40,564 bases of DNA from Bacilli bacterium (GTDB taxonomy: Bacteria; Bacillota_I; Bacilli_A; RF39; UBA660), in the NCBI GenBank assembly GCA_017940575.1, contig JAGAYJ010000032.1:75158-115721 (forward strand), given 5' to 3'. How positions within the stretch are numbered: the first letter of the stretch is position 1; each line of letters begins with the position of its first letter. The notes below the pieces were generated by a model, which saw only the letters and a program-made list of their open reading frames with translations, was not told the DNA's origin and searched no databases. Positions 1 through 40,564 of this stretch are shown piece after piece. A program made the translations under genes and the position numbers.

Positions 1-198
1 TAAAATATACATTTCATCAGTAAAAATTGCATAAAAATATATAAAAGCTTCAATTATTAAGCCAAAAATAGTTATTGGAACAAGCTTTTTAAAACATCTA
101 TTATCTAAGTTATTAATTTTATCTTTTGAATTATAATATGTTAATATTATAACTAAAACAATTAAAAATGAAATACACACCCCTATATTTACAGCCAT
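1..198 (-). CDS. Membrane protein N-terminus, cut by the window edge (possibly a sensor kinase)
   Basis: An open frame starts at the ATG at 196-198 and runs 66 codons to the window edge with no stop. The translation begins MAVNIGVCISFLIVLVIILT, a hydrophobic segment followed by a short polar stretch (about residues 22-38, YNSKDKINNLDNRCFKK) and a second hydrophobic segment (about 39-60). A ribosome site, GGGGTGAG, lies just upstream, and a good promoter is at 227-255. Alternating membrane segments with short basic loops at the very N-terminus are common in GHKL or AgrC-like sensor kinases, but also in many other membrane proteins. The kinase idea is inference only; what is visible is a translated membrane protein of unknown function. 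Confidence 0.6.
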   Translation of the reverse strand, partial: MAVNIGVCISFLIVLVIILTYYNSKDKINNLDNRCFKKLVPITIFGLIIEAFIYFYAIFTDEMYIL

Positions 199-226
199 TT
201 TGCTCACCCCTATTATTATCTATTAA

Positions 227-255
227 AATATAACACACAACAAGATTTAAGTCAA
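227..255 (-). promoter_or_regulatory. Sigma-A type promoter of the left-edge membrane gene
   Basis: On the minus strand TTGACT (250-255) and TATATT (227-232) are separated by 17 bp, with TGT directly before the -10 box (extended -10). The -35 box lies against the U-tract of the preceding terminator. Confidence 0.7.
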
Positions 256-293
256 ACAAAAAAAGACAGATAATTAAAATTATCGTGTCTTTT
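253..293 (-). terminator. Intrinsic terminator of the AMP-ligase gene
   Basis: AAAAGACA and GATAATT (261-275) pair with AATTATC and TGTCTTTT (278-293) with one bulged base, followed on the minus strand by a T-run. The stop codon at 280-282 is inside the hairpin. Confidence 0.8.
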
Positions 294-2181
294 CATTATC
301 ATAAATATTTCTTTTAACAACTTCTAATCTATCGACAAGTTCAACAATAGGCTTTTCATTTTCAACAAATGTTATTTTACAGAAGCTTTCATCATTATAT
401 GGCTTATAAAAACCCTCTAAATCAGATTTTAATTTTTTAAAGTCTCTTTTTCCTGTTACTTCACTTGATTCAAATTTATCATATATTTTAACAGCATCTA
501 AATTATATTTGTTACACATAAATTCAATAATTTCATCTTCCTTACCTATATATTCATTTTTAGGAACAACTTGTCCAACAATATAATTTTTACCATTATT
601 ATCTTTATGTGCTGAGATTTCCCATTCAATAACTGGATCTGAAGCTTCTAGTGAATATTCAATATCAAATAAATATGTAATATTACCATCTTTATCTACA
701 CAAGAATCTGATGCACGTCCTAATATATTATATGACCCATCTGGATTTTTAACAGCAATATCACCTGTTACTCCCCATCTAATGCCATTTTCATCATAAT
801 ACCAACGTTTAGCAGATGCTTCTTCATCGTTTAAGTATCTATCTGCTGCTGCTGCACTACTTACATGTAAGAATCCTCTTTCACCTTGTTTTACAGGTTT
901 ACCATCTTTATCAACTATTTTAGCAATTATACCTGGTTCAACAGGATGTCCAGTCTCATTTGTCTTTGTTTTATCATCCATAAAATAACTACAAATTGTA
1001 CTTGATCCGTCTTCTGCTGCTCCACCACCAATTGAGAATCTTGTTTTACATCCATTCATTTCTAACCATTTGTCAATTAATTCAACATTACTTTTTGTAA
1101 CTGGCTCACCACCTGAACTTGGGCGAGTAACATTTTCAAATGCATTTGGAGCAATTAATCCTTGGGCAACTCCTGCTGTATAAAAACTTGGTGCAGCTGT
1201 AATCCAATTACATTTTGACTCCATCAAATCTTTTCCAAATGTGTCTTTGTTATAAATTGGTTGTGGAACCATAGTTTTTCCCCTAGCAAGTTGTAAATAT
1301 CCACAAAATCTCTCACCAGTTGCATGAGTTAATGGAATAACTTGGAAGCATCTTTCTCCAACATAATCCTTAGTATTAACTCCTTTATGCAACTCAATTA
1401 AAGCATTTGCACTTGCTTCTTTAAATACTATACACTTTGGATCACCAGTTGTACCACTTGTATAAGAATAACTAACATCCCTATCAATATCAACCGGTCC
1501 TGTTTTAAGTGGTGTTTTATCTTTCTTACCCACTTCAATAACTTCACTCATTCTAATAAAATTTACATTTCTCATTTTTGCCATCTTTCTTTGGCAATCT
1601 TTTTGTTTTTCAAAATCACAAAATACTTCTTGAAGTTTTTTAGGTAAGAAACTTAAATCAGCAAATTTATCTTTTTTATCTTCTGGTAAATAATCATTTA
1701 AGTTTGTTACAACAACGTTTTTTATACCACATGGTTCTAAATAATCAATAACAAATGGTAAATAAGCATCCAATATTATTAATGTTTTAGAGCCTTTTTC
1801 TTCAGTATATCTTTTAAAATTATTTCTCAAAAATAAGAAGTTAGGACTATTTTGAATTCTTCCCATATTATTAACTGCAAATAAAGATATATTATTTTCA
1901 ACAGAAACTGGCATACATAAAGTAATAACATCATCATTTGCCATTCCAATAGAATTCAATCCATTAACATACTCTCTAATTCTATCTGGTAATTCACCAA
2001 AAGTAATTATATTACCATAATAATCAATAGCTGGAACATCTGGTATATTTTTTGTCCAAGAAATAATATTATCTAATATACTCATATTATAAATATCAAT
2101 TGTATTAATAGTTTTTACAACTTTAGCCCATTCAGGCAACTCTCTTTTTAATTCGTGTGTTGGTATTTTTTTATTTTCCAT
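280..2181 (-). CDS. AMP-forming acyl/aryl ligase of the ANL superfamily
   Basis: A 633-residue AMP-binding enzyme. It should activate a carboxylate with ATP to an acyl-adenylate and probably pass it to CoA or a carrier. Visible motifs are the phosphate-binding loop TSGTTGDPK (241-249), the TGD motif (472-474) with the following LGR (487-489), and a C-terminal TGKRDFKKLK (576-585) whose lysine fits the catalytic A10 position. The usual aromatic-G-x-T-E motif appears as a variant, SIGGGAAEDGSS (about 383-394). There is no signal peptide or membrane segment. A GAGGGAT site precedes the ATG. It is monocistronic, with its own promoter and terminator, and no carrier protein, thioesterase or condensing enzyme lies nearby, so the substrate cannot be read from context. 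It could be a fatty-acid CoA ligase or a dedicated acyl-AMP ligase. Confidence 0.85.
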   Translation of the reverse strand: MENKKIPTHELKRELPEWAKVVKTINTIDIYNMSILDNIISWTKNIPDVPAIDYYGNIITFGELPDRIREYVNGLNSIGMANDDVITLCMPVSVENNISLFAVNNMGRIQNSPNFLFLRNNFKRYTEEKGSKTLIILDAYLPFVIDYLEPCGIKNVVVTNLNDYLPEDKKDKFADLSFLPKKLQEVFCDFEKQKDCQRKMAKMRNVNFIRMSEVIEVGKKDKTPLKTGPVDIDRDVSYSYTSGTTGDPKCIVFKEASANALIELHKGVNTKDYVGERCFQVIPLTHATGERFCGYLQLARGKTMVPQPIYNKDTFGKDLMESKCNWITAAPSFYTAGVAQGLIAPNAFENVTRPSSGGEPVTKSNVELIDKWLEMNGCKTRFSIGGGAAEDGSSTICSYFMDDKTKTNETGHPVEPGIIAKIVDKDGKPVKQGERGFLHVSSAAAADRYLNDEEASAKRWYYDENGIRWGVTGDIAVKNPDGSYNILGRASDSCVDKDGNITYLFDIEYSLEASDPVIEWEISAHKDNNGKNYIVGQVVPKNEYIGKEDEIIEFMCNKYNLDAVKIYDKFESSEVTGKRDFKKLKSDLEGFYKPYNDESFCKITFVENEKPIVELVDRLEVVKRNIYDNEKTR

Positions 2182-2204
2182 AACTAATCCCTCATTACTC
2201 TTTC

Positions 2205-2232
2205 ATTATATAATATTTTTAAATTTTTTCAA
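2205..2232 (-). promoter_or_regulatory. Promoter of the AMP-ligase gene
   Basis: TTGAAA (2227-2232) and TATAAT (2205-2210), spacer 16 bp, on the minus strand. The ribosome site follows within about 15 bases, so the leader is short. Confidence 0.55.
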
Positions 2233-2327
2233 AATTAAATCAAAAACATTTTATTCCCTTTGAATTGCTACTTATTATATACAAAATAAAGGATTTGTCA
2301 AATTTATACGAACAGGTTTTCTTATAG

Positions 2328-2353
2328 TAAAAAAAGTAGTGTTTAAACTACTT
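2328..2353 (-). terminator. Intrinsic terminator of the DUF2441-like gene
   Basis: AAGTAGT (2334-2340) pairs with ACTACTT (2347-2353) over a 6-base loop and is followed on the minus strand by a T-run. The stop codon (2348-2350) is in the stem. Confidence 0.8.
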
Positions 2354-2986
2354 CATTTTCTCTTTTGAAAGTATTTTTACTTTACCTTGAAATAAGTATT
2401 CAGCTCTTTTTTCTTCTATCTCTTCAGTAAAAATAGGATTCCAATATTTTTCTGTATATTCATACATTTCATCATTCGTTAATATATCATCAGGTATAAA
2501 CATATCACTAGATTTAAATAAATTACCAGTTACTTCTACTTTAAATAAATTAAAGTAATCACGTTTATTTAATTCTTTTAACCAAAATTCTAATGATTTT
2601 TCATCAGCTAACCATATTGAATGATATCTACTTGGTATATTTGGACAATGTTCTAATCTATATTCTTCCATTATTTTTTCTCTTCTAGATAAATTAGAGT
2701 TTTTTATAATACATCTTGCTTCATTCATCATTCTAAGTGCTAATTCTTTATCTATAGTTTTAAATTTATCTTCATCCATATAATGATCAATAATTCTATC
2801 AAATGATATTCTTTTAACTTCATCATTATCACCATCAGAATAAACTGCAGGTGAATACTTTTTAACAGCTTCACATAAATTAGAATTAAATTTATCACTT
2901 ATTGTAATAATATTACCTACTTGCCAAATATTTTTAAACTTATCTGTATTTTGAATATGATACATTGTTTTATTTTTAACTTCCAT
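2348..2986 (-). CDS. DUF2441-like protein
   Basis: A 212-residue soluble protein. The opening MYHIQNTDKFKNIWQVGN, the SRYHSIWLADEKSLEFWLKEL block in the middle, VEVTGNLFKSSDMFIPDD, and YEYTEKYWNP near the end follow the pattern I remember for the DUF2441 family, which has no established biochemical function. I could not run a profile search, so the family name is from memory. Start: ATG at 2984-2986 after a strong GGAGGGC (2991-2997). It has its own promoter, in the end of the aspS terminator, and its own terminator, so it is a single-gene unit. No signal peptide, TM segment or catalytic motif is evident. Confidence 0.6.
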   Translation of the reverse strand: MEVKNKTMYHIQNTDKFKNIWQVGNIITISDKFNSNLCEAVKKYSPAVYSDGDNDEVKRISFDRIIDHYMDEDKFKTIDKELALRMMNEARCIIKNSNLSRREKIMEEYRLEHCPNIPSRYHSIWLADEKSLEFWLKELNKRDYFNLFKVEVTGNLFKSSDMFIPDDILTNDEMYEYTEKYWNPIFTEEIEEKRAEYLFQGKVKILSKEKMK

Positions 2987-3009
2987 ATAAGCCCTCCAAA
3001 TTGCTATAT

Positions 3010-3038
3010 ATTATAACAAATAAAAGAACTTTAAACAA
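3010..3038 (-). promoter_or_regulatory. Promoter of the DUF2441-like gene
   Basis: TTGTTT (3033-3038), 17 bp spacer, TATAAT (3010-3015) with TGT before it (extended -10). The -35 box lies in the 3' part of the aspS terminator hairpin. Confidence 0.65.
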
Positions 3039-3046
3039 GTTCTTTT
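3016..3046 (-). terminator. Intrinsic terminator of aspS
   Basis: AAAAGAACTT (3022-3031) pairs with AAGTTCTTTT (3037-3046), loop 5 bases, followed by a T-rich tail. The aspS stop codon (3045-3047) overlaps the stem. Confidence 0.8.
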
Positions 3047-4778
3047 AATTTTCTTTAATACTTATATGAAGTTCATCTAATTGTTTTTTATCTACAATAT
3101 TAGGGCATTCACTCATTAAATCAGATGCACTAGTAGTTTTAGGGAATGCTATAACATCTCTAATATTTTCTGTCTCACAAAGTAGCATTGTAAGTCTGTC
3201 TAGTCCTAGTGCAAGTCCACCATGTGGAGGAGTACCATATTTTAAAGCTTCAACAAAGAATCCAAATTTTTCTTCAATATCTTCTTTAGAAAGTTCTAAT
3301 GCTTCAAACATCTTATCTTGAATAGATGCATCATGAATACGTATTGATCCACCACCTGCTTCATAACCATTAATAACAATGTCATAAGCATTTGAATAAC
3401 AGTTTTCTTTATCAGTTAATAGTTTATCAATATCTTCTTTCTTAGGAGCTGTAAAAGGATGGTGACAAGCCATAAATCTACCCTCTTCTTCACTCCATTC
3501 AAATGTAGGAAAATCTACTACCCAAGTAAGTGCATAGTCACTATTTGAATATAGTTTAAGTTGGCGAGCCACTTCACATCTAAGAGCACCTAAAGATGTT
3601 TTAACTACATTATATTCACCACTTATAATAAATACCAAGTCATTTTTTTCTAATCCTAATTTAGATATAATAGATTCTTTTTCATTTTCACTTAACTTAG
3701 ATGCAATAGAACCAGTTAAAACATCCTCATATTTTAAGAATATTAATCCTGTTGCTTTATATTTTTTAACAAACTCAGTTAATTTATCAATATCTTTTCT
3801 AGAATATTTGTCAGCTGCATCTTTAACAACTATTGCATCAATATTATGTGCACTCTTTAAAAATTCAATTTCAGTATTATTAAATAATTCTTTTAACTCA
3901 ACTATTTTCATTCCATATCTTAAATCTGGTTTATCAGAGCCATAATATTTAATAGCATCTACATATTTCATTCTGTCAATTGGAAGTTTTATATCAATAC
4001 CTTTAACCTCTTTGAATACTTTTTTAAGTAATCCTTCAGTCATACTAATTACATCATCTTCATCAACAAAACTCATTTCCATATCTACTTGTGTAAACTC
4101 AGGTTGTCTATCTGCTCTTAAGTCTTCATCTCTAAAACATTTAGCAATTTGGAAATATCTTTCAATTCCACCAACCATTAGTAATTGTTTAAATATTTGA
4201 GGTGACTGTGGTAGTGCGAAAAATCTACCAGGATATGTTCTAGAAGGCACTAGATAGTCTCTTGCTCCTTCAGGTGTAGATTTACAGAATACTGGTGTTT
4301 CTACTTCAATAAATTCTTGTTCATTAAAATAATTTCTAATAGAATGCATAATTTTACTTCTCATAATTAAATTATTTTTAACTTCATTTCTTCTTATATC
4401 TAAGTATCTATATTTAAGGCGTGTATCATCAAGTGCTGTTGTATCATCTTTAATTTCAAAAGGAAGTTCTTTTGATTCAGTTAACAACTCTAAAGATTCA
4501 ACATTTATTTCTATCTCACCTGAGTTAATAGCATCATTTTTAGACTCTCTCTCAACTACTATACCTGTTGCTTTAATTACATATTCACTTTTTAAAGATA
4601 AGGCTAAATCATAGAATTTATTTTCTGGTCTAATAACTAATTGAACAATACCAGATCTATCTCTAAGGTCAATAAACACAAGTCCACCTAAGTCTCTTTT
4701 TTTAGCTACCCATCCATATACTTCAACACTCTCATTTAAATTTTTAAGTGTTAAATCATTATTCCATATCTTTTTCAT
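3045..4778 (-). CDS. aspS: Aspartate--tRNA ligase
   Basis: Class IIb aminoacyl-tRNA synthetase that charges tRNA-Asp in the cytoplasm. The 577 residues are the usual bacterial size. The N-terminal OB-fold anticodon domain contains YGWVAKKRDLGGLVFIDLRD (21-40). The catalytic core shows QSPQ (191-194), motif 2 FRDEDLRADRQPEFTQVD (215-232) and motif 3 GLALGLDRL (521-529), with the bacterial GAD insertion between motifs 2 and 3. AGGAGG (4784-4789) precedes the ATG. Expression is controlled by the T-box leader directly upstream, whose specifier is an Asp codon, supporting the assignment over AsnRS. Whether the enzyme also charges tRNA-Asn cannot be decided here because gatCAB and asnS are not in the window. 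Confidence 0.97.
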   Translation of the reverse strand: MKKIWNNDLTLKNLNESVEVYGWVAKKRDLGGLVFIDLRDRSGIVQLVIRPENKFYDLALSLKSEYVIKATGIVVERESKNDAINSGEIEINVESLELLTESKELPFEIKDDTTALDDTRLKYRYLDIRRNEVKNNLIMRSKIMHSIRNYFNEQEFIEVETPVFCKSTPEGARDYLVPSRTYPGRFFALPQSPQIFKQLLMVGGIERYFQIAKCFRDEDLRADRQPEFTQVDMEMSFVDEDDVISMTEGLLKKVFKEVKGIDIKLPIDRMKYVDAIKYYGSDKPDLRYGMKIVELKELFNNTEIEFLKSAHNIDAIVVKDAADKYSRKDIDKLTEFVKKYKATGLIFLKYEDVLTGSIASKLSENEKESIISKLGLEKNDLVFIISGEYNVVKTSLGALRCEVARQLKLYSNSDYALTWVVDFPTFEWSEEEGRFMACHHPFTAPKKEDIDKLLTDKENCYSNAYDIVINGYEAGGGSIRIHDASIQDKMFEALELSKEDIEEKFGFFVEALKYGTPPHGGLALGLDRLTMLLCETENIRDVIAFPKTTSASDLMSECPNIVDKKQLDELHISIKEN

Positions 4779-4789
4779 ATAATCCTCCT

Positions 4790-4998
4790 AAAAAATAAAA
4801 AATGAAAACAAGATTTAAGGACGCATTATGCGCGGTACCACCTTAATTCATGTTTCCATGCTCTTTCACTTTTAACGCAAGTATACGATTTATTTAACGA
4901 TTAATGTCTTCATAAATACATTTATCATGTGATCTCACCTTATTCACAATTCTCTTTGGATAAATAGTATAAATTACTCCTCTAATCAAATAATTTAC
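4790..4998 (-). ncRNA. T-box riboswitch, Asp specifier, in front of aspS
   Basis: The minus strand carries the T-box signature GGTGGTACCGCG (4831-4842), complementary to the tRNA acceptor end. Upstream, in the stem I region, lies TATGAAGACATT, where GAC (4906-4908) sits as the specifier and reads Asp. The terminator form pairs TTAAGG with CCTTAA around an inner CGCA/TGCG hairpin and is followed by T-rich sequence. In this element class uncharged tRNA-Asp stabilises the antiterminator and allows readthrough into aspS. Confidence 0.92.
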
Positions 4999-5004
4999 AT
5001 ATTA

Positions 5005-5033
5005 ATAATACTCTTATTTTTATAATTTGTAAA
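5005..5033 (-). promoter_or_regulatory. Promoter of the T-box/aspS unit
   Basis: TTTACA (5028-5033), 17 bp spacer, TATTAT (5005-5010) on the minus strand, placing the start of transcription just before the T-box stem I. Confidence 0.65.
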
Positions 5034-5040
5034 GAAAAAT

Positions 5041-5066
5041 CAAAAAAAGAGTTAATTAAACTCTTT
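5041..5066 (-). terminator. Intrinsic terminator of rplU-prp-rpmA
   Basis: AAAGAGTT (5046-5053) pairs with AACTCTTT (5059-5066) and a T-run follows on the minus strand. The rpmA stop (5056-5058) is in the loop. Confidence 0.8.
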
Positions 5067-5346
5067 CTTCATAAACACTAGCTTGTTTTCTGTCTTTTCC
5101 TACACGTTCAAATTTAACATAACCAGAAACTTTTGCGTAAATAGTATCATCTGATCCTATACCAACGTTTTTACCTGGATATATTTTAGTACCTCTTTGA
5201 CGATAGATGATAGATCCACCAGTTACATATTCACCATCAGCTGCTTTAGCACCAAGTCTTTTAGATTCTGAATCACGACCGTTTTTAGTAGAACCTTGAC
5301 CTTTTTTATGAGCGAATAATTGAATGTCTAACATTAACTTCATCAT
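5056..5346 (-). CDS. rpmA: 50S ribosomal protein bL27 with cleavable N-terminal leader
   Basis: 96-residue bL27, a large-subunit protein whose N-terminal tail reaches the peptidyl-transferase centre. The core ([20 protein letters not shown] and onward) is typical. In front is the Bacillota-type extension [11 protein letters not shown] that must be removed so that the tail starts at Ala-His-Lys-Lys; the protease Prp that does this is encoded immediately upstream. Two adjacent ATGs exist (5344-5346, 5341-5343); the first is 9 bases from GGAGG and is used here. It is the last gene of rplU-prp-rpmA. Confidence 0.97.
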
Positions 5347-5360
5347 TAGGTAACACCTCC

Positions 5361-5648
5361 TTATATTAATTTTACATAGTTTTTATATTGTTTTTCTAAA
5401 TCATTTAACATATCAAACATATTATCAATTATTAAATCTATCGTTTGATCATGTCTTAGAATTTCAATTTCTAAATAACCATCTTTCTTTTTATATTTTA
5501 AAGCATCCTCATCATACTTTAAAATAGCATTAACAGATGTAATAGCAATACTGCTTACACTTGAACATACAATATCAGTTCCATACTCACTATATCCTGA
5601 ATGTCCATCAATGATGATTAAATCATTTTTTCTTGATATTTTAATCAT
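5361..5648 (-). CDS. prp: Ribosomal-processing cysteine protease Prp
   Basis: 95-residue Prp (YsxB family), which cleaves the leader of bL27. The catalytic pair is visible: His16 in GHSGY (15-19) and Cys28 in [10 protein letters not shown] (23-32), with the usual spacing. Its start overlaps the rplU stop by one base (TAATG), so translation is probably coupled, and rpmA, which encodes the substrate, follows after a short gap. The presence of both the protease and the bL27 leader in one operon makes the pairing self-consistent. Confidence 0.95.
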
Positions 5649-5950
5649 TATTTAACTTCGATTTTTTTAATTTCAACTTGAGTATATGGTTGACGATGTC
5701 CTTGAAGTTTACGATATTGTTTTTTAGCGTTGTATTTATAAACTAAAACTTTTTTAGTTTTACCTAATTTAACAACTTCAGCAGTTACTTTAGCACCTTT
5801 AACATAAGGTGTACCAATTTTACCATCTACCATTAAAACGTTATCGAATACAACTTTGTCTCCTGGGTTAACATTCATTTTTTCTATGTAAAGAACTTTT
5901 CCTTCTTCAACAGAATATTGTTTACCACCATTTTCAATAATAGCTTTCAT
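5648..5950 (-). CDS. rplU: 50S ribosomal protein bL21
   Basis: 100-residue bL21. [20 protein letters not shown] at the start and the basic C-terminal block ([16 protein letters not shown], about 76-91) are family features. The first gene of rplU-prp-rpmA, preceded by a strong AAGGAGG and by an L21-type structured leader. Its promoter matches consensus at both boxes, with the -35 box inside the 3' end of spoIVFB, which separates ribosomal-protein transcription from the upstream sporulation/cell-shape cluster. Confidence 0.97.
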
Positions 5951-5954
5951 ATTT

Positions 5955-6044
5955 GACCTCCTTTTATAATTCCAAGACTCACCATTAAGGCAACTTACGT
6001 TTTAAAACCTTTTTTGAGTGGTTGTAGAGTGAGGCTCTACACAC
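5955..6044 (-). ncRNA. L21-type ribosomal protein leader
   Basis: The roughly 90-nt 5' UTR of rplU is structured: TGTAGAG (6023-6029) and CTCTACA (6035-6041) form a hairpin, followed by CAACCACTC, an A/T-rich spacer and GGTGAGTC close to the AAGGAGG ribosome site. Position, size and layout fit the L21 leader known in Bacillota, thought to mediate feedback by an operon product. The family call is by position and general layout, not by a covariance search. Confidence 0.65.
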
Positions 6045-6050
6045 CTAGAA

Positions 6051-6079
6051 ATTATACTATAAAACTTAAGACTTGTCAA
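6051..6079 (-). promoter_or_regulatory. Consensus promoter of rplU-prp-rpmA
   Basis: TTGACA (6074-6079), 17 bp spacer, TATAAT (6051-6056) on the minus strand: a full consensus match. The -35 box lies inside the last codons of spoIVFB. Confidence 0.88.
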
Positions 6080-6776
6080 ACAATTTAAGCAAAAAAGCTT
6101 TCTCAGTTATGTATTTATTTTTAAATTTAATTAAATGTTTATAATCTCTTTTTAAAAAGTGATAATTATTTATAATTTTAGTCTTTTTAAAATTAAAATT
6201 ATTTATGTATCTTTCTAGTAAAAATTTATTAAATATATACTTATGATTAATAAATTCTTTATATGTTTTTATACTTAAAAATAAAAGTGCGATATAAATG
6301 ACTAAGTTAAATTTATAAGTTAATAATAAAAGAATCAATATAATAGATATAATTATACTTAATATATGACTTATTTTAAATGAAAAAAGCTTATTAAATA
6401 AAATATTTATTATCTTAGATCCATCTAATGGAAATATAGGAATTAAGTTAAATATAAGTAAATTTAAGTTATATAATCTAAATAATTCATTATCAATTAC
6501 AAATAAAAATAGCTGAAATATTGGGCCTGTTATAGTAATTAATAACTCTTCAATAATTGGCCTATTTATATATTCATCAAATAAAGTAATACAACCAAAA
6601 GGAAGTATTACCACTTTATCTATTCTCCACTTAAAATAAATAGATATAAGTATATGACCAATTTCATGAAATAAAATAATAAATGTTATAAAAATAAAAT
6701 TTTTAAAATACCCAGTTATAATACAAAGAAGTGCGAATAAATAAAAAAAGGGATGTATTTTAAATGAAATCTTCAT
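6066..6776 (-). CDS. spoIVFB: SpoIVFB-type M50 intramembrane metalloprotease
   Basis: 236-residue polytopic membrane protein of the site-2 protease family. The zinc motif HEIGH (37-41) lies in a hydrophobic helix, and the third ligand motif NLIPIFPLDG (110-119) supplies Asp118. In Bacillus SpoIVFB cleaves pro-sigma-K in the mother-cell-derived forespore membrane. The C-terminal third (about 180-236) is basic and would be cytoplasmic. The upstream gene overlaps by 17 bp and encodes a SpoIVFA-like partner, and the order spoIVFA-spoIVFB-rplU matches Bacillus, so the specific name is favoured over a generic M50 call. No sporulation-specific promoter was found directly in front. Confidence 0.85.
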   Translation of the reverse strand: MKISFKIHPFFYLFALLCIITGYFKNFIFITFIILFHEIGHILISIYFKWRIDKVVILPFGCITLFDEYINRPIIEELLITITGPIFQLFLFVIDNELFRLYNLNLLIFNLIPIFPLDGSKIINILFNKLFSFKISHILSIIISIILILLLLTYKFNLVIYIALLFLSIKTYKEFINHKYIFNKFLLERYINNFNFKKTKIINNYHFLKRDYKHLIKFKNKYITEKAFLLKLFDKS

Positions 6777-7317
6777 AATTTAAAATATTCCCATCACGTT
6801 TAAAAGTTAGGTAAAGTTTATTATTAGATATTCCTATAATACTACCCTTTTCTACATAATCATACATTTTTAAATCACTTTTTATATTGCCATATAAAAC
6901 CTGTGTACCATCAACTTGTTCTATTACAATTGATTCATTATATCCATCTTTTTTCCCTTTATATATAACCATACCACTATTAATCGATGGAACAGGATAA
7001 TTATTATCAATAGTTAACTCTACTCCATCTAAATAATTATTTTTACTACTATATTCTATTTTTTCACTAAAGACTTCTTTAGTACTTGACTTATCAATAT
7101 CAGGTATAGGTTTTCCAAAATATTTTTGATATAAATTATTAAAATATGCGAAATTTATATTCTTTTCATACACATATTTATGAAATTTCTCTTTAAAATC
7201 AACATTGCTTTTTAAAAGAATCATGGTGATTAAAGTTAAGACAACAACAACTAAAAACTTATTTATAACATCAATATAACTTTTTTTTAAAGATTTACTT
7301 TTGTTCTGTTTACTCAT
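6760..7317 (-). CDS. spoIVFA: SpoIVFA-like membrane protein with degenerate LytM/M23 domain
   Basis: 185 residues: a basic N-terminus, one TM helix (about 18-36), a linker, and a C-terminal beta-rich region (about 100-175; GMVIYKGKKDGYNESIVIEQ, then VLYGNI, YDYVEKGSIIGIS) that looks like an M23/LytM fold. The histidine-based zinc ligands of active M23 peptidases are not visible, as in SpoIVFA, which inhibits and anchors SpoIVFB rather than cutting peptidoglycan. Overlap with spoIVFB and the mreD-spoIVFA-spoIVFB-rplU order support the assignment. The alternative is an unrelated M23-like membrane protein, but the context makes that less likely. GGTGAT precedes the ATG. Confidence 0.75.
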   Translation of the reverse strand: MSKQNKSKSLKKSYIDVINKFLVVVVLTLITMILLKSNVDFKEKFHKYVYEKNINFAYFNNLYQKYFGKPIPDIDKSSTKEVFSEKIEYSSKNNYLDGVELTIDNNYPVPSINSGMVIYKGKKDGYNESIVIEQVDGTQVLYGNIKSDLKMYDYVEKGSIIGISNNKLYLTFKRDGNILNYEDFI

Positions 7318-7334
7318 ATTATCACCATTTAAAC

Positions 7335-7781
7335 TTATGCATAAAGTATTTTTTTATGAAATATTATATATAAAATAATTAGGTAAATCGTATTTATAAA
7401 TAAGCTTTTAAATAATAAAATCACCATATATAAAATATCTATATTTATATACTGAAAAATACTTAATATTAAATAAGAAATTCCTAAATAAGTAAATATT
7501 ATAATTATATTTAGTATAACTAGGTTAAACAAATTTTTATTATATTTTTTATTATAATTAATCATTATGTAATATAAAAAATAAAAAATAATTGTATTCA
7601 AAATTACAGTATTAGTGTAGACAACATCATAAAGTATTCCAATAACTATAAAGTATTTAATTAATATATCTTCACTTTTAAAGTAAGACATAATAGAAAA
7701 TGTAGTTATTGTAAACAATGGAATTAATCTATCTAGATAAATCGATATTACACCGTCCATTATAAAAGATATAAATATCAT
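7335..7781 (-). CDS. mreD: Rod shape-determining protein MreD
   Basis: 148 residues, nearly all hydrophobic, with about five TM segments, as expected of MreD, the membrane partner of MreC in the elongation complex that directs lateral wall synthesis. Sequence conservation is low in this family, so the call rests mainly on topology, size and the 4-bp ATGA overlap with mreC. mreB, which precedes mreC in Bacillus, is missing here, and minCD, which follows mreD there, are missing too. Confidence 0.75.
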   Translation of the reverse strand: MIFISFIMDGVISIYLDRLIPLFTITTFSIMSYFKSEDILIKYFIVIGILYDVVYTNTVILNTIIFYFLYYIMINYNKKYNKNLFNLVILNIIIIFTYLGISYLILSIFQYINIDILYMVILLFKSLFINTIYLIILYIIFHKKILYA

Positions 7782-8596
7782 TTAGACCTCATTATAGATA
7801 CATAGTTTATTGAATTAAAATCTACACTAGGTTTTACATAAACGATTTGTTCTAAATCAAAATTATCTTTTTTTACATCTACTACCTTACCTATTTTAAT
7901 TCCTTCTATAAAATTGTTATCAAGTCCAGATGTTGTAACAATTGAGTCTTTTTTTATCTCTTTATTATAAGATAATCCTCTTATAATAAATAAACCATTT
8001 TTATAACTAGAAAGTATTCCAAATACATTATCTCCATCATTATTAATTAAAACACCTACTTGAAACATTTCACTTGCACTAGTAAGTAATTTAACTGTGC
8101 TTGTATGTTTAGTAACCTTTATAGTTTTACCTATAAGACCACTACTATTTATAACAGCTAAATTTTCTTTTATATTATCACTTAGGCCTTTATCAAGCGT
8201 TAATGTTTGATACCATAGTCCAACATTTCTATTTATAATATTAGCACTTATAATATCATAATCATTAAATGGTTCTATATTAAGTTCACTTTTAAGTTCA
8301 TTAATTTCTTTATTTTTCTCTTCTAAATCATTTTTAAGTATTTTATATTGTTCTTCTATTTTTTCTTTCTCATTTAACTTTTTAACTAGTTTTTTCTTAC
8401 TTTTAAATACATTAAGTTCTTTTTTTAAAAAATTAATAGGTTTAATAGTAATCTTTTCAACATATAAAACAGGTTCTTTAATAAATGATTCTATAAAAGT
8501 TAATTTTCTATCATCTTTTAAGGTAAATAAAAAAACTGATAAAATTAAAAAAACTAAAATAATCAATATTATAATTAAGTATTTATTCTTTCTCAT
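7778..8596 (-). CDS. mreC: Rod shape-determining protein MreC
   Basis: 272 residues with the MreC plan: an N-terminal TM helix (about 5-26), a charged coiled coil (about 55-105, rich in KEKIEEQ and LEEKNKEINEL), then an extracytoplasmic beta domain containing NRNVGLWYQTLTLDKGL, NSSGLIGKTIKV, SASEMFQVGVLI and TTSGLDNNFIEGIKIGKV. MreC is a scaffold for wall elongation and interacts with PBPs and MreD. It overlaps radC upstream and mreD downstream by 4 bp each (ATGA), so the three are translationally coupled. There is no mreB next to it. Confidence 0.9.
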   Translation of the reverse strand: MRKNKYLIIILIILVFLILSVFLFTLKDDRKLTFIESFIKEPVLYVEKITIKPINFLKKELNVFKSKKKLVKKLNEKEKIEEQYKILKNDLEEKNKEINELKSELNIEPFNDYDIISANIINRNVGLWYQTLTLDKGLSDNIKENLAVINSSGLIGKTIKVTKHTSTVKLLTSASEMFQVGVLINNDGDNVFGILSSYKNGLFIIRGLSYNKEIKKDSIVTTSGLDNNFIEGIKIGKVVDVKKDNFDLEQIVYVKPSVDFNSINYVSIMRSK

Positions 8597-9270
8597 AAGT
8601 CTTTATTTTCATAGAAACTATAGTATTTATCATTACCTATAATTATATGATCAATTACTTTTATACCCATCAAATCACCTATTTCTTTTAATTTTTTTGT
8701 TGTATCAATATCATTACTACTAGGCATTACACTACCAGCCGGATGGTTGTGAAGAAGTATTATAGAACTTGCACCAGCTAGATAAGCTTCCTTGAATACC
8801 TCTCTTGGATGAACAACACTATAGTTGATAGTTCCAATAAATAAAAGCTTATCTTTTATAACTCTAGCTCTTGTGTCAAGATAAAGTGCATAAAAGTGCT
8901 CCTGCTTTTTATCTTTTAAAAGTTCCTTATAGTATTCAAATATTAACTTTGGATTATTAGCTTTCATATTTATAATGGTATCAATACGCATATTTATTCT
9001 CTTAGCTAGTTCAAAAGTTGATAATAATATACAAGCTTTAGACTTACCTATTCCATTTATACTCTTTAACTGTTCATATGAAATATAAGATAGATCTTTT
9101 AAAGATCCCGCTATACTTATAAGTTGACTTGCAAGTTCTTTAGCTGATTTACATTTACTACCTGTTCTAAGTAATATAGCTATTAACTCTTCGTTGGATA
9201 AAGAGTCTACTCCTTTTGTAATTAGTCTTTCAATTGGTCTATCAAGTACTGGTATATCTTTAATCTTCAA
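8593..9270 (-). CDS. radC: RadC family (UPF0758) protein
   Basis: 225 residues. An N-terminal helix-hairpin-helix region (LKSINGIGKSKACILLSTFELAKR, about 68-91) is followed by a JAB/MPN domain with HPREVFKEA and the metal-binding HNHPAGSVMPSSNDID (174-189: His174, His176, Asp187). The role of RadC is unresolved; the old DNA-repair assignment was not upheld. The start is TTG (9268-9270), giving MKIKDIPVLDRP, with GAGGAG upstream; the frame overlaps the preceding SPOR-like gene by 11 bp. It is in the position radC holds in Bacillus, just before the mre genes. Confidence 0.92.
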   Translation of the reverse strand: MKIKDIPVLDRPIERLITKGVDSLSNEELIAILLRTGSKCKSAKELASQLISIAGSLKDLSYISYEQLKSINGIGKSKACILLSTFELAKRINMRIDTIINMKANNPKLIFEYYKELLKDKKQEHFYALYLDTRARVIKDKLLFIGTINYSVVHPREVFKEAYLAGASSIILLHNHPAGSVMPSSNDIDTTKKLKEIGDLMGIKVIDHIIIGNDKYYSFYENKDL

Positions 9271-9697
9271 TATGGCTCATCTCCTCATAAGTTTTTAAAA
9301 TATCACTTATTATTCTTTTTATATCAAGACTATTTTCTGTATCTTTTAGTCTTATATCATATTCTTTTAATCTTGATAAAAAGTTTGATGATACATTTAT
9401 TTCTTTAACACTTGTTTTATAACCTAAACTATCAAAATAATTTTGAACTTTTTCATAATTTGAACTAGTTATACCTATATATACATAATATAAATTATTT
9501 TTTTTAACATATATATAGCTATCATATTTATCTGATTCTTTAAAATCTTCCATTTTTTTAAACTTGCCAACTTCAAAAAAATATGCTTTTTCTATAATTT
9601 TAGATGCAGGTGCATCATTATACTGATTAAACATTATTCTAGACATGATTGAACCTGTAATTAAACATAAAATAATTGATACTAAGTATTTCTTCAT
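9260..9697 (-). CDS. Single-TM protein with SPOR-like domain, in the spoIIB position
   Basis: 145 residues: one N-terminal TM (about 4-22), a short linker, then a compact region (about 38-105) that reads like a SPOR fold: AYFFEVGKFKKMEDF, YDSYIYVKKNNLYYVYIGITSSNYEKVQNYFDSLGYKTSVKEI. SPOR domains bind denuded glycan at the septum. In Bacillus the gene in front of maf-radC is spoIIB, a SPOR protein of the sporulation septum, so this is a candidate functional counterpart; primary-sequence identity is not claimed. The tail (106-145) is charged and helical. GGTGATTTT precedes the ATG. I see no convincing promoter in the 80 bp upstream, though this should be the first gene of the operon. Confidence 0.6.
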   Translation of the reverse strand: MKKYLVSIILCLITGSIMSRIMFNQYNDAPASKIIEKAYFFEVGKFKKMEDFKESDKYDSYIYVKKNNLYYVYIGITSSNYEKVQNYFDSLGYKTSVKEINVSSNFLSRLKEYDIRLKDTENSLDIKRIISDILKTYEEMSHIED

Positions 9698-9751
9698 AAA
9701 ATCACCAAATATATTTTAAATTATTAAAGAATCGTTTTGTGTCGAAAAATG

Positions 9752-9782
9752 TTAAAAAAAATAGAAAGATTAACTTTCTATT
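9752..9782 (-). terminator. Intrinsic terminator of parE
   Basis: AATAGAAAG (9760-9768) pairs with CTTTCTATT (9774-9782), loop 5, and eight T residues follow on the minus strand. The parE stop (9778-9780) is inside the stem. Confidence 0.85.
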
Positions 9783-11682
9783 TAATATAATTATCAGTAA
9801 TTGTAAAGTCAACGTTTTCTTCCATCCATTCTTTTCTAGGTTCTACTTTATCGCCCATTAAAACACTAACTCTTTTTTCAGCTAAAGCACCATCTATAAT
9901 AGATACTTTAATTAAACTTCTTTTATCAGGATCCATTGTAGTTTCTCTTAACTGCATAGCATCCATCTCACCAAGTCCTTTATATCTAGAAATTGAATAA
10001 CTCTTTTTCATAGATGAAGTAATTTCTTTTCTATCTTCTTCAGTCCATGCATAATATTCATCTTTACCACTTGTTATTTGGTATAGTGGTGGCATTGCAA
10101 TATAAAGTCTACCTTCTTCAATTAAAGGTTTCATATATCTATAGAAGAATGTAATTAGAAGTATTTGAATGTGAGCTCCATCGTCATCGGCATCGGTCAT
10201 AATAATTACTTTATCATAATTACAATCTTTTATATCAAAGTCAGATCCAACTCCAGCACCAATAGTATGAATCATTGTATTTATTTCTTCATTTTTATAA
10301 ATATCTTCCATACTAGCTTTTTCAGTATTAAGTACTTTTCCACGTAAAGGTAAGATTGCTTGATATTTTTTATTTCTACCTAGTTTAGCAGAACCACCAG
10401 CTGAATCTCCTTCGACTAAGAAAAGTTCACATTTAGTCTTATCTTTTACTTGAGCAGGAGCAAGTTTATCAGATAAAGATTGTTCTTTTTTATTTTTACT
10501 TTTACCAGCTCTAGCCTCATCTCTTGCTTTTCTAGCAGCCTCTCTAACTTGTTTAGATTTAACCATTTTATTTAATATATCTGTTGCAATTTGATTATTT
10601 TCTTCTAAGAAAAATTGTAGTCTTTCAGATACTATAGATTCTACTACATTACGAGCTATAGGAGTACCAAGTTTTCCTTTTGTTTGTCCTTCAAATTGAA
10701 GTAATGCCTCAGGTATTTGAAGAGAAATAATTGCAGTTAAACCTTCTCTTGTATCTGGTCCTTCTAAATTCTTATCTTTAGCTTTTAAGTATCCATTATT
10801 CTTAGCATAATCATTATATACACGAGTTAAAGCTGTTTTAAATCCAACTTCATGTGTACCACCATCATTAGTCTTAACATTATTAACAAAAGATATAATG
10901 TTTTCTGAATAGCTATCTGTATATTGAAAAGCTATATCTACATTTATGCCTTCTTTAGAACCATTAAACTGTACAACATTATGAAGAGCTTTTTTATCTT
11001 CATTTAAGTATTCAACAAATGCTTCTAAGCCATTTTCATAGTGATATGTCTCTTTTCTATCATCTTTTTCATTTATAACTTCAATAGTTAATCCTTTAAG
11101 TAGAAATGCACATTCCTGCATTCTCTCACAAATAGTTGAGAAAGAAAATACTGTAGTTGAGAATATCTCAGGATCTGGCTTAAATGTTACACTTGTACCT
11201 GTTTTACTAGTTTTTTCTAATTTTTTTAAAGGTATTTTAGTATGTCCGCCATCTTCAAAACGAATATAATGATTATACCCATCTCTTTTAATATATACAT
11301 CCATCCAAGTAGATAATGCGTTTACTACACTAGCGCCTACTCCATGAAGTCCTCCTGATACTTTATACCCACCGGCTTCAAATTTACCACCTGCATGTAA
11401 GACAGTATAAATAACCTCAGGTGTAGATATACCACTTGAATGCATTCCAACTGGAACTCCACGTCCTTCATCTTCTACAGTTATACTATCATCTTTATGT
11501 ATTGTAATAGTTATTTTTTTACCATAACCATTTATAACTTCATCGACACCATTATCTACGATTTCCCATACTAAATGATGTAAACCTCTTTTATCAGTTG
11601 AACCAATATACATACCAGGTCTTTTTCTAACGGCTTCAAGTCCCTCTAATACTTTAATCGAATTTTCATCATATTTTGCCAT
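9778..11682 (-). CDS. parE: DNA topoisomerase IV subunit B
   Basis: 634-residue type IIA topoisomerase ATPase subunit. The GHKL ATPase domain shows WEIVDNGVDEVINGYG and the glycine-rich SGGLHGVGASVVNAL. The TOPRIM domain shows VEGDSAGGSAKLGR and DADDDGAHI, and the sequence ends near LMGDKVEPRKEWMEENV, a ParE-type C-terminus (GyrB usually ends differently and has other TOPRIM-adjacent residues). With ParC it decatenates replicated chromosomes. parC, usually directly downstream, is absent: the unit has its own promoter and ends with a terminator right after parE. AGGTGATATC precedes the ATG. ParE versus GyrB is judged by motif only. Confidence 0.9.
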   Translation of the reverse strand: MAKYDENSIKVLEGLEAVRKRPGMYIGSTDKRGLHHLVWEIVDNGVDEVINGYGKKITITIHKDDSITVEDEGRGVPVGMHSSGISTPEVIYTVLHAGGKFEAGGYKVSGGLHGVGASVVNALSTWMDVYIKRDGYNHYIRFEDGGHTKIPLKKLEKTSKTGTSVTFKPDPEIFSTTVFSFSTICERMQECAFLLKGLTIEVINEKDDRKETYHYENGLEAFVEYLNEDKKALHNVVQFNGSKEGINVDIAFQYTDSYSENIISFVNNVKTNDGGTHEVGFKTALTRVYNDYAKNNGYLKAKDKNLEGPDTREGLTAIISLQIPEALLQFEGQTKGKLGTPIARNVVESIVSERLQFFLEENNQIATDILNKMVKSKQVREAARKARDEARAGKSKNKKEQSLSDKLAPAQVKDKTKCELFLVEGDSAGGSAKLGRNKKYQAILPLRGKVLNTEKASMEDIYKNEEINTMIHTIGAGVGSDFDIKDCNYDKVIIMTDADDDGAHIQILLITFFYRYMKPLIEEGRLYIAMPPLYQITSGKDEYYAWTEEDRKEITSSMKKSYSISRYKGLGEMDAMQLRETTMDPDKRSLIKVSIIDGALAEKRVSVLMGDKVEPRKEWMEENVDFTITDNYIK

Positions 11683-11697
11683 GATATCACCTAGTTA

Positions 11698-11726
11698 ATT
11701 ATAACAAAAAAATAAGAAAATTACAA
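11698..11726 (-). promoter_or_regulatory. Promoter of parE
   Basis: TTGTAA (11721-11726), 17 bp spacer, TATAAT (11698-11703) preceded by TGT (extended -10). It lies within the terminator of the upstream paralogue operon. Confidence 0.65.
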
Positions 11727-11745
11727 AGATTTCCTTATTTTTTAA
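11706..11745 (-). terminator. Intrinsic terminator of the paralogue operon
   Basis: On the minus strand AATAAGGAAA pairs with TTTTCTTATT (one G-T pair), followed by a T-run. The stop codon at 11735-11737 lies next to the 5' arm. Confidence 0.75.
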
Positions 11746-12781
11746 CTAAAACATTATCAATATCCAAATTACCATTCGCATATTTTCTTAAAACAAATTG
11801 ATATACACCTATAGGATAATTCTTATTTTCTATATATTCAAATATTTTTTCTTTTTCTTCTCTTAAAATTTCTCTTCCACCAATTATTGATTTACTATCA
11901 AGTTCAATATTTTTACTAATATTATTATTTAATGCATTTAGCCTTCTAAGTCTATTTATAACAATATCTGAAACCTTTCTTGGAACCAATGGCGCGATTA
12001 TTCTTTTAAAATCAACAAATGAAAGTTTTGTAATATCAAGATAATCTAATATATCAAAATCTTCATTAAGTGCGATATAATTTGCAAAATTTTTTAGTTT
12101 TTCTTTTATATCACTTGAATCTCTAGATAAAATATCATTAGCCATTTGACTTAAAACAGTATTTTTACTTTTTTTATATTTATCCACAATAAATGAAGCA
12201 ACACTATATGATAATTCTTCTTGAGAACAATACTCAATTATACAATAATTTGATTTATATATATCTATAAGATTTAATTCTTGTTCTGTAAGATTATCTG
12301 TTTTATTTATATAATCTATATCATCAATATTATTTAAAGTCTCTTTTTTTATATATTTATCATATATATCATATAAGTATCTTACTTCATCATCTTGATT
12401 TGGATAATATCTTTTAAATTTTTTCATAATACTATTAAATTTAGATGTTGTAATTTCATTTTCTTTTATAATTTTATCAAGCATTTTTTCATCAGAAAAA
12501 AGTAAATCAAAAAGAATTTTTGAATATGATGTATTTTTTTCATTCATTACTTTTTTCATTATTACTCCCAATTGTTCTTTAGTTAATTTAGAATAATAAA
12601 TCTCATCTATGTTATTTATTATTTTATTTATTTCTTCTTCCTTATCAGGATGTAAAACAATATATCTTTTTAATATATAACAAATATAAGATGGACTTCC
12701 TATTAATCTAAGATAAAAACCATTTTCTCTATTATTTAAATATTTATCAACCTTATATTGAAATAGAGCTTCTCTTGCCAT
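11735..12781 (-). CDS. Repeat-family protein, paralogue 1 (unknown function)
   Basis: 348 residues, no signal peptide or TM, strongly helical and lysine-rich. It resembles the three genes upstream. N-terminal unit (about 10-62): KYLNNRENGFYLRLIGSPSY, then LHPDKEEEINKIINNIDEIY. A second, diverged unit (about 75-145) has FDLLFSDEKMLDKIIK and KKFKRYYPNQDDEVRYLYDIY. The C-terminal domain (about 175-348) has IIEYCS, the block DFDILDYLDITKLSFVDFKRII, and the closing GGREILREEKEKIFEYIE with KYANGNLDID. I do not recognise the family. It is the last gene of an operon, 11 bp after paralogue 2, with GGAAGTGAT before the ATG. Confidence 0.85.
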   Translation of the reverse strand: MAREALFQYKVDKYLNNRENGFYLRLIGSPSYICYILKRYIVLHPDKEEEINKIINNIDEIYYSKLTKEQLGVIMKKVMNEKNTSYSKILFDLLFSDEKMLDKIIKENEITTSKFNSIMKKFKRYYPNQDDEVRYLYDIYDKYIKKETLNNIDDIDYINKTDNLTEQELNLIDIYKSNYCIIEYCSQEELSYSVASFIVDKYKKSKNTVLSQMANDILSRDSSDIKEKLKNFANYIALNEDFDILDYLDITKLSFVDFKRIIAPLVPRKVSDIVINRLRRLNALNNNISKNIELDSKSIIGGREILREEKEKIFEYIENKNYPIGVYQFVLRKYANGNLDIDNVLVKK

Positions 12782-12792
12782 ATAATCACTTC

Positions 12793-13845
12793 CTATTTTT
12801 TTAAAACTTTTAATCTATCATTTAAATATCTTTTTAAAGCAACATTATATAAACCTAGTGGTAAATTATTATCTTCTAAATATTTAAAAAGAGCTTCCTT
12901 TTCTTCAAAAGTTATTTCTCTACCTGATATAATTTTTTTTGAATTAAGTTCTATTGTTTTATTTATATTCATATTTAATTTAACTTTCATATTAAGTTTT
13001 TGAACAATTCTAACAATATTTTTTTTATCTATTTTTTTAGATATTATATCTCTAAAATCACTATTTTTAAGTCTAGTAACTTCATAATAATCAAGAGCAT
13101 CAAAAGAATCATTTGTATCTATTTCATAAGCTAATGAAATAATTCTATCATAAAACTTTTCACTAGGAGTTCTACTTAATATTTCTTTTGACATTTCGCT
13201 ATAATCACCACATTTTAAATTTGATTCAACTATTGATTTTGTTTTAACAATAGATTCACCTGTTAATGAACAGAATTCCTCAATAGATAGTTTACTTAAA
13301 TATAAGCTTTCAAATCTGTTATTTATGTTATTTTTCCACTCTTTGTCATAAAATAATGATACATTTATATAATCTTTTTTCTTATTGCTTTTACTGTCTA
13401 CTAAAGCTTGATATTTACTCATAACGTTTGATAAATAGTTATATTCATCTTTTTGTTTTTTATAAACACTATTAAATTTTTCTATAGAACTTTTTAATCT
13501 TTTCATAGTTATTTTATTATTATCAAGATATTTTAGTGCAGCATCTTCATCTTTAGTAAGTAAATTAATAAGTATATCAATATATTTACATGGTTTTTCA
13601 GCATTTCTTTTTTCTAAAACTTTAATTAAATTATCTCTTTGATAATTTTCATATCTTAAAACATCTAAATTATCAATTAATAAATTTATTTCATATGATC
13701 TATCAGGATTTTCTTTCAAATATTCTTTTAAATATTTTAAAATAATAGTATTTGTACCTAACATATATAGTTCTGAAAAATCAGATGTACATCCATTAAT
13801 ATATCTTTCAATTATTTCAAATGATATATTTTTTTTCTTACTCAT
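12793..13845 (-). CDS. Repeat-family protein, paralogue 2 (unknown function)
   Basis: 350 residues with the same plan as its neighbours: an N-terminal unit (about 9-62; ERYINGCTSDFSELYMLGTN, ENPDRSYEINLLIDNLDVL), a diverged second unit (about 75-150; ILINLLTKDEDAALKYLDNN), and the shared C-terminal domain with LSIEEFCSLTGESIVKTKSI, then DSFDALDYYEVTRLKNSDFR and SGREITFEEKEALFKYLED before LKRYLNDRLKV. SIEEFCS-x-TG-x-SIxKxK could be a helix-turn-helix, which is inference only. It starts 4 bp after paralogue 3 ends, so the two are co-transcribed and probably coupled. GGGGATGATGAT precedes the ATG. No function can be assigned. Confidence 0.85.
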   Translation of the reverse strand: MSKKKNISFEIIERYINGCTSDFSELYMLGTNTIILKYLKEYLKENPDRSYEINLLIDNLDVLRYENYQRDNLIKVLEKRNAEKPCKYIDILINLLTKDEDAALKYLDNNKITMKRLKSSIEKFNSVYKKQKDEYNYLSNVMSKYQALVDSKSNKKKDYINVSLFYDKEWKNNINNRFESLYLSKLSIEEFCSLTGESIVKTKSIVESNLKCGDYSEMSKEILSRTPSEKFYDRIISLAYEIDTNDSFDALDYYEVTRLKNSDFRDIISKKIDKKNIVRIVQKLNMKVKLNMNINKTIELNSKKIISGREITFEEKEALFKYLEDNNLPLGLYNVALKRYLNDRLKVLKK

Positions 13846-13849
13846 ATCA

Positions 13850-15463
13850 TCATCCCCTTGATTTTTTTATTAATACTTTATCATCAATTTTCAATTTACC
13901 ATTTACATATTTTTTTAAAGCTGAATTAAATAAGCATAAAGGATAATTGTTTTCTTCTAAAAAGTTAAATACCTTTTCTTTTTCCTCTTTACTTATTTCT
14001 CTACCATTTATTACAATTTTACAATTCATTTTTGCTTCTTTGTTTACTATAGTATGTAGATTATCAGCAGGATCAATTCTTGAAGGATTAATTCTATATA
14101 AATCAACTTTTGATAAAATATCTATAATCATTTCATGTGAAATTATTCCTTTCATTGTTTCTCTAAAATCCTTTGTAGATAATCTTGTAATACTCAAGTA
14201 ATCAAATATATCAGCATCATCTTTTGTTAATATAGTTAAAACATCATATTTAAGTTTTGTTAAAAATATAGAACTACTTCTTTCAAGTAAACTTGTTCCT
14301 ATATTTCTTTTATCTAAATTTTCTGATTTTATGTATTTAACACATAATTTTTTTATTTTTTCAATAGATGCACCTGTTTTTGAACAATATTCTTCAATAG
14401 ATAATGAACTATATAGTATATCATTCATTAGATCTTTATCTTTTGATTTTCTGTCAGAAGATTTTTTTATAAAATCTCTATCAAGATGTTTTTCTTTAGA
14501 ATTTAACTGATATATATTATCTATATTGTTAATAATGCTTATTACATATTCTTTATTATCAGGATGTTTAATTACATAATTCTTTAATTTAGTTAAAAAG
14601 ATATCTTTCGTATATAATCTACATAACTCATCATTAGTTATAAACCCATTTATATATCTTGTAATTATTGTATCCGAGCTAAGCACTTTAGTATCCTTAT
14701 AATAACTATCTAGTTTAATAAACATCTCCTCAATTTCATCTTCTTTTGATGGATTTAATTCTAAAAATTTATTTAATCTATTTTTTATATATGAAATAGA
14801 GCCTAAATTTCTTACTTCATCAAAAGAAGCGTTACCTTCTAAATATGCATTTATAGTCTTAACATACATTGCTTCTTCTTTGACTTCTTTTTTTAAATTA
14901 TCAATATTATTGATTATATTATCTATTTCATCTGTCTTATCAGGAAATTTAATTTTATATTTTTCTAAATTTTCAATTAATATTCTTTTTCCTTTAAAAT
15001 ATCTACTTAATTCCTTAAAATCAATTTTACCTTCCAAATATGTATTTATATATCTTATATATTTTGGGACTAATCTTGATTCTATAAAATAGTTATCTAT
15101 GTCATTAATAATATTATCTATATCACTTATTCTATCTTGATTATATTCTTTATATTTTTTTAACATTTCAACTACTTGTTTTTTTGTTCCCAACATACGA
15201 ACTGTTCTAAAACTTATTTTTCCATCAAAATAATCATTAAGTGTTTGGACATATGCTGGCATTTTTTTAGTAGACTTTAAAAGCTCATCTAAATTAGAAA
15301 TTATATCATCAATTTCACTTTTTCTATTTGGATAATATGATGCATATTTTTTTAAAGCCATATATATTTCTCTTTTACTTCCAATCATTCTAATATAAAT
15401 AAAATCATTTGTTACGCCGTCTAAATATTCAGTTATAACTCTATAATTATACCCCTTATACAT
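13850..15463 (-). CDS. Repeat-family protein, paralogue 3, five-repeat long form (unknown function)
   Basis: 537 residues from the ATG at 15461-15463, which follows AGGGGTGAT. The longer open frame from a TTG at 15499 would place that start in the promoter -10 region and is rejected. The N-terminal part holds five repeats of 64-65 residues starting near 7, 71, 135, 200 and 264. Each reads roughly Y-x3-I-x2-YL-x-G, then F-x5-LG-x-K, LKKY, P-x-K-x-DEI, IIxNIDxLY. The short paralogues carry one clear and one diverged unit. The C-terminal domain (about 345-537) is shared: LSIEEYCSKTGASIEKIKKLC, FDYLSITRLSTKDFR, NGREISKEEKEKVFNFLEEN, LKKYVNGKLKID. It is the first gene of the three-gene operon. Confidence 0.85.
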   Translation of the reverse strand: MYKGYNYRVITEYLDGVTNDFIYIRMIGSKREIYMALKKYASYYPNRKSEIDDIISNLDELLKSTKKMPAYVQTLNDYFDGKISFRTVRMLGTKKQVVEMLKKYKEYNQDRISDIDNIINDIDNYFIESRLVPKYIRYINTYLEGKIDFKELSRYFKGKRILIENLEKYKIKFPDKTDEIDNIINNIDNLKKEVKEEAMYVKTINAYLEGNASFDEVRNLGSISYIKNRLNKFLELNPSKEDEIEEMFIKLDSYYKDTKVLSSDTIITRYINGFITNDELCRLYTKDIFLTKLKNYVIKHPDNKEYVISIINNIDNIYQLNSKEKHLDRDFIKKSSDRKSKDKDLMNDILYSSLSIEEYCSKTGASIEKIKKLCVKYIKSENLDKRNIGTSLLERSSSIFLTKLKYDVLTILTKDDADIFDYLSITRLSTKDFRETMKGIISHEMIIDILSKVDLYRINPSRIDPADNLHTIVNKEAKMNCKIVINGREISKEEKEKVFNFLEENNYPLCLFNSALKKYVNGKLKIDDKVLIKKSRG

Positions 15464-15467
15464 AAAT

Positions 15468-15500
15468 ATCACCCCTAATAGATGTATATTATATACCAAA
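15468..15500 (-). promoter_or_regulatory. Duplicated promoter/operator block, copy A
   Basis: A 33-bp block that matches copy B (16598-16630) at 31 positions. It contains the palindrome GTATATTATATAC (15484-15496), centred on the -10 box TATAAT (15488-15493), and the ribosome site AGGGGTGAT. The -35 box TTGCTT is at 15511-15516, spacer 17. A palindrome over the -10 box is a typical place for a repressor operator; that it is one is inference. Confidence 0.6.
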
Positions 15501-15514
15501 AGAATAAAAAAAGC

Positions 15515-15546
15515 AAAATAAAAAAGAAATTAACATTTCTTTTTTT
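15515..15546 (-). terminator. Intrinsic terminator of paralogue 4
   Basis: AAAAAGAAAT (15521-15530) pairs with ATTTCTTTTT (15535-15544), then T-rich sequence on the minus strand. The stop codon (15530-15532) is at the loop. The copy A promoter -35 box is directly beside it. Confidence 0.75.
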
Positions 15547-16594
15547 GACGTCCTAAATCCAAAGTACCATTTGCATATCTTTTTAAAGCAATTCTATATA
15601 AATCTATTGGAATACTATTATCCTCTAAATAATTAAATATTCTTTCTTTTTCCTCTTTAGTAATAACCCTACCACCTATAGTATTAATAATTTCTAATTC
15701 TTTTTCCTTATTTATTGGTGTACTATAACTTATCTTATTCATTTTACTAAATTTTCTAAGTATCATAATAACTTTATCTTTTGGTAAAACTTCATATAAT
15801 ATATCCCTAAAATCTTCATATTTTAATTTAGTATATAAATAATAATCAAGTCGATCAAACTCATCTAATTCTAAAATTTTTATACCTACATCTTTAATGT
15901 AGTTTTTAAATTCACTACAGTCTCTTTTTAATATTTCATCTATTATTTCTTTATAATATTCTCTATTTTTTTCACATAATAATTTAATAGAATTTATCCA
16001 AAGACCATTATTTGAGCAATATTCCTCAATAGATAAGTTACTTAAATATAAATCTTTTAACTTTTTATCTATTTCATTTTGCTTATTTGAATTATTCATA
16101 TTAAATAAAGCATTTTTATTTAAATAACAATTTCTTTTATCTTTTTTATTTAACTGACTTTTAACTGAAATAAGTATATCGTTTAATTTTTCTATCTCTT
16201 CCGTTTGAAGTGGATAATTAGTTTTAAATTTTTTTATAGATGATGATAAATCAGTTACTGAATAATTTTTACTTTTAATAATTTTAATTGCTTCAATTTC
16301 GTCAACAAATAATATATCATTTATAACACTTATATATTTAACATATCTATATTTAAGTTCATTTTCAAATACTTTTTTAATTTCTTCTTTATTTAGTTTT
16401 ATATTGGTTAAACTAGATAGATTAGACATTATATAATTAATTTCGTTTAAATGTTCTGGATGTAGTTTTACATAATATTTTAATGAATTTAGAATTGAAG
16501 ATGTATCACCAATTAAATATATATCAATAAAACTATCAGTCTCACCAGTTATATATTTATTAATAGCTTCAATATTCTTTGGTTTAACGCTCAT
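15530..16594 (-). CDS. Repeat-family protein, paralogue 4 (unknown function)
   Basis: 354 residues. The N-terminal unit (about 8-64) has AINKYITGETDSFIDIYLIG and LHPEHLNEINYIMSNLSSL. The second diverged unit (about 82-152) has INDILFVDEIEAIKIIKSKN and KKFKTNYPLQTEEIEKLND. The C-terminal domain (about 180-354) has LSIEEYCSNNGLWINSIKLLC, FDRLDYYLYTKLKYEDFRDI, and GGRVITKEEKERIFNYLEDN before LKRYANGTLDLG. There is no signal peptide or TM. It is transcribed alone: its own promoter (copy B) and a terminator before paralogue 3. Having the most upstream position and a separate promoter that duplicates the downstream one, it looks like one product of a gene-plus-promoter duplication. Confidence 0.85.
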   Translation of the reverse strand: MSVKPKNIEAINKYITGETDSFIDIYLIGDTSSILNSLKYYVKLHPEHLNEINYIMSNLSSLTNIKLNKEEIKKVFENELKYRYVKYISVINDILFVDEIEAIKIIKSKNYSVTDLSSSIKKFKTNYPLQTEEIEKLNDILISVKSQLNKKDKRNCYLNKNALFNMNNSNKQNEIDKKLKDLYLSNLSIEEYCSNNGLWINSIKLLCEKNREYYKEIIDEILKRDCSEFKNYIKDVGIKILELDEFDRLDYYLYTKLKYEDFRDILYEVLPKDKVIMILRKFSKMNKISYSTPINKEKELEIINTIGGRVITKEEKERIFNYLEDNSIPIDLYRIALKRYANGTLDLGRQKKKC

Positions 16595-16597
16595 TTA

Positions 16598-16630
16598 ATC
16601 ACCCCTAATGGTTGTATATTATATACCAAA
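16598..16630 (-). promoter_or_regulatory. Duplicated promoter/operator block, copy B
   Basis: The palindrome GTATATTATATAC (16614-16626) covers TATAAT (16618-16623); the -35 box TTGCAT is at 16641-16646, spacer 17; AGGGGTGAT is the ribosome site. It is almost identical to copy A in front of paralogue 3. Confidence 0.6.
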
Positions 16631-16643
16631 TATTAAAATAATG

Positions 16644-16672
16644 CAAAAAAAAGAAAATATTTCTATTTTCTT
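16644..16672 (-). terminator. Intrinsic terminator of infC-rpmI-rplT
   Basis: AAGAAAATA (16651-16659) pairs with TATTTTCTT (16664-16672), followed by eight T residues on the minus strand. The rplT stop (16671-16673) overlaps the stem. Confidence 0.85.
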
Positions 16673-17201
16673 ATTTTAAAGCATCAATTAATTCTGCTTT
16701 TTTCATTGAAGTATAACCTTCAATTTTTTTAGATTTTGCTAATTCTTTAAGTTCTGCAACTGTCATTTTTGATAAATCAGTTGATTCTGATTTAACAGCT
16801 TTTTCAGCTTTAACTTCTTCTTTAACTTCAGCTTTTTTAACTTTTCCATTTAATGCATCTTGAGCAACTTTAACTAACTCAGCAAATGCTTTTGGATCTT
16901 CTATTGCAAGTTCAGATAACATTTTTCTGTTGATAATAACACCAGCTTTATTTAAACCATTGATGAATTTAGAATAGCTAATGTTGTTCATTCTACATGC
17001 AGCATTAATTCTTGTTATCCAAAGTTTTCTGAAATCTCTTTTCTTTTGTCTTCTATCTCTATAAGCATATTTTAAAGAATGCATTACTTGTTCTTTAGCA
17101 GTTTTGTATAATCTATGTTTTGAACCAAAGTAACCTTTAGCTAATTTCATTACTTTAGCACGTCTATTGTGATGTATATTTCCACCTTTAACTCTTGCCA
17201 T
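16671..17201 (-). CDS. rplT: 50S ribosomal protein bL20 with C-terminal Rho_N-like extension
   Basis: 176 residues. Residues 1-118 are ordinary bL20 ([40 protein letters not shown]), an early assembly protein of the 50S subunit and the usual autorepressor of this operon. The family normally ends near 118. Here a K/E/V-rich linker (119-140) leads to [18 protein letters not shown] and [11 protein letters not shown] (142-176), which match the Rho N-terminal (SAP-like) helix-extended-loop-helix motif. There is no stop, frameshift or SD between the two parts, so it is one fused reading frame. GGAGGTAG precedes the ATG. The role of the extra domain is unknown; nucleic-acid binding is the obvious guess. 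Confidence 0.95.
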
Positions 17202-17218
17202 GTCTTCTACCTCCTAAA

Positions 17219-17410
17219 TTATTTACTTAAAATTCCTTTTATTCTTTTAAAGTCGCTTGCAGCTAAAGCAGATCCTGCTCTACCTTTTCTATTAGATGCA
17301 GCGTTTTTAGAACCAGTATTATGTCTTGTTCCTGGTCTACCCATTTTAAAATCATTTTTTCTTGCTTTAATTACTTTAGCAGTACCTTTATGTGTTTTTA
17401 ATTTTGGCAT
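17219..17410 (-). CDS. rpmI: 50S ribosomal protein bL35
   Basis: 63-residue basic bL35, starting MPKLKTHKGTAKVIKARKND and containing GRPGTRHNTGSKNAASNRKGR (about 24-44). It binds 23S rRNA early in 50S assembly. The middle gene of infC-rpmI-rplT, with GAGGAGGATT before the ATG at 17408-17410. Size and sequence are typical. Confidence 0.97.
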   Translation of the reverse strand: MPKLKTHKGTAKVIKARKNDFKMGRPGTRHNTGSKNAASNRKGRAGSALAASDFKRIKGILSK

Positions 17411-17423
17411 AATAATCCTCCTC

Positions 17424-17945
17424 TTATTTTTTTGGCATTAGTATCATAGTCATAAATCTACCTTCTAGTTTAGGTTGTTGTTCAATTTCTGCAATTTCTT
17501 CTACGTTAGTTGCAAATCTAAGTAAAACCTCTTTACCTAATTCAGTATGAGCCATTTCTCTTCCCTTAAAGCGAATTGAAACTTTAATCTTATGACCTTT
17601 TTCTAAATATTTACTAGCGTTACGTACACGTGTATCAAAATCATGAACATCAATTGTAACAGATAATCTATATTCCTTCATTTCTAAATTAGATTCTCTT
17701 TGCTTCTTTTGATTTTCTTTAAGACGCTTTTTATTTTCGTACTTATATTTGTTATAATCCATTATTTTGCACACTGGTGGTGTAGCTTTATCATTGATTA
17801 AAACTAAATCAAAACCAGCATAACCAGCTAATGTTTTAGCATCAGCTATTGGTTTAATACCTAATTGTTCTCCATTAGGACCAATTACCATTACTTCACG
17901 AGCTCTTATTTGATCGTTAATGTACATTTCTCTTTCCTTTGCGAT
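17424..17945 (-). CDS. infC: Translation initiation factor IF-3, probable AUC start
   Basis: IF-3 prevents premature subunit joining and checks the start codon. The N-domain (NDQIRAREVMVIGPNGEQLG, about 10-29) and C-domain (KVSIRFKGREMAHTELGKEVL) are clear. Start choice: the longest frame begins at GTG 17958-17960, but that GTG overlaps the GGAGGTG ribosome site. ATC (17943-17945) is 8 bases after GGAGG and gives IAKEREMYINDQ, close to the Bacillus start ISKDQLVNE, and infC is well known for rare starts (AUU and similar) used in self-regulation. The ATG at 17925-17927 with AAAGGA before it remains possible. The gene is the first of its operon, under an L20-type leader. Confidence 0.9.
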   Translation of the reverse strand: MAKEREMYINDQIRAREVMVIGPNGEQLGIKPIADAKTLAGYAGFDLVLINDKATPPVCKIMDYNKYKYENKKRLKENQKKQRESNLEMKEYRLSVTIDVHDFDTRVRNASKYLEKGHKIKVSIRFKGREMAHTELGKEVLLRFATNVEEIAEIEQQPKLEGRFMTMILMPKK

Positions 17946-17960
17946 ACTAGACACCTCCAC

Positions 17961-18079
17961 AAAAAAAGTGAATACAATGTATCCACTATTTACCTAATTA
18001 ATTATTTAATTTGGCATTTACCCATTGATATATTCAATCGGGTGAGTGTGGATACACTTCTTTCCTTTTTTCAATTTCC
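17961..18079 (-). ncRNA. L20-type leader with antiterminator/terminator switch
   Basis: The infC 5' UTR ends in a terminator hairpin (17968-17986; GTGGATACA against TGTATTCAC on the minus strand) and seven Ts (17961-17967), right before the ribosome site. Earlier in the leader GTGTATCCAC (18048-18057) is the complement of the terminator's 5' arm GTGGATAC, so an antiterminator can form. This is the layout of the L20 leader, in which bL20 binding favours termination. Class assigned from structure and position. Confidence 0.82.
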
Positions 18080-18085
18080 TTATCA

Positions 18086-18114
18086 ATTATACATAAAAAT
18101 TATATGTTTGTCAA
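18086..18114 (-). promoter_or_regulatory. Consensus promoter of infC-rpmI-rplT
   Basis: TTGACA (18109-18114), 17 bp spacer, TATAAT (18086-18091) on the minus strand; full consensus match at both boxes. Confidence 0.88.
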
Positions 18115-18132
18115 ATGTTTTTTATAACAATA

Positions 18133-18160
18133 AGTAAAAAAGTAAGAATTAATCTTACCT
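18133..18160 (-). terminator. Intrinsic terminator of leuS
   Basis: GTAAGATTAATTCTTAC (minus strand, 18142-18158) forms a hairpin followed by six Ts. The leuS stop (18155-18157) is in the stem. Confidence 0.78.
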
Positions 18161-20560
18161 TATTACTATATTAACTATTTTTTTAGGAACTACTATAACT
18201 TTTACTATTTCATGTCCATCAGTAAAGTTTTTAACATTCTCTAAACTCTTAGCCATAGACTCCATTTCTTCATTAGTTGTATCACCTTTTACTTCTATTG
18301 TCCCTCTAACTTTACCATTAACTTGAACAGCTACTTTAAATGTATCGTCAATTGTCTTAGCCTCATCATATTTAGGCCAAGTAGAGTTACAAATAGTATC
18401 ACCTAAGTTATACTTCTCATTTAACTCTTCAGTTATATGTGGTGCGATTGGGTTTAATAAAACTAAAAGTAATCTATAGTCATCCCTAGTTATACCACCT
18501 TCAAATTTTTCATATTCATTTAGCATAATCATAAGTGATGATACAGCTGTATTATATTTTAAATGAGTTAAGTCATACTCTACTTTAGAAATTGTTTTAT
18601 TAGCTAAAATTTCGTTTGTATAACCTAACTTTTCATTTAGTTTTTCACCAATCTTAACAATTCTATCAATAAATCTAGAACATCCTTTTAATGAATCTAT
18701 ATTCCAAGGAGCATCCATTTGATAGTCACCCATAAACATTTCATAAAGTCTTAGTGTATCAGCACCATATTCAGCTACTATATCATCAGGATTAATTACA
18801 TTACCTTTTGATTTGCTCATTTTTTGATTATCAGAACCTAGTATCATACCATGAGATACACGAGTCCATATCATTTCTTTATTAGGAACAAGTCCTATAT
18901 TATATAAGAATTGAACCCAGAATCTAGCATATAAAAGGTGTCTTGCAGTATGTTCCATACCACCATTATACCAATCAACTTTATTCCAATATTTCATAGC
19001 ATCCATTGAAGCAAATTCGCTATCGTTTTTAGGATCCATAAATCTTAAGAAATACCAACTAGATCCAGCCCATTGTGGCATTGTATCAGTTTCTCTTTTA
19101 GCAGGTTTACCACACTTAGGACATTTACAGTTTACAAATTCTTCTATTTTAGCTAAAGGAGATTCACCAGTATCTGTTGGTTCATATTCAGTAACATCAG
19201 GTAACACTACTGGAAGTTCACTATCAGGTACAGGATTCCATCCACAATCATCACAATATATCATTGGAATTGGTTCTCCCCAGAATCTTTGACGACCAAA
19301 TACCCAGTCTCTCATCTTATAGTTATTAACTCTTCTTGCTATTCCTTTTTCAACTAGCATATCAGTAATTTTTTCTTTAGCTTCTTCAACAGTTAAGCCA
19401 GTAAATTCTTCTGAATTCATTAGTTTTATGTTTTTTCCTAGATAATCATGCTTTTCAAATGCATGGTTAGTTATATCTCCTTCTATAACCTGTACTATAT
19501 CTAGGTTGTGCTCTTTAGCATATTCATAGTCTCTTTGATCATGAGCAGGAACTGCCATAACAGCACCTGTTCCATAATCACCTAGTACAAAGTCACCTAA
19601 GAAAATTGGAACCTCTTTACCATTAATTGGATTAATAGCTTTAACACCTTTAACCTCTACTCCAGTTTTACCTTTGTTAAGTTCAGTTCTATCCATTGCT
19701 GATTTTAAAGAAGTTTCTTTAATGTAAGCTTCTACTTCTTCTTTATTTTCAACTCTTGGCATTAATTCTTGAATTAATTTTCCATCTGGTGCGATAACAA
19801 AGAATGTAATACCATATACAGTTTCAATACAAGTTGTAAATATTGAGAATTTTCCTCCACCTACAATATCTACATCCATCTCAACACCGGTAGATTTACC
19901 AATCCAGTTAATTTGACCAAGTTTAATTTTATCAGCAAAGTTAGTATCATCTAGTCCTTTAAGTAAGTCTTCAGAGTAATCTGACATTCTAAGCATCCAT
20001 TGACTCTTTTCTCTTTGTTCTACTTGTGTACCACATCTTTCACATACTCCACCAGCAGCATCTTCATTACTTAAAACCATTTTACATTTAGGACACCAAT
20101 TTACTTTAGTGACTGCTTTATAAGCCATATTATGTTTATAAAATTGTATAAATTGCCATTGTGTCCATTTATAGTATTCAGGATCAGTTGTAGAAAATGT
20201 TCTTGACCAGTCAAATGAAAAACCAATTGATTTCATTTGATTACCAAATACTTCAATATTCTTTTTAACTACATTTTTTGGGTGTTGATGTGTTTTTATT
20301 GCATACTCCTCTGCTGGAGCACCAAATGCATCATAACCCATTGGATATAAAACATTATATCCTTGCATACGTTTTAATCTTGCAAGTGCATCTTGTGCAG
20401 TATAACTTCTAACGTGTCCTACATGAAGTCCTGCTCCAGATGGATATGGAAACTCTACTAATATATAATAGTGTTTATCTCCTTCATTTTTAGTTTTAAA
20501 TGTTTCATGTTCTTCCCAATATTTTTGCCATTTTTTTTCAATTTCTTTAAAGTTGTACAT
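18155..20560 (-). CDS. leuS: Leucine--tRNA ligase
   Basis: 801-residue class I synthetase. The HIGH motif is HVGH (46-49) in FPYPSGAGLHVGHVRSYT, and the KMSKS loop is at 580-584 in QKMSKSKGN. Cysteine pairs CPKC...CERCG and CPKCGK are zinc sites of the ZN-1 and inserted regions, and the CP1 editing domain is between them (GTGAVMAVPAHDQRDYEYA). The C-terminal anticodon and LeuRS-specific domains end with VAVQVNGKVRGTIEV. Its ribosome site AAGGAAGAG lies inside the end of the preceding small gene, one base away, so translation may be coupled. Both genes are under a Leu T-box. Confidence 0.97.
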   Translation of the reverse strand: MYNFKEIEKKWQKYWEEHETFKTKNEGDKHYYILVEFPYPSGAGLHVGHVRSYTAQDALARLKRMQGYNVLYPMGYDAFGAPAEEYAIKTHQHPKNVVKKNIEVFGNQMKSIGFSFDWSRTFSTTDPEYYKWTQWQFIQFYKHNMAYKAVTKVNWCPKCKMVLSNEDAAGGVCERCGTQVEQREKSQWMLRMSDYSEDLLKGLDDTNFADKIKLGQINWIGKSTGVEMDVDIVGGGKFSIFTTCIETVYGITFFVIAPDGKLIQELMPRVENKEEVEAYIKETSLKSAMDRTELNKGKTGVEVKGVKAINPINGKEVPIFLGDFVLGDYGTGAVMAVPAHDQRDYEYAKEHNLDIVQVIEGDITNHAFEKHDYLGKNIKLMNSEEFTGLTVEEAKEKITDMLVEKGIARRVNNYKMRDWVFGRQRFWGEPIPMIYCDDCGWNPVPDSELPVVLPDVTEYEPTDTGESPLAKIEEFVNCKCPKCGKPAKRETDTMPQWAGSSWYFLRFMDPKNDSEFASMDAMKYWNKVDWYNGGMEHTARHLLYARFWVQFLYNIGLVPNKEMIWTRVSHGMILGSDNQKMSKSKGNVINPDDIVAEYGADTLRLYEMFMGDYQMDAPWNIDSLKGCSRFIDRIVKIGEKLNEKLGYTNEILANKTISKVEYDLTHLKYNTAVSSLMIMLNEYEKFEGGITRDDYRLLLVLLNPIAPHITEELNEKYNLGDTICNSTWPKYDEAKTIDDTFKVAVQVNGKVRGTIEVKGDTTNEEMESMAKSLENVKNFTDGHEIVKVIVVPKKIVNIVIR

Positions 20561-20561
20561 A

Positions 20562-20906
20562 TTATTCTCTTCCTTTCAATATCTTACCAACAATATGATA
20601 AATTATTAAATCAAGCAGTATAAATACCGCAAAAGACATTAAGAGCTGTAATGTTAGACCCTTAACGCATAAAACTATCTCATAAGTAATTGCTATTATA
20701 AATCCATTGGCTAATCCTATTATTTTAACCATATTCTTCATATCATGTTTCTTAGGATCTAGTTTATATACTTTAATTAAATATTTATAAAAAGTATTGT
20801 TTTTAAATTTCTTTAATTGCTCTTTTCTAATAGCTATAAATAAAAAGTATACTAAATAAGTAATAGCTATAATACTAAGCATTTCTACTATTTTTATTAA
20901 TATCAA
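20562..20906 (-). CDS. Small membrane protein between the Leu T-box and leuS
   Basis: 114 residues from TTG (20904-20906), 8 bases after GGAGGTG. The longer frame starting at the TTG at 20921 would begin in front of the ribosome site and is rejected. There are about three hydrophobic segments: LSIIAITYLVYFLFIAI near the N-terminus, VKIIGLANGFIIAITYEIVLCV in the middle and LQLLMSFAVFILLDLIIYHIV near the end, with a basic cytoplasmic loop (KKFKNNTFYKYLIKVYKLDPKKHD) between the first two. I do not recognise the family. Its place behind a Leu T-box and 1 bp before leuS means it is made when charged tRNA-Leu is short, which would suit a leucine- or stress-related membrane function, but that is inference. 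Confidence 0.75.
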   Translation of the reverse strand: MILIKIVEMLSIIAITYLVYFLFIAIRKEQLKKFKNNTFYKYLIKVYKLDPKKHDMKNMVKIIGLANGFIIAITYEIVLCVKGLTLQLLMSFAVFILLDLIIYHIVGKILKGRE

Positions 20907-20921
20907 ATTAAACACCTCCAA

Positions 20922-21128
20922 AATATATAAAAAGCATTAATCTATAAGGACGAGTTTCCCCGCGGTACCACCTTATTTCATAATGCTATGCTCTTTATCT
21001 CTTAACGCGAGTATACGTTTAAACTCCAAAGCAAGTTCATAAGTTTTATTTAAATGTTTTCACCATCCACATTTTCTCTTTATAAATAATAACTTACTAC
21101 TACTCTTCTTCCTTGTTTAATCAAAACT
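20922..21128 (-). ncRNA. T-box riboswitch, Leu specifier
   Basis: The minus strand has the T-box GGTGGTACCGCG (20961-20972). In the stem I region TATGAACTTGCT presents CTT (21033-21035) as specifier, a Leu codon, in the same TATGAA context as the Asp T-box at 4790-4998. The terminator form pairs ATAAGG with CCTTAT around an inner CGGG-GAAA-CTCG hairpin, followed by T-rich sequence. It controls the small membrane gene and leuS. Confidence 0.92.
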
Positions 21129-21134
21129 ATAATA

Positions 21135-21163
21135 AGTATAATATAAAATAAATTTTAAATCAA
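21135..21163 (-). promoter_or_regulatory. Promoter of the Leu T-box unit
   Basis: TTGATT (21158-21163), 17 bp spacer, TATACT (21135-21140) on the minus strand. Confidence 0.65.
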
Positions 21164-21188
21164 GAAAAAAAGACTAATTTTTAGTCTT
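21161..21188 (-). terminator. Intrinsic terminator of murC
   Basis: AAGACTAA (21170-21177) pairs with TTAGTCTT (21181-21188), loop 3, followed by seven Ts on the minus strand. The murC stop (21181-21183) is in the stem; the next promoter's -35 box overlaps the T-run. Confidence 0.85.
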
Positions 21189-22485
21189 CTTGCATTTTTT
21201 CTATCGTATCATTTTCTAATTTAGATATATCATTTGGACTCATAAATAATAATACTGTGTTTTGATAGTCTTTTAGTTTATCAGCATCATCAATAGTTAT
21301 ACTTTCTCCATGATCTAAATTATCAATTATTAGTTTAGATGTAACATTAGGATAGTCTTCTTGTGATTCTCTTGCCGGATGTATATCCATAACATAAGAA
21401 TAATCAGCTAAATTCATAATGTTAGCAAATTGATTAGCAAACTCTTTTGTACGAGAAAATGTATGTGGTTGAAATATAGTAATCAACTTTTTATCTGGAT
21501 ACTTTTGTCTTACTGCTTTAATTGTAGCTTTAACTTCATTTGGATGATGTGCATAATCATCAATTACAATATTATCTTTAACTTTAGTCTCTGTAAATCT
21601 TCTCTTTGCTCCTTTGAATGTTTTAAGTGCTTTAGCAACTACTTTAGCATCAAATCTCTCATAATAACATACAGCTATTACAGCAAGACTATCTAATAAC
21701 ATATGTTTACCATATATAGGTAGATCAAAGAAACCATAATAATTATCTTCAACAAAAACTTCAAAACTTGTTCCTTCTTTTTTATAATCTATATTTTTAG
21801 CAATTATATCATTATCCTCATCAATTCCATAAAAGAATATAGGTTTTTTAACATCTAGATAATGTGTATAAGGATCATTTCCACATGCTATAACCATCTT
21901 CTCAGCATTATTAGCATAACTATTATAAGCATCTATTACATCATCTATATCTTTATAATAATCAACATGATCCAAATCAATATTAGTTATTATTGCATAT
22001 TGAGGAGTATAATTTAAAAAATGTCTTTTATACTCACATGCTTCTAAAATAAATGTATCGTTTTCTTTGCTTGAAAAGCCTGTTCCATCTCCAATTAAAT
22101 AGTTCGCACCTTTTATTTCACTAAATACATGAGCCATCATAGATGTAGTTGTAGTCTTTCCATGACATCCAGCAATAGTAATACTCTTAAATTTTCGTGT
22201 TAAACTACCAACCATCTCTTCATAGTTAAATATAGGAAGTCCCATTTCTTTAGCTTTTTTAATTTCAATATGATCATCATTAAAAGATGCACCTCTAACT
22301 ATTTTCATGCCTTCTTTTATATTTGCCTCATCAAATGGAAAAATCGGTATACCTAGTTCAATTAAACCTGCTTCTGTAAAAAAATGCTTTTCAACATCAC
22401 TTCCTTGAACTTCATAACCAAGTCTTTTCATGATTTGAGCTAACGCACTCATACCAGATCCTTTTATTCCTACAAAATGATACAT
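21181..22485 (-). CDS. murC: UDP-N-acetylmuramate--L-alanine ligase
   Basis: 434-residue Mur ligase that adds L-Ala to UDP-MurNAc using ATP in the cytoplasm. The N-terminal Rossmann-like domain opens MYHFVGIKGSGMSALAQIM, which is MurC-specific. The ATP loop is GCHGKTTTT (106-114). NIDLDHVDYYK and the C-terminal DDYAHHPNEVKATIKA follow the MurC pattern. Ends after the nucleotide-handling C-terminal domain; length is typical. It is a single-gene unit with its own promoter and terminator. AGGGGAG precedes the ATG. Confidence 0.96.
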   Translation of the reverse strand: MYHFVGIKGSGMSALAQIMKRLGYEVQGSDVEKHFFTEAGLIELGIPIFPFDEANIKEGMKIVRGASFNDDHIEIKKAKEMGLPIFNYEEMVGSLTRKFKSITIAGCHGKTTTTSMMAHVFSEIKGANYLIGDGTGFSSKENDTFILEACEYKRHFLNYTPQYAIITNIDLDHVDYYKDIDDVIDAYNSYANNAEKMVIACGNDPYTHYLDVKKPIFFYGIDEDNDIIAKNIDYKKEGTSFEVFVEDNYYGFFDLPIYGKHMLLDSLAVIAVCYYERFDAKVVAKALKTFKGAKRRFTETKVKDNIVIDDYAHHPNEVKATIKAVRQKYPDKKLITIFQPHTFSRTKEFANQFANIMNLADYSYVMDIHPARESQEDYPNVTSKLIIDNLDHGESITIDDADKLKDYQNTVLLFMSPNDISKLENDTIEKMQED

Positions 22486-22525
22486 ATAAATCTCCCCTTA
22501 TGCTTAATTATTTTATGTTATTTTT

Positions 22526-22555
22526 ATTATATCATAAAACAAATTACTTAAACAA
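22526..22555 (-). promoter_or_regulatory. Promoter of murC
   Basis: TATAAT (22526-22531) with TGA before it (extended -10), and TTGTTT (22550-22555) with an 18 bp spacer. Confidence 0.6.
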
Positions 22556-22575
22556 CAAAAATACGTTTTATTTAC

Positions 22576-22600
22576 AAATAAAAAAAGATAACTACTTATC
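22576..22600 (-). terminator. Intrinsic terminator of the TtcA-like unit
   Basis: GATAAGTAGTTATC (minus strand, 22587-22600) is a short hairpin followed by seven Ts. The stop codon (22592-22594) is in it. Confidence 0.72.
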
Positions 22601-23416
22601 ATAGTCATCTAAGAAGCTTTTATAAACCCCATCTTTTTTAGTTCCCAATACACAACTTAAATTAACATTATCCATACTTTTAAATATATGATCATCAATA
22701 TTAGGATTTACCTTTTTTAATTCTTTAATTAGTTCTTTTATCTCTTTTCTCTTACTTATACCATCATTATTATTATAATGTTCTTCCGTAAACTTACAAG
22801 CACAGTTAATAAACTCTAAGTCATTAAATCTAGCCCACGATTTTATATCTTCTTCTTTAACTAAATAAAGTGGTCTTATGAGTTCTAATCCTTCAAAGTT
22901 TTCACTATGAAGCTTAGGCATCATAGTTTTAACCTCACTTCCATAAAACATAGATAAAAGTGTTGTTTCAATAACATCGTTAAAGTGATGGCCTAAAGCT
23001 ATTTTATTACATCCAAGTTCTTTTGCTTTATTATATAAAAATCCTCTTCTCATTCTAGCACATAAATAGCAAGGAGATTCTTTTATATCTTTAACAACAT
23101 CAAATATATTACTTTCAAATATCTCTATATCAACATTTAACTTTTTAGCATTCTCTAATATTAAATCAAGATTTTTCTTATTATAACCAGGATTCATTAT
23201 TACGTAATGAGCATTAAATTTAAATTTACCATGTTTTATTAACTCTTCGATACATTTAGCTAGTAAGAATGAATCTTTTCCACCACTTATACAAACCATA
23301 ATATTATCATTTTCTTCAATCATATTATAGTCAGAAACACCTTTTACAAATCTAGACCATATCTCTTTTCTATATTTTTTGATAATACTTCGTTCAATTT
23401 CTTGATACTTTTCCAT
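22592..23416 (-). CDS. TtcA-like PP-loop tRNA thiolation protein
   Basis: 274 residues of the N-type ATP pyrophosphatase superfamily. The PP-loop is SGGKDS (44-49). Cys116 and Cys119 (CYLC), with Cys205/207 (NCAC) downstream, match the TtcA/TtuA arrangement of a CxxC plus a later cysteine that hold a [4Fe-4S] cluster for sulfur transfer to tRNA; GHHFNDVIETTLLSMFYG (142-159) is also typical. TtcA makes 2-thiocytidine-32, but Bacillota homologues are of uncertain target, so no gene symbol is given. It lies 4 bp after an unknown 376-residue protein and is probably coupled to it. Confidence 0.85.
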   Translation of the reverse strand: MEKYQEIERSIIKKYRKEIWSRFVKGVSDYNMIEENDNIMVCISGGKDSFLLAKCIEELIKHGKFKFNAHYVIMNPGYNKKNLDLILENAKKLNVDIEIFESNIFDVVKDIKESPCYLCARMRRGFLYNKAKELGCNKIALGHHFNDVIETTLLSMFYGSEVKTMMPKLHSENFEGLELIRPLYLVKEEDIKSWARFNDLEFINCACKFTEEHYNNNDGISKRKEIKELIKELKKVNPNIDDHIFKSMDNVNLSCVLGTKKDGVYKSFLDDYDK

Positions 23417-23420
23417 TTAA

Positions 23421-24551
23421 TCACAGCCTTTTAGTTTTTTGTTTTATTTTAACATTTAATTTAAAATCATCAGGAATTATTTCAATATTTTCAAATTGTT
23501 CTTCAATTCTATAAAATAAATTTGTAAGTCCCTCTATTTTATTTTTACTTATTAAATCTTCTTTGTCAACAAATTTTTCATAATTTTCTTTATCTATTTC
23601 ATATTGAAATAACTCATCATCAGTTAAATCAGATAAATCACTCCAAGCTCGTTCAAACATCACTTTAGTTTTACTACCAGTCATTGCATGATAATCATAG
23701 TTTAATACTTCTAGTAAAGGTACTTCTATATCAGTTATATTCTCTTTATCTAGCATATCAATAAATGTTTTTAAAGCAAGAACAAAAGAAGGATGATTTA
23801 TAGGATTATCAATTCCTTTATTTAACTTATATAAACATCTTTCTAACTTTTTATCTGATTCTGATATTGATGTATTTTGAATACCATATATATAACACTT
23901 ACCATTATCAATACCATAGTGTATATTAGGCATATGATATACAAGCTTTTTATCTCTATTTATTAAATCAAATGACATACTATTAACTGTTTCAAACCAA
24001 AATGAATTTTCATCTCTTTTAGTAACTATTATATTATCCATATATGTGTCTACTATGTTATCATTTGAATATCCATTTAATACAACATCACACTTATCAA
24101 ATGTTCTATCTTCTAGAAAAGCTATTTCTCTATCTAAAAAGCCATAAATATTTGAAAAATCACATGGTAGTAATTTTAGCCATAAAGCATCTTTTAAATA
24201 ATTAACCATTAAATATCTTCCACGATCACCACTATAATGCTCTTCCTTATATTTTGAATAAGCATTAATAAGATTGGTTAATTTTTCAAAAAATAATTTA
24301 GAATCATTTACATATATAGCATAATCATCATTATCTAACTTATTATTTTTTCTTAAAAATTCAATATTTTCACTACATATATTTGGTGTCCAAATATTTT
24401 CTAAAACAAAAGGATTATTTTTAACATCTTCAAGTATTTCATAAATATCGTTATTAAAAATAAATTTAAGTTCTGGTATAACTATACCACTAAGTAAACT
24501 TGGATAACATTCTATTATAAATATTTCAATAAGTTCTCTTGCTGTATGCAT
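23421..24551 (-). CDS. Unknown 376-residue protein coupled to the TtcA-like gene
   Basis: 376 residues, soluble, with no signal peptide or TM segment. I do not recognise a domain. Features seen: an N-terminal ELIEIFIIECYPSLLSGIVI, aromatic-rich middle segments (DALWLKLLPCDFSNIYGFLD, ENSFWFETVNSMSFDLINRD), the pattern VYHMPNIHYGIDNGKCYIYGIQ, and an acidic, helical tail (FERAWSDLSDLTDDELFQYE and onward). It is the first gene of a two-gene unit with the TtcA-like protein, 4 bp apart, so it may act with it, but this is context only. GGTGATATT precedes the ATG. A profile search would be needed to place it. Confidence 0.8.
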   Translation of the reverse strand: MHTARELIEIFIIECYPSLLSGIVIPELKFIFNNDIYEILEDVKNNPFVLENIWTPNICSENIEFLRKNNKLDNDDYAIYVNDSKLFFEKLTNLINAYSKYKEEHYSGDRGRYLMVNYLKDALWLKLLPCDFSNIYGFLDREIAFLEDRTFDKCDVVLNGYSNDNIVDTYMDNIIVTKRDENSFWFETVNSMSFDLINRDKKLVYHMPNIHYGIDNGKCYIYGIQNTSISESDKKLERCLYKLNKGIDNPINHPSFVLALKTFIDMLDKENITDIEVPLLEVLNYDYHAMTGSKTKVMFERAWSDLSDLTDDELFQYEIDKENYEKFVDKEDLISKNKIEGLTNLFYRIEEQFENIEIIPDDFKLNVKIKQKTKRL

Positions 24552-24570
24552 AATATCACCTTGGGTTAAT

Positions 24571-24579
24571 ATTATAACA
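24571..24579 (-). promoter_or_regulatory. Extended -10 promoter of the unknown/TtcA-like unit
   Basis: TGTTATAAT on the minus strand (TATAAT 24571-24576, TGT 24577-24579). No good -35 box is visible; the region overlaps the next terminator. Confidence 0.55.
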
Positions 24580-24580
24580 T

Positions 24581-24608
24581 GAAAAAAACTACATTTGTAG
24601 TCTTTTTT
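24581..24608 (-). terminator. Intrinsic terminator of the DUF362 gene
   Basis: ACTAC and GTAGT (24588-24601) form a hairpin with an AAAT loop, flanked by A and T runs; on the minus strand seven Ts follow. Confidence 0.8.
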
Positions 24609-25489
24609 TAAATTTCTATTAATTCATATTTTGTAGAACCTAGGCCTAAACTTTCAGCATATTCTGTAATATGTCTTCCCTCTTGTCTATCAACTCTCTC
24701 AATCATTTTATTATGACCTGGATCAGTTGAATTCCATATCATATCTATAAATGCTTGATCATTAGCAACTGGATCAAGACTAGCAATTATTCCTAAATCA
24801 CTCATTACAGGATCCCCTTGATTAGAGTCACAATCACAATCAACTGAGATATTATTCATAACTGTTATATAAACAATTTGTTTGTTATTATCAGATAAAT
24901 AGTCAGATACAGCTTTAGCAGCTTCTGCCATTGATTCTATAAAGTCTTTTTGTTCATAATCTACTTGCCAACATAAATCAGGATCAGTTGTTTGTCCACA
25001 TGAATGAATATAAGCTTTACCATTTCTTGATGCTATACCTATTGATTGATTTTTTAAATTTGCTCCAAATCCTCCCATGGCATGTCCTTTTCCATGAGCA
25101 AGATTAACTATTGAATCATAGTTTTTAAAATTCTCACCAATTATATCATAGTCTAAATGTTTACCATTTTTAACTGGGATTTTAAATTCACTATCTTTAT
25201 CCATTATATCTACATCAGCAAAGCTTAAAAAACCATGTTCACGAGCAACTTCAATATGATCTTGATATGTATTTCTTTTACCCTTATATGCTGTATTACA
25301 TTCTAGTATTGTACCATTAAGTTTTTTTACAAAAGGACCTATTAAATCAGCCTTTAAATATCCTTTAGAACCTGCTTCTCCAGTAGACACTTTTATACCT
25401 ACTTTTCCTTTTAAATCAACTTTTAACGCTTCATATATCTTAATTAATGAATCACTTGTTATTTCTTTTGTATAATATACTTTACTCAA
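24608..25489 (-). CDS. DUF362 family protein
   Basis: 293 residues from TTG (25487-25489), giving MSKVYYTKEI, 8 bases after GAGG. The GTG at 25496-25498 that gives a longer frame lies in that ribosome site and is rejected. DUF362 features: KGKVGIKVSTGEAGSKGYL, TYQDHIEVAREHGF, VNLAHGKGHAMGGFGANLKN, SVDCDCDSNQGDPVMSDLGI. Many DUF362 proteins end with a two-cluster ferredoxin domain; this one lacks it, leaving only the CDCD cysteines. Family members are associated with iron-sulfur or electron-transfer roles, but the biochemical function is not established. It is transcribed alone, with an extended -10 promoter (TGATAAAAT, 25509-25517). Confidence 0.85.
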   Translation of the reverse strand: MSKVYYTKEITSDSLIKIYEALKVDLKGKVGIKVSTGEAGSKGYLKADLIGPFVKKLNGTILECNTAYKGKRNTYQDHIEVAREHGFLSFADVDIMDKDSEFKIPVKNGKHLDYDIIGENFKNYDSIVNLAHGKGHAMGGFGANLKNQSIGIASRNGKAYIHSCGQTTDPDLCWQVDYEQKDFIESMAEAAKAVSDYLSDNNKQIVYITVMNNISVDCDCDSNQGDPVMSDLGIIASLDPVANDQAFIDMIWNSTDPGHNKMIERVDRQEGRHITEYAESLGLGSTKYELIEI

Positions 25490-25508
25490 TCTTATCACCT
25501 CTATAATT

Positions 25509-25517
25509 ATTTTATCA
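25509..25517 (-). promoter_or_regulatory. Extended -10 promoter of the DUF362 gene
   Basis: TGATAAAAT on the minus strand (-10 TAAAAT at 25509-25514, TGA at 25515-25517), a short distance before the GAGGTGAT ribosome site. No clear -35 box. Confidence 0.45.
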
Positions 25518-25524
25518 TAAATTG

Positions 25525-25553
25525 TAAAAAGTTACTCAAATTATGAGTAACTC
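25525..25553 (-). terminator. Intrinsic terminator of the pilin-like gene
   Basis: AGTTACTC and GAGTAACT (25530-25552) form an 8-bp stem with a 7-base loop, followed by five Ts on the minus strand. Confidence 0.82.
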
Positions 25554-25575
25554 TTTATATTTTTATTATAAATTA

Positions 25576-28500
25576 TTAATTAGATCTAATAAGTACAGTT
25601 GAAGTCTCTGCTTTATTACCTGCTTTATCATACACAATTATATAAACAGTGGTACTTCCTTTACCATAATATGGAATATCTGCACCTGCATTACCTGCAC
25701 TTGATATATCTGAAAGTGGTACATTTTTTCCACCAATAGATACAGAACCAAGACCTGATAATGCGTCTTTTACAACCGCATATATTCTAAAGTCAGTAGT
25801 TGATGGAGTTGTATAACTTCCAACTGGCCATACTTCTGGAATTGTTGGATTAGTCTTATCAATTCTAATTGTAAACATATTAGATGCAGCACTTGCATTA
25901 CCTAAATTGTCAACTGCTCTAATATAGAAATTCCATTGTCCTTCCCATGTAATCCAATAGTCAAATATTGTTTTATTTTCATAGAAAGCTGTTTGCCATC
26001 CTAGTGTTGATATATCAGCAGTCCAGCTCTTTCCATCATGTGAATATTGATAATACTTAACTCCAGAACCTGTGTCTGTTGATTTAGATCTTGTAAGTAC
26101 ACTTTTATTTGTCCATGCACCACTTGAGTAACCATTACCCCATGTTGTATTATTGCTAGCTGTACTTTGAACTAATTGAATACTTGGTTTAGATGGTGCG
26201 GTTACATCTATTTTAGATACGGTAGCCGATGCATTACCTGTTGTATTTTTTCCATCTGTTATTCTTGCATATAAAGTAGATGTAGATGTAGATGTTGTAT
26301 TATATGTAATACTTGGTTTACTTGTTGTATAATACCATGTATTTGCTACCATTGATTTAGTAGACGTTATATTAGAACAAGTACCAGGATTAGTAGATGT
26401 TCCACAACTTTTTGTTAAATTAACACTACTTGTTGCACTTCTTGTAGTTCTAACATAATATCCTGTTGGATTTCCTGATGTAGTTAGATTCCATACTTGT
26501 GATTTATAATATCCGTTAACTGCAGATGATGGTGAATTTGATGATGAAAGTGCAACTGAAAGTTGTGTCGTTTTAGCACTTCCTGTTTTACATGTTGATC
26601 CATTTCCTACCTTGTCATTAATACAAAATTGATAATAGTATGTTGTATTATGTGTGATATTACTTATTGTACAGTTACTTGTTGTTACACTACTTGCATT
26701 TGTTGTATAAGATCCACTTGTTGTTGAATACTTACATGTAACTGTATTTAATCCTGAATTTGCATCACTACTAGTTATTGGTATACTTATGCTCTTGCTT
26801 GTAACAGTTGCATTACCAAGTGTTACAGTTGGGCTTGTTGCATCTATCTTAGATACGGTAGCTGAAGCATTACCTGTTGTATTTTTACCATCACTTATTC
26901 TTGCATAAAGTGTAGCATTTGCAGCGTTTGTCTTATTATAAGTTATACTTGGTTTACTTGTTGTATAATACCATGTATTTGCTGCCATAGATTTAGTAGC
27001 TGTTATATTTGTACAACTACCAGGATTAGTACTTGTTCCACAACTCTTTGTTAAATTAACGCTACTTGTTGCAGCACTCGTACTTTTTATATAATAAGCA
27101 TTTGGATTTCCAGATGTCGTTAAATTCCACACCTGACTTTTTAAATAGCCATTTTGTGCAGTACTTGGTGTATTGGTTGCTTTAAGTGCGACTGTAAGCG
27201 CAGTTGTTTTACTACTTCCTGTTTTACAAGTAGAATTATTGCCTACTTTATCACTAACACATACTTGATAATAATATGTTGTATTATGTGTGATATTACT
27301 TATTGTACAATTACTTGTTGTTACACTACTTGCATTTGTTGAGTATGTTCCATCTGTTGTTGAATATTTGCAAGTAACTGTTCCAAGGCCAGAATGTTCA
27401 TCACTACTAGTTATAGGTATAACAATACTATTACTTGTAACAGATACACCACCAATTGTTGCTGTTGGACTTGTAGCATCAATTTTAGATACAGTCGCTG
27501 ATGCATTAGTTGTTGTATTTTTTCCATCACTTATTCTTGCGTATAAAGTTGCTGTTTCTGTATTTGTAGAATTATAAGTTACTGTTGGTTTACTTGTTGT
27601 ATAATACCATGTATTTGCTGCCATAGATTTAGTAGCTGTTATATTTGTACAACTACCAGGATTGGTATCAGTTCCACAACTCTTTGTTAAATTAACGCTA
27701 CTTGTTGCAGCACTCGTACTTTTTACATAATATGCATTAGGATTACCTGTTGTATCTAAATTCCATACTTGTGTTTTAAAATATTCATTTTGAGAAGTTG
27801 TAGGTGTATTAGTAGCTTTTAGCGCTACTGTAAGTGCAGTTGTTTTACTACTTCCTGTTTTACAAGTAGAATTATTGCCTACTTTATCACTAACACATAC
27901 TTGATAATAATATGTTGTATTATGTTTAACATTACTTATTGTACAATTATCAGTTGTTGCACTACTTGCATTAGTTGTATAACTTCCTGATGTTGTTGAA
28001 TATTTACATGTAACTGTATTTATTCCAGAATTTATATCACTGCTTGTTATAGGTATTACTATGCTCTTACTTGTTACAATAACTGTTCCAAGTGATAACG
28101 TTGGACTTGTTGCATCTATCTTAGATACAGTAGCTGATGCATTACTTGTTGTATTTTTTCCATCACTTATTCTTGCATAAAGTGTAGCATTTTCATCACT
28201 TGTCTTATTATAAGTTACTGTTGGTTTACTTGTTGTATAATACCATGTATTTGAACTCATATTTTTAGTAGATGTAATACTTGTACAACTACCAGGATTA
28301 GTATCAGTTCCACAACTTTTTGTTAAGTTTACACTACTAGTTGCATCACTTGTACTTTTTACATAATATGCATTAGGATTACCTGTTATATTTAAGTTCC
28401 ATACTTGTGTTTTTAAATATCCATTTTGTGCAGTACTTGGTGTATTTGTTGCTTTTAAAGCTAATGTAAGCGCCGTTGTTTTACTATTTCCAGTTTTACA

Positions 28501-29760
28501 AGTAGAAGTATTACCTACTTTATCACTTACACATACTTGATAATAGTATGTTGTATTATGCACTATATTATTTATTGTACAGTTACTAGTTGTTACACTA
28601 CTTGCATTTGTTGAATATTTTCCATCGGCTGTTGAATATTTACATGTAACTTTTCCAAGTCCAGAATGTGCATCATAACTAATTATAGGTATACTTATAC
28701 TCTTACTTGTTACTGTTATATTTTCCAATGTAACTGTTGGACTTGTTCTGTCTATCTTAGATACAGTTGCTGTTGAATTTCCTGTTATACTAACTCCATT
28801 TGTTACTCTTGCATATATTGTATTTTCTTCATCTTTTGTTTTATTATATGTAATTTTTGGAGAAGTCTCAAAATAATACCACTTATTTGATTGTAGGCTT
28901 TTTGTACTATCAACTATACAATTTGATGGACTATTATTTGAACCACAACTTTTAATTGATGCTACATTACTAGTGGCTTCTTTTTCAGTTTTAATATAGT
29001 ATCCTTCTGCATCATTAGAATCATAATCAAGATAAGCAACTTGAGTTTTAAAATATCCCAATTGTGATGTACTTGGTGTATTATTAAATTTAACTTTTAA
29101 AGTTCCCAATTTTAAAGTGCTTACTTTAAATTCCTTTACTCTACTCAATTTTTTTCCATTAGTTGCTGTTACTTTTATTGTATATTCTTTTCCTGCTTTT
29201 AATTTATCAAATACTTTGGTAACAGTTATATCCTTACTATCATAATTATCAATATATTCTTTTCCATCTATTTCATACTTAATTGATTTAATACCTGTTT
29301 CTTTATCAACTAAATTAATATTTAAAATTATACTTTTAGAAGTAACACCTATGTTTGATATATCAATATCAGGTGCAGATACATCTAGATCTTCACAATT
29401 TTTTTGAATATCTAAATTTTGTTTATTACCTAATACGCAATAAGAATCTAGTTTAATATAACGTAATTCTGAATTGCTACCAGATATTATTTCACCTTCA
29501 AGTGGTACTGAACCTTTTAAAGATAAAATAACATTTTTATTATTTATACATTTATCTCCATCACAGATAAATGTAGAATTTGATTTTGATGCGAAATATA
29601 AATCTGCTGAATCAATTAATCCATATGCACTATCCCTAACTGCAGTTTTACGTGAATTTTCAATAACACCTATAAGTACAGGATAAGCAATTAATGCAAT
29701 AATTGCAAGCACTATTATTACTGCAAGTAACTCTACTAAAGTAAAACCTCTTTTTTTCAT
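25576..29760 (-). CDS. Giant prepilin-like surface protein with four Ig/FN3-type repeats
   Basis: 1394 residues. The N-terminus MKKRGFTLVELLAVIIVLAI is a type IV prepilin (class III) signal: basic leader, cleavage between Gly5 and Phe6, Glu at +5 and a hydrophobic helix (about 6-28). A normal pilin would be 100-250 residues. After a globular region (about 40-215) and one diverged repeat half (217-332), four 212-residue repeats start at about residues 333, 545, 757 and 969 (VSKIDxTSPT). Each has FN3/Ig-like segments and six cysteines (TCKYST, NCTI, VCVSD, TCKTG, SCGT, SCT), so disulfides and an extracellular place are likely. Repeat 5-like and C-terminal domains (1181-1394) are aromatic-rich. 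No other pilus gene is in the window. GAGG precedes the ATG. Confidence 0.85.
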   Translation of the reverse strand: MKKRGFTLVELLAVIIVLAIIALIAYPVLIGVIENSRKTAVRDSAYGLIDSADLYFASKSNSTFICDGDKCINNKNVILSLKGSVPLEGEIISGSNSELRYIKLDSYCVLGNKQNLDIQKNCEDLDVSAPDIDISNIGVTSKSIILNINLVDKETGIKSIKYEIDGKEYIDNYDSKDITVTKVFDKLKAGKEYTIKVTATNGKKLSRVKEFKVSTLKLGTLKVKFNNTPSTSQLGYFKTQVAYLDYDSNDAEGYYIKTEKEATSNVASIKSCGSNNSPSNCIVDSTKSLQSNKWYYFETSPKITYNKTKDEENTIYARVTNGVSITGNSTATVSKIDRTSPTVTLENITVTSKSISIPIISYDAHSGLGKVTCKYSTADGKYSTNASSVTTSNCTINNIVHNTTYYYQVCVSDKVGNTSTCKTGNSKTTALTLALKATNTPSTAQNGYLKTQVWNLNITGNPNAYYVKSTSDATSSVNLTKSCGTDTNPGSCTSITSTKNMSSNTWYYTTSKPTVTYNKTSDENATLYARISDGKNTTSNASATVSKIDATSPTLSLGTVIVTSKSIVIPITSSDINSGINTVTCKYSTTSGSYTTNASSATTDNCTISNVKHNTTYYYQVCVSDKVGNNSTCKTGSSKTTALTVALKATNTPTTSQNEYFKTQVWNLDTTGNPNAYYVKSTSAATSSVNLTKSCGTDTNPGSCTNITATKSMAANTWYYTTSKPTVTYNSTNTETATLYARISDGKNTTTNASATVSKIDATSPTATIGGVSVTSNSIVIPITSSDEHSGLGTVTCKYSTTDGTYSTNASSVTTSNCTISNITHNTTYYYQVCVSDKVGNNSTCKTGSSKTTALTVALKATNTPSTAQNGYLKSQVWNLTTSGNPNAYYIKSTSAATSSVNLTKSCGTSTNPGSCTNITATKSMAANTWYYTTSKPSITYNKTNAANATLYARISDGKNTTGNASATVSKIDATSPTVTLGNATVTSKSISIPITSSDANSGLNTVTCKYSTTSGSYTTNASSVTTSNCTISNITHNTTYYYQFCINDKVGNGSTCKTGSAKTTQLSVALSSSNSPSSAVNGYYKSQVWNLTTSGNPTGYYVRTTRSATSSVNLTKSCGTSTNPGTCSNITSTKSMVANTWYYTTSKPSITYNTTSTSTSTLYARITDGKNTTGNASATVSKIDVTAPSKPSIQLVQSTASNNTTWGNGYSSGAWTNKSVLTRSKSTDTGSGVKYYQYSHDGKSWTADISTLGWQTAFYENKTIFDYWITWEGQWNFYIRAVDNLGNASAASNMFTIRIDKTNPTIPEVWPVGSYTTPSTTDFRIYAVVKDALSGLGSVSIGGKNVPLSDISSAGNAGADIPYYGKGSTTVYIIVYDKAGNKAETSTVLIRSN
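26216..28759 (-). repeat. Four in-frame tandem repeats of exactly 636 bp in the pilin-like gene
   Basis: The anchor GATAC in the VSKID codons occurs at 26216, 26852, 27488, 28124 and 28760, each 636 bp apart. The repeats are close at DNA level and keep the frame with no length change, which indicates expansion by unequal crossover or replication slippage and leaves the gene prone to copy-number change. Confidence 0.85.
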
Positions 29761-29816
29761 AAAAACCTCACTTTTTTTATTAATTAATCTTATTTATTAT
29801 CTTATATATTAATATA

Positions 29817-29825
29817 ATTATATCA
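29817..29825 (-). promoter_or_regulatory. Extended -10 promoter of the pilin-like gene
   Basis: TGATATAAT on the minus strand (TATAAT 29817-29822, TGA 29823-29825). No convincing -35 box; the leader is about 50 bases. Confidence 0.45.
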
Positions 29826-29858
29826 CATATATTAATTCATTAAAACAATTAAATATTT

Positions 29859-29890
29859 AAGAAAACAAAAACTACTTTAAAAGTAGTTTT
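29859..29890 (-). terminator. Intrinsic terminator of the lipoprotein gene
   Basis: AAAACTACTT and AAGTAGTTTT (about 29867-29890) form a hairpin followed by a T-rich tail on the minus strand. Confidence 0.8.
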
Positions 29891-29895
29891 TATAA

Positions 29896-30306
29896 TTATC
29901 TAACAACTTCGTAATCAATACTAGCAGCTTTAGTTAAATCTTCTCCATATGATGATGTAATTACAGTTGATGATTTAGCTTCAATGTTATCTCCAACAAA
30001 TCCAGTTAAAGTAACAATAATATTTCCATCTTTATCTTTTACATTAATTTTAAACTCTTTTAAAAATTCAGTTTTATCAGATGTATTTGTTACAACTGTA
30101 GTTAAAATTGAAGTAGAATCTTCATAAATTAATGAAGTATTTGTAAAAGTAAATACTTCTAATTGTTGATCTTTTATAACTTCTTCATTTGTATTTACTT
30201 TAACTTTATTTTCTTCTTTTTTAGTTTCTTTTTTAGAACATCCACATCCTGTTGTTAGTCCTGTTAACATTAAAGTTGAAATAACTACTAATAACACTTT
30301 TTTCAT
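29896..30306 (-). CDS. Small lipoprotein with FxLYD-like domain
   Basis: 136 residues. The signal peptide MKKVLLVVISTLMLTG ends in the lipobox LTTGC, so Cys21 would be lipidated by Lgt and the protein anchored outside the cytoplasmic membrane. After a K/E-rich spacer (24-45) comes a beta-rich region (about 48-136; LEVFTFTNTSLIYEDSTSILTTVVTNTSD, FKINVKDKDGNII, AKSSTVITSSYGEDLTKA) like the FxLYD domains of Bacillota lipoproteins. No ligand or partner is evident. It is a single-gene unit with a near-consensus promoter, so it may be well expressed. Confidence 0.85.
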   Translation of the reverse strand: MKKVLLVVISTLMLTGLTTGCGCSKKETKKEENKVKVNTNEEVIKDQQLEVFTFTNTSLIYEDSTSILTTVVTNTSDKTEFLKEFKINVKDKDGNIIVTLTGFVGDNIEAKSSTVITSSYGEDLTKAASIDYEVVR

Positions 30307-30343
30307 TTATTATTCCTCCATTTTACTATTTTTATCTATATTC

Positions 30344-30372
30344 ATTATAATTTAATTTAAATATTAAGTCAA
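30344..30372 (-). promoter_or_regulatory. Promoter of the lipoprotein gene
   Basis: TTGACT (30367-30372), 17 bp spacer, TATAAT (30344-30349) on the minus strand; GGAGG follows before the ATG. Confidence 0.8.
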
Positions 30373-30396
30373 TATTATCTCAAAGAAAACTAATAT

Positions 30397-32139
30397 CTAT
30401 TTCCATCTTCCAGCAACATCAGCATTAGTACTATTTGGTTCAGGATTTGGTAAATCCATCTTAATTAAAAGTGGAATTCTAAATGCTCTACCAAAAGCAA
30501 CACAAGTACCAGATTGAAGAGTTTTTTGCATCTCAACAATTTCACTGCTAATATTAGGAAGCATTTTTCTAATATACTCTAAATCTCTTGGATGTGTCAT
30601 TTTAAATATTAGAAAGTTACTACATTGTGATATAACAGTTTCACTTATCTCAACAGGTCTTTGTGAAATAAGATTAAAAATAAGTCCATACTTTCTTCCT
30701 TCTTTAGCAACTCTCTCAAATATATTATATCCAAGCAAATAGTTATCAGTATCTTCTCTTACATATCTATGAGCTTCTTCTAAGAATATATGAAATGGTA
30801 TTGAGGCTCTAACTTTAAGTCTTTTTGTAAAATCAAATAACATCCTTGTATATATCTTAGTTATTACTTTAGCAACTGAATCGTCAATATCCTCTAAGTT
30901 AAAGTTAACTATTTGAGCTTTGCCACCACTGCTAGATACTAAACTAGATATATATTGCTCAAGTGTTATAAAGTTTGGATAAGAGAAATATATAGCATTA
31001 GATCCAATTGCTAGCGAATGAAGTCTTACTTTTAAAGTAATTGCTTCATTATATGCTTTTTCATTTCTAAGTAAACCCTCTGAAATTAAAGTAAATTCTA
31101 AAGCTTTTTCTAAATCATTTAGGGTATAAAAACTAGCCTTTTTAGCTTCATATTTATCCAATTCTTCATGAATAAAACTTGAAATATATTCTGTTACTAA
31201 AATGCTTTCCGTAAAATCTCCACTTTTATCTATTTCAAAACACTCTCTAAATTTTCTAGTATAACCTAACCCTCTAACAGGAGCTTCTATATTAAATTCA
31301 TTTGTTGAGCATGAATTCATTATAGCAAATATATCATTTCTTTTACTTTGAGGTGTTTGATTAGTATATAAAATACTCATTATAGCTTTAGCAATCAAAT
31401 GATTTTTATAATTATTAGCCTTTTCACTATCTTCTGAAAAAATATTAACAAGTTTTAACATTCTCTCAATTATTGGAAGTTGTGCATGAGAATCAGCTCC
31501 TAAAAGAAGTGCATAATCATCTACTGTAAGAAGCCATAATGGAAGTTTTAAAATTTCTCCACCATCATCATTTAAATTAGTTGTGTAGTATTTAAAATGA
31601 AAATTTGGATTAACTTCATTTATTTTCATAAATGCACTATGATATTCTCCATATGCATCAAATATAAAGAAATTTGATTTATATGGTGGAAGCTCTGGAT
31701 TTGAAAAAACATTTTGTAAAAGTCTTGCTACACCATAAGATTTACCTGATCCAGTATTACCAAATATTGCCATATGATTAGAAAATAAATCATTAATATC
31801 TACCCTAACATCAGAGTTATCATAAAGTGGTGATTTACCTAAATAAAGTGAATCAACTTTATTGATGCCAATTATAAATGATAATTCATCTTTGGTAATC
31901 ATTCTAATTTTTGATTTCAAACTAGGTTTCATAGTAACACCGCTTGTAAAGTTATTACCCTTAAGTTCACCCAAAAAATTTACTTTAACAATATCACCAT
32001 CTATATCTTGAATTTGACCCAAAATAGATCTTTCACCATCTTCAAATATAACATGCATATTCATGACATTGCTTTCTAATTCTCCACTTACTTTAATCTT
32101 AGCTATTTCATTACTTATATAAATTATTTTTTCAAACAT
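30397..32139 (-). CDS. HerA-type FtsK/HerA-family ATPase (DUF87)
   Basis: 580 residues. An N-terminal beta-barrel (HAS-barrel, about 1-75) precedes a RecA-like core with Walker A GNTGSGKS (127-134) and Walker B IFLEEAHRYV (about 451-460). ISQRPVEISETVISQCSNFLIFKMTHP (about 491-517) is characteristic of HerA. HerA hexamers translocate DNA and usually work with the nuclease NurA or a SIR2/PLD-type partner; no such gene is in the window. It is 11 bp after ylxM, as the last member of the ftsY unit, an uncommon place for HerA. Defence and repair roles are both possible, and the neighbourhood does not decide. Confidence 0.9.
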   Translation of the reverse strand: MFEKIIYISNEIAKIKVSGELESNVMNMHVIFEDGERSILGQIQDIDGDIVKVNFLGELKGNNFTSGVTMKPSLKSKIRMITKDELSFIIGINKVDSLYLGKSPLYDNSDVRVDINDLFSNHMAIFGNTGSGKSYGVARLLQNVFSNPELPPYKSNFFIFDAYGEYHSAFMKINEVNPNFHFKYYTTNLNDDGGEILKLPLWLLTVDDYALLLGADSHAQLPIIERMLKLVNIFSEDSEKANNYKNHLIAKAIMSILYTNQTPQSKRNDIFAIMNSCSTNEFNIEAPVRGLGYTRKFRECFEIDKSGDFTESILVTEYISSFIHEELDKYEAKKASFYTLNDLEKALEFTLISEGLLRNEKAYNEAITLKVRLHSLAIGSNAIYFSYPNFITLEQYISSLVSSSGGKAQIVNFNLEDIDDSVAKVITKIYTRMLFDFTKRLKVRASIPFHIFLEEAHRYVREDTDNYLLGYNIFERVAKEGRKYGLIFNLISQRPVEISETVISQCSNFLIFKMTHPRDLEYIRKMLPNISSEIVEMQKTLQSGTCVAFGRAFRIPLLIKMDLPNPEPNSTNADVAGRWK

Positions 32140-32150
32140 ATTATCTCCCC

Positions 32151-32441
32151 TTATAAAACATCTAATATTTTATTTTTATTAAAGTCATCTAAATTATTAC
32201 ATATTTCTTTTATTCTTTTATTCTTTTCATTTATTTTAAGTATACTTTCAAAATGCTTTAATTTATCTTCTGCTTCTTTTAATTGCTTATGTACTGCATT
32301 TCTAGATATATCGTTATTTTCAGCTATTTCTTGAAGCGTTAAGTTATCAAAATAATAATCTTCGAAATAAGCTTGTTGCTTATCTGTTAAAAGTTCTCCA
32401 TATAAATCATATAAATCAATTAAATAAAGTCTATTATCCAT
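32151..32441 (-). CDS. ylxM: YlxM-like sigma-70 region 4 type DNA-binding protein
   Basis: 96 residues. A helix-turn-helix of the sigma region 4 type is visible: LYGELLTDKQQAYFEDYYFDNLTLQEIAENNDISRNAVHKQLKEAEDKL (about 12-60). YlxM is encoded with ftsY and ffh and is linked to the signal recognition particle. Here it follows ftsY with one small membrane protein in between (8-bp overlap with that gene). ffh is not in the window. Confidence 0.85.
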   Translation of the reverse strand: MDNRLYLIDLYDLYGELLTDKQQAYFEDYYFDNLTLQEIAENNDISRNAVHKQLKEAEDKLKHFESILKINEKNKRIKEICNNLDDFNKNKILDVL

Positions 32442-32673
32442 TTATAACACCTACTAATACTGTTACTAATACTATTATACCAAATATTAAATAAATTGGT
32501 GTCATATATTTTCTTTTAAATACTTTATAGTTATTATAACTTAATACTAAAAGAAGTATTCCCATTAAAGAAAGCCATAAATTTTCTAAGCCTTTAACGA
32601 ATATTCCAGTTATTAAAACAATTAAAAGTAAAACAGATATAATAAATTGTAAATAAAACATTGTTTTTTTCAT
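32434..32673 (-). CDS. Small two- to three-TM protein in the ftsY unit
   Basis: 79 residues from the ATG at 32671-32673, giving MKKTMFYLQFIISVLLLIVL, with GGGTGAG upstream and 1 bp after the ftsY stop. A longer frame back to 32724 would sit inside ftsY and has no ribosome site. Hydrophobic segments are around 5-25, 30-47 and 58-77. No family is recognised. It overlaps ylxM by 8 bp, so the three genes are tightly coupled. The function may concern membrane protein insertion with FtsY, but only position suggests it. Confidence 0.7.
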   Translation of the reverse strand: MKKTMFYLQFIISVLLLIVLITGIFVKGLENLWLSLMGILLLVLSYNNYKVFKRKYMTPIYLIFGIIVLVTVLVGVING

Positions 32674-32674
32674 A

Positions 32675-33649
32675 TTACTCACCCATTTCACTAAATAAGC
32701 CATATATATATTTTTCAATATCAAAGACTTTTAAATCGTCTTTTCCTTCTCCAAGCCCTATATATTTAACAGGTATTCCAACACTATCTTTAATAGCTAA
32801 GACTATACCACCTTTAGCTGTTCCATCAAGTTTAGTTAAAACAATACCAGTTATATTTGTAATTTCTTTGAAACTTTTAGCTTGCGATATACCATTTTGA
32901 CCTGTTGTTGCATCAATTACAAGTAATGTCTCATGAGGAGCATTAGGTATAATTTTGCCTATTACTTTATTCATCTTATCTAATTCATTCATTAAGTTAA
33001 CTTTATTTTGAAGTCTTCCTGCTGTATCTATTAAAACAACATCATATTCTTCATTCTTAGCTTTTGTAACACCATCAAATATTACACTAGATGGGTCAAG
33101 AGATTCTCCAGATACAACATCTACCCCAATACGATTACCCCACTCATGTAACTGTTCAATAGCACCTGCTCTAAAAGTATCACCTGCAACAAGCATTACT
33201 TTTTTACCTTCACTTTTCAACTTGTTGGCAATTTTTCCTATAGTTGTAGTTTTACCTACACCATTTACTCCAACAAATAGTATAACCGTTGGACCAGACT
33301 CATTATAGTTTATTTTATTGACTATGATTTCATTTTGAACATATATAATAAACATCTCGTCAACTATAACTTCTTTTAAATCACTAACACTTGTTATATT
33401 TTCACTTTTTACACGTTTTCTTAATTTATCCATAAAATTCATGACAGTATTAACACCTATATCAGAAGTAATTAATATATCTTCTAATTCTTCAAAGTAT
33501 TCTTCATCAATGATATTATGTTTCATGTTAAGTAAATTAAGTTTAGACGTAAATTCTTTACGTGTTTTTTCTAGCCCTACTTCATATTCTTTTGTTTCTT
33601 TTACAGATTCTTTTTTAAAAGCATTTTTAAATTTATCAAATAGTCCCAT
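32675..33649 (-). CDS. ftsY: Signal recognition particle receptor FtsY
   Basis: 324-residue SRP GTPase that receives the SRP-ribosome complex at the membrane. N-domain helices (about 15-100) precede the G-domain: G1 GVNGVGKTT (127-135), then VAGDTFRAGAIEQLHEW, DTAGRLQNKVNLMNEL, and TKLDGTAKGG. The acidic A-domain is very short, as in many Bacillota. Start: ATG 33647-33649 (MGLFDKFKN) after AAGGTGAT; the GTG at 33656 lies in that ribosome site and is rejected. First gene of ftsY, small membrane protein, ylxM, herA-like. Confidence 0.96.
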   Translation of the reverse strand: MGLFDKFKNAFKKESVKETKEYEVGLEKTRKEFTSKLNLLNMKHNIIDEEYFEELEDILITSDIGVNTVMNFMDKLRKRVKSENITSVSDLKEVIVDEMFIIYVQNEIIVNKINYNESGPTVILFVGVNGVGKTTTIGKIANKLKSEGKKVMLVAGDTFRAGAIEQLHEWGNRIGVDVVSGESLDPSSVIFDGVTKAKNEEYDVVLIDTAGRLQNKVNLMNELDKMNKVIGKIIPNAPHETLLVIDATTGQNGISQAKSFKEITNITGIVLTKLDGTAKGGIVLAIKDSVGIPVKYIGLGEGKDDLKVFDIEKYIYGLFSEMGE

Positions 33650-33699
33650 AATTATCACCTTACCACTTAATTTTACACTATTTGAAGATAAATTACTAG

Positions 33700-33727
33700 A
33701 TTAAAAAAGAAACTATTTAAGTTTCTT
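33700..33727 (-). terminator. Intrinsic terminator of the two hairpin-protein genes
   Basis: AAGAAACT (33707-33714) pairs with AGTTTCTT (33720-33727), loop 5, then T-rich on the minus strand. The stop (33713-33715) is in the hairpin. Confidence 0.8.
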
Positions 33728-34303
33728 ATATGTTTTATCTACATTTTTAATATTATAGTCTTTTTGATAAGTATCTCTTATTCTTTTTAGTTCATCTATC
33801 TTGTTTATTTTACTTACAGTTATGTTATTACAAGTTATTTCTTTTTTTACATTATCAATCAAGTCTTCTAATATTTTTATATTTAAATTACATCTATCAA
33901 TTTCTTTTTCTAAATGTTTAATTTTATTATCGCAATCTATTTTTGCACTTTCTTGTAATATATCATCTATACTATTTATTCCAATTAGTACAATACAAGA
34001 TCCAAGCAAATGTGAAATATTAATAAAAGGTATAAAATGATTTATTAATGATGCTACTATCGCAATTAATAGTGCTAAAACATATAAAAATTTACTTATC
34101 TTTTGCTTTGTAAATTTACCTTTAGCAAGCCTATTTTTATTATATGATATTCCTCTTCTTAAACTATTTCTTTTTTCAACCATCACTTCAAGTTCGTTAG
34201 TTAATTGTACATATTTCTCACTATTTTTACCCTTTACAAAAAGTATTGAATCCTCATTTAAATAAACTGATTCATCATTGTATTTACCATATTCTGTATA
34301 CAT
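33713..34303 (-). CDS. Coiled-coil / two-TM / coiled-coil protein, copy 1 (unknown)
   Basis: 196 residues. It opens MYTEYGKYNDESVYLNEDSI, then a helical region (about 30-65, coiled-coil-like), two close TM helices (about 71-90 and 93-111, a membrane hairpin), and a long charged helix (about 115-160; SAKIDCDNKIKHLEKEIDRC, NLNIKILEDLIDNVKKEI). The overall plan, length and start match the gene directly upstream and the one at 37809-38378, suggesting one family. GAGGTAAGAAA precedes the ATG, 18 bp after its upstream neighbour. No domain is recognised. Confidence 0.75.
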   Translation of the reverse strand: MYTEYGKYNDESVYLNEDSILFVKGKNSEKYVQLTNELEVMVEKRNSLRRGISYNKNRLAKGKFTKQKISKFLYVLALLIAIVASLINHFIPFINISHLLGSCIVLIGINSIDDILQESAKIDCDNKIKHLEKEIDRCNLNIKILEDLIDNVKKEITCNNITVSKINKIDELKRIRDTYQKDYNIKNVDKTYKKLK

Positions 34304-34321
34304 TTTCTTACCTCATTTAAA

Positions 34322-34915
34322 TTATTTAAGTTTTTTAACCTTTAAAGTATCAACAAGCCCATATGTAGATACATATGTATTTTTAAGTTTTTTTAGATAT
34401 TCAACTTCATTTACATCATTGCATTTTAAGTCATATTTTTTAGTATTATTCTTTATTTCCATTAATCTTTTTTGTGTATTAGATATCTCTTCATTATTCA
34501 TTTCAATTTGATCTTTAAAAATATTTGATTCAATTAAATACTCTTTTTTTGTTAAGATAGCTAAAAATTCAATCATAGAAAACACTAAAACTTCAGAACA
34601 AGTTAAAAATACTAAAGATGAAATTAATAAGGATGAATTAGAAATTATATTAAAAGTCATTACAATTAAAAATAATATATTTACATTGGATAATAATTTA
34701 GATAATTTTTGTTTAAAGAACTTTTTTTCTTTATACTTATCTTCTAAAGTTCTAAAGCAATAATCTAAGTAATCACTTTTAATAGCTAAAACATCAAGTC
34801 TGTTTTCCAAGTCTAACATTTCATCTATATTTTCACTATTATCAAACGCTTTTACATTATTATCATCATCTAAAGCTATTACAAAACCATTAAAAGTCGC
34901 ATATTTTGTATACAT
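34322..34915 (-). CDS. Coiled-coil / two-TM / coiled-coil protein, copy 2 (unknown)
   Basis: 197 residues from the ATG at 34913-34915 (MYTKYATFNG), 7 bases after GAGGG. A longer frame reaching 34993 runs through the promoter and has no ribosome site, so it is rejected. Same plan as copy 1: N-terminal MYT-x-Y motif, acidic stretch (about 15-37), helix, two TMs (about 77-94 and 97-120), and a long polar helix with NNEEISNTQKRLMEIKNNTK. Ends in lysine-rich TLKVKKLK, as copy 1 ends in YKKLK. First gene of the pair, under a good promoter (34941-34969) that is divergent from the RNase J promoter. Confidence 0.75.
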   Translation of the reverse strand: MYTKYATFNGFVIALDDDNNVKAFDNSENIDEMLDLENRLDVLAIKSDYLDYCFRTLEDKYKEKKFFKQKLSKLLSNVNILFLIVMTFNIISNSSLLISSLVFLTCSEVLVFSMIEFLAILTKKEYLIESNIFKDQIEMNNEEISNTQKRLMEIKNNTKKYDLKCNDVNEVEYLKKLKNTYVSTYGLVDTLKVKKLK

Positions 34916-34940
34916 TAAGTATCCCTCATTTCGTTTAAAT

Positions 34941-34969
34941 ATTATATATCTAAAATTTTTATATTGCAA
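34941..34969 (-). promoter_or_regulatory. Promoter of the hairpin-protein pair
   Basis: TTGCAA (34964-34969), 17 bp spacer, TATAAT (34941-34946) on the minus strand, divergent from the rnj promoter. Confidence 0.72.
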
Positions 34970-34986
34970 TAAAGTAATACCAAAAC

Positions 34987-35015
34987 TAGACAAATAAGCA
35001 AAAAAAAGTTATAAT
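34987..35015 (+). promoter_or_regulatory. Promoter of the RNase J gene
   Basis: TAGACA (34987-34992), 17 bp spacer, TATAAT (35010-35015) on the plus strand. Confidence 0.72.
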
Positions 35016-35059
35016 TATGTAGTTGATTATTTATTGCTAAATGGAAAGGAGAAATTAAA

Positions 35060-36730
35060 TTGAAATTTTTTGAAGACACAGATACCAAGATTTTTGCTCT
35101 AGGTGGCCTTGGTGAAGTCGGAAAAAACATGTATTGTATGATGCATGGTAATGAAATAATCATTACTGATGTCGGAATAACTTTCCCAGGAAATGATTTA
35201 ATGGGAATTGATTACGTATTACCTGATTTTACATTTTTAAAGAAAAATGAAAATAAAATCAAAGCTATATTTATAACACACGGACATGAGGATCATATTG
35301 GAGGTATTCCGTTTATTCTACAAACATTAAACATACCTGCTATATATGCTCCAAACCAAGCAGTTGGTTTAATTAGAAAAAAACTTGAAGAAAAAAATAT
35401 TAAGTTTAAAAACTTAATTACATATGATGAGTCAACTAAGGTTAAAACCAAAAACTTTGAAGTAACATTTTTTAGAACAACTCACTCTATACCTGATTCA
35501 CATGGTATATGTATTACAACATCAAACGGAACAATTGTAACAACTGGAGACTTTAAATTTGATTTAACGCCTATTGGTACAATGGCTAATATACATAAAA
35601 TGGCATCAATCGGTGAGCATGGTGTAACTCTACTTTTAAGTGATAGTACAAATGCTTTATCTGAAGGCTTTAGTAAAAGTGAATCTAGAGTTGATGTTGC
35701 TCTATATGAAATACTTAAAAATACAAAAAGCCGTGTTATTATTGCGACATTTGCATCTAATATATATCGTTTAAAACATATTGTAGATAATTGTAAGAAA
35801 ACAGGAAGAAAGATTGCTACTTTTGGTAGATCAATGGATAACAATATTGAAATATCAATTCAAGGTGGATATATCAAGCATAAAGATATCTTTATAACAC
35901 CAGAAGAAGCAAATCATTTACCACCCGAAAAAGTATGTCTACTTTGTACAGGTACTCAAGGAGAACCTTTAGCTGCTTTATCTAGAATCGCTGATGGAAC
36001 TCATAAACAAATTAAACTTATGCCTGATGATGTTGTTGTATTCTCATCATCTGCAATACCTGGTAATGCAATTAACATATCTAGAACTATTAATAAACTA
36101 TATATGAAAGGTGTTAAAGTATATACAAATACATCACTTAGTGACGTTCATACATCAGGACATGCTAATGAAGAAGAACTTAAACTAATGATCCGACTTA
36201 TTAAACCTAAATATGTAATGCCATTTCATGGTGAATATAGAATGCTAAAAAAACATGCTGATATAGCGCAACTTTGTGGCGTTCCAAAAGAAAATACTTT
36301 TATACTTAAAAATGGTGATGTACTTTCTATGTATAAAGGTGAGATTAAAAAAGCTGGTACAGTTGAAGCTGGTGATACTTATGTTGATGGTAACAGAATT
36401 GGATCTACTGGATCAATTGTCATGAAAGATAGAAAGATAATGGCTAACGATGGAATTATTGTAGTAATAGCCAATATAAACATGAAAGATAAAGAACTTT
36501 TAGGAAAAGTAAATATTACTACTAGAGGTTTTGTTCAAGTAAATGAAAATGAAGAATTATTACATGAGTTAGAAAACTTAAGTAAAAAAGCAATATTAAA
36601 TAAAATAAATAATCAAATTGGATTTGGTGAAATAAAAAGTGAAATCGTTACTGCATTATCAAACTATACATATGAAAAAACAGGAAGACGTCCTATAATT
36701 CTTCCTGTTATAATGGATATCAAGAAATAA
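35060..36730 (+). CDS. rnj: Ribonuclease J
   Basis: 556-residue metallo-beta-lactamase/beta-CASP RNase. The zinc motif HGHEDH is at 74-79; further motifs are TTHSIPDSHG and SDSTNALSEGFSKSESR, followed by the beta-CASP region and C-terminal domain (GTVEAGDTYVDGNRIGSTGSIVMKDR). RNase J has 5'-3' exo- and endonuclease activity in mRNA decay and rRNA maturation of Bacillota. Start: TTG at 35060-35062, 8 bases after AAAGGAG. J1 and J2 cannot be told apart here; a second copy is not in the window. Terminated by a strong hairpin at the stop codon. Confidence 0.94.
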   Translation: MKFFEDTDTKIFALGGLGEVGKNMYCMMHGNEIIITDVGITFPGNDLMGIDYVLPDFTFLKKNENKIKAIFITHGHEDHIGGIPFILQTLNIPAIYAPNQAVGLIRKKLEEKNIKFKNLITYDESTKVKTKNFEVTFFRTTHSIPDSHGICITTSNGTIVTTGDFKFDLTPIGTMANIHKMASIGEHGVTLLLSDSTNALSEGFSKSESRVDVALYEILKNTKSRVIIATFASNIYRLKHIVDNCKKTGRKIATFGRSMDNNIEISIQGGYIKHKDIFITPEEANHLPPEKVCLLCTGTQGEPLAALSRIADGTHKQIKLMPDDVVVFSSSAIPGNAINISRTINKLYMKGVKVYTNTSLSDVHTSGHANEEELKLMIRLIKPKYVMPFHGEYRMLKKHADIAQLCGVPKENTFILKNGDVLSMYKGEIKKAGTVEAGDTYVDGNRIGSTGSIVMKDRKIMANDGIIVVIANINMKDKELLGKVNITTRGFVQVNENEELLHELENLSKKAILNKINNQIGFGEIKSEIVTALSNYTYEKTGRRPIILPVIMDIKK

Positions 36731-36746
36731 CTTGATATCTTTTTTA
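36716..36746 (+). terminator. Intrinsic terminator of the RNase J gene
   Basis: GATATCAAG (36716-36724) pairs with CTTGATATC (36731-36739), followed by seven Ts. The stop (36728-36730) is in the loop. Confidence 0.85.
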
Positions 36747-37028
36747 TTTTTCATTCATTTTTTCTAAAACAAAATATTTGCATCCATAAGCACAATTATT
36801 TTTAATATACTCTTCCTTTTTAGAAAAATCATTAAGTGGTTTAAATAATTTGTTTTCCTTTTTACAAAATCCTTTAAGTCTTAATTTTCCATATGACCAA
36901 TCACCTAGTATATAGTCATATTCATTAAAATAATCTGTTGCTTTTGATACAACCTCATCAGTATTAAATGCATCTTTAAAGTCTTCAATAAGTTCATATT
37001 TTATATCATTTAAAATAACATATTTCAT
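36744..37028 (-). CDS. yutD: YutD family protein
   Basis: 94 residues from the ATG at 37026-37028 (MKYVILNDIKYELIEDFKDA) after GGTGATTCT. The longer frame from 37079 lies in yunB and has no ribosome site. The family motif YDYILGDWSYGKLRLKGF (about 37-54) and the closing NNCAYGCKYFVLEK are YutD/DUF1027 hallmarks. Function unknown. In Bacillus yutD and yunB are also close neighbours, as here (34 bp apart), so the pairing is conserved. Confidence 0.88.
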   Translation of the reverse strand: MKYVILNDIKYELIEDFKDAFNTDEVVSKATDYFNEYDYILGDWSYGKLRLKGFCKKENKLFKPLNDFSKKEEYIKNNCAYGCKYFVLEKMNEK

Positions 37029-37062
37029 AGAATCACCAAACTTATTATAACATTTATTTAAA

Positions 37063-37782
37063 TTAATTACTAGAACCATTTAAATAAAACGGAATATCAC
37101 GGTTAGATGAATAATAATTAGGAATACTTCCTTGAATCATTTTAATAGCAATTGGAACACTGTCTTCTACCTTAACCTCTTTTATTGAAAAAGGTAAAAT
37201 CATTTGTTCCGTAATACTAATTTTAATATCAAGCTCTATAATTGCATTATTAATGCCATAATCATTTACTTTTGTATCTACACTAACTATTATATCTCCA
37301 ATTAAATGTAGTTTAACTGGTATCTTAGGTCCTATATTAGATAATAATACATTATTAAAAATAATACCTGTTGGTATTTCATAAATTATTCCTTTTTTTA
37401 TTTTTGATTTATCTTTTAAAATAGTTACTTCTTCTAATTCTATTTCACCTTTTTCTAATTTGCTTAAATTAATTTTTAAATTCTTATTTATAGTTAATAT
37501 AAGCTCATTTATTTTAGCTGTATTAAAATCAACTGTATTATTTTTTTCAATAAACAAATTATTTCTTATATTATCTATTACATTATCATTTAAAGATTTA
37601 TTAATAATATAATTTATTATTTTTTTAGATTCAATTTTGCCATATTCCTCTACTTTTTTAGATAAACTAATTCCAATATATCTAAAACATATTATAAGTG
37701 ATACTATTAAAAAAAAGATTAATAATAAAATAAAAGTAAATGGAGATAAATATCTTTTTTTCTTAAGTTTTATTCTTCTCAT
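37063..37782 (-). CDS. yunB: Sporulation protein YunB
   Basis: 239 residues from the ATG at 37780-37782 (MRRIKLKKKRYLSPF), with a TM helix (about 17-39) and an extracytoplasmic domain (VDFNTAKINELILTINKNL, PTGIIFNNVLLSNIGPKIPV, DYGINNAIIELDIKISITEQM). YunB is a mother-cell sporulation protein in Bacillus, of unknown biochemical role. An ATG at 37807-37809 gives a longer frame but lies in the preceding terminator hairpin. Neither ATG has a ribosome site: the sequence in front is CATATTTTTTAGT. A sigma-E-like pair, AAACATT and CATATTTT 15 bp apart, would place the transcript start near the ATG and make it leaderless. The start is therefore uncertain. Confidence 0.75.
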   Translation of the reverse strand: MRRIKLKKKRYLSPFTFILLLIFFLIVSLIICFRYIGISLSKKVEEYGKIESKKIINYIINKSLNDNVIDNIRNNLFIEKNNTVDFNTAKINELILTINKNLKINLSKLEKGEIELEEVTILKDKSKIKKGIIYEIPTGIIFNNVLLSNIGPKIPVKLHLIGDIIVSVDTKVNDYGINNAIIELDIKISITEQMILPFSIKEVKVEDSVPIAIKMIQGSIPNYYSSNRDIPFYLNGSSN

Positions 37783-37795
37783 ACTAAAAAATATG

Positions 37796-37818
37796 CATAA
37801 AAAAAACATTAATGTTTA
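37796..37818 (-). terminator. Intrinsic terminator of hairpin-protein copy 3
   Basis: On the minus strand AACATTAA pairs with TTAATGTT across a short loop and eight Ts follow. The stop (37809-37811) lies in the hairpin. Confidence 0.75.
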
Positions 37819-38378
37819 GTTAATGTTTTTATCTTCTCTTTATTATTTTCTTTAATATTATTTTGTTGCTTAATTATTTCTTCAATATTACCATTTTCAT
37901 ATATATCAGATACTTGCTTTAAATATGATAGCTCATTTAATATAATATCTATTTTTGATATTTTTTTAGTATTATTATTAATTAAAGTGTTGTTTAAATC
38001 TATTTCACTCTCAAATTTACTAAGTTTTATATTCATCTTTTTTTCAATTTTACTTTTAGAATTTAATGAACTATGTATTCCAGCAAGCAAAGGAATTGAT
38101 TCTATTAAGCTAAAAGTAAATAAGCCAAGTTTGGATAAATCAACATCTAATAAATTAGTTATCTTAATTACTAAAATATTTAAAATAATTGTTCCAATAA
38201 CACCTAAAAGTAAATGAAAATTTTTTCTTTTTTTAACATTTTTATTATATTCTTCTATTATTTTATCTAACTTATAATTATTGTATTCTGCCTTTTCAAT
38301 TCCAAGTTCTAAAGATTCTTTTTTGTTTTTTAATTCTTCTAATCTACTATCTAAAAAAATATTAAAATTTTCACTCAT
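37809..38378 (-). CDS. Coiled-coil / two-TM / coiled-coil protein, copy 3 (unknown)
   Basis: 189 residues: a helical, charged N-terminal region (about 8-50; DSRLEELKNKKESLELGIEK), two TMs (about 53-74 and 83-101), and a second helical region (about 105-160; SKIEKKMNIKLSKFESEIDL). The layout equals that of the two proteins at 33713-34915, though the N-terminal MYT-x-Y motif is missing and I would call it a topological relative and not a proven paralogue. AGGTGATTTAA precedes the ATG. It lies between yunB and spoVIF, so a sporulation role is possible, but nothing in the sequence proves it. Confidence 0.7.
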   Translation of the reverse strand: MSENFNIFLDSRLEELKNKKESLELGIEKAEYNNYKLDKIIEEYNKNVKKRKNFHLLLGVIGTIILNILVIKITNLLDVDLSKLGLFTFSLIESIPLLAGIHSSLNSKSKIEKKMNIKLSKFESEIDLNNTLINNNTKKISKIDIILNELSYLKQVSDIYENGNIEEIIKQQNNIKENNKEKIKTLTKH

Positions 38379-38396
38379 TTAAATCACCTAGCAAAT

Positions 38397-38405
38397 ATTC
38401 TAGCA
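38397..38405 (-). promoter_or_regulatory. Extended -10 promoter of hairpin-protein copy 3
   Basis: TGCTAGAAT on the minus strand (-10 TAGAAT 38397-38402, TGC 38403-38405), divergent from spoVIF. No clear -35 box. Confidence 0.4.
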
Positions 38406-38424
38406 CATATTCAAAATAATTAAA

Positions 38425-38451
38425 ACAATTATTTAACATTTTCATATAATA
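38425..38451 (+). promoter_or_regulatory. Sigma-K-like promoter of spoVIF
   Basis: AC (38425-38426), 16 bp, then CATATAATA (38443-38451), matching the sigma-K pattern AC-N16-CATAnnnTA. A TATAAT also lies in it, but no sigma-A -35 is in place. Confidence 0.55.
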
Positions 38452-38467
38452 TTTTAGGAGGTTTTAT

Positions 38468-38710
38468 ATGGCTTTTTCAGACAGTTTTTTTAATAAAGTT
38501 GAAAAAAAGACAAATGTAGGTAAAGATACTATTTTAAGACTTGCAGAAAAACTTCAAAAAAATGATTTAAAATGTGAGAATACTCTAAGAGAAGTAATAA
38601 GTGAATTAAGTAAAATAACAGGAAAACCAGTTTCTAAAGAAAAAGAAGATAAAATAATTAAAGCAGTTAAAGATGATAAAATACCTAAAGATTTAGATAA
38701 AATGATTTAA
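38468..38710 (+). CDS. spoVIF: Stage VI sporulation protein F
   Basis: 80 residues. FFNKVEKKTNVGKDTILRLAEKLQ (about 7-30) and GKPVSKEKEDKIIKAVKDDKIPKDLDKMI (about 52-80) follow the SpoVIF/YjcC pattern, a small mother-cell coat-assembly factor of Bacillus. The ATG follows AGGAGG (38457-38462). Its promoter is sigma-K-like, in keeping with sigma-K control in Bacillus. It is followed after about 50 bp by spoIVA, also a coat/morphogenesis gene, which has its own promoter. Confidence 0.82.
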   Translation: MAFSDSFFNKVEKKTNVGKDTILRLAEKLQKNDLKCENTLREVISELSKITGKPVSKEKEDKIIKAVKDDKIPKDLDKMI

Positions 38711-38713
38711 GTG

Positions 38714-38742
38714 TAATACTTAAACTAAGTTTTACATATAGT
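38714..38742 (+). promoter_or_regulatory. Sigma-E-like promoter of spoIVA
   Basis: TAATACT (38714-38720) matches the sigma-E -35 pattern KMATATT at 6 of 7, and CATATAGT (38735-38742) the -10 CATACAMT at 6 of 8, with a 14 bp spacer. No sigma-A promoter is evident. Confidence 0.55.
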
Positions 38743-38763
38743 TAGTTAGAAAGTAGGGATTAA

Positions 38764-40239
38764 ATGGATAAGATAGATATTATAAAAAGTATTAGTGAGC
38801 GTACTGGTGGAGATTTATACTTGGGTGTTGTTGGGGCTGTTAGATGTGGTAAATCTACTTTTATAAAAAAAGTAATCGAATCACTTGTTGTTCCAAATAT
38901 AGAAGATGAATATGAAAAGAAAAGAACACTTGATGAAATACCACAATCAGCCCAAGGTAAAACAATAATGACCACAGAACCAAAATTCGTACCTTCTAAT
39001 GCAGCTAAAATTAAAATAGATGAATTTGAAACTAATATAAGATTAGTTGATTGTGTTGGATATATTGTAGATGGCGCTAAAGGATATGAAGATGAAAATG
39101 GTCCACGTATGGTAAAAAGTCCATGGTATAATGAAGAAATACCCTTTGTAGAAGCCGCTGAAATTGGAACAGAAAAAGTAATTAGAGATCACTCCTCTAT
39201 TGGTATAGTAATTACTACTGATGGATCATTTGGAGAAATTGAGAGAAATAGCTATGTTGAAGCTGAAGAGCGTATTGTAGATGAGTTAAAAACTTACGGC
39301 AAGCCATTTATAGTTATATTAAACTCTGCTCATCCAATGTTACCAGAAACTGAAAGATTAGCTGATTCATTAAAAGAAAAATATAATGTACCAGTTTTAC
39401 CTATAAGTGTTGAGAATATGACAGAACGAGATATTTATAATATTTTAAAAGAAGCGTTATATGAATTTCCAGTAATTGAAGTAAAAGTTAATATGCCAGA
39501 ATGGATTACTTGTCTAAACTCTGATAACTGGCTTAAAAAACATTATATAGATAAGATTAAAGAAAGTGTTTACGAAGTTGATAAATTAAGAGATATAGAA
39601 GGAATAACAAATCACTTCTCAGATTCAGAATATATTGATAAATCATATATTTCAAATGTAGACACAAAAACAGGTATTATTACATTAAACTTAGATTGTA
39701 AAGAAGAGTTATATAATCAAATACTAAATGAAATAATAGATGTTGATATGAATAATAAAACAGAAGTTTTAAAAATGTTTCAAGATTTTAGAGAAGCTAA
39801 AGAAGAATATGATCAAATCAAAAGTGCTCTTAAAATGGTTAAACAAACAGGTTATGGTATAGCATCACCTAGCCTTAAAGATATGAGGTTAGATACACCA
39901 GAGATTATAAAGCAAGGAACTAGGTATGGCGTTAAACTAAAAGCGACAGCTCCATCAATTCACATGATTAGAGTTGATGTAGAATCAACCTTTGAACCAA
40001 TAATAGGATCTGAAATACAAAGTAAAGAATTAATTGACTATTTAACTAAAGACTATGATACTAATCCATCTAACATATGGAAAAGTGAAATATTTGGAAG
40101 AAGCTTAGATGTAATTGTTAAAGAGGGAATACAAGCTAAGTTATCATTAATGCCTGATAATATAAGATTAAAGCTTAACAATACCTTAACTAAATTAGTT
40201 AATAAAGGGTCAGGTAATTTATTTGCAATTGTAATATAA
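38764..40239 (+). CDS. spoIVA: Stage IV sporulation protein A
   Basis: 491 residues, close to the 492 of Bacillus. SpoIVA is an ATPase that polymerises on the forespore outer membrane and founds the coat and cortex. The Walker A is GAVRCGKST (24-32) in LGVVGAVRCGKSTFIKK, DCVGYIVDGAKGYEDENGPRM (about 98-118) follows as in the family, with the middle domain and the coiled coil/C-terminal membrane-targeting region (QSKELIDYLTKDYDTNPSNIWKSEIFG) at the end. The start ATG has AGTAGGGAT in front. It is under a sigma-E-like promoter, the sigma that drives spoIVA in Bacillus. Confidence 0.96.
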   Translation: MDKIDIIKSISERTGGDLYLGVVGAVRCGKSTFIKKVIESLVVPNIEDEYEKKRTLDEIPQSAQGKTIMTTEPKFVPSNAAKIKIDEFETNIRLVDCVGYIVDGAKGYEDENGPRMVKSPWYNEEIPFVEAAEIGTEKVIRDHSSIGIVITTDGSFGEIERNSYVEAEERIVDELKTYGKPFIVILNSAHPMLPETERLADSLKEKYNVPVLPISVENMTERDIYNILKEALYEFPVIEVKVNMPEWITCLNSDNWLKKHYIDKIKESVYEVDKLRDIEGITNHFSDSEYIDKSYISNVDTKTGIITLNLDCKEELYNQILNEIIDVDMNNKTEVLKMFQDFREAKEEYDQIKSALKMVKQTGYGIASPSLKDMRLDTPEIIKQGTRYGVKLKATAPSIHMIRVDVESTFEPIIGSEIQSKELIDYLTKDYDTNPSNIWKSEIFGRSLDVIVKEGIQAKLSLMPDNIRLKLNNTLTKLVNKGSGNLFAIVI

Positions 40240-40268
40240 AAAAATTCTCTAATTAAAGAGAATTTTTT
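40236..40268. terminator. Bidirectional intrinsic terminator between spoIVA and the Rpn-type gene
   Basis: AAAATTCTCT (40241-40250) pairs with AGAGAATTTT (40257-40266). T-rich flanks lie on both strands, so it can end both convergent transcripts. The stop of the minus-strand gene (40253-40255) is in the loop. Confidence 0.82.
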
Positions 40269-40564
40269 ATATTTGATATATCTTCTAAAGACATTCCTGA
40301 AACTTTTGAAATGATATTAATATCTATGTTTTCTTTTAACATATTCTTAACAACATTTATTTTTTCTTTTTCAATACCTTGTTCTATACCTTGTTCTATG
40401 CCTTGTTCTAAACCTTGCTCTAAACCTTTTTTCATGCCTTTTTCAATGCCTTTTTCAATGCCTTTTTCCATACCAATTTTCTCAGCATATTTCATCTTGG
40501 AATTATATACTTTTCTCTCTACTGCCTCAGCATTATATAATCCTATGATTTTTTTATCTTGGCT
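40253..40564 (-). CDS. Rpn-family (PD-(D/E)XK) protein, C-terminal part, cut by the window edge
   Basis: Reading on from the ATG at 40493-40495, the frame is open to the window edge (40564), so the visible 103 residues are the C-terminal part of a longer protein. They begin SQDKKIIGLYNAEAVERKVY, then a highly charged run of G-(I/L/M)-E-(K/Q)-G units (about 33-65), and end NVVKNMLKENIDINIISKVS with a short helical tail. That layout is usual for the C-terminus of Rpn/PD-(D/E)XK nuclease family proteins, often annotated as transposases or recombination-promoting nucleases. The nuclease core is outside the window, so activity cannot be judged. The G-E-K/Q repeats are expansion-prone. Confidence 0.65.
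   Translation of the reverse strand, partial: SQDKKIIGLYNAEAVERKVYNSKMKYAEKIGMEKGIEKGIEKGMKKGLEQGLEQGIEQGIEQGIEKEKINVVKNMLKENIDINIISKVSGMSLEDISNIKNSL

Follow-up and report, generated by a model that had tools for sequence, protein, structure and literature searches.

Four tandem genes between rplT and gyrB belong to an apparently undescribed, fast-evolving protein family of uncultured gut Bacilli

We found that four neighboring genes, here W1–W4, form a tandem expansion of a family of cytosolic proteins that evolves fast and appears to have escaped description so far, and we tentatively favor, at somewhat less than even confidence, a reading in which each product would be a chain of nucleic-acid-binding units. 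The window, i.e., the whole stretch of DNA that was analyzed (40,564 nucleotides), comes from a genome of 1.02 Mb in 40 contigs with a completeness of 89%. As a sequence-only reading of this DNA had listed them, all four ORFs exist within 11735–16594 on the minus strand, where they occupy the interval between rplT (16671–17201, minus strand), which flanks W4, and gyrB (9778–11682, minus strand), which flanks W1. W1 (11735–12781; 348 aa) carries one 64-aa unit (aa 9–68), a middle helical segment, and a C-terminal module; W2 (12793–13845; 350 aa) has one such unit (aa 8–71) and the module; W3 (13850–15463; 537 aa from the ATG at 15463) has five units and the module; and W4 spans 15530–16594 (354 aa). 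The G+C content of this stretch is ~20%. Hydropathy in a 19-residue window reached a maximum of 1.37, so that, as the earlier reading had it, W1–W4 have no transmembrane segment. Since only 4 bp separate W3 from W2 and 11 bp separate W2 from W1, these three genes look like one transcription unit. The start of W3 is most likely the ATG at 15463 rather than the TTG at 15499 given in the ORF list, since the −10 region of a promoter-like block coincides in part with the TTG, and AGGGGTGAT lies ahead of the ATG.

The C-terminal domain, which the earlier reading had described as shared, aligned in every pair among W1–W4 and two homologues from a second genome of the same genus (La and Lb, below), with z = 27–75 versus shuffles. 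A profile built from 54 sequences matched it, always on the minus strand, at 15551–15973 in W4 (E 7.6e-34), 13877–14305 in W3 (E 5.8e-31), 12802–13227 in W2 (E 2.8e-31), and 11753–12175 in W1 (E 6.1e-31). The module is ~135 residues long; its consensus starts with I..G.........F..LDYY..T.L....F, continues with a variable stretch, and ends with GRxITxEEKxxIxxYLxxNNIPLxxxxYxxALxRYxNGxL. The LSIEEYCS motif that had been proposed as part of the domain is present in the array but degraded in W1 (CIIEYCSQ). At about six loci in several genera, the module makes up nearly the entire protein (155–170 aa); at one locus (L027), it is present twice; and across members, the N-terminal arm that precedes it ranges from none to ~550 residues. 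The repeat and the C-terminal domain had both been put forward as marks of the family. Judged by these comparisons, the diagnostic is the C-terminal module and not the 64-residue repeat, which is clear in the window's genus only and of which the W3 orthologue lacks all five copies. AlphaFold2 predicted W4 as helical with one small hairpin near the C terminus (mean pLDDT 79.9, pTM 0.46) and W3 as helical (mean pLDDT 73.3, pTM 0.38); domain packing in both models is unreliable, because the input held only six sequences.

The five N-terminal units claimed for W3 were borne out by a profile of the 64-residue unit, which matched each of them at i-E < 1e-23: unit 1 at 15263–15448 (i-E 1.6e-27), unit 2 at 15074–15253 (7.3e-27), unit 3 at 14873–15064 (2.1e-24), unit 4 at 14684–14869 (9.8e-25), and unit 5 at 14492–14677 (2.7e-24), all on the minus strand. 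In local alignments against shuffles, the W3 unit pairs tested gave z = 9–16, and W3 unit 1 gave z ~14 against the one unit that W1, W2, and W4 each carry. The same profile found a single copy in each of W1, W2, W4, and La. For W1, W2, and W4, the sequence-only reading had described one clear and one diverged unit; the clear unit stands, but the second segment had no significant similarity to unit 1 of the same protein (z 0.9–1.9; best domain i-E 0.008). This segment is nevertheless conserved, at 30–34% between paralogues and 64% between W4 and its orthologue, and the so-called diverged unit is a separate conserved segment. Outside the genus, the best trace of the unit had an i-E of 1.5e-4 (L026), and fainter traces occurred in L015 and elsewhere; the control with reversed sequences gave one marginal hit.

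In the second genome of the same genus (G001), the order of genes at the corresponding locus, L030, is rplT–La–Lb–gyrB. La (L030:3039–4097) is orthologous to W4 (58% identity; tree support 97/99), and Lb to the C-terminal part of W3 (55% identity; tree support 99/99). For W4–La, dN was 0.30 and dS 0.72, and for W3–Lb, dN was 0.30 and dS 0.80; given that dN/dS is thus ~0.4 between both pairs of orthologues, W1–W4 are real genes under purifying selection. Synonymous distances between paralogues are near saturation and are rough values. In the same genome comparison, dN was 0.03 for gyrB, 0.17 for radC, and 0.23 for a neighboring 145-aa ORF, so that W4 and W3 have a dN ten times that of gyrB. Because La and Lb are each orthologous to a separate gene of the window, at least two copies are older than the split of the two genomes. 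Lb has none of the five N-terminal units and yet its C-terminal part is conserved, which argues that the units are dispensable; by this comparison, one of the two lineages either lost the repeat arm or acquired it. At L030:4097–4214, Lb keeps a diverged promoter-like block, and its start lies ~70 bp further downstream, without the five units.

Read from the sequence, a promoter-like block lies upstream of W4 at 16614–16647 (minus strand; TTGCAT, 17 nt, TATAAT), and a near-copy lies upstream of W3 at 15484–15516 (minus strand; TTGCTT, 17 nt, TATAAT). A perfect 13-bp dyad, GTATATAATATAC, covers the −10 of W4 at 16614–16626 and is followed by ATTAGGGGTGAT ahead of the ATG; the same dyad occurs at the W3 block (15484–15496). 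The near-identity of the two blocks, together with the shared dyad, suggests that the promoter was duplicated along with the gene. Similar promoter-like blocks precede both homologues at L030. A promoter scan returned a match overlapping the W4 block, but promoters were not in excess over shuffles. With up to one mismatch, six dyad matches were found in the window versus 0.55 expected, but four of these come from counting the W4 and W3 sites once on each strand. Since it contains TATAAT, the dyad may have arisen fortuitously, such a dyad being cheap in an AT-rich promoter. A regulon sharing the promoter string was also considered; the third exact copy in the genome sits inside a membrane glycosyltransferase-like gene, so none was found.

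We then examined how widely the family occurs. Within the same taxonomic family, a profile of the four proteins picked up relatives in 15 of 193 genomes; when the search was iterated on the C-terminal module, the count rose to 38 of 146 and then to 58 of 196 genomes, the latter representing 42 of 121 genera. Outside that taxonomic family, searches of 300–400 genomes of the class and phylum returned partial or marginal matches only (E > 4e-5), with no credible full-length relative among ~380 genomes. A first set of such marginal hits was rejected as FAD-linked oxidases, aminotransferases, a hydrolase, and an IS3-type OrfA, judged by sequence, and a second set as partial or weak (E > 4e-5). No relatives were found in phages, plasmids, or viral contigs. 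Thus, within genome samples drawn from a larger set, the protein family appears restricted to one taxonomic family of uncultured gut Bacilli. The earlier suggestion of a lineage-specific family holds to this extent, but the family is not specific to the array: W1–W4 are a local tandem expansion within a wider, mostly single-copy family. Tandem arrangements recur in several genera, and other genomes with several copies include one with three ~1 kb apart (G198), one with two adjacent (G056), and one with six (G186).

The genomic setting of the family varies, with members placed at the boundaries of different housekeeping genes. With neighbor names read from sequence, a member lies between Era-like and RecO-like genes at five loci in three genera (genomes G148, G172, G339, G039, and G023; loci L015, L019, L032, L058, and L066), and this gap is a candidate for an older location of the family. 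With names likewise read from sequence and not from library matches, members adjoin mnmA-like genes at three loci in two genera and a PolC-like gene at three loci in three genera. Downstream of rplT in 29 other genomes, no member was found within 1.5 kb (for two of these loci, the sequence stops right after rplT). The rplT–gyrB gap of a genome from another genus contains an unrelated protein of 276 aa (L089:2079–2906, plus strand).

The description of the family as unrecognized was upheld by the profile and structure searches that the sequence-only reading had proposed, which placed W1–W4 in no well-described family. When W1–W4 and 40 diverse members were compared with Pfam, NCBIfam, PHROG, and PADLOC, only scattered sub-threshold matches were obtained, none common to more than two members; the best PHROG and PADLOC matches (E 0.0013 and 0.0017) each came from one member only. 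No helix-turn-helix family scored above its curated cut-off for any of these proteins. The sub-threshold matches include a few helix-turn-helix-type families (PapB, IS66 TnpA, DNA invertase, Rok winged helix, and MerR), which might also turn up by chance. PDB sequence profiles gave nothing significant for the family, nor did Foldseek searches of PDB structures and viral models (best E 0.21 and 0.28), and a literature search found no paper on it. As it is absent from the libraries searched and no paper was found, the family appears to be new as a family, while orphan families of this sort, confined to one lineage and made of small helical domains in tandem copies, are familiar.

None of the tests assigned a function to these proteins. 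Multi-unit nucleic-acid binding is our leading guess because the unit weakly resembles helix-turn-helix domains of the transposase type. In a comparison with HTH_28 (Pfam PF13518, the helix-turn-helix of IS3-type transposase OrfA), residues 5–41 of the unit profile were collinear with columns 3–40 of 53, a stretch that covers the three-helix core, and both domains can occur in tandem. The hhalign probability of 51% was reached by 0 of 60 column shuffles and not by the reversed profile, while L20, an all-helical control, gave 0.1%; single-pair E-values from hhalign are not library-calibrated. The likeness may, however, be generic to small helical bundles, since DnaB_2 scores almost as high (44%). 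Identity to HTH_28 is only 11%, no Pfam match exceeded the cut-off, the family has no transposase partner, and the unit has an additional C-terminal helix. On the reading we favor, the 64-residue units, and in part also the C-terminal module, would be small helix-turn-helix-like bundles. The protein would then be a string of units that bind nucleic acid, probably DNA, with the module as their anchor, such that the number of units would alter binding length or affinity. Possible roles would be those of an autoregulated regulator or a chromosome-associated protein, with the dyad over the −10 boxes as the sole hint of an operator. Several observations stand against nucleic-acid binding: a number of members have an acidic pI (as low as 5.3), the pTM values are low and no fold match was found, and the guess is further weakened because the five units, judging from Lb, are dispensable. 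A bolder proposal, which we think rather unlikely, is that these proteins make up a new class, restricted to one lineage, of modular binders of nucleic acid built from tandem 64-residue helix-turn-helix-like units and a distinctive C-terminal module, whose unit number changes fast between close relatives, i.e., a bacterial repeat system for altering DNA or RNA recognition.

A protein–protein scaffold ranks close behind nucleic-acid binding and is a serious possibility. Here, a protein partner would be bound by an alpha-helical arm made up of the units, the C-terminal module would be the anchor, and fast evolution would reflect co-evolution with the partner. The helical models, the absence of a catalytic motif, the fact that many members are not basic, and an arm length that varies from none to ~550 residues are all consistent with such an adaptor. 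TPR and designed helical repeats, which are likewise chains of short helices without a catalytic motif, make up most of the top fold neighbors, which are weak and non-significant. However, the period is 64 residues versus 34 in TPR, sequence matches to TPR, HEAT, and other helical-repeat families were all below significance, and the fold matches (E > 0.1; TM-scores ~0.2 or less) are such as any long helical chain may give.

The rapid divergence could alternatively mark a conflict gene, for example one in anti-phage defense, with fast evolution and tandem copies as traces of an arms race. The ten-fold excess of dN over gyrB, the tandem and scattered copies, and the patchy presence would fit this idea. 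We nonetheless regard it as unlikely, as no PADLOC match of note was obtained, phages, plasmids, and viral contigs held no relatives, neighbors are housekeeping genes and not defense islands, dN/dS is below 1, and the adjoining 145-aa ORF is likewise fast (dN 0.23). A still smaller chance attaches to the idea that the family is a lineage-specific branch, distantly related, of the replication-initiation proteins DnaD/DnaB. The DnaB_2 domain (DnaD C-terminal domain; Pfam PF07261) weakly matched the last helical pair of W4 (residues 301–340, E 0.45) and, as above, the unit profile; moreover, gyrB adjoins the array, and PolC-like neighbors occur in three genera. The W4 match reached only 10.7 bits against a curated cut-off of 22, though, and the C-terminal module scored only 5% against DnaB_2. 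The window's own genome separately encodes two DnaB_2 proteins of the ordinary type, one DnaD-like (224 aa) and one DnaB-like (436 aa), whose presence, rather than any functional result, led us to reject the family as the genome's DnaD or DnaB and lowers the likelihood of a DnaD-like replication role. That W1–W4 are decaying or non-functional ORFs, similar by composition alone, is very improbable, for while ~20% G+C and rapid divergence would fit, this is contradicted by dN/dS ~0.4 between orthologues, C-terminal domains aligning at z > 26, and frames intact in dozens of genomes.

The family matters first as an undescribed one kept under selection in ~1 Mb genomes, where few genes are dispensable, and the module profile offers a ready means to name those proteins of these gut Bacilli that match no library family. 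Interest in the family would rise markedly only if its repeat units proved to read nucleic acid, as we tentatively favor; if they do bind it, the gain or loss of units within one genus would show the evolution of a repeat-built binding protein.

Several other features of the window deserve mention. L20, encoded by rplT (16671–17201, minus strand), has a C-terminal Rho_N domain (36.8 bits, above cut-off); used as a query over all 176 residues, tail included, L20 has matches in ~30 further genomes of the taxonomic family, in which similar tails also occur on other proteins. An L21 leader matches at 5965–6033 (minus strand; 45.4 bits, gathering 36), and a T-box leader lies at 20943–21122 (minus strand), upstream of the gene for leucyl-tRNA synthetase. 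A 1394-aa protein encoded at 25576–29760 (minus strand) has an N-terminal methylation (pilin-like) motif and an Fn(III)-like match. Finally, the presence of the sporulation genes for SpoIVA (38764–40239, plus strand) and YunB (37063–37809, minus strand) suggests that endospore formation has been retained despite genome reduction to ~1 Mb.
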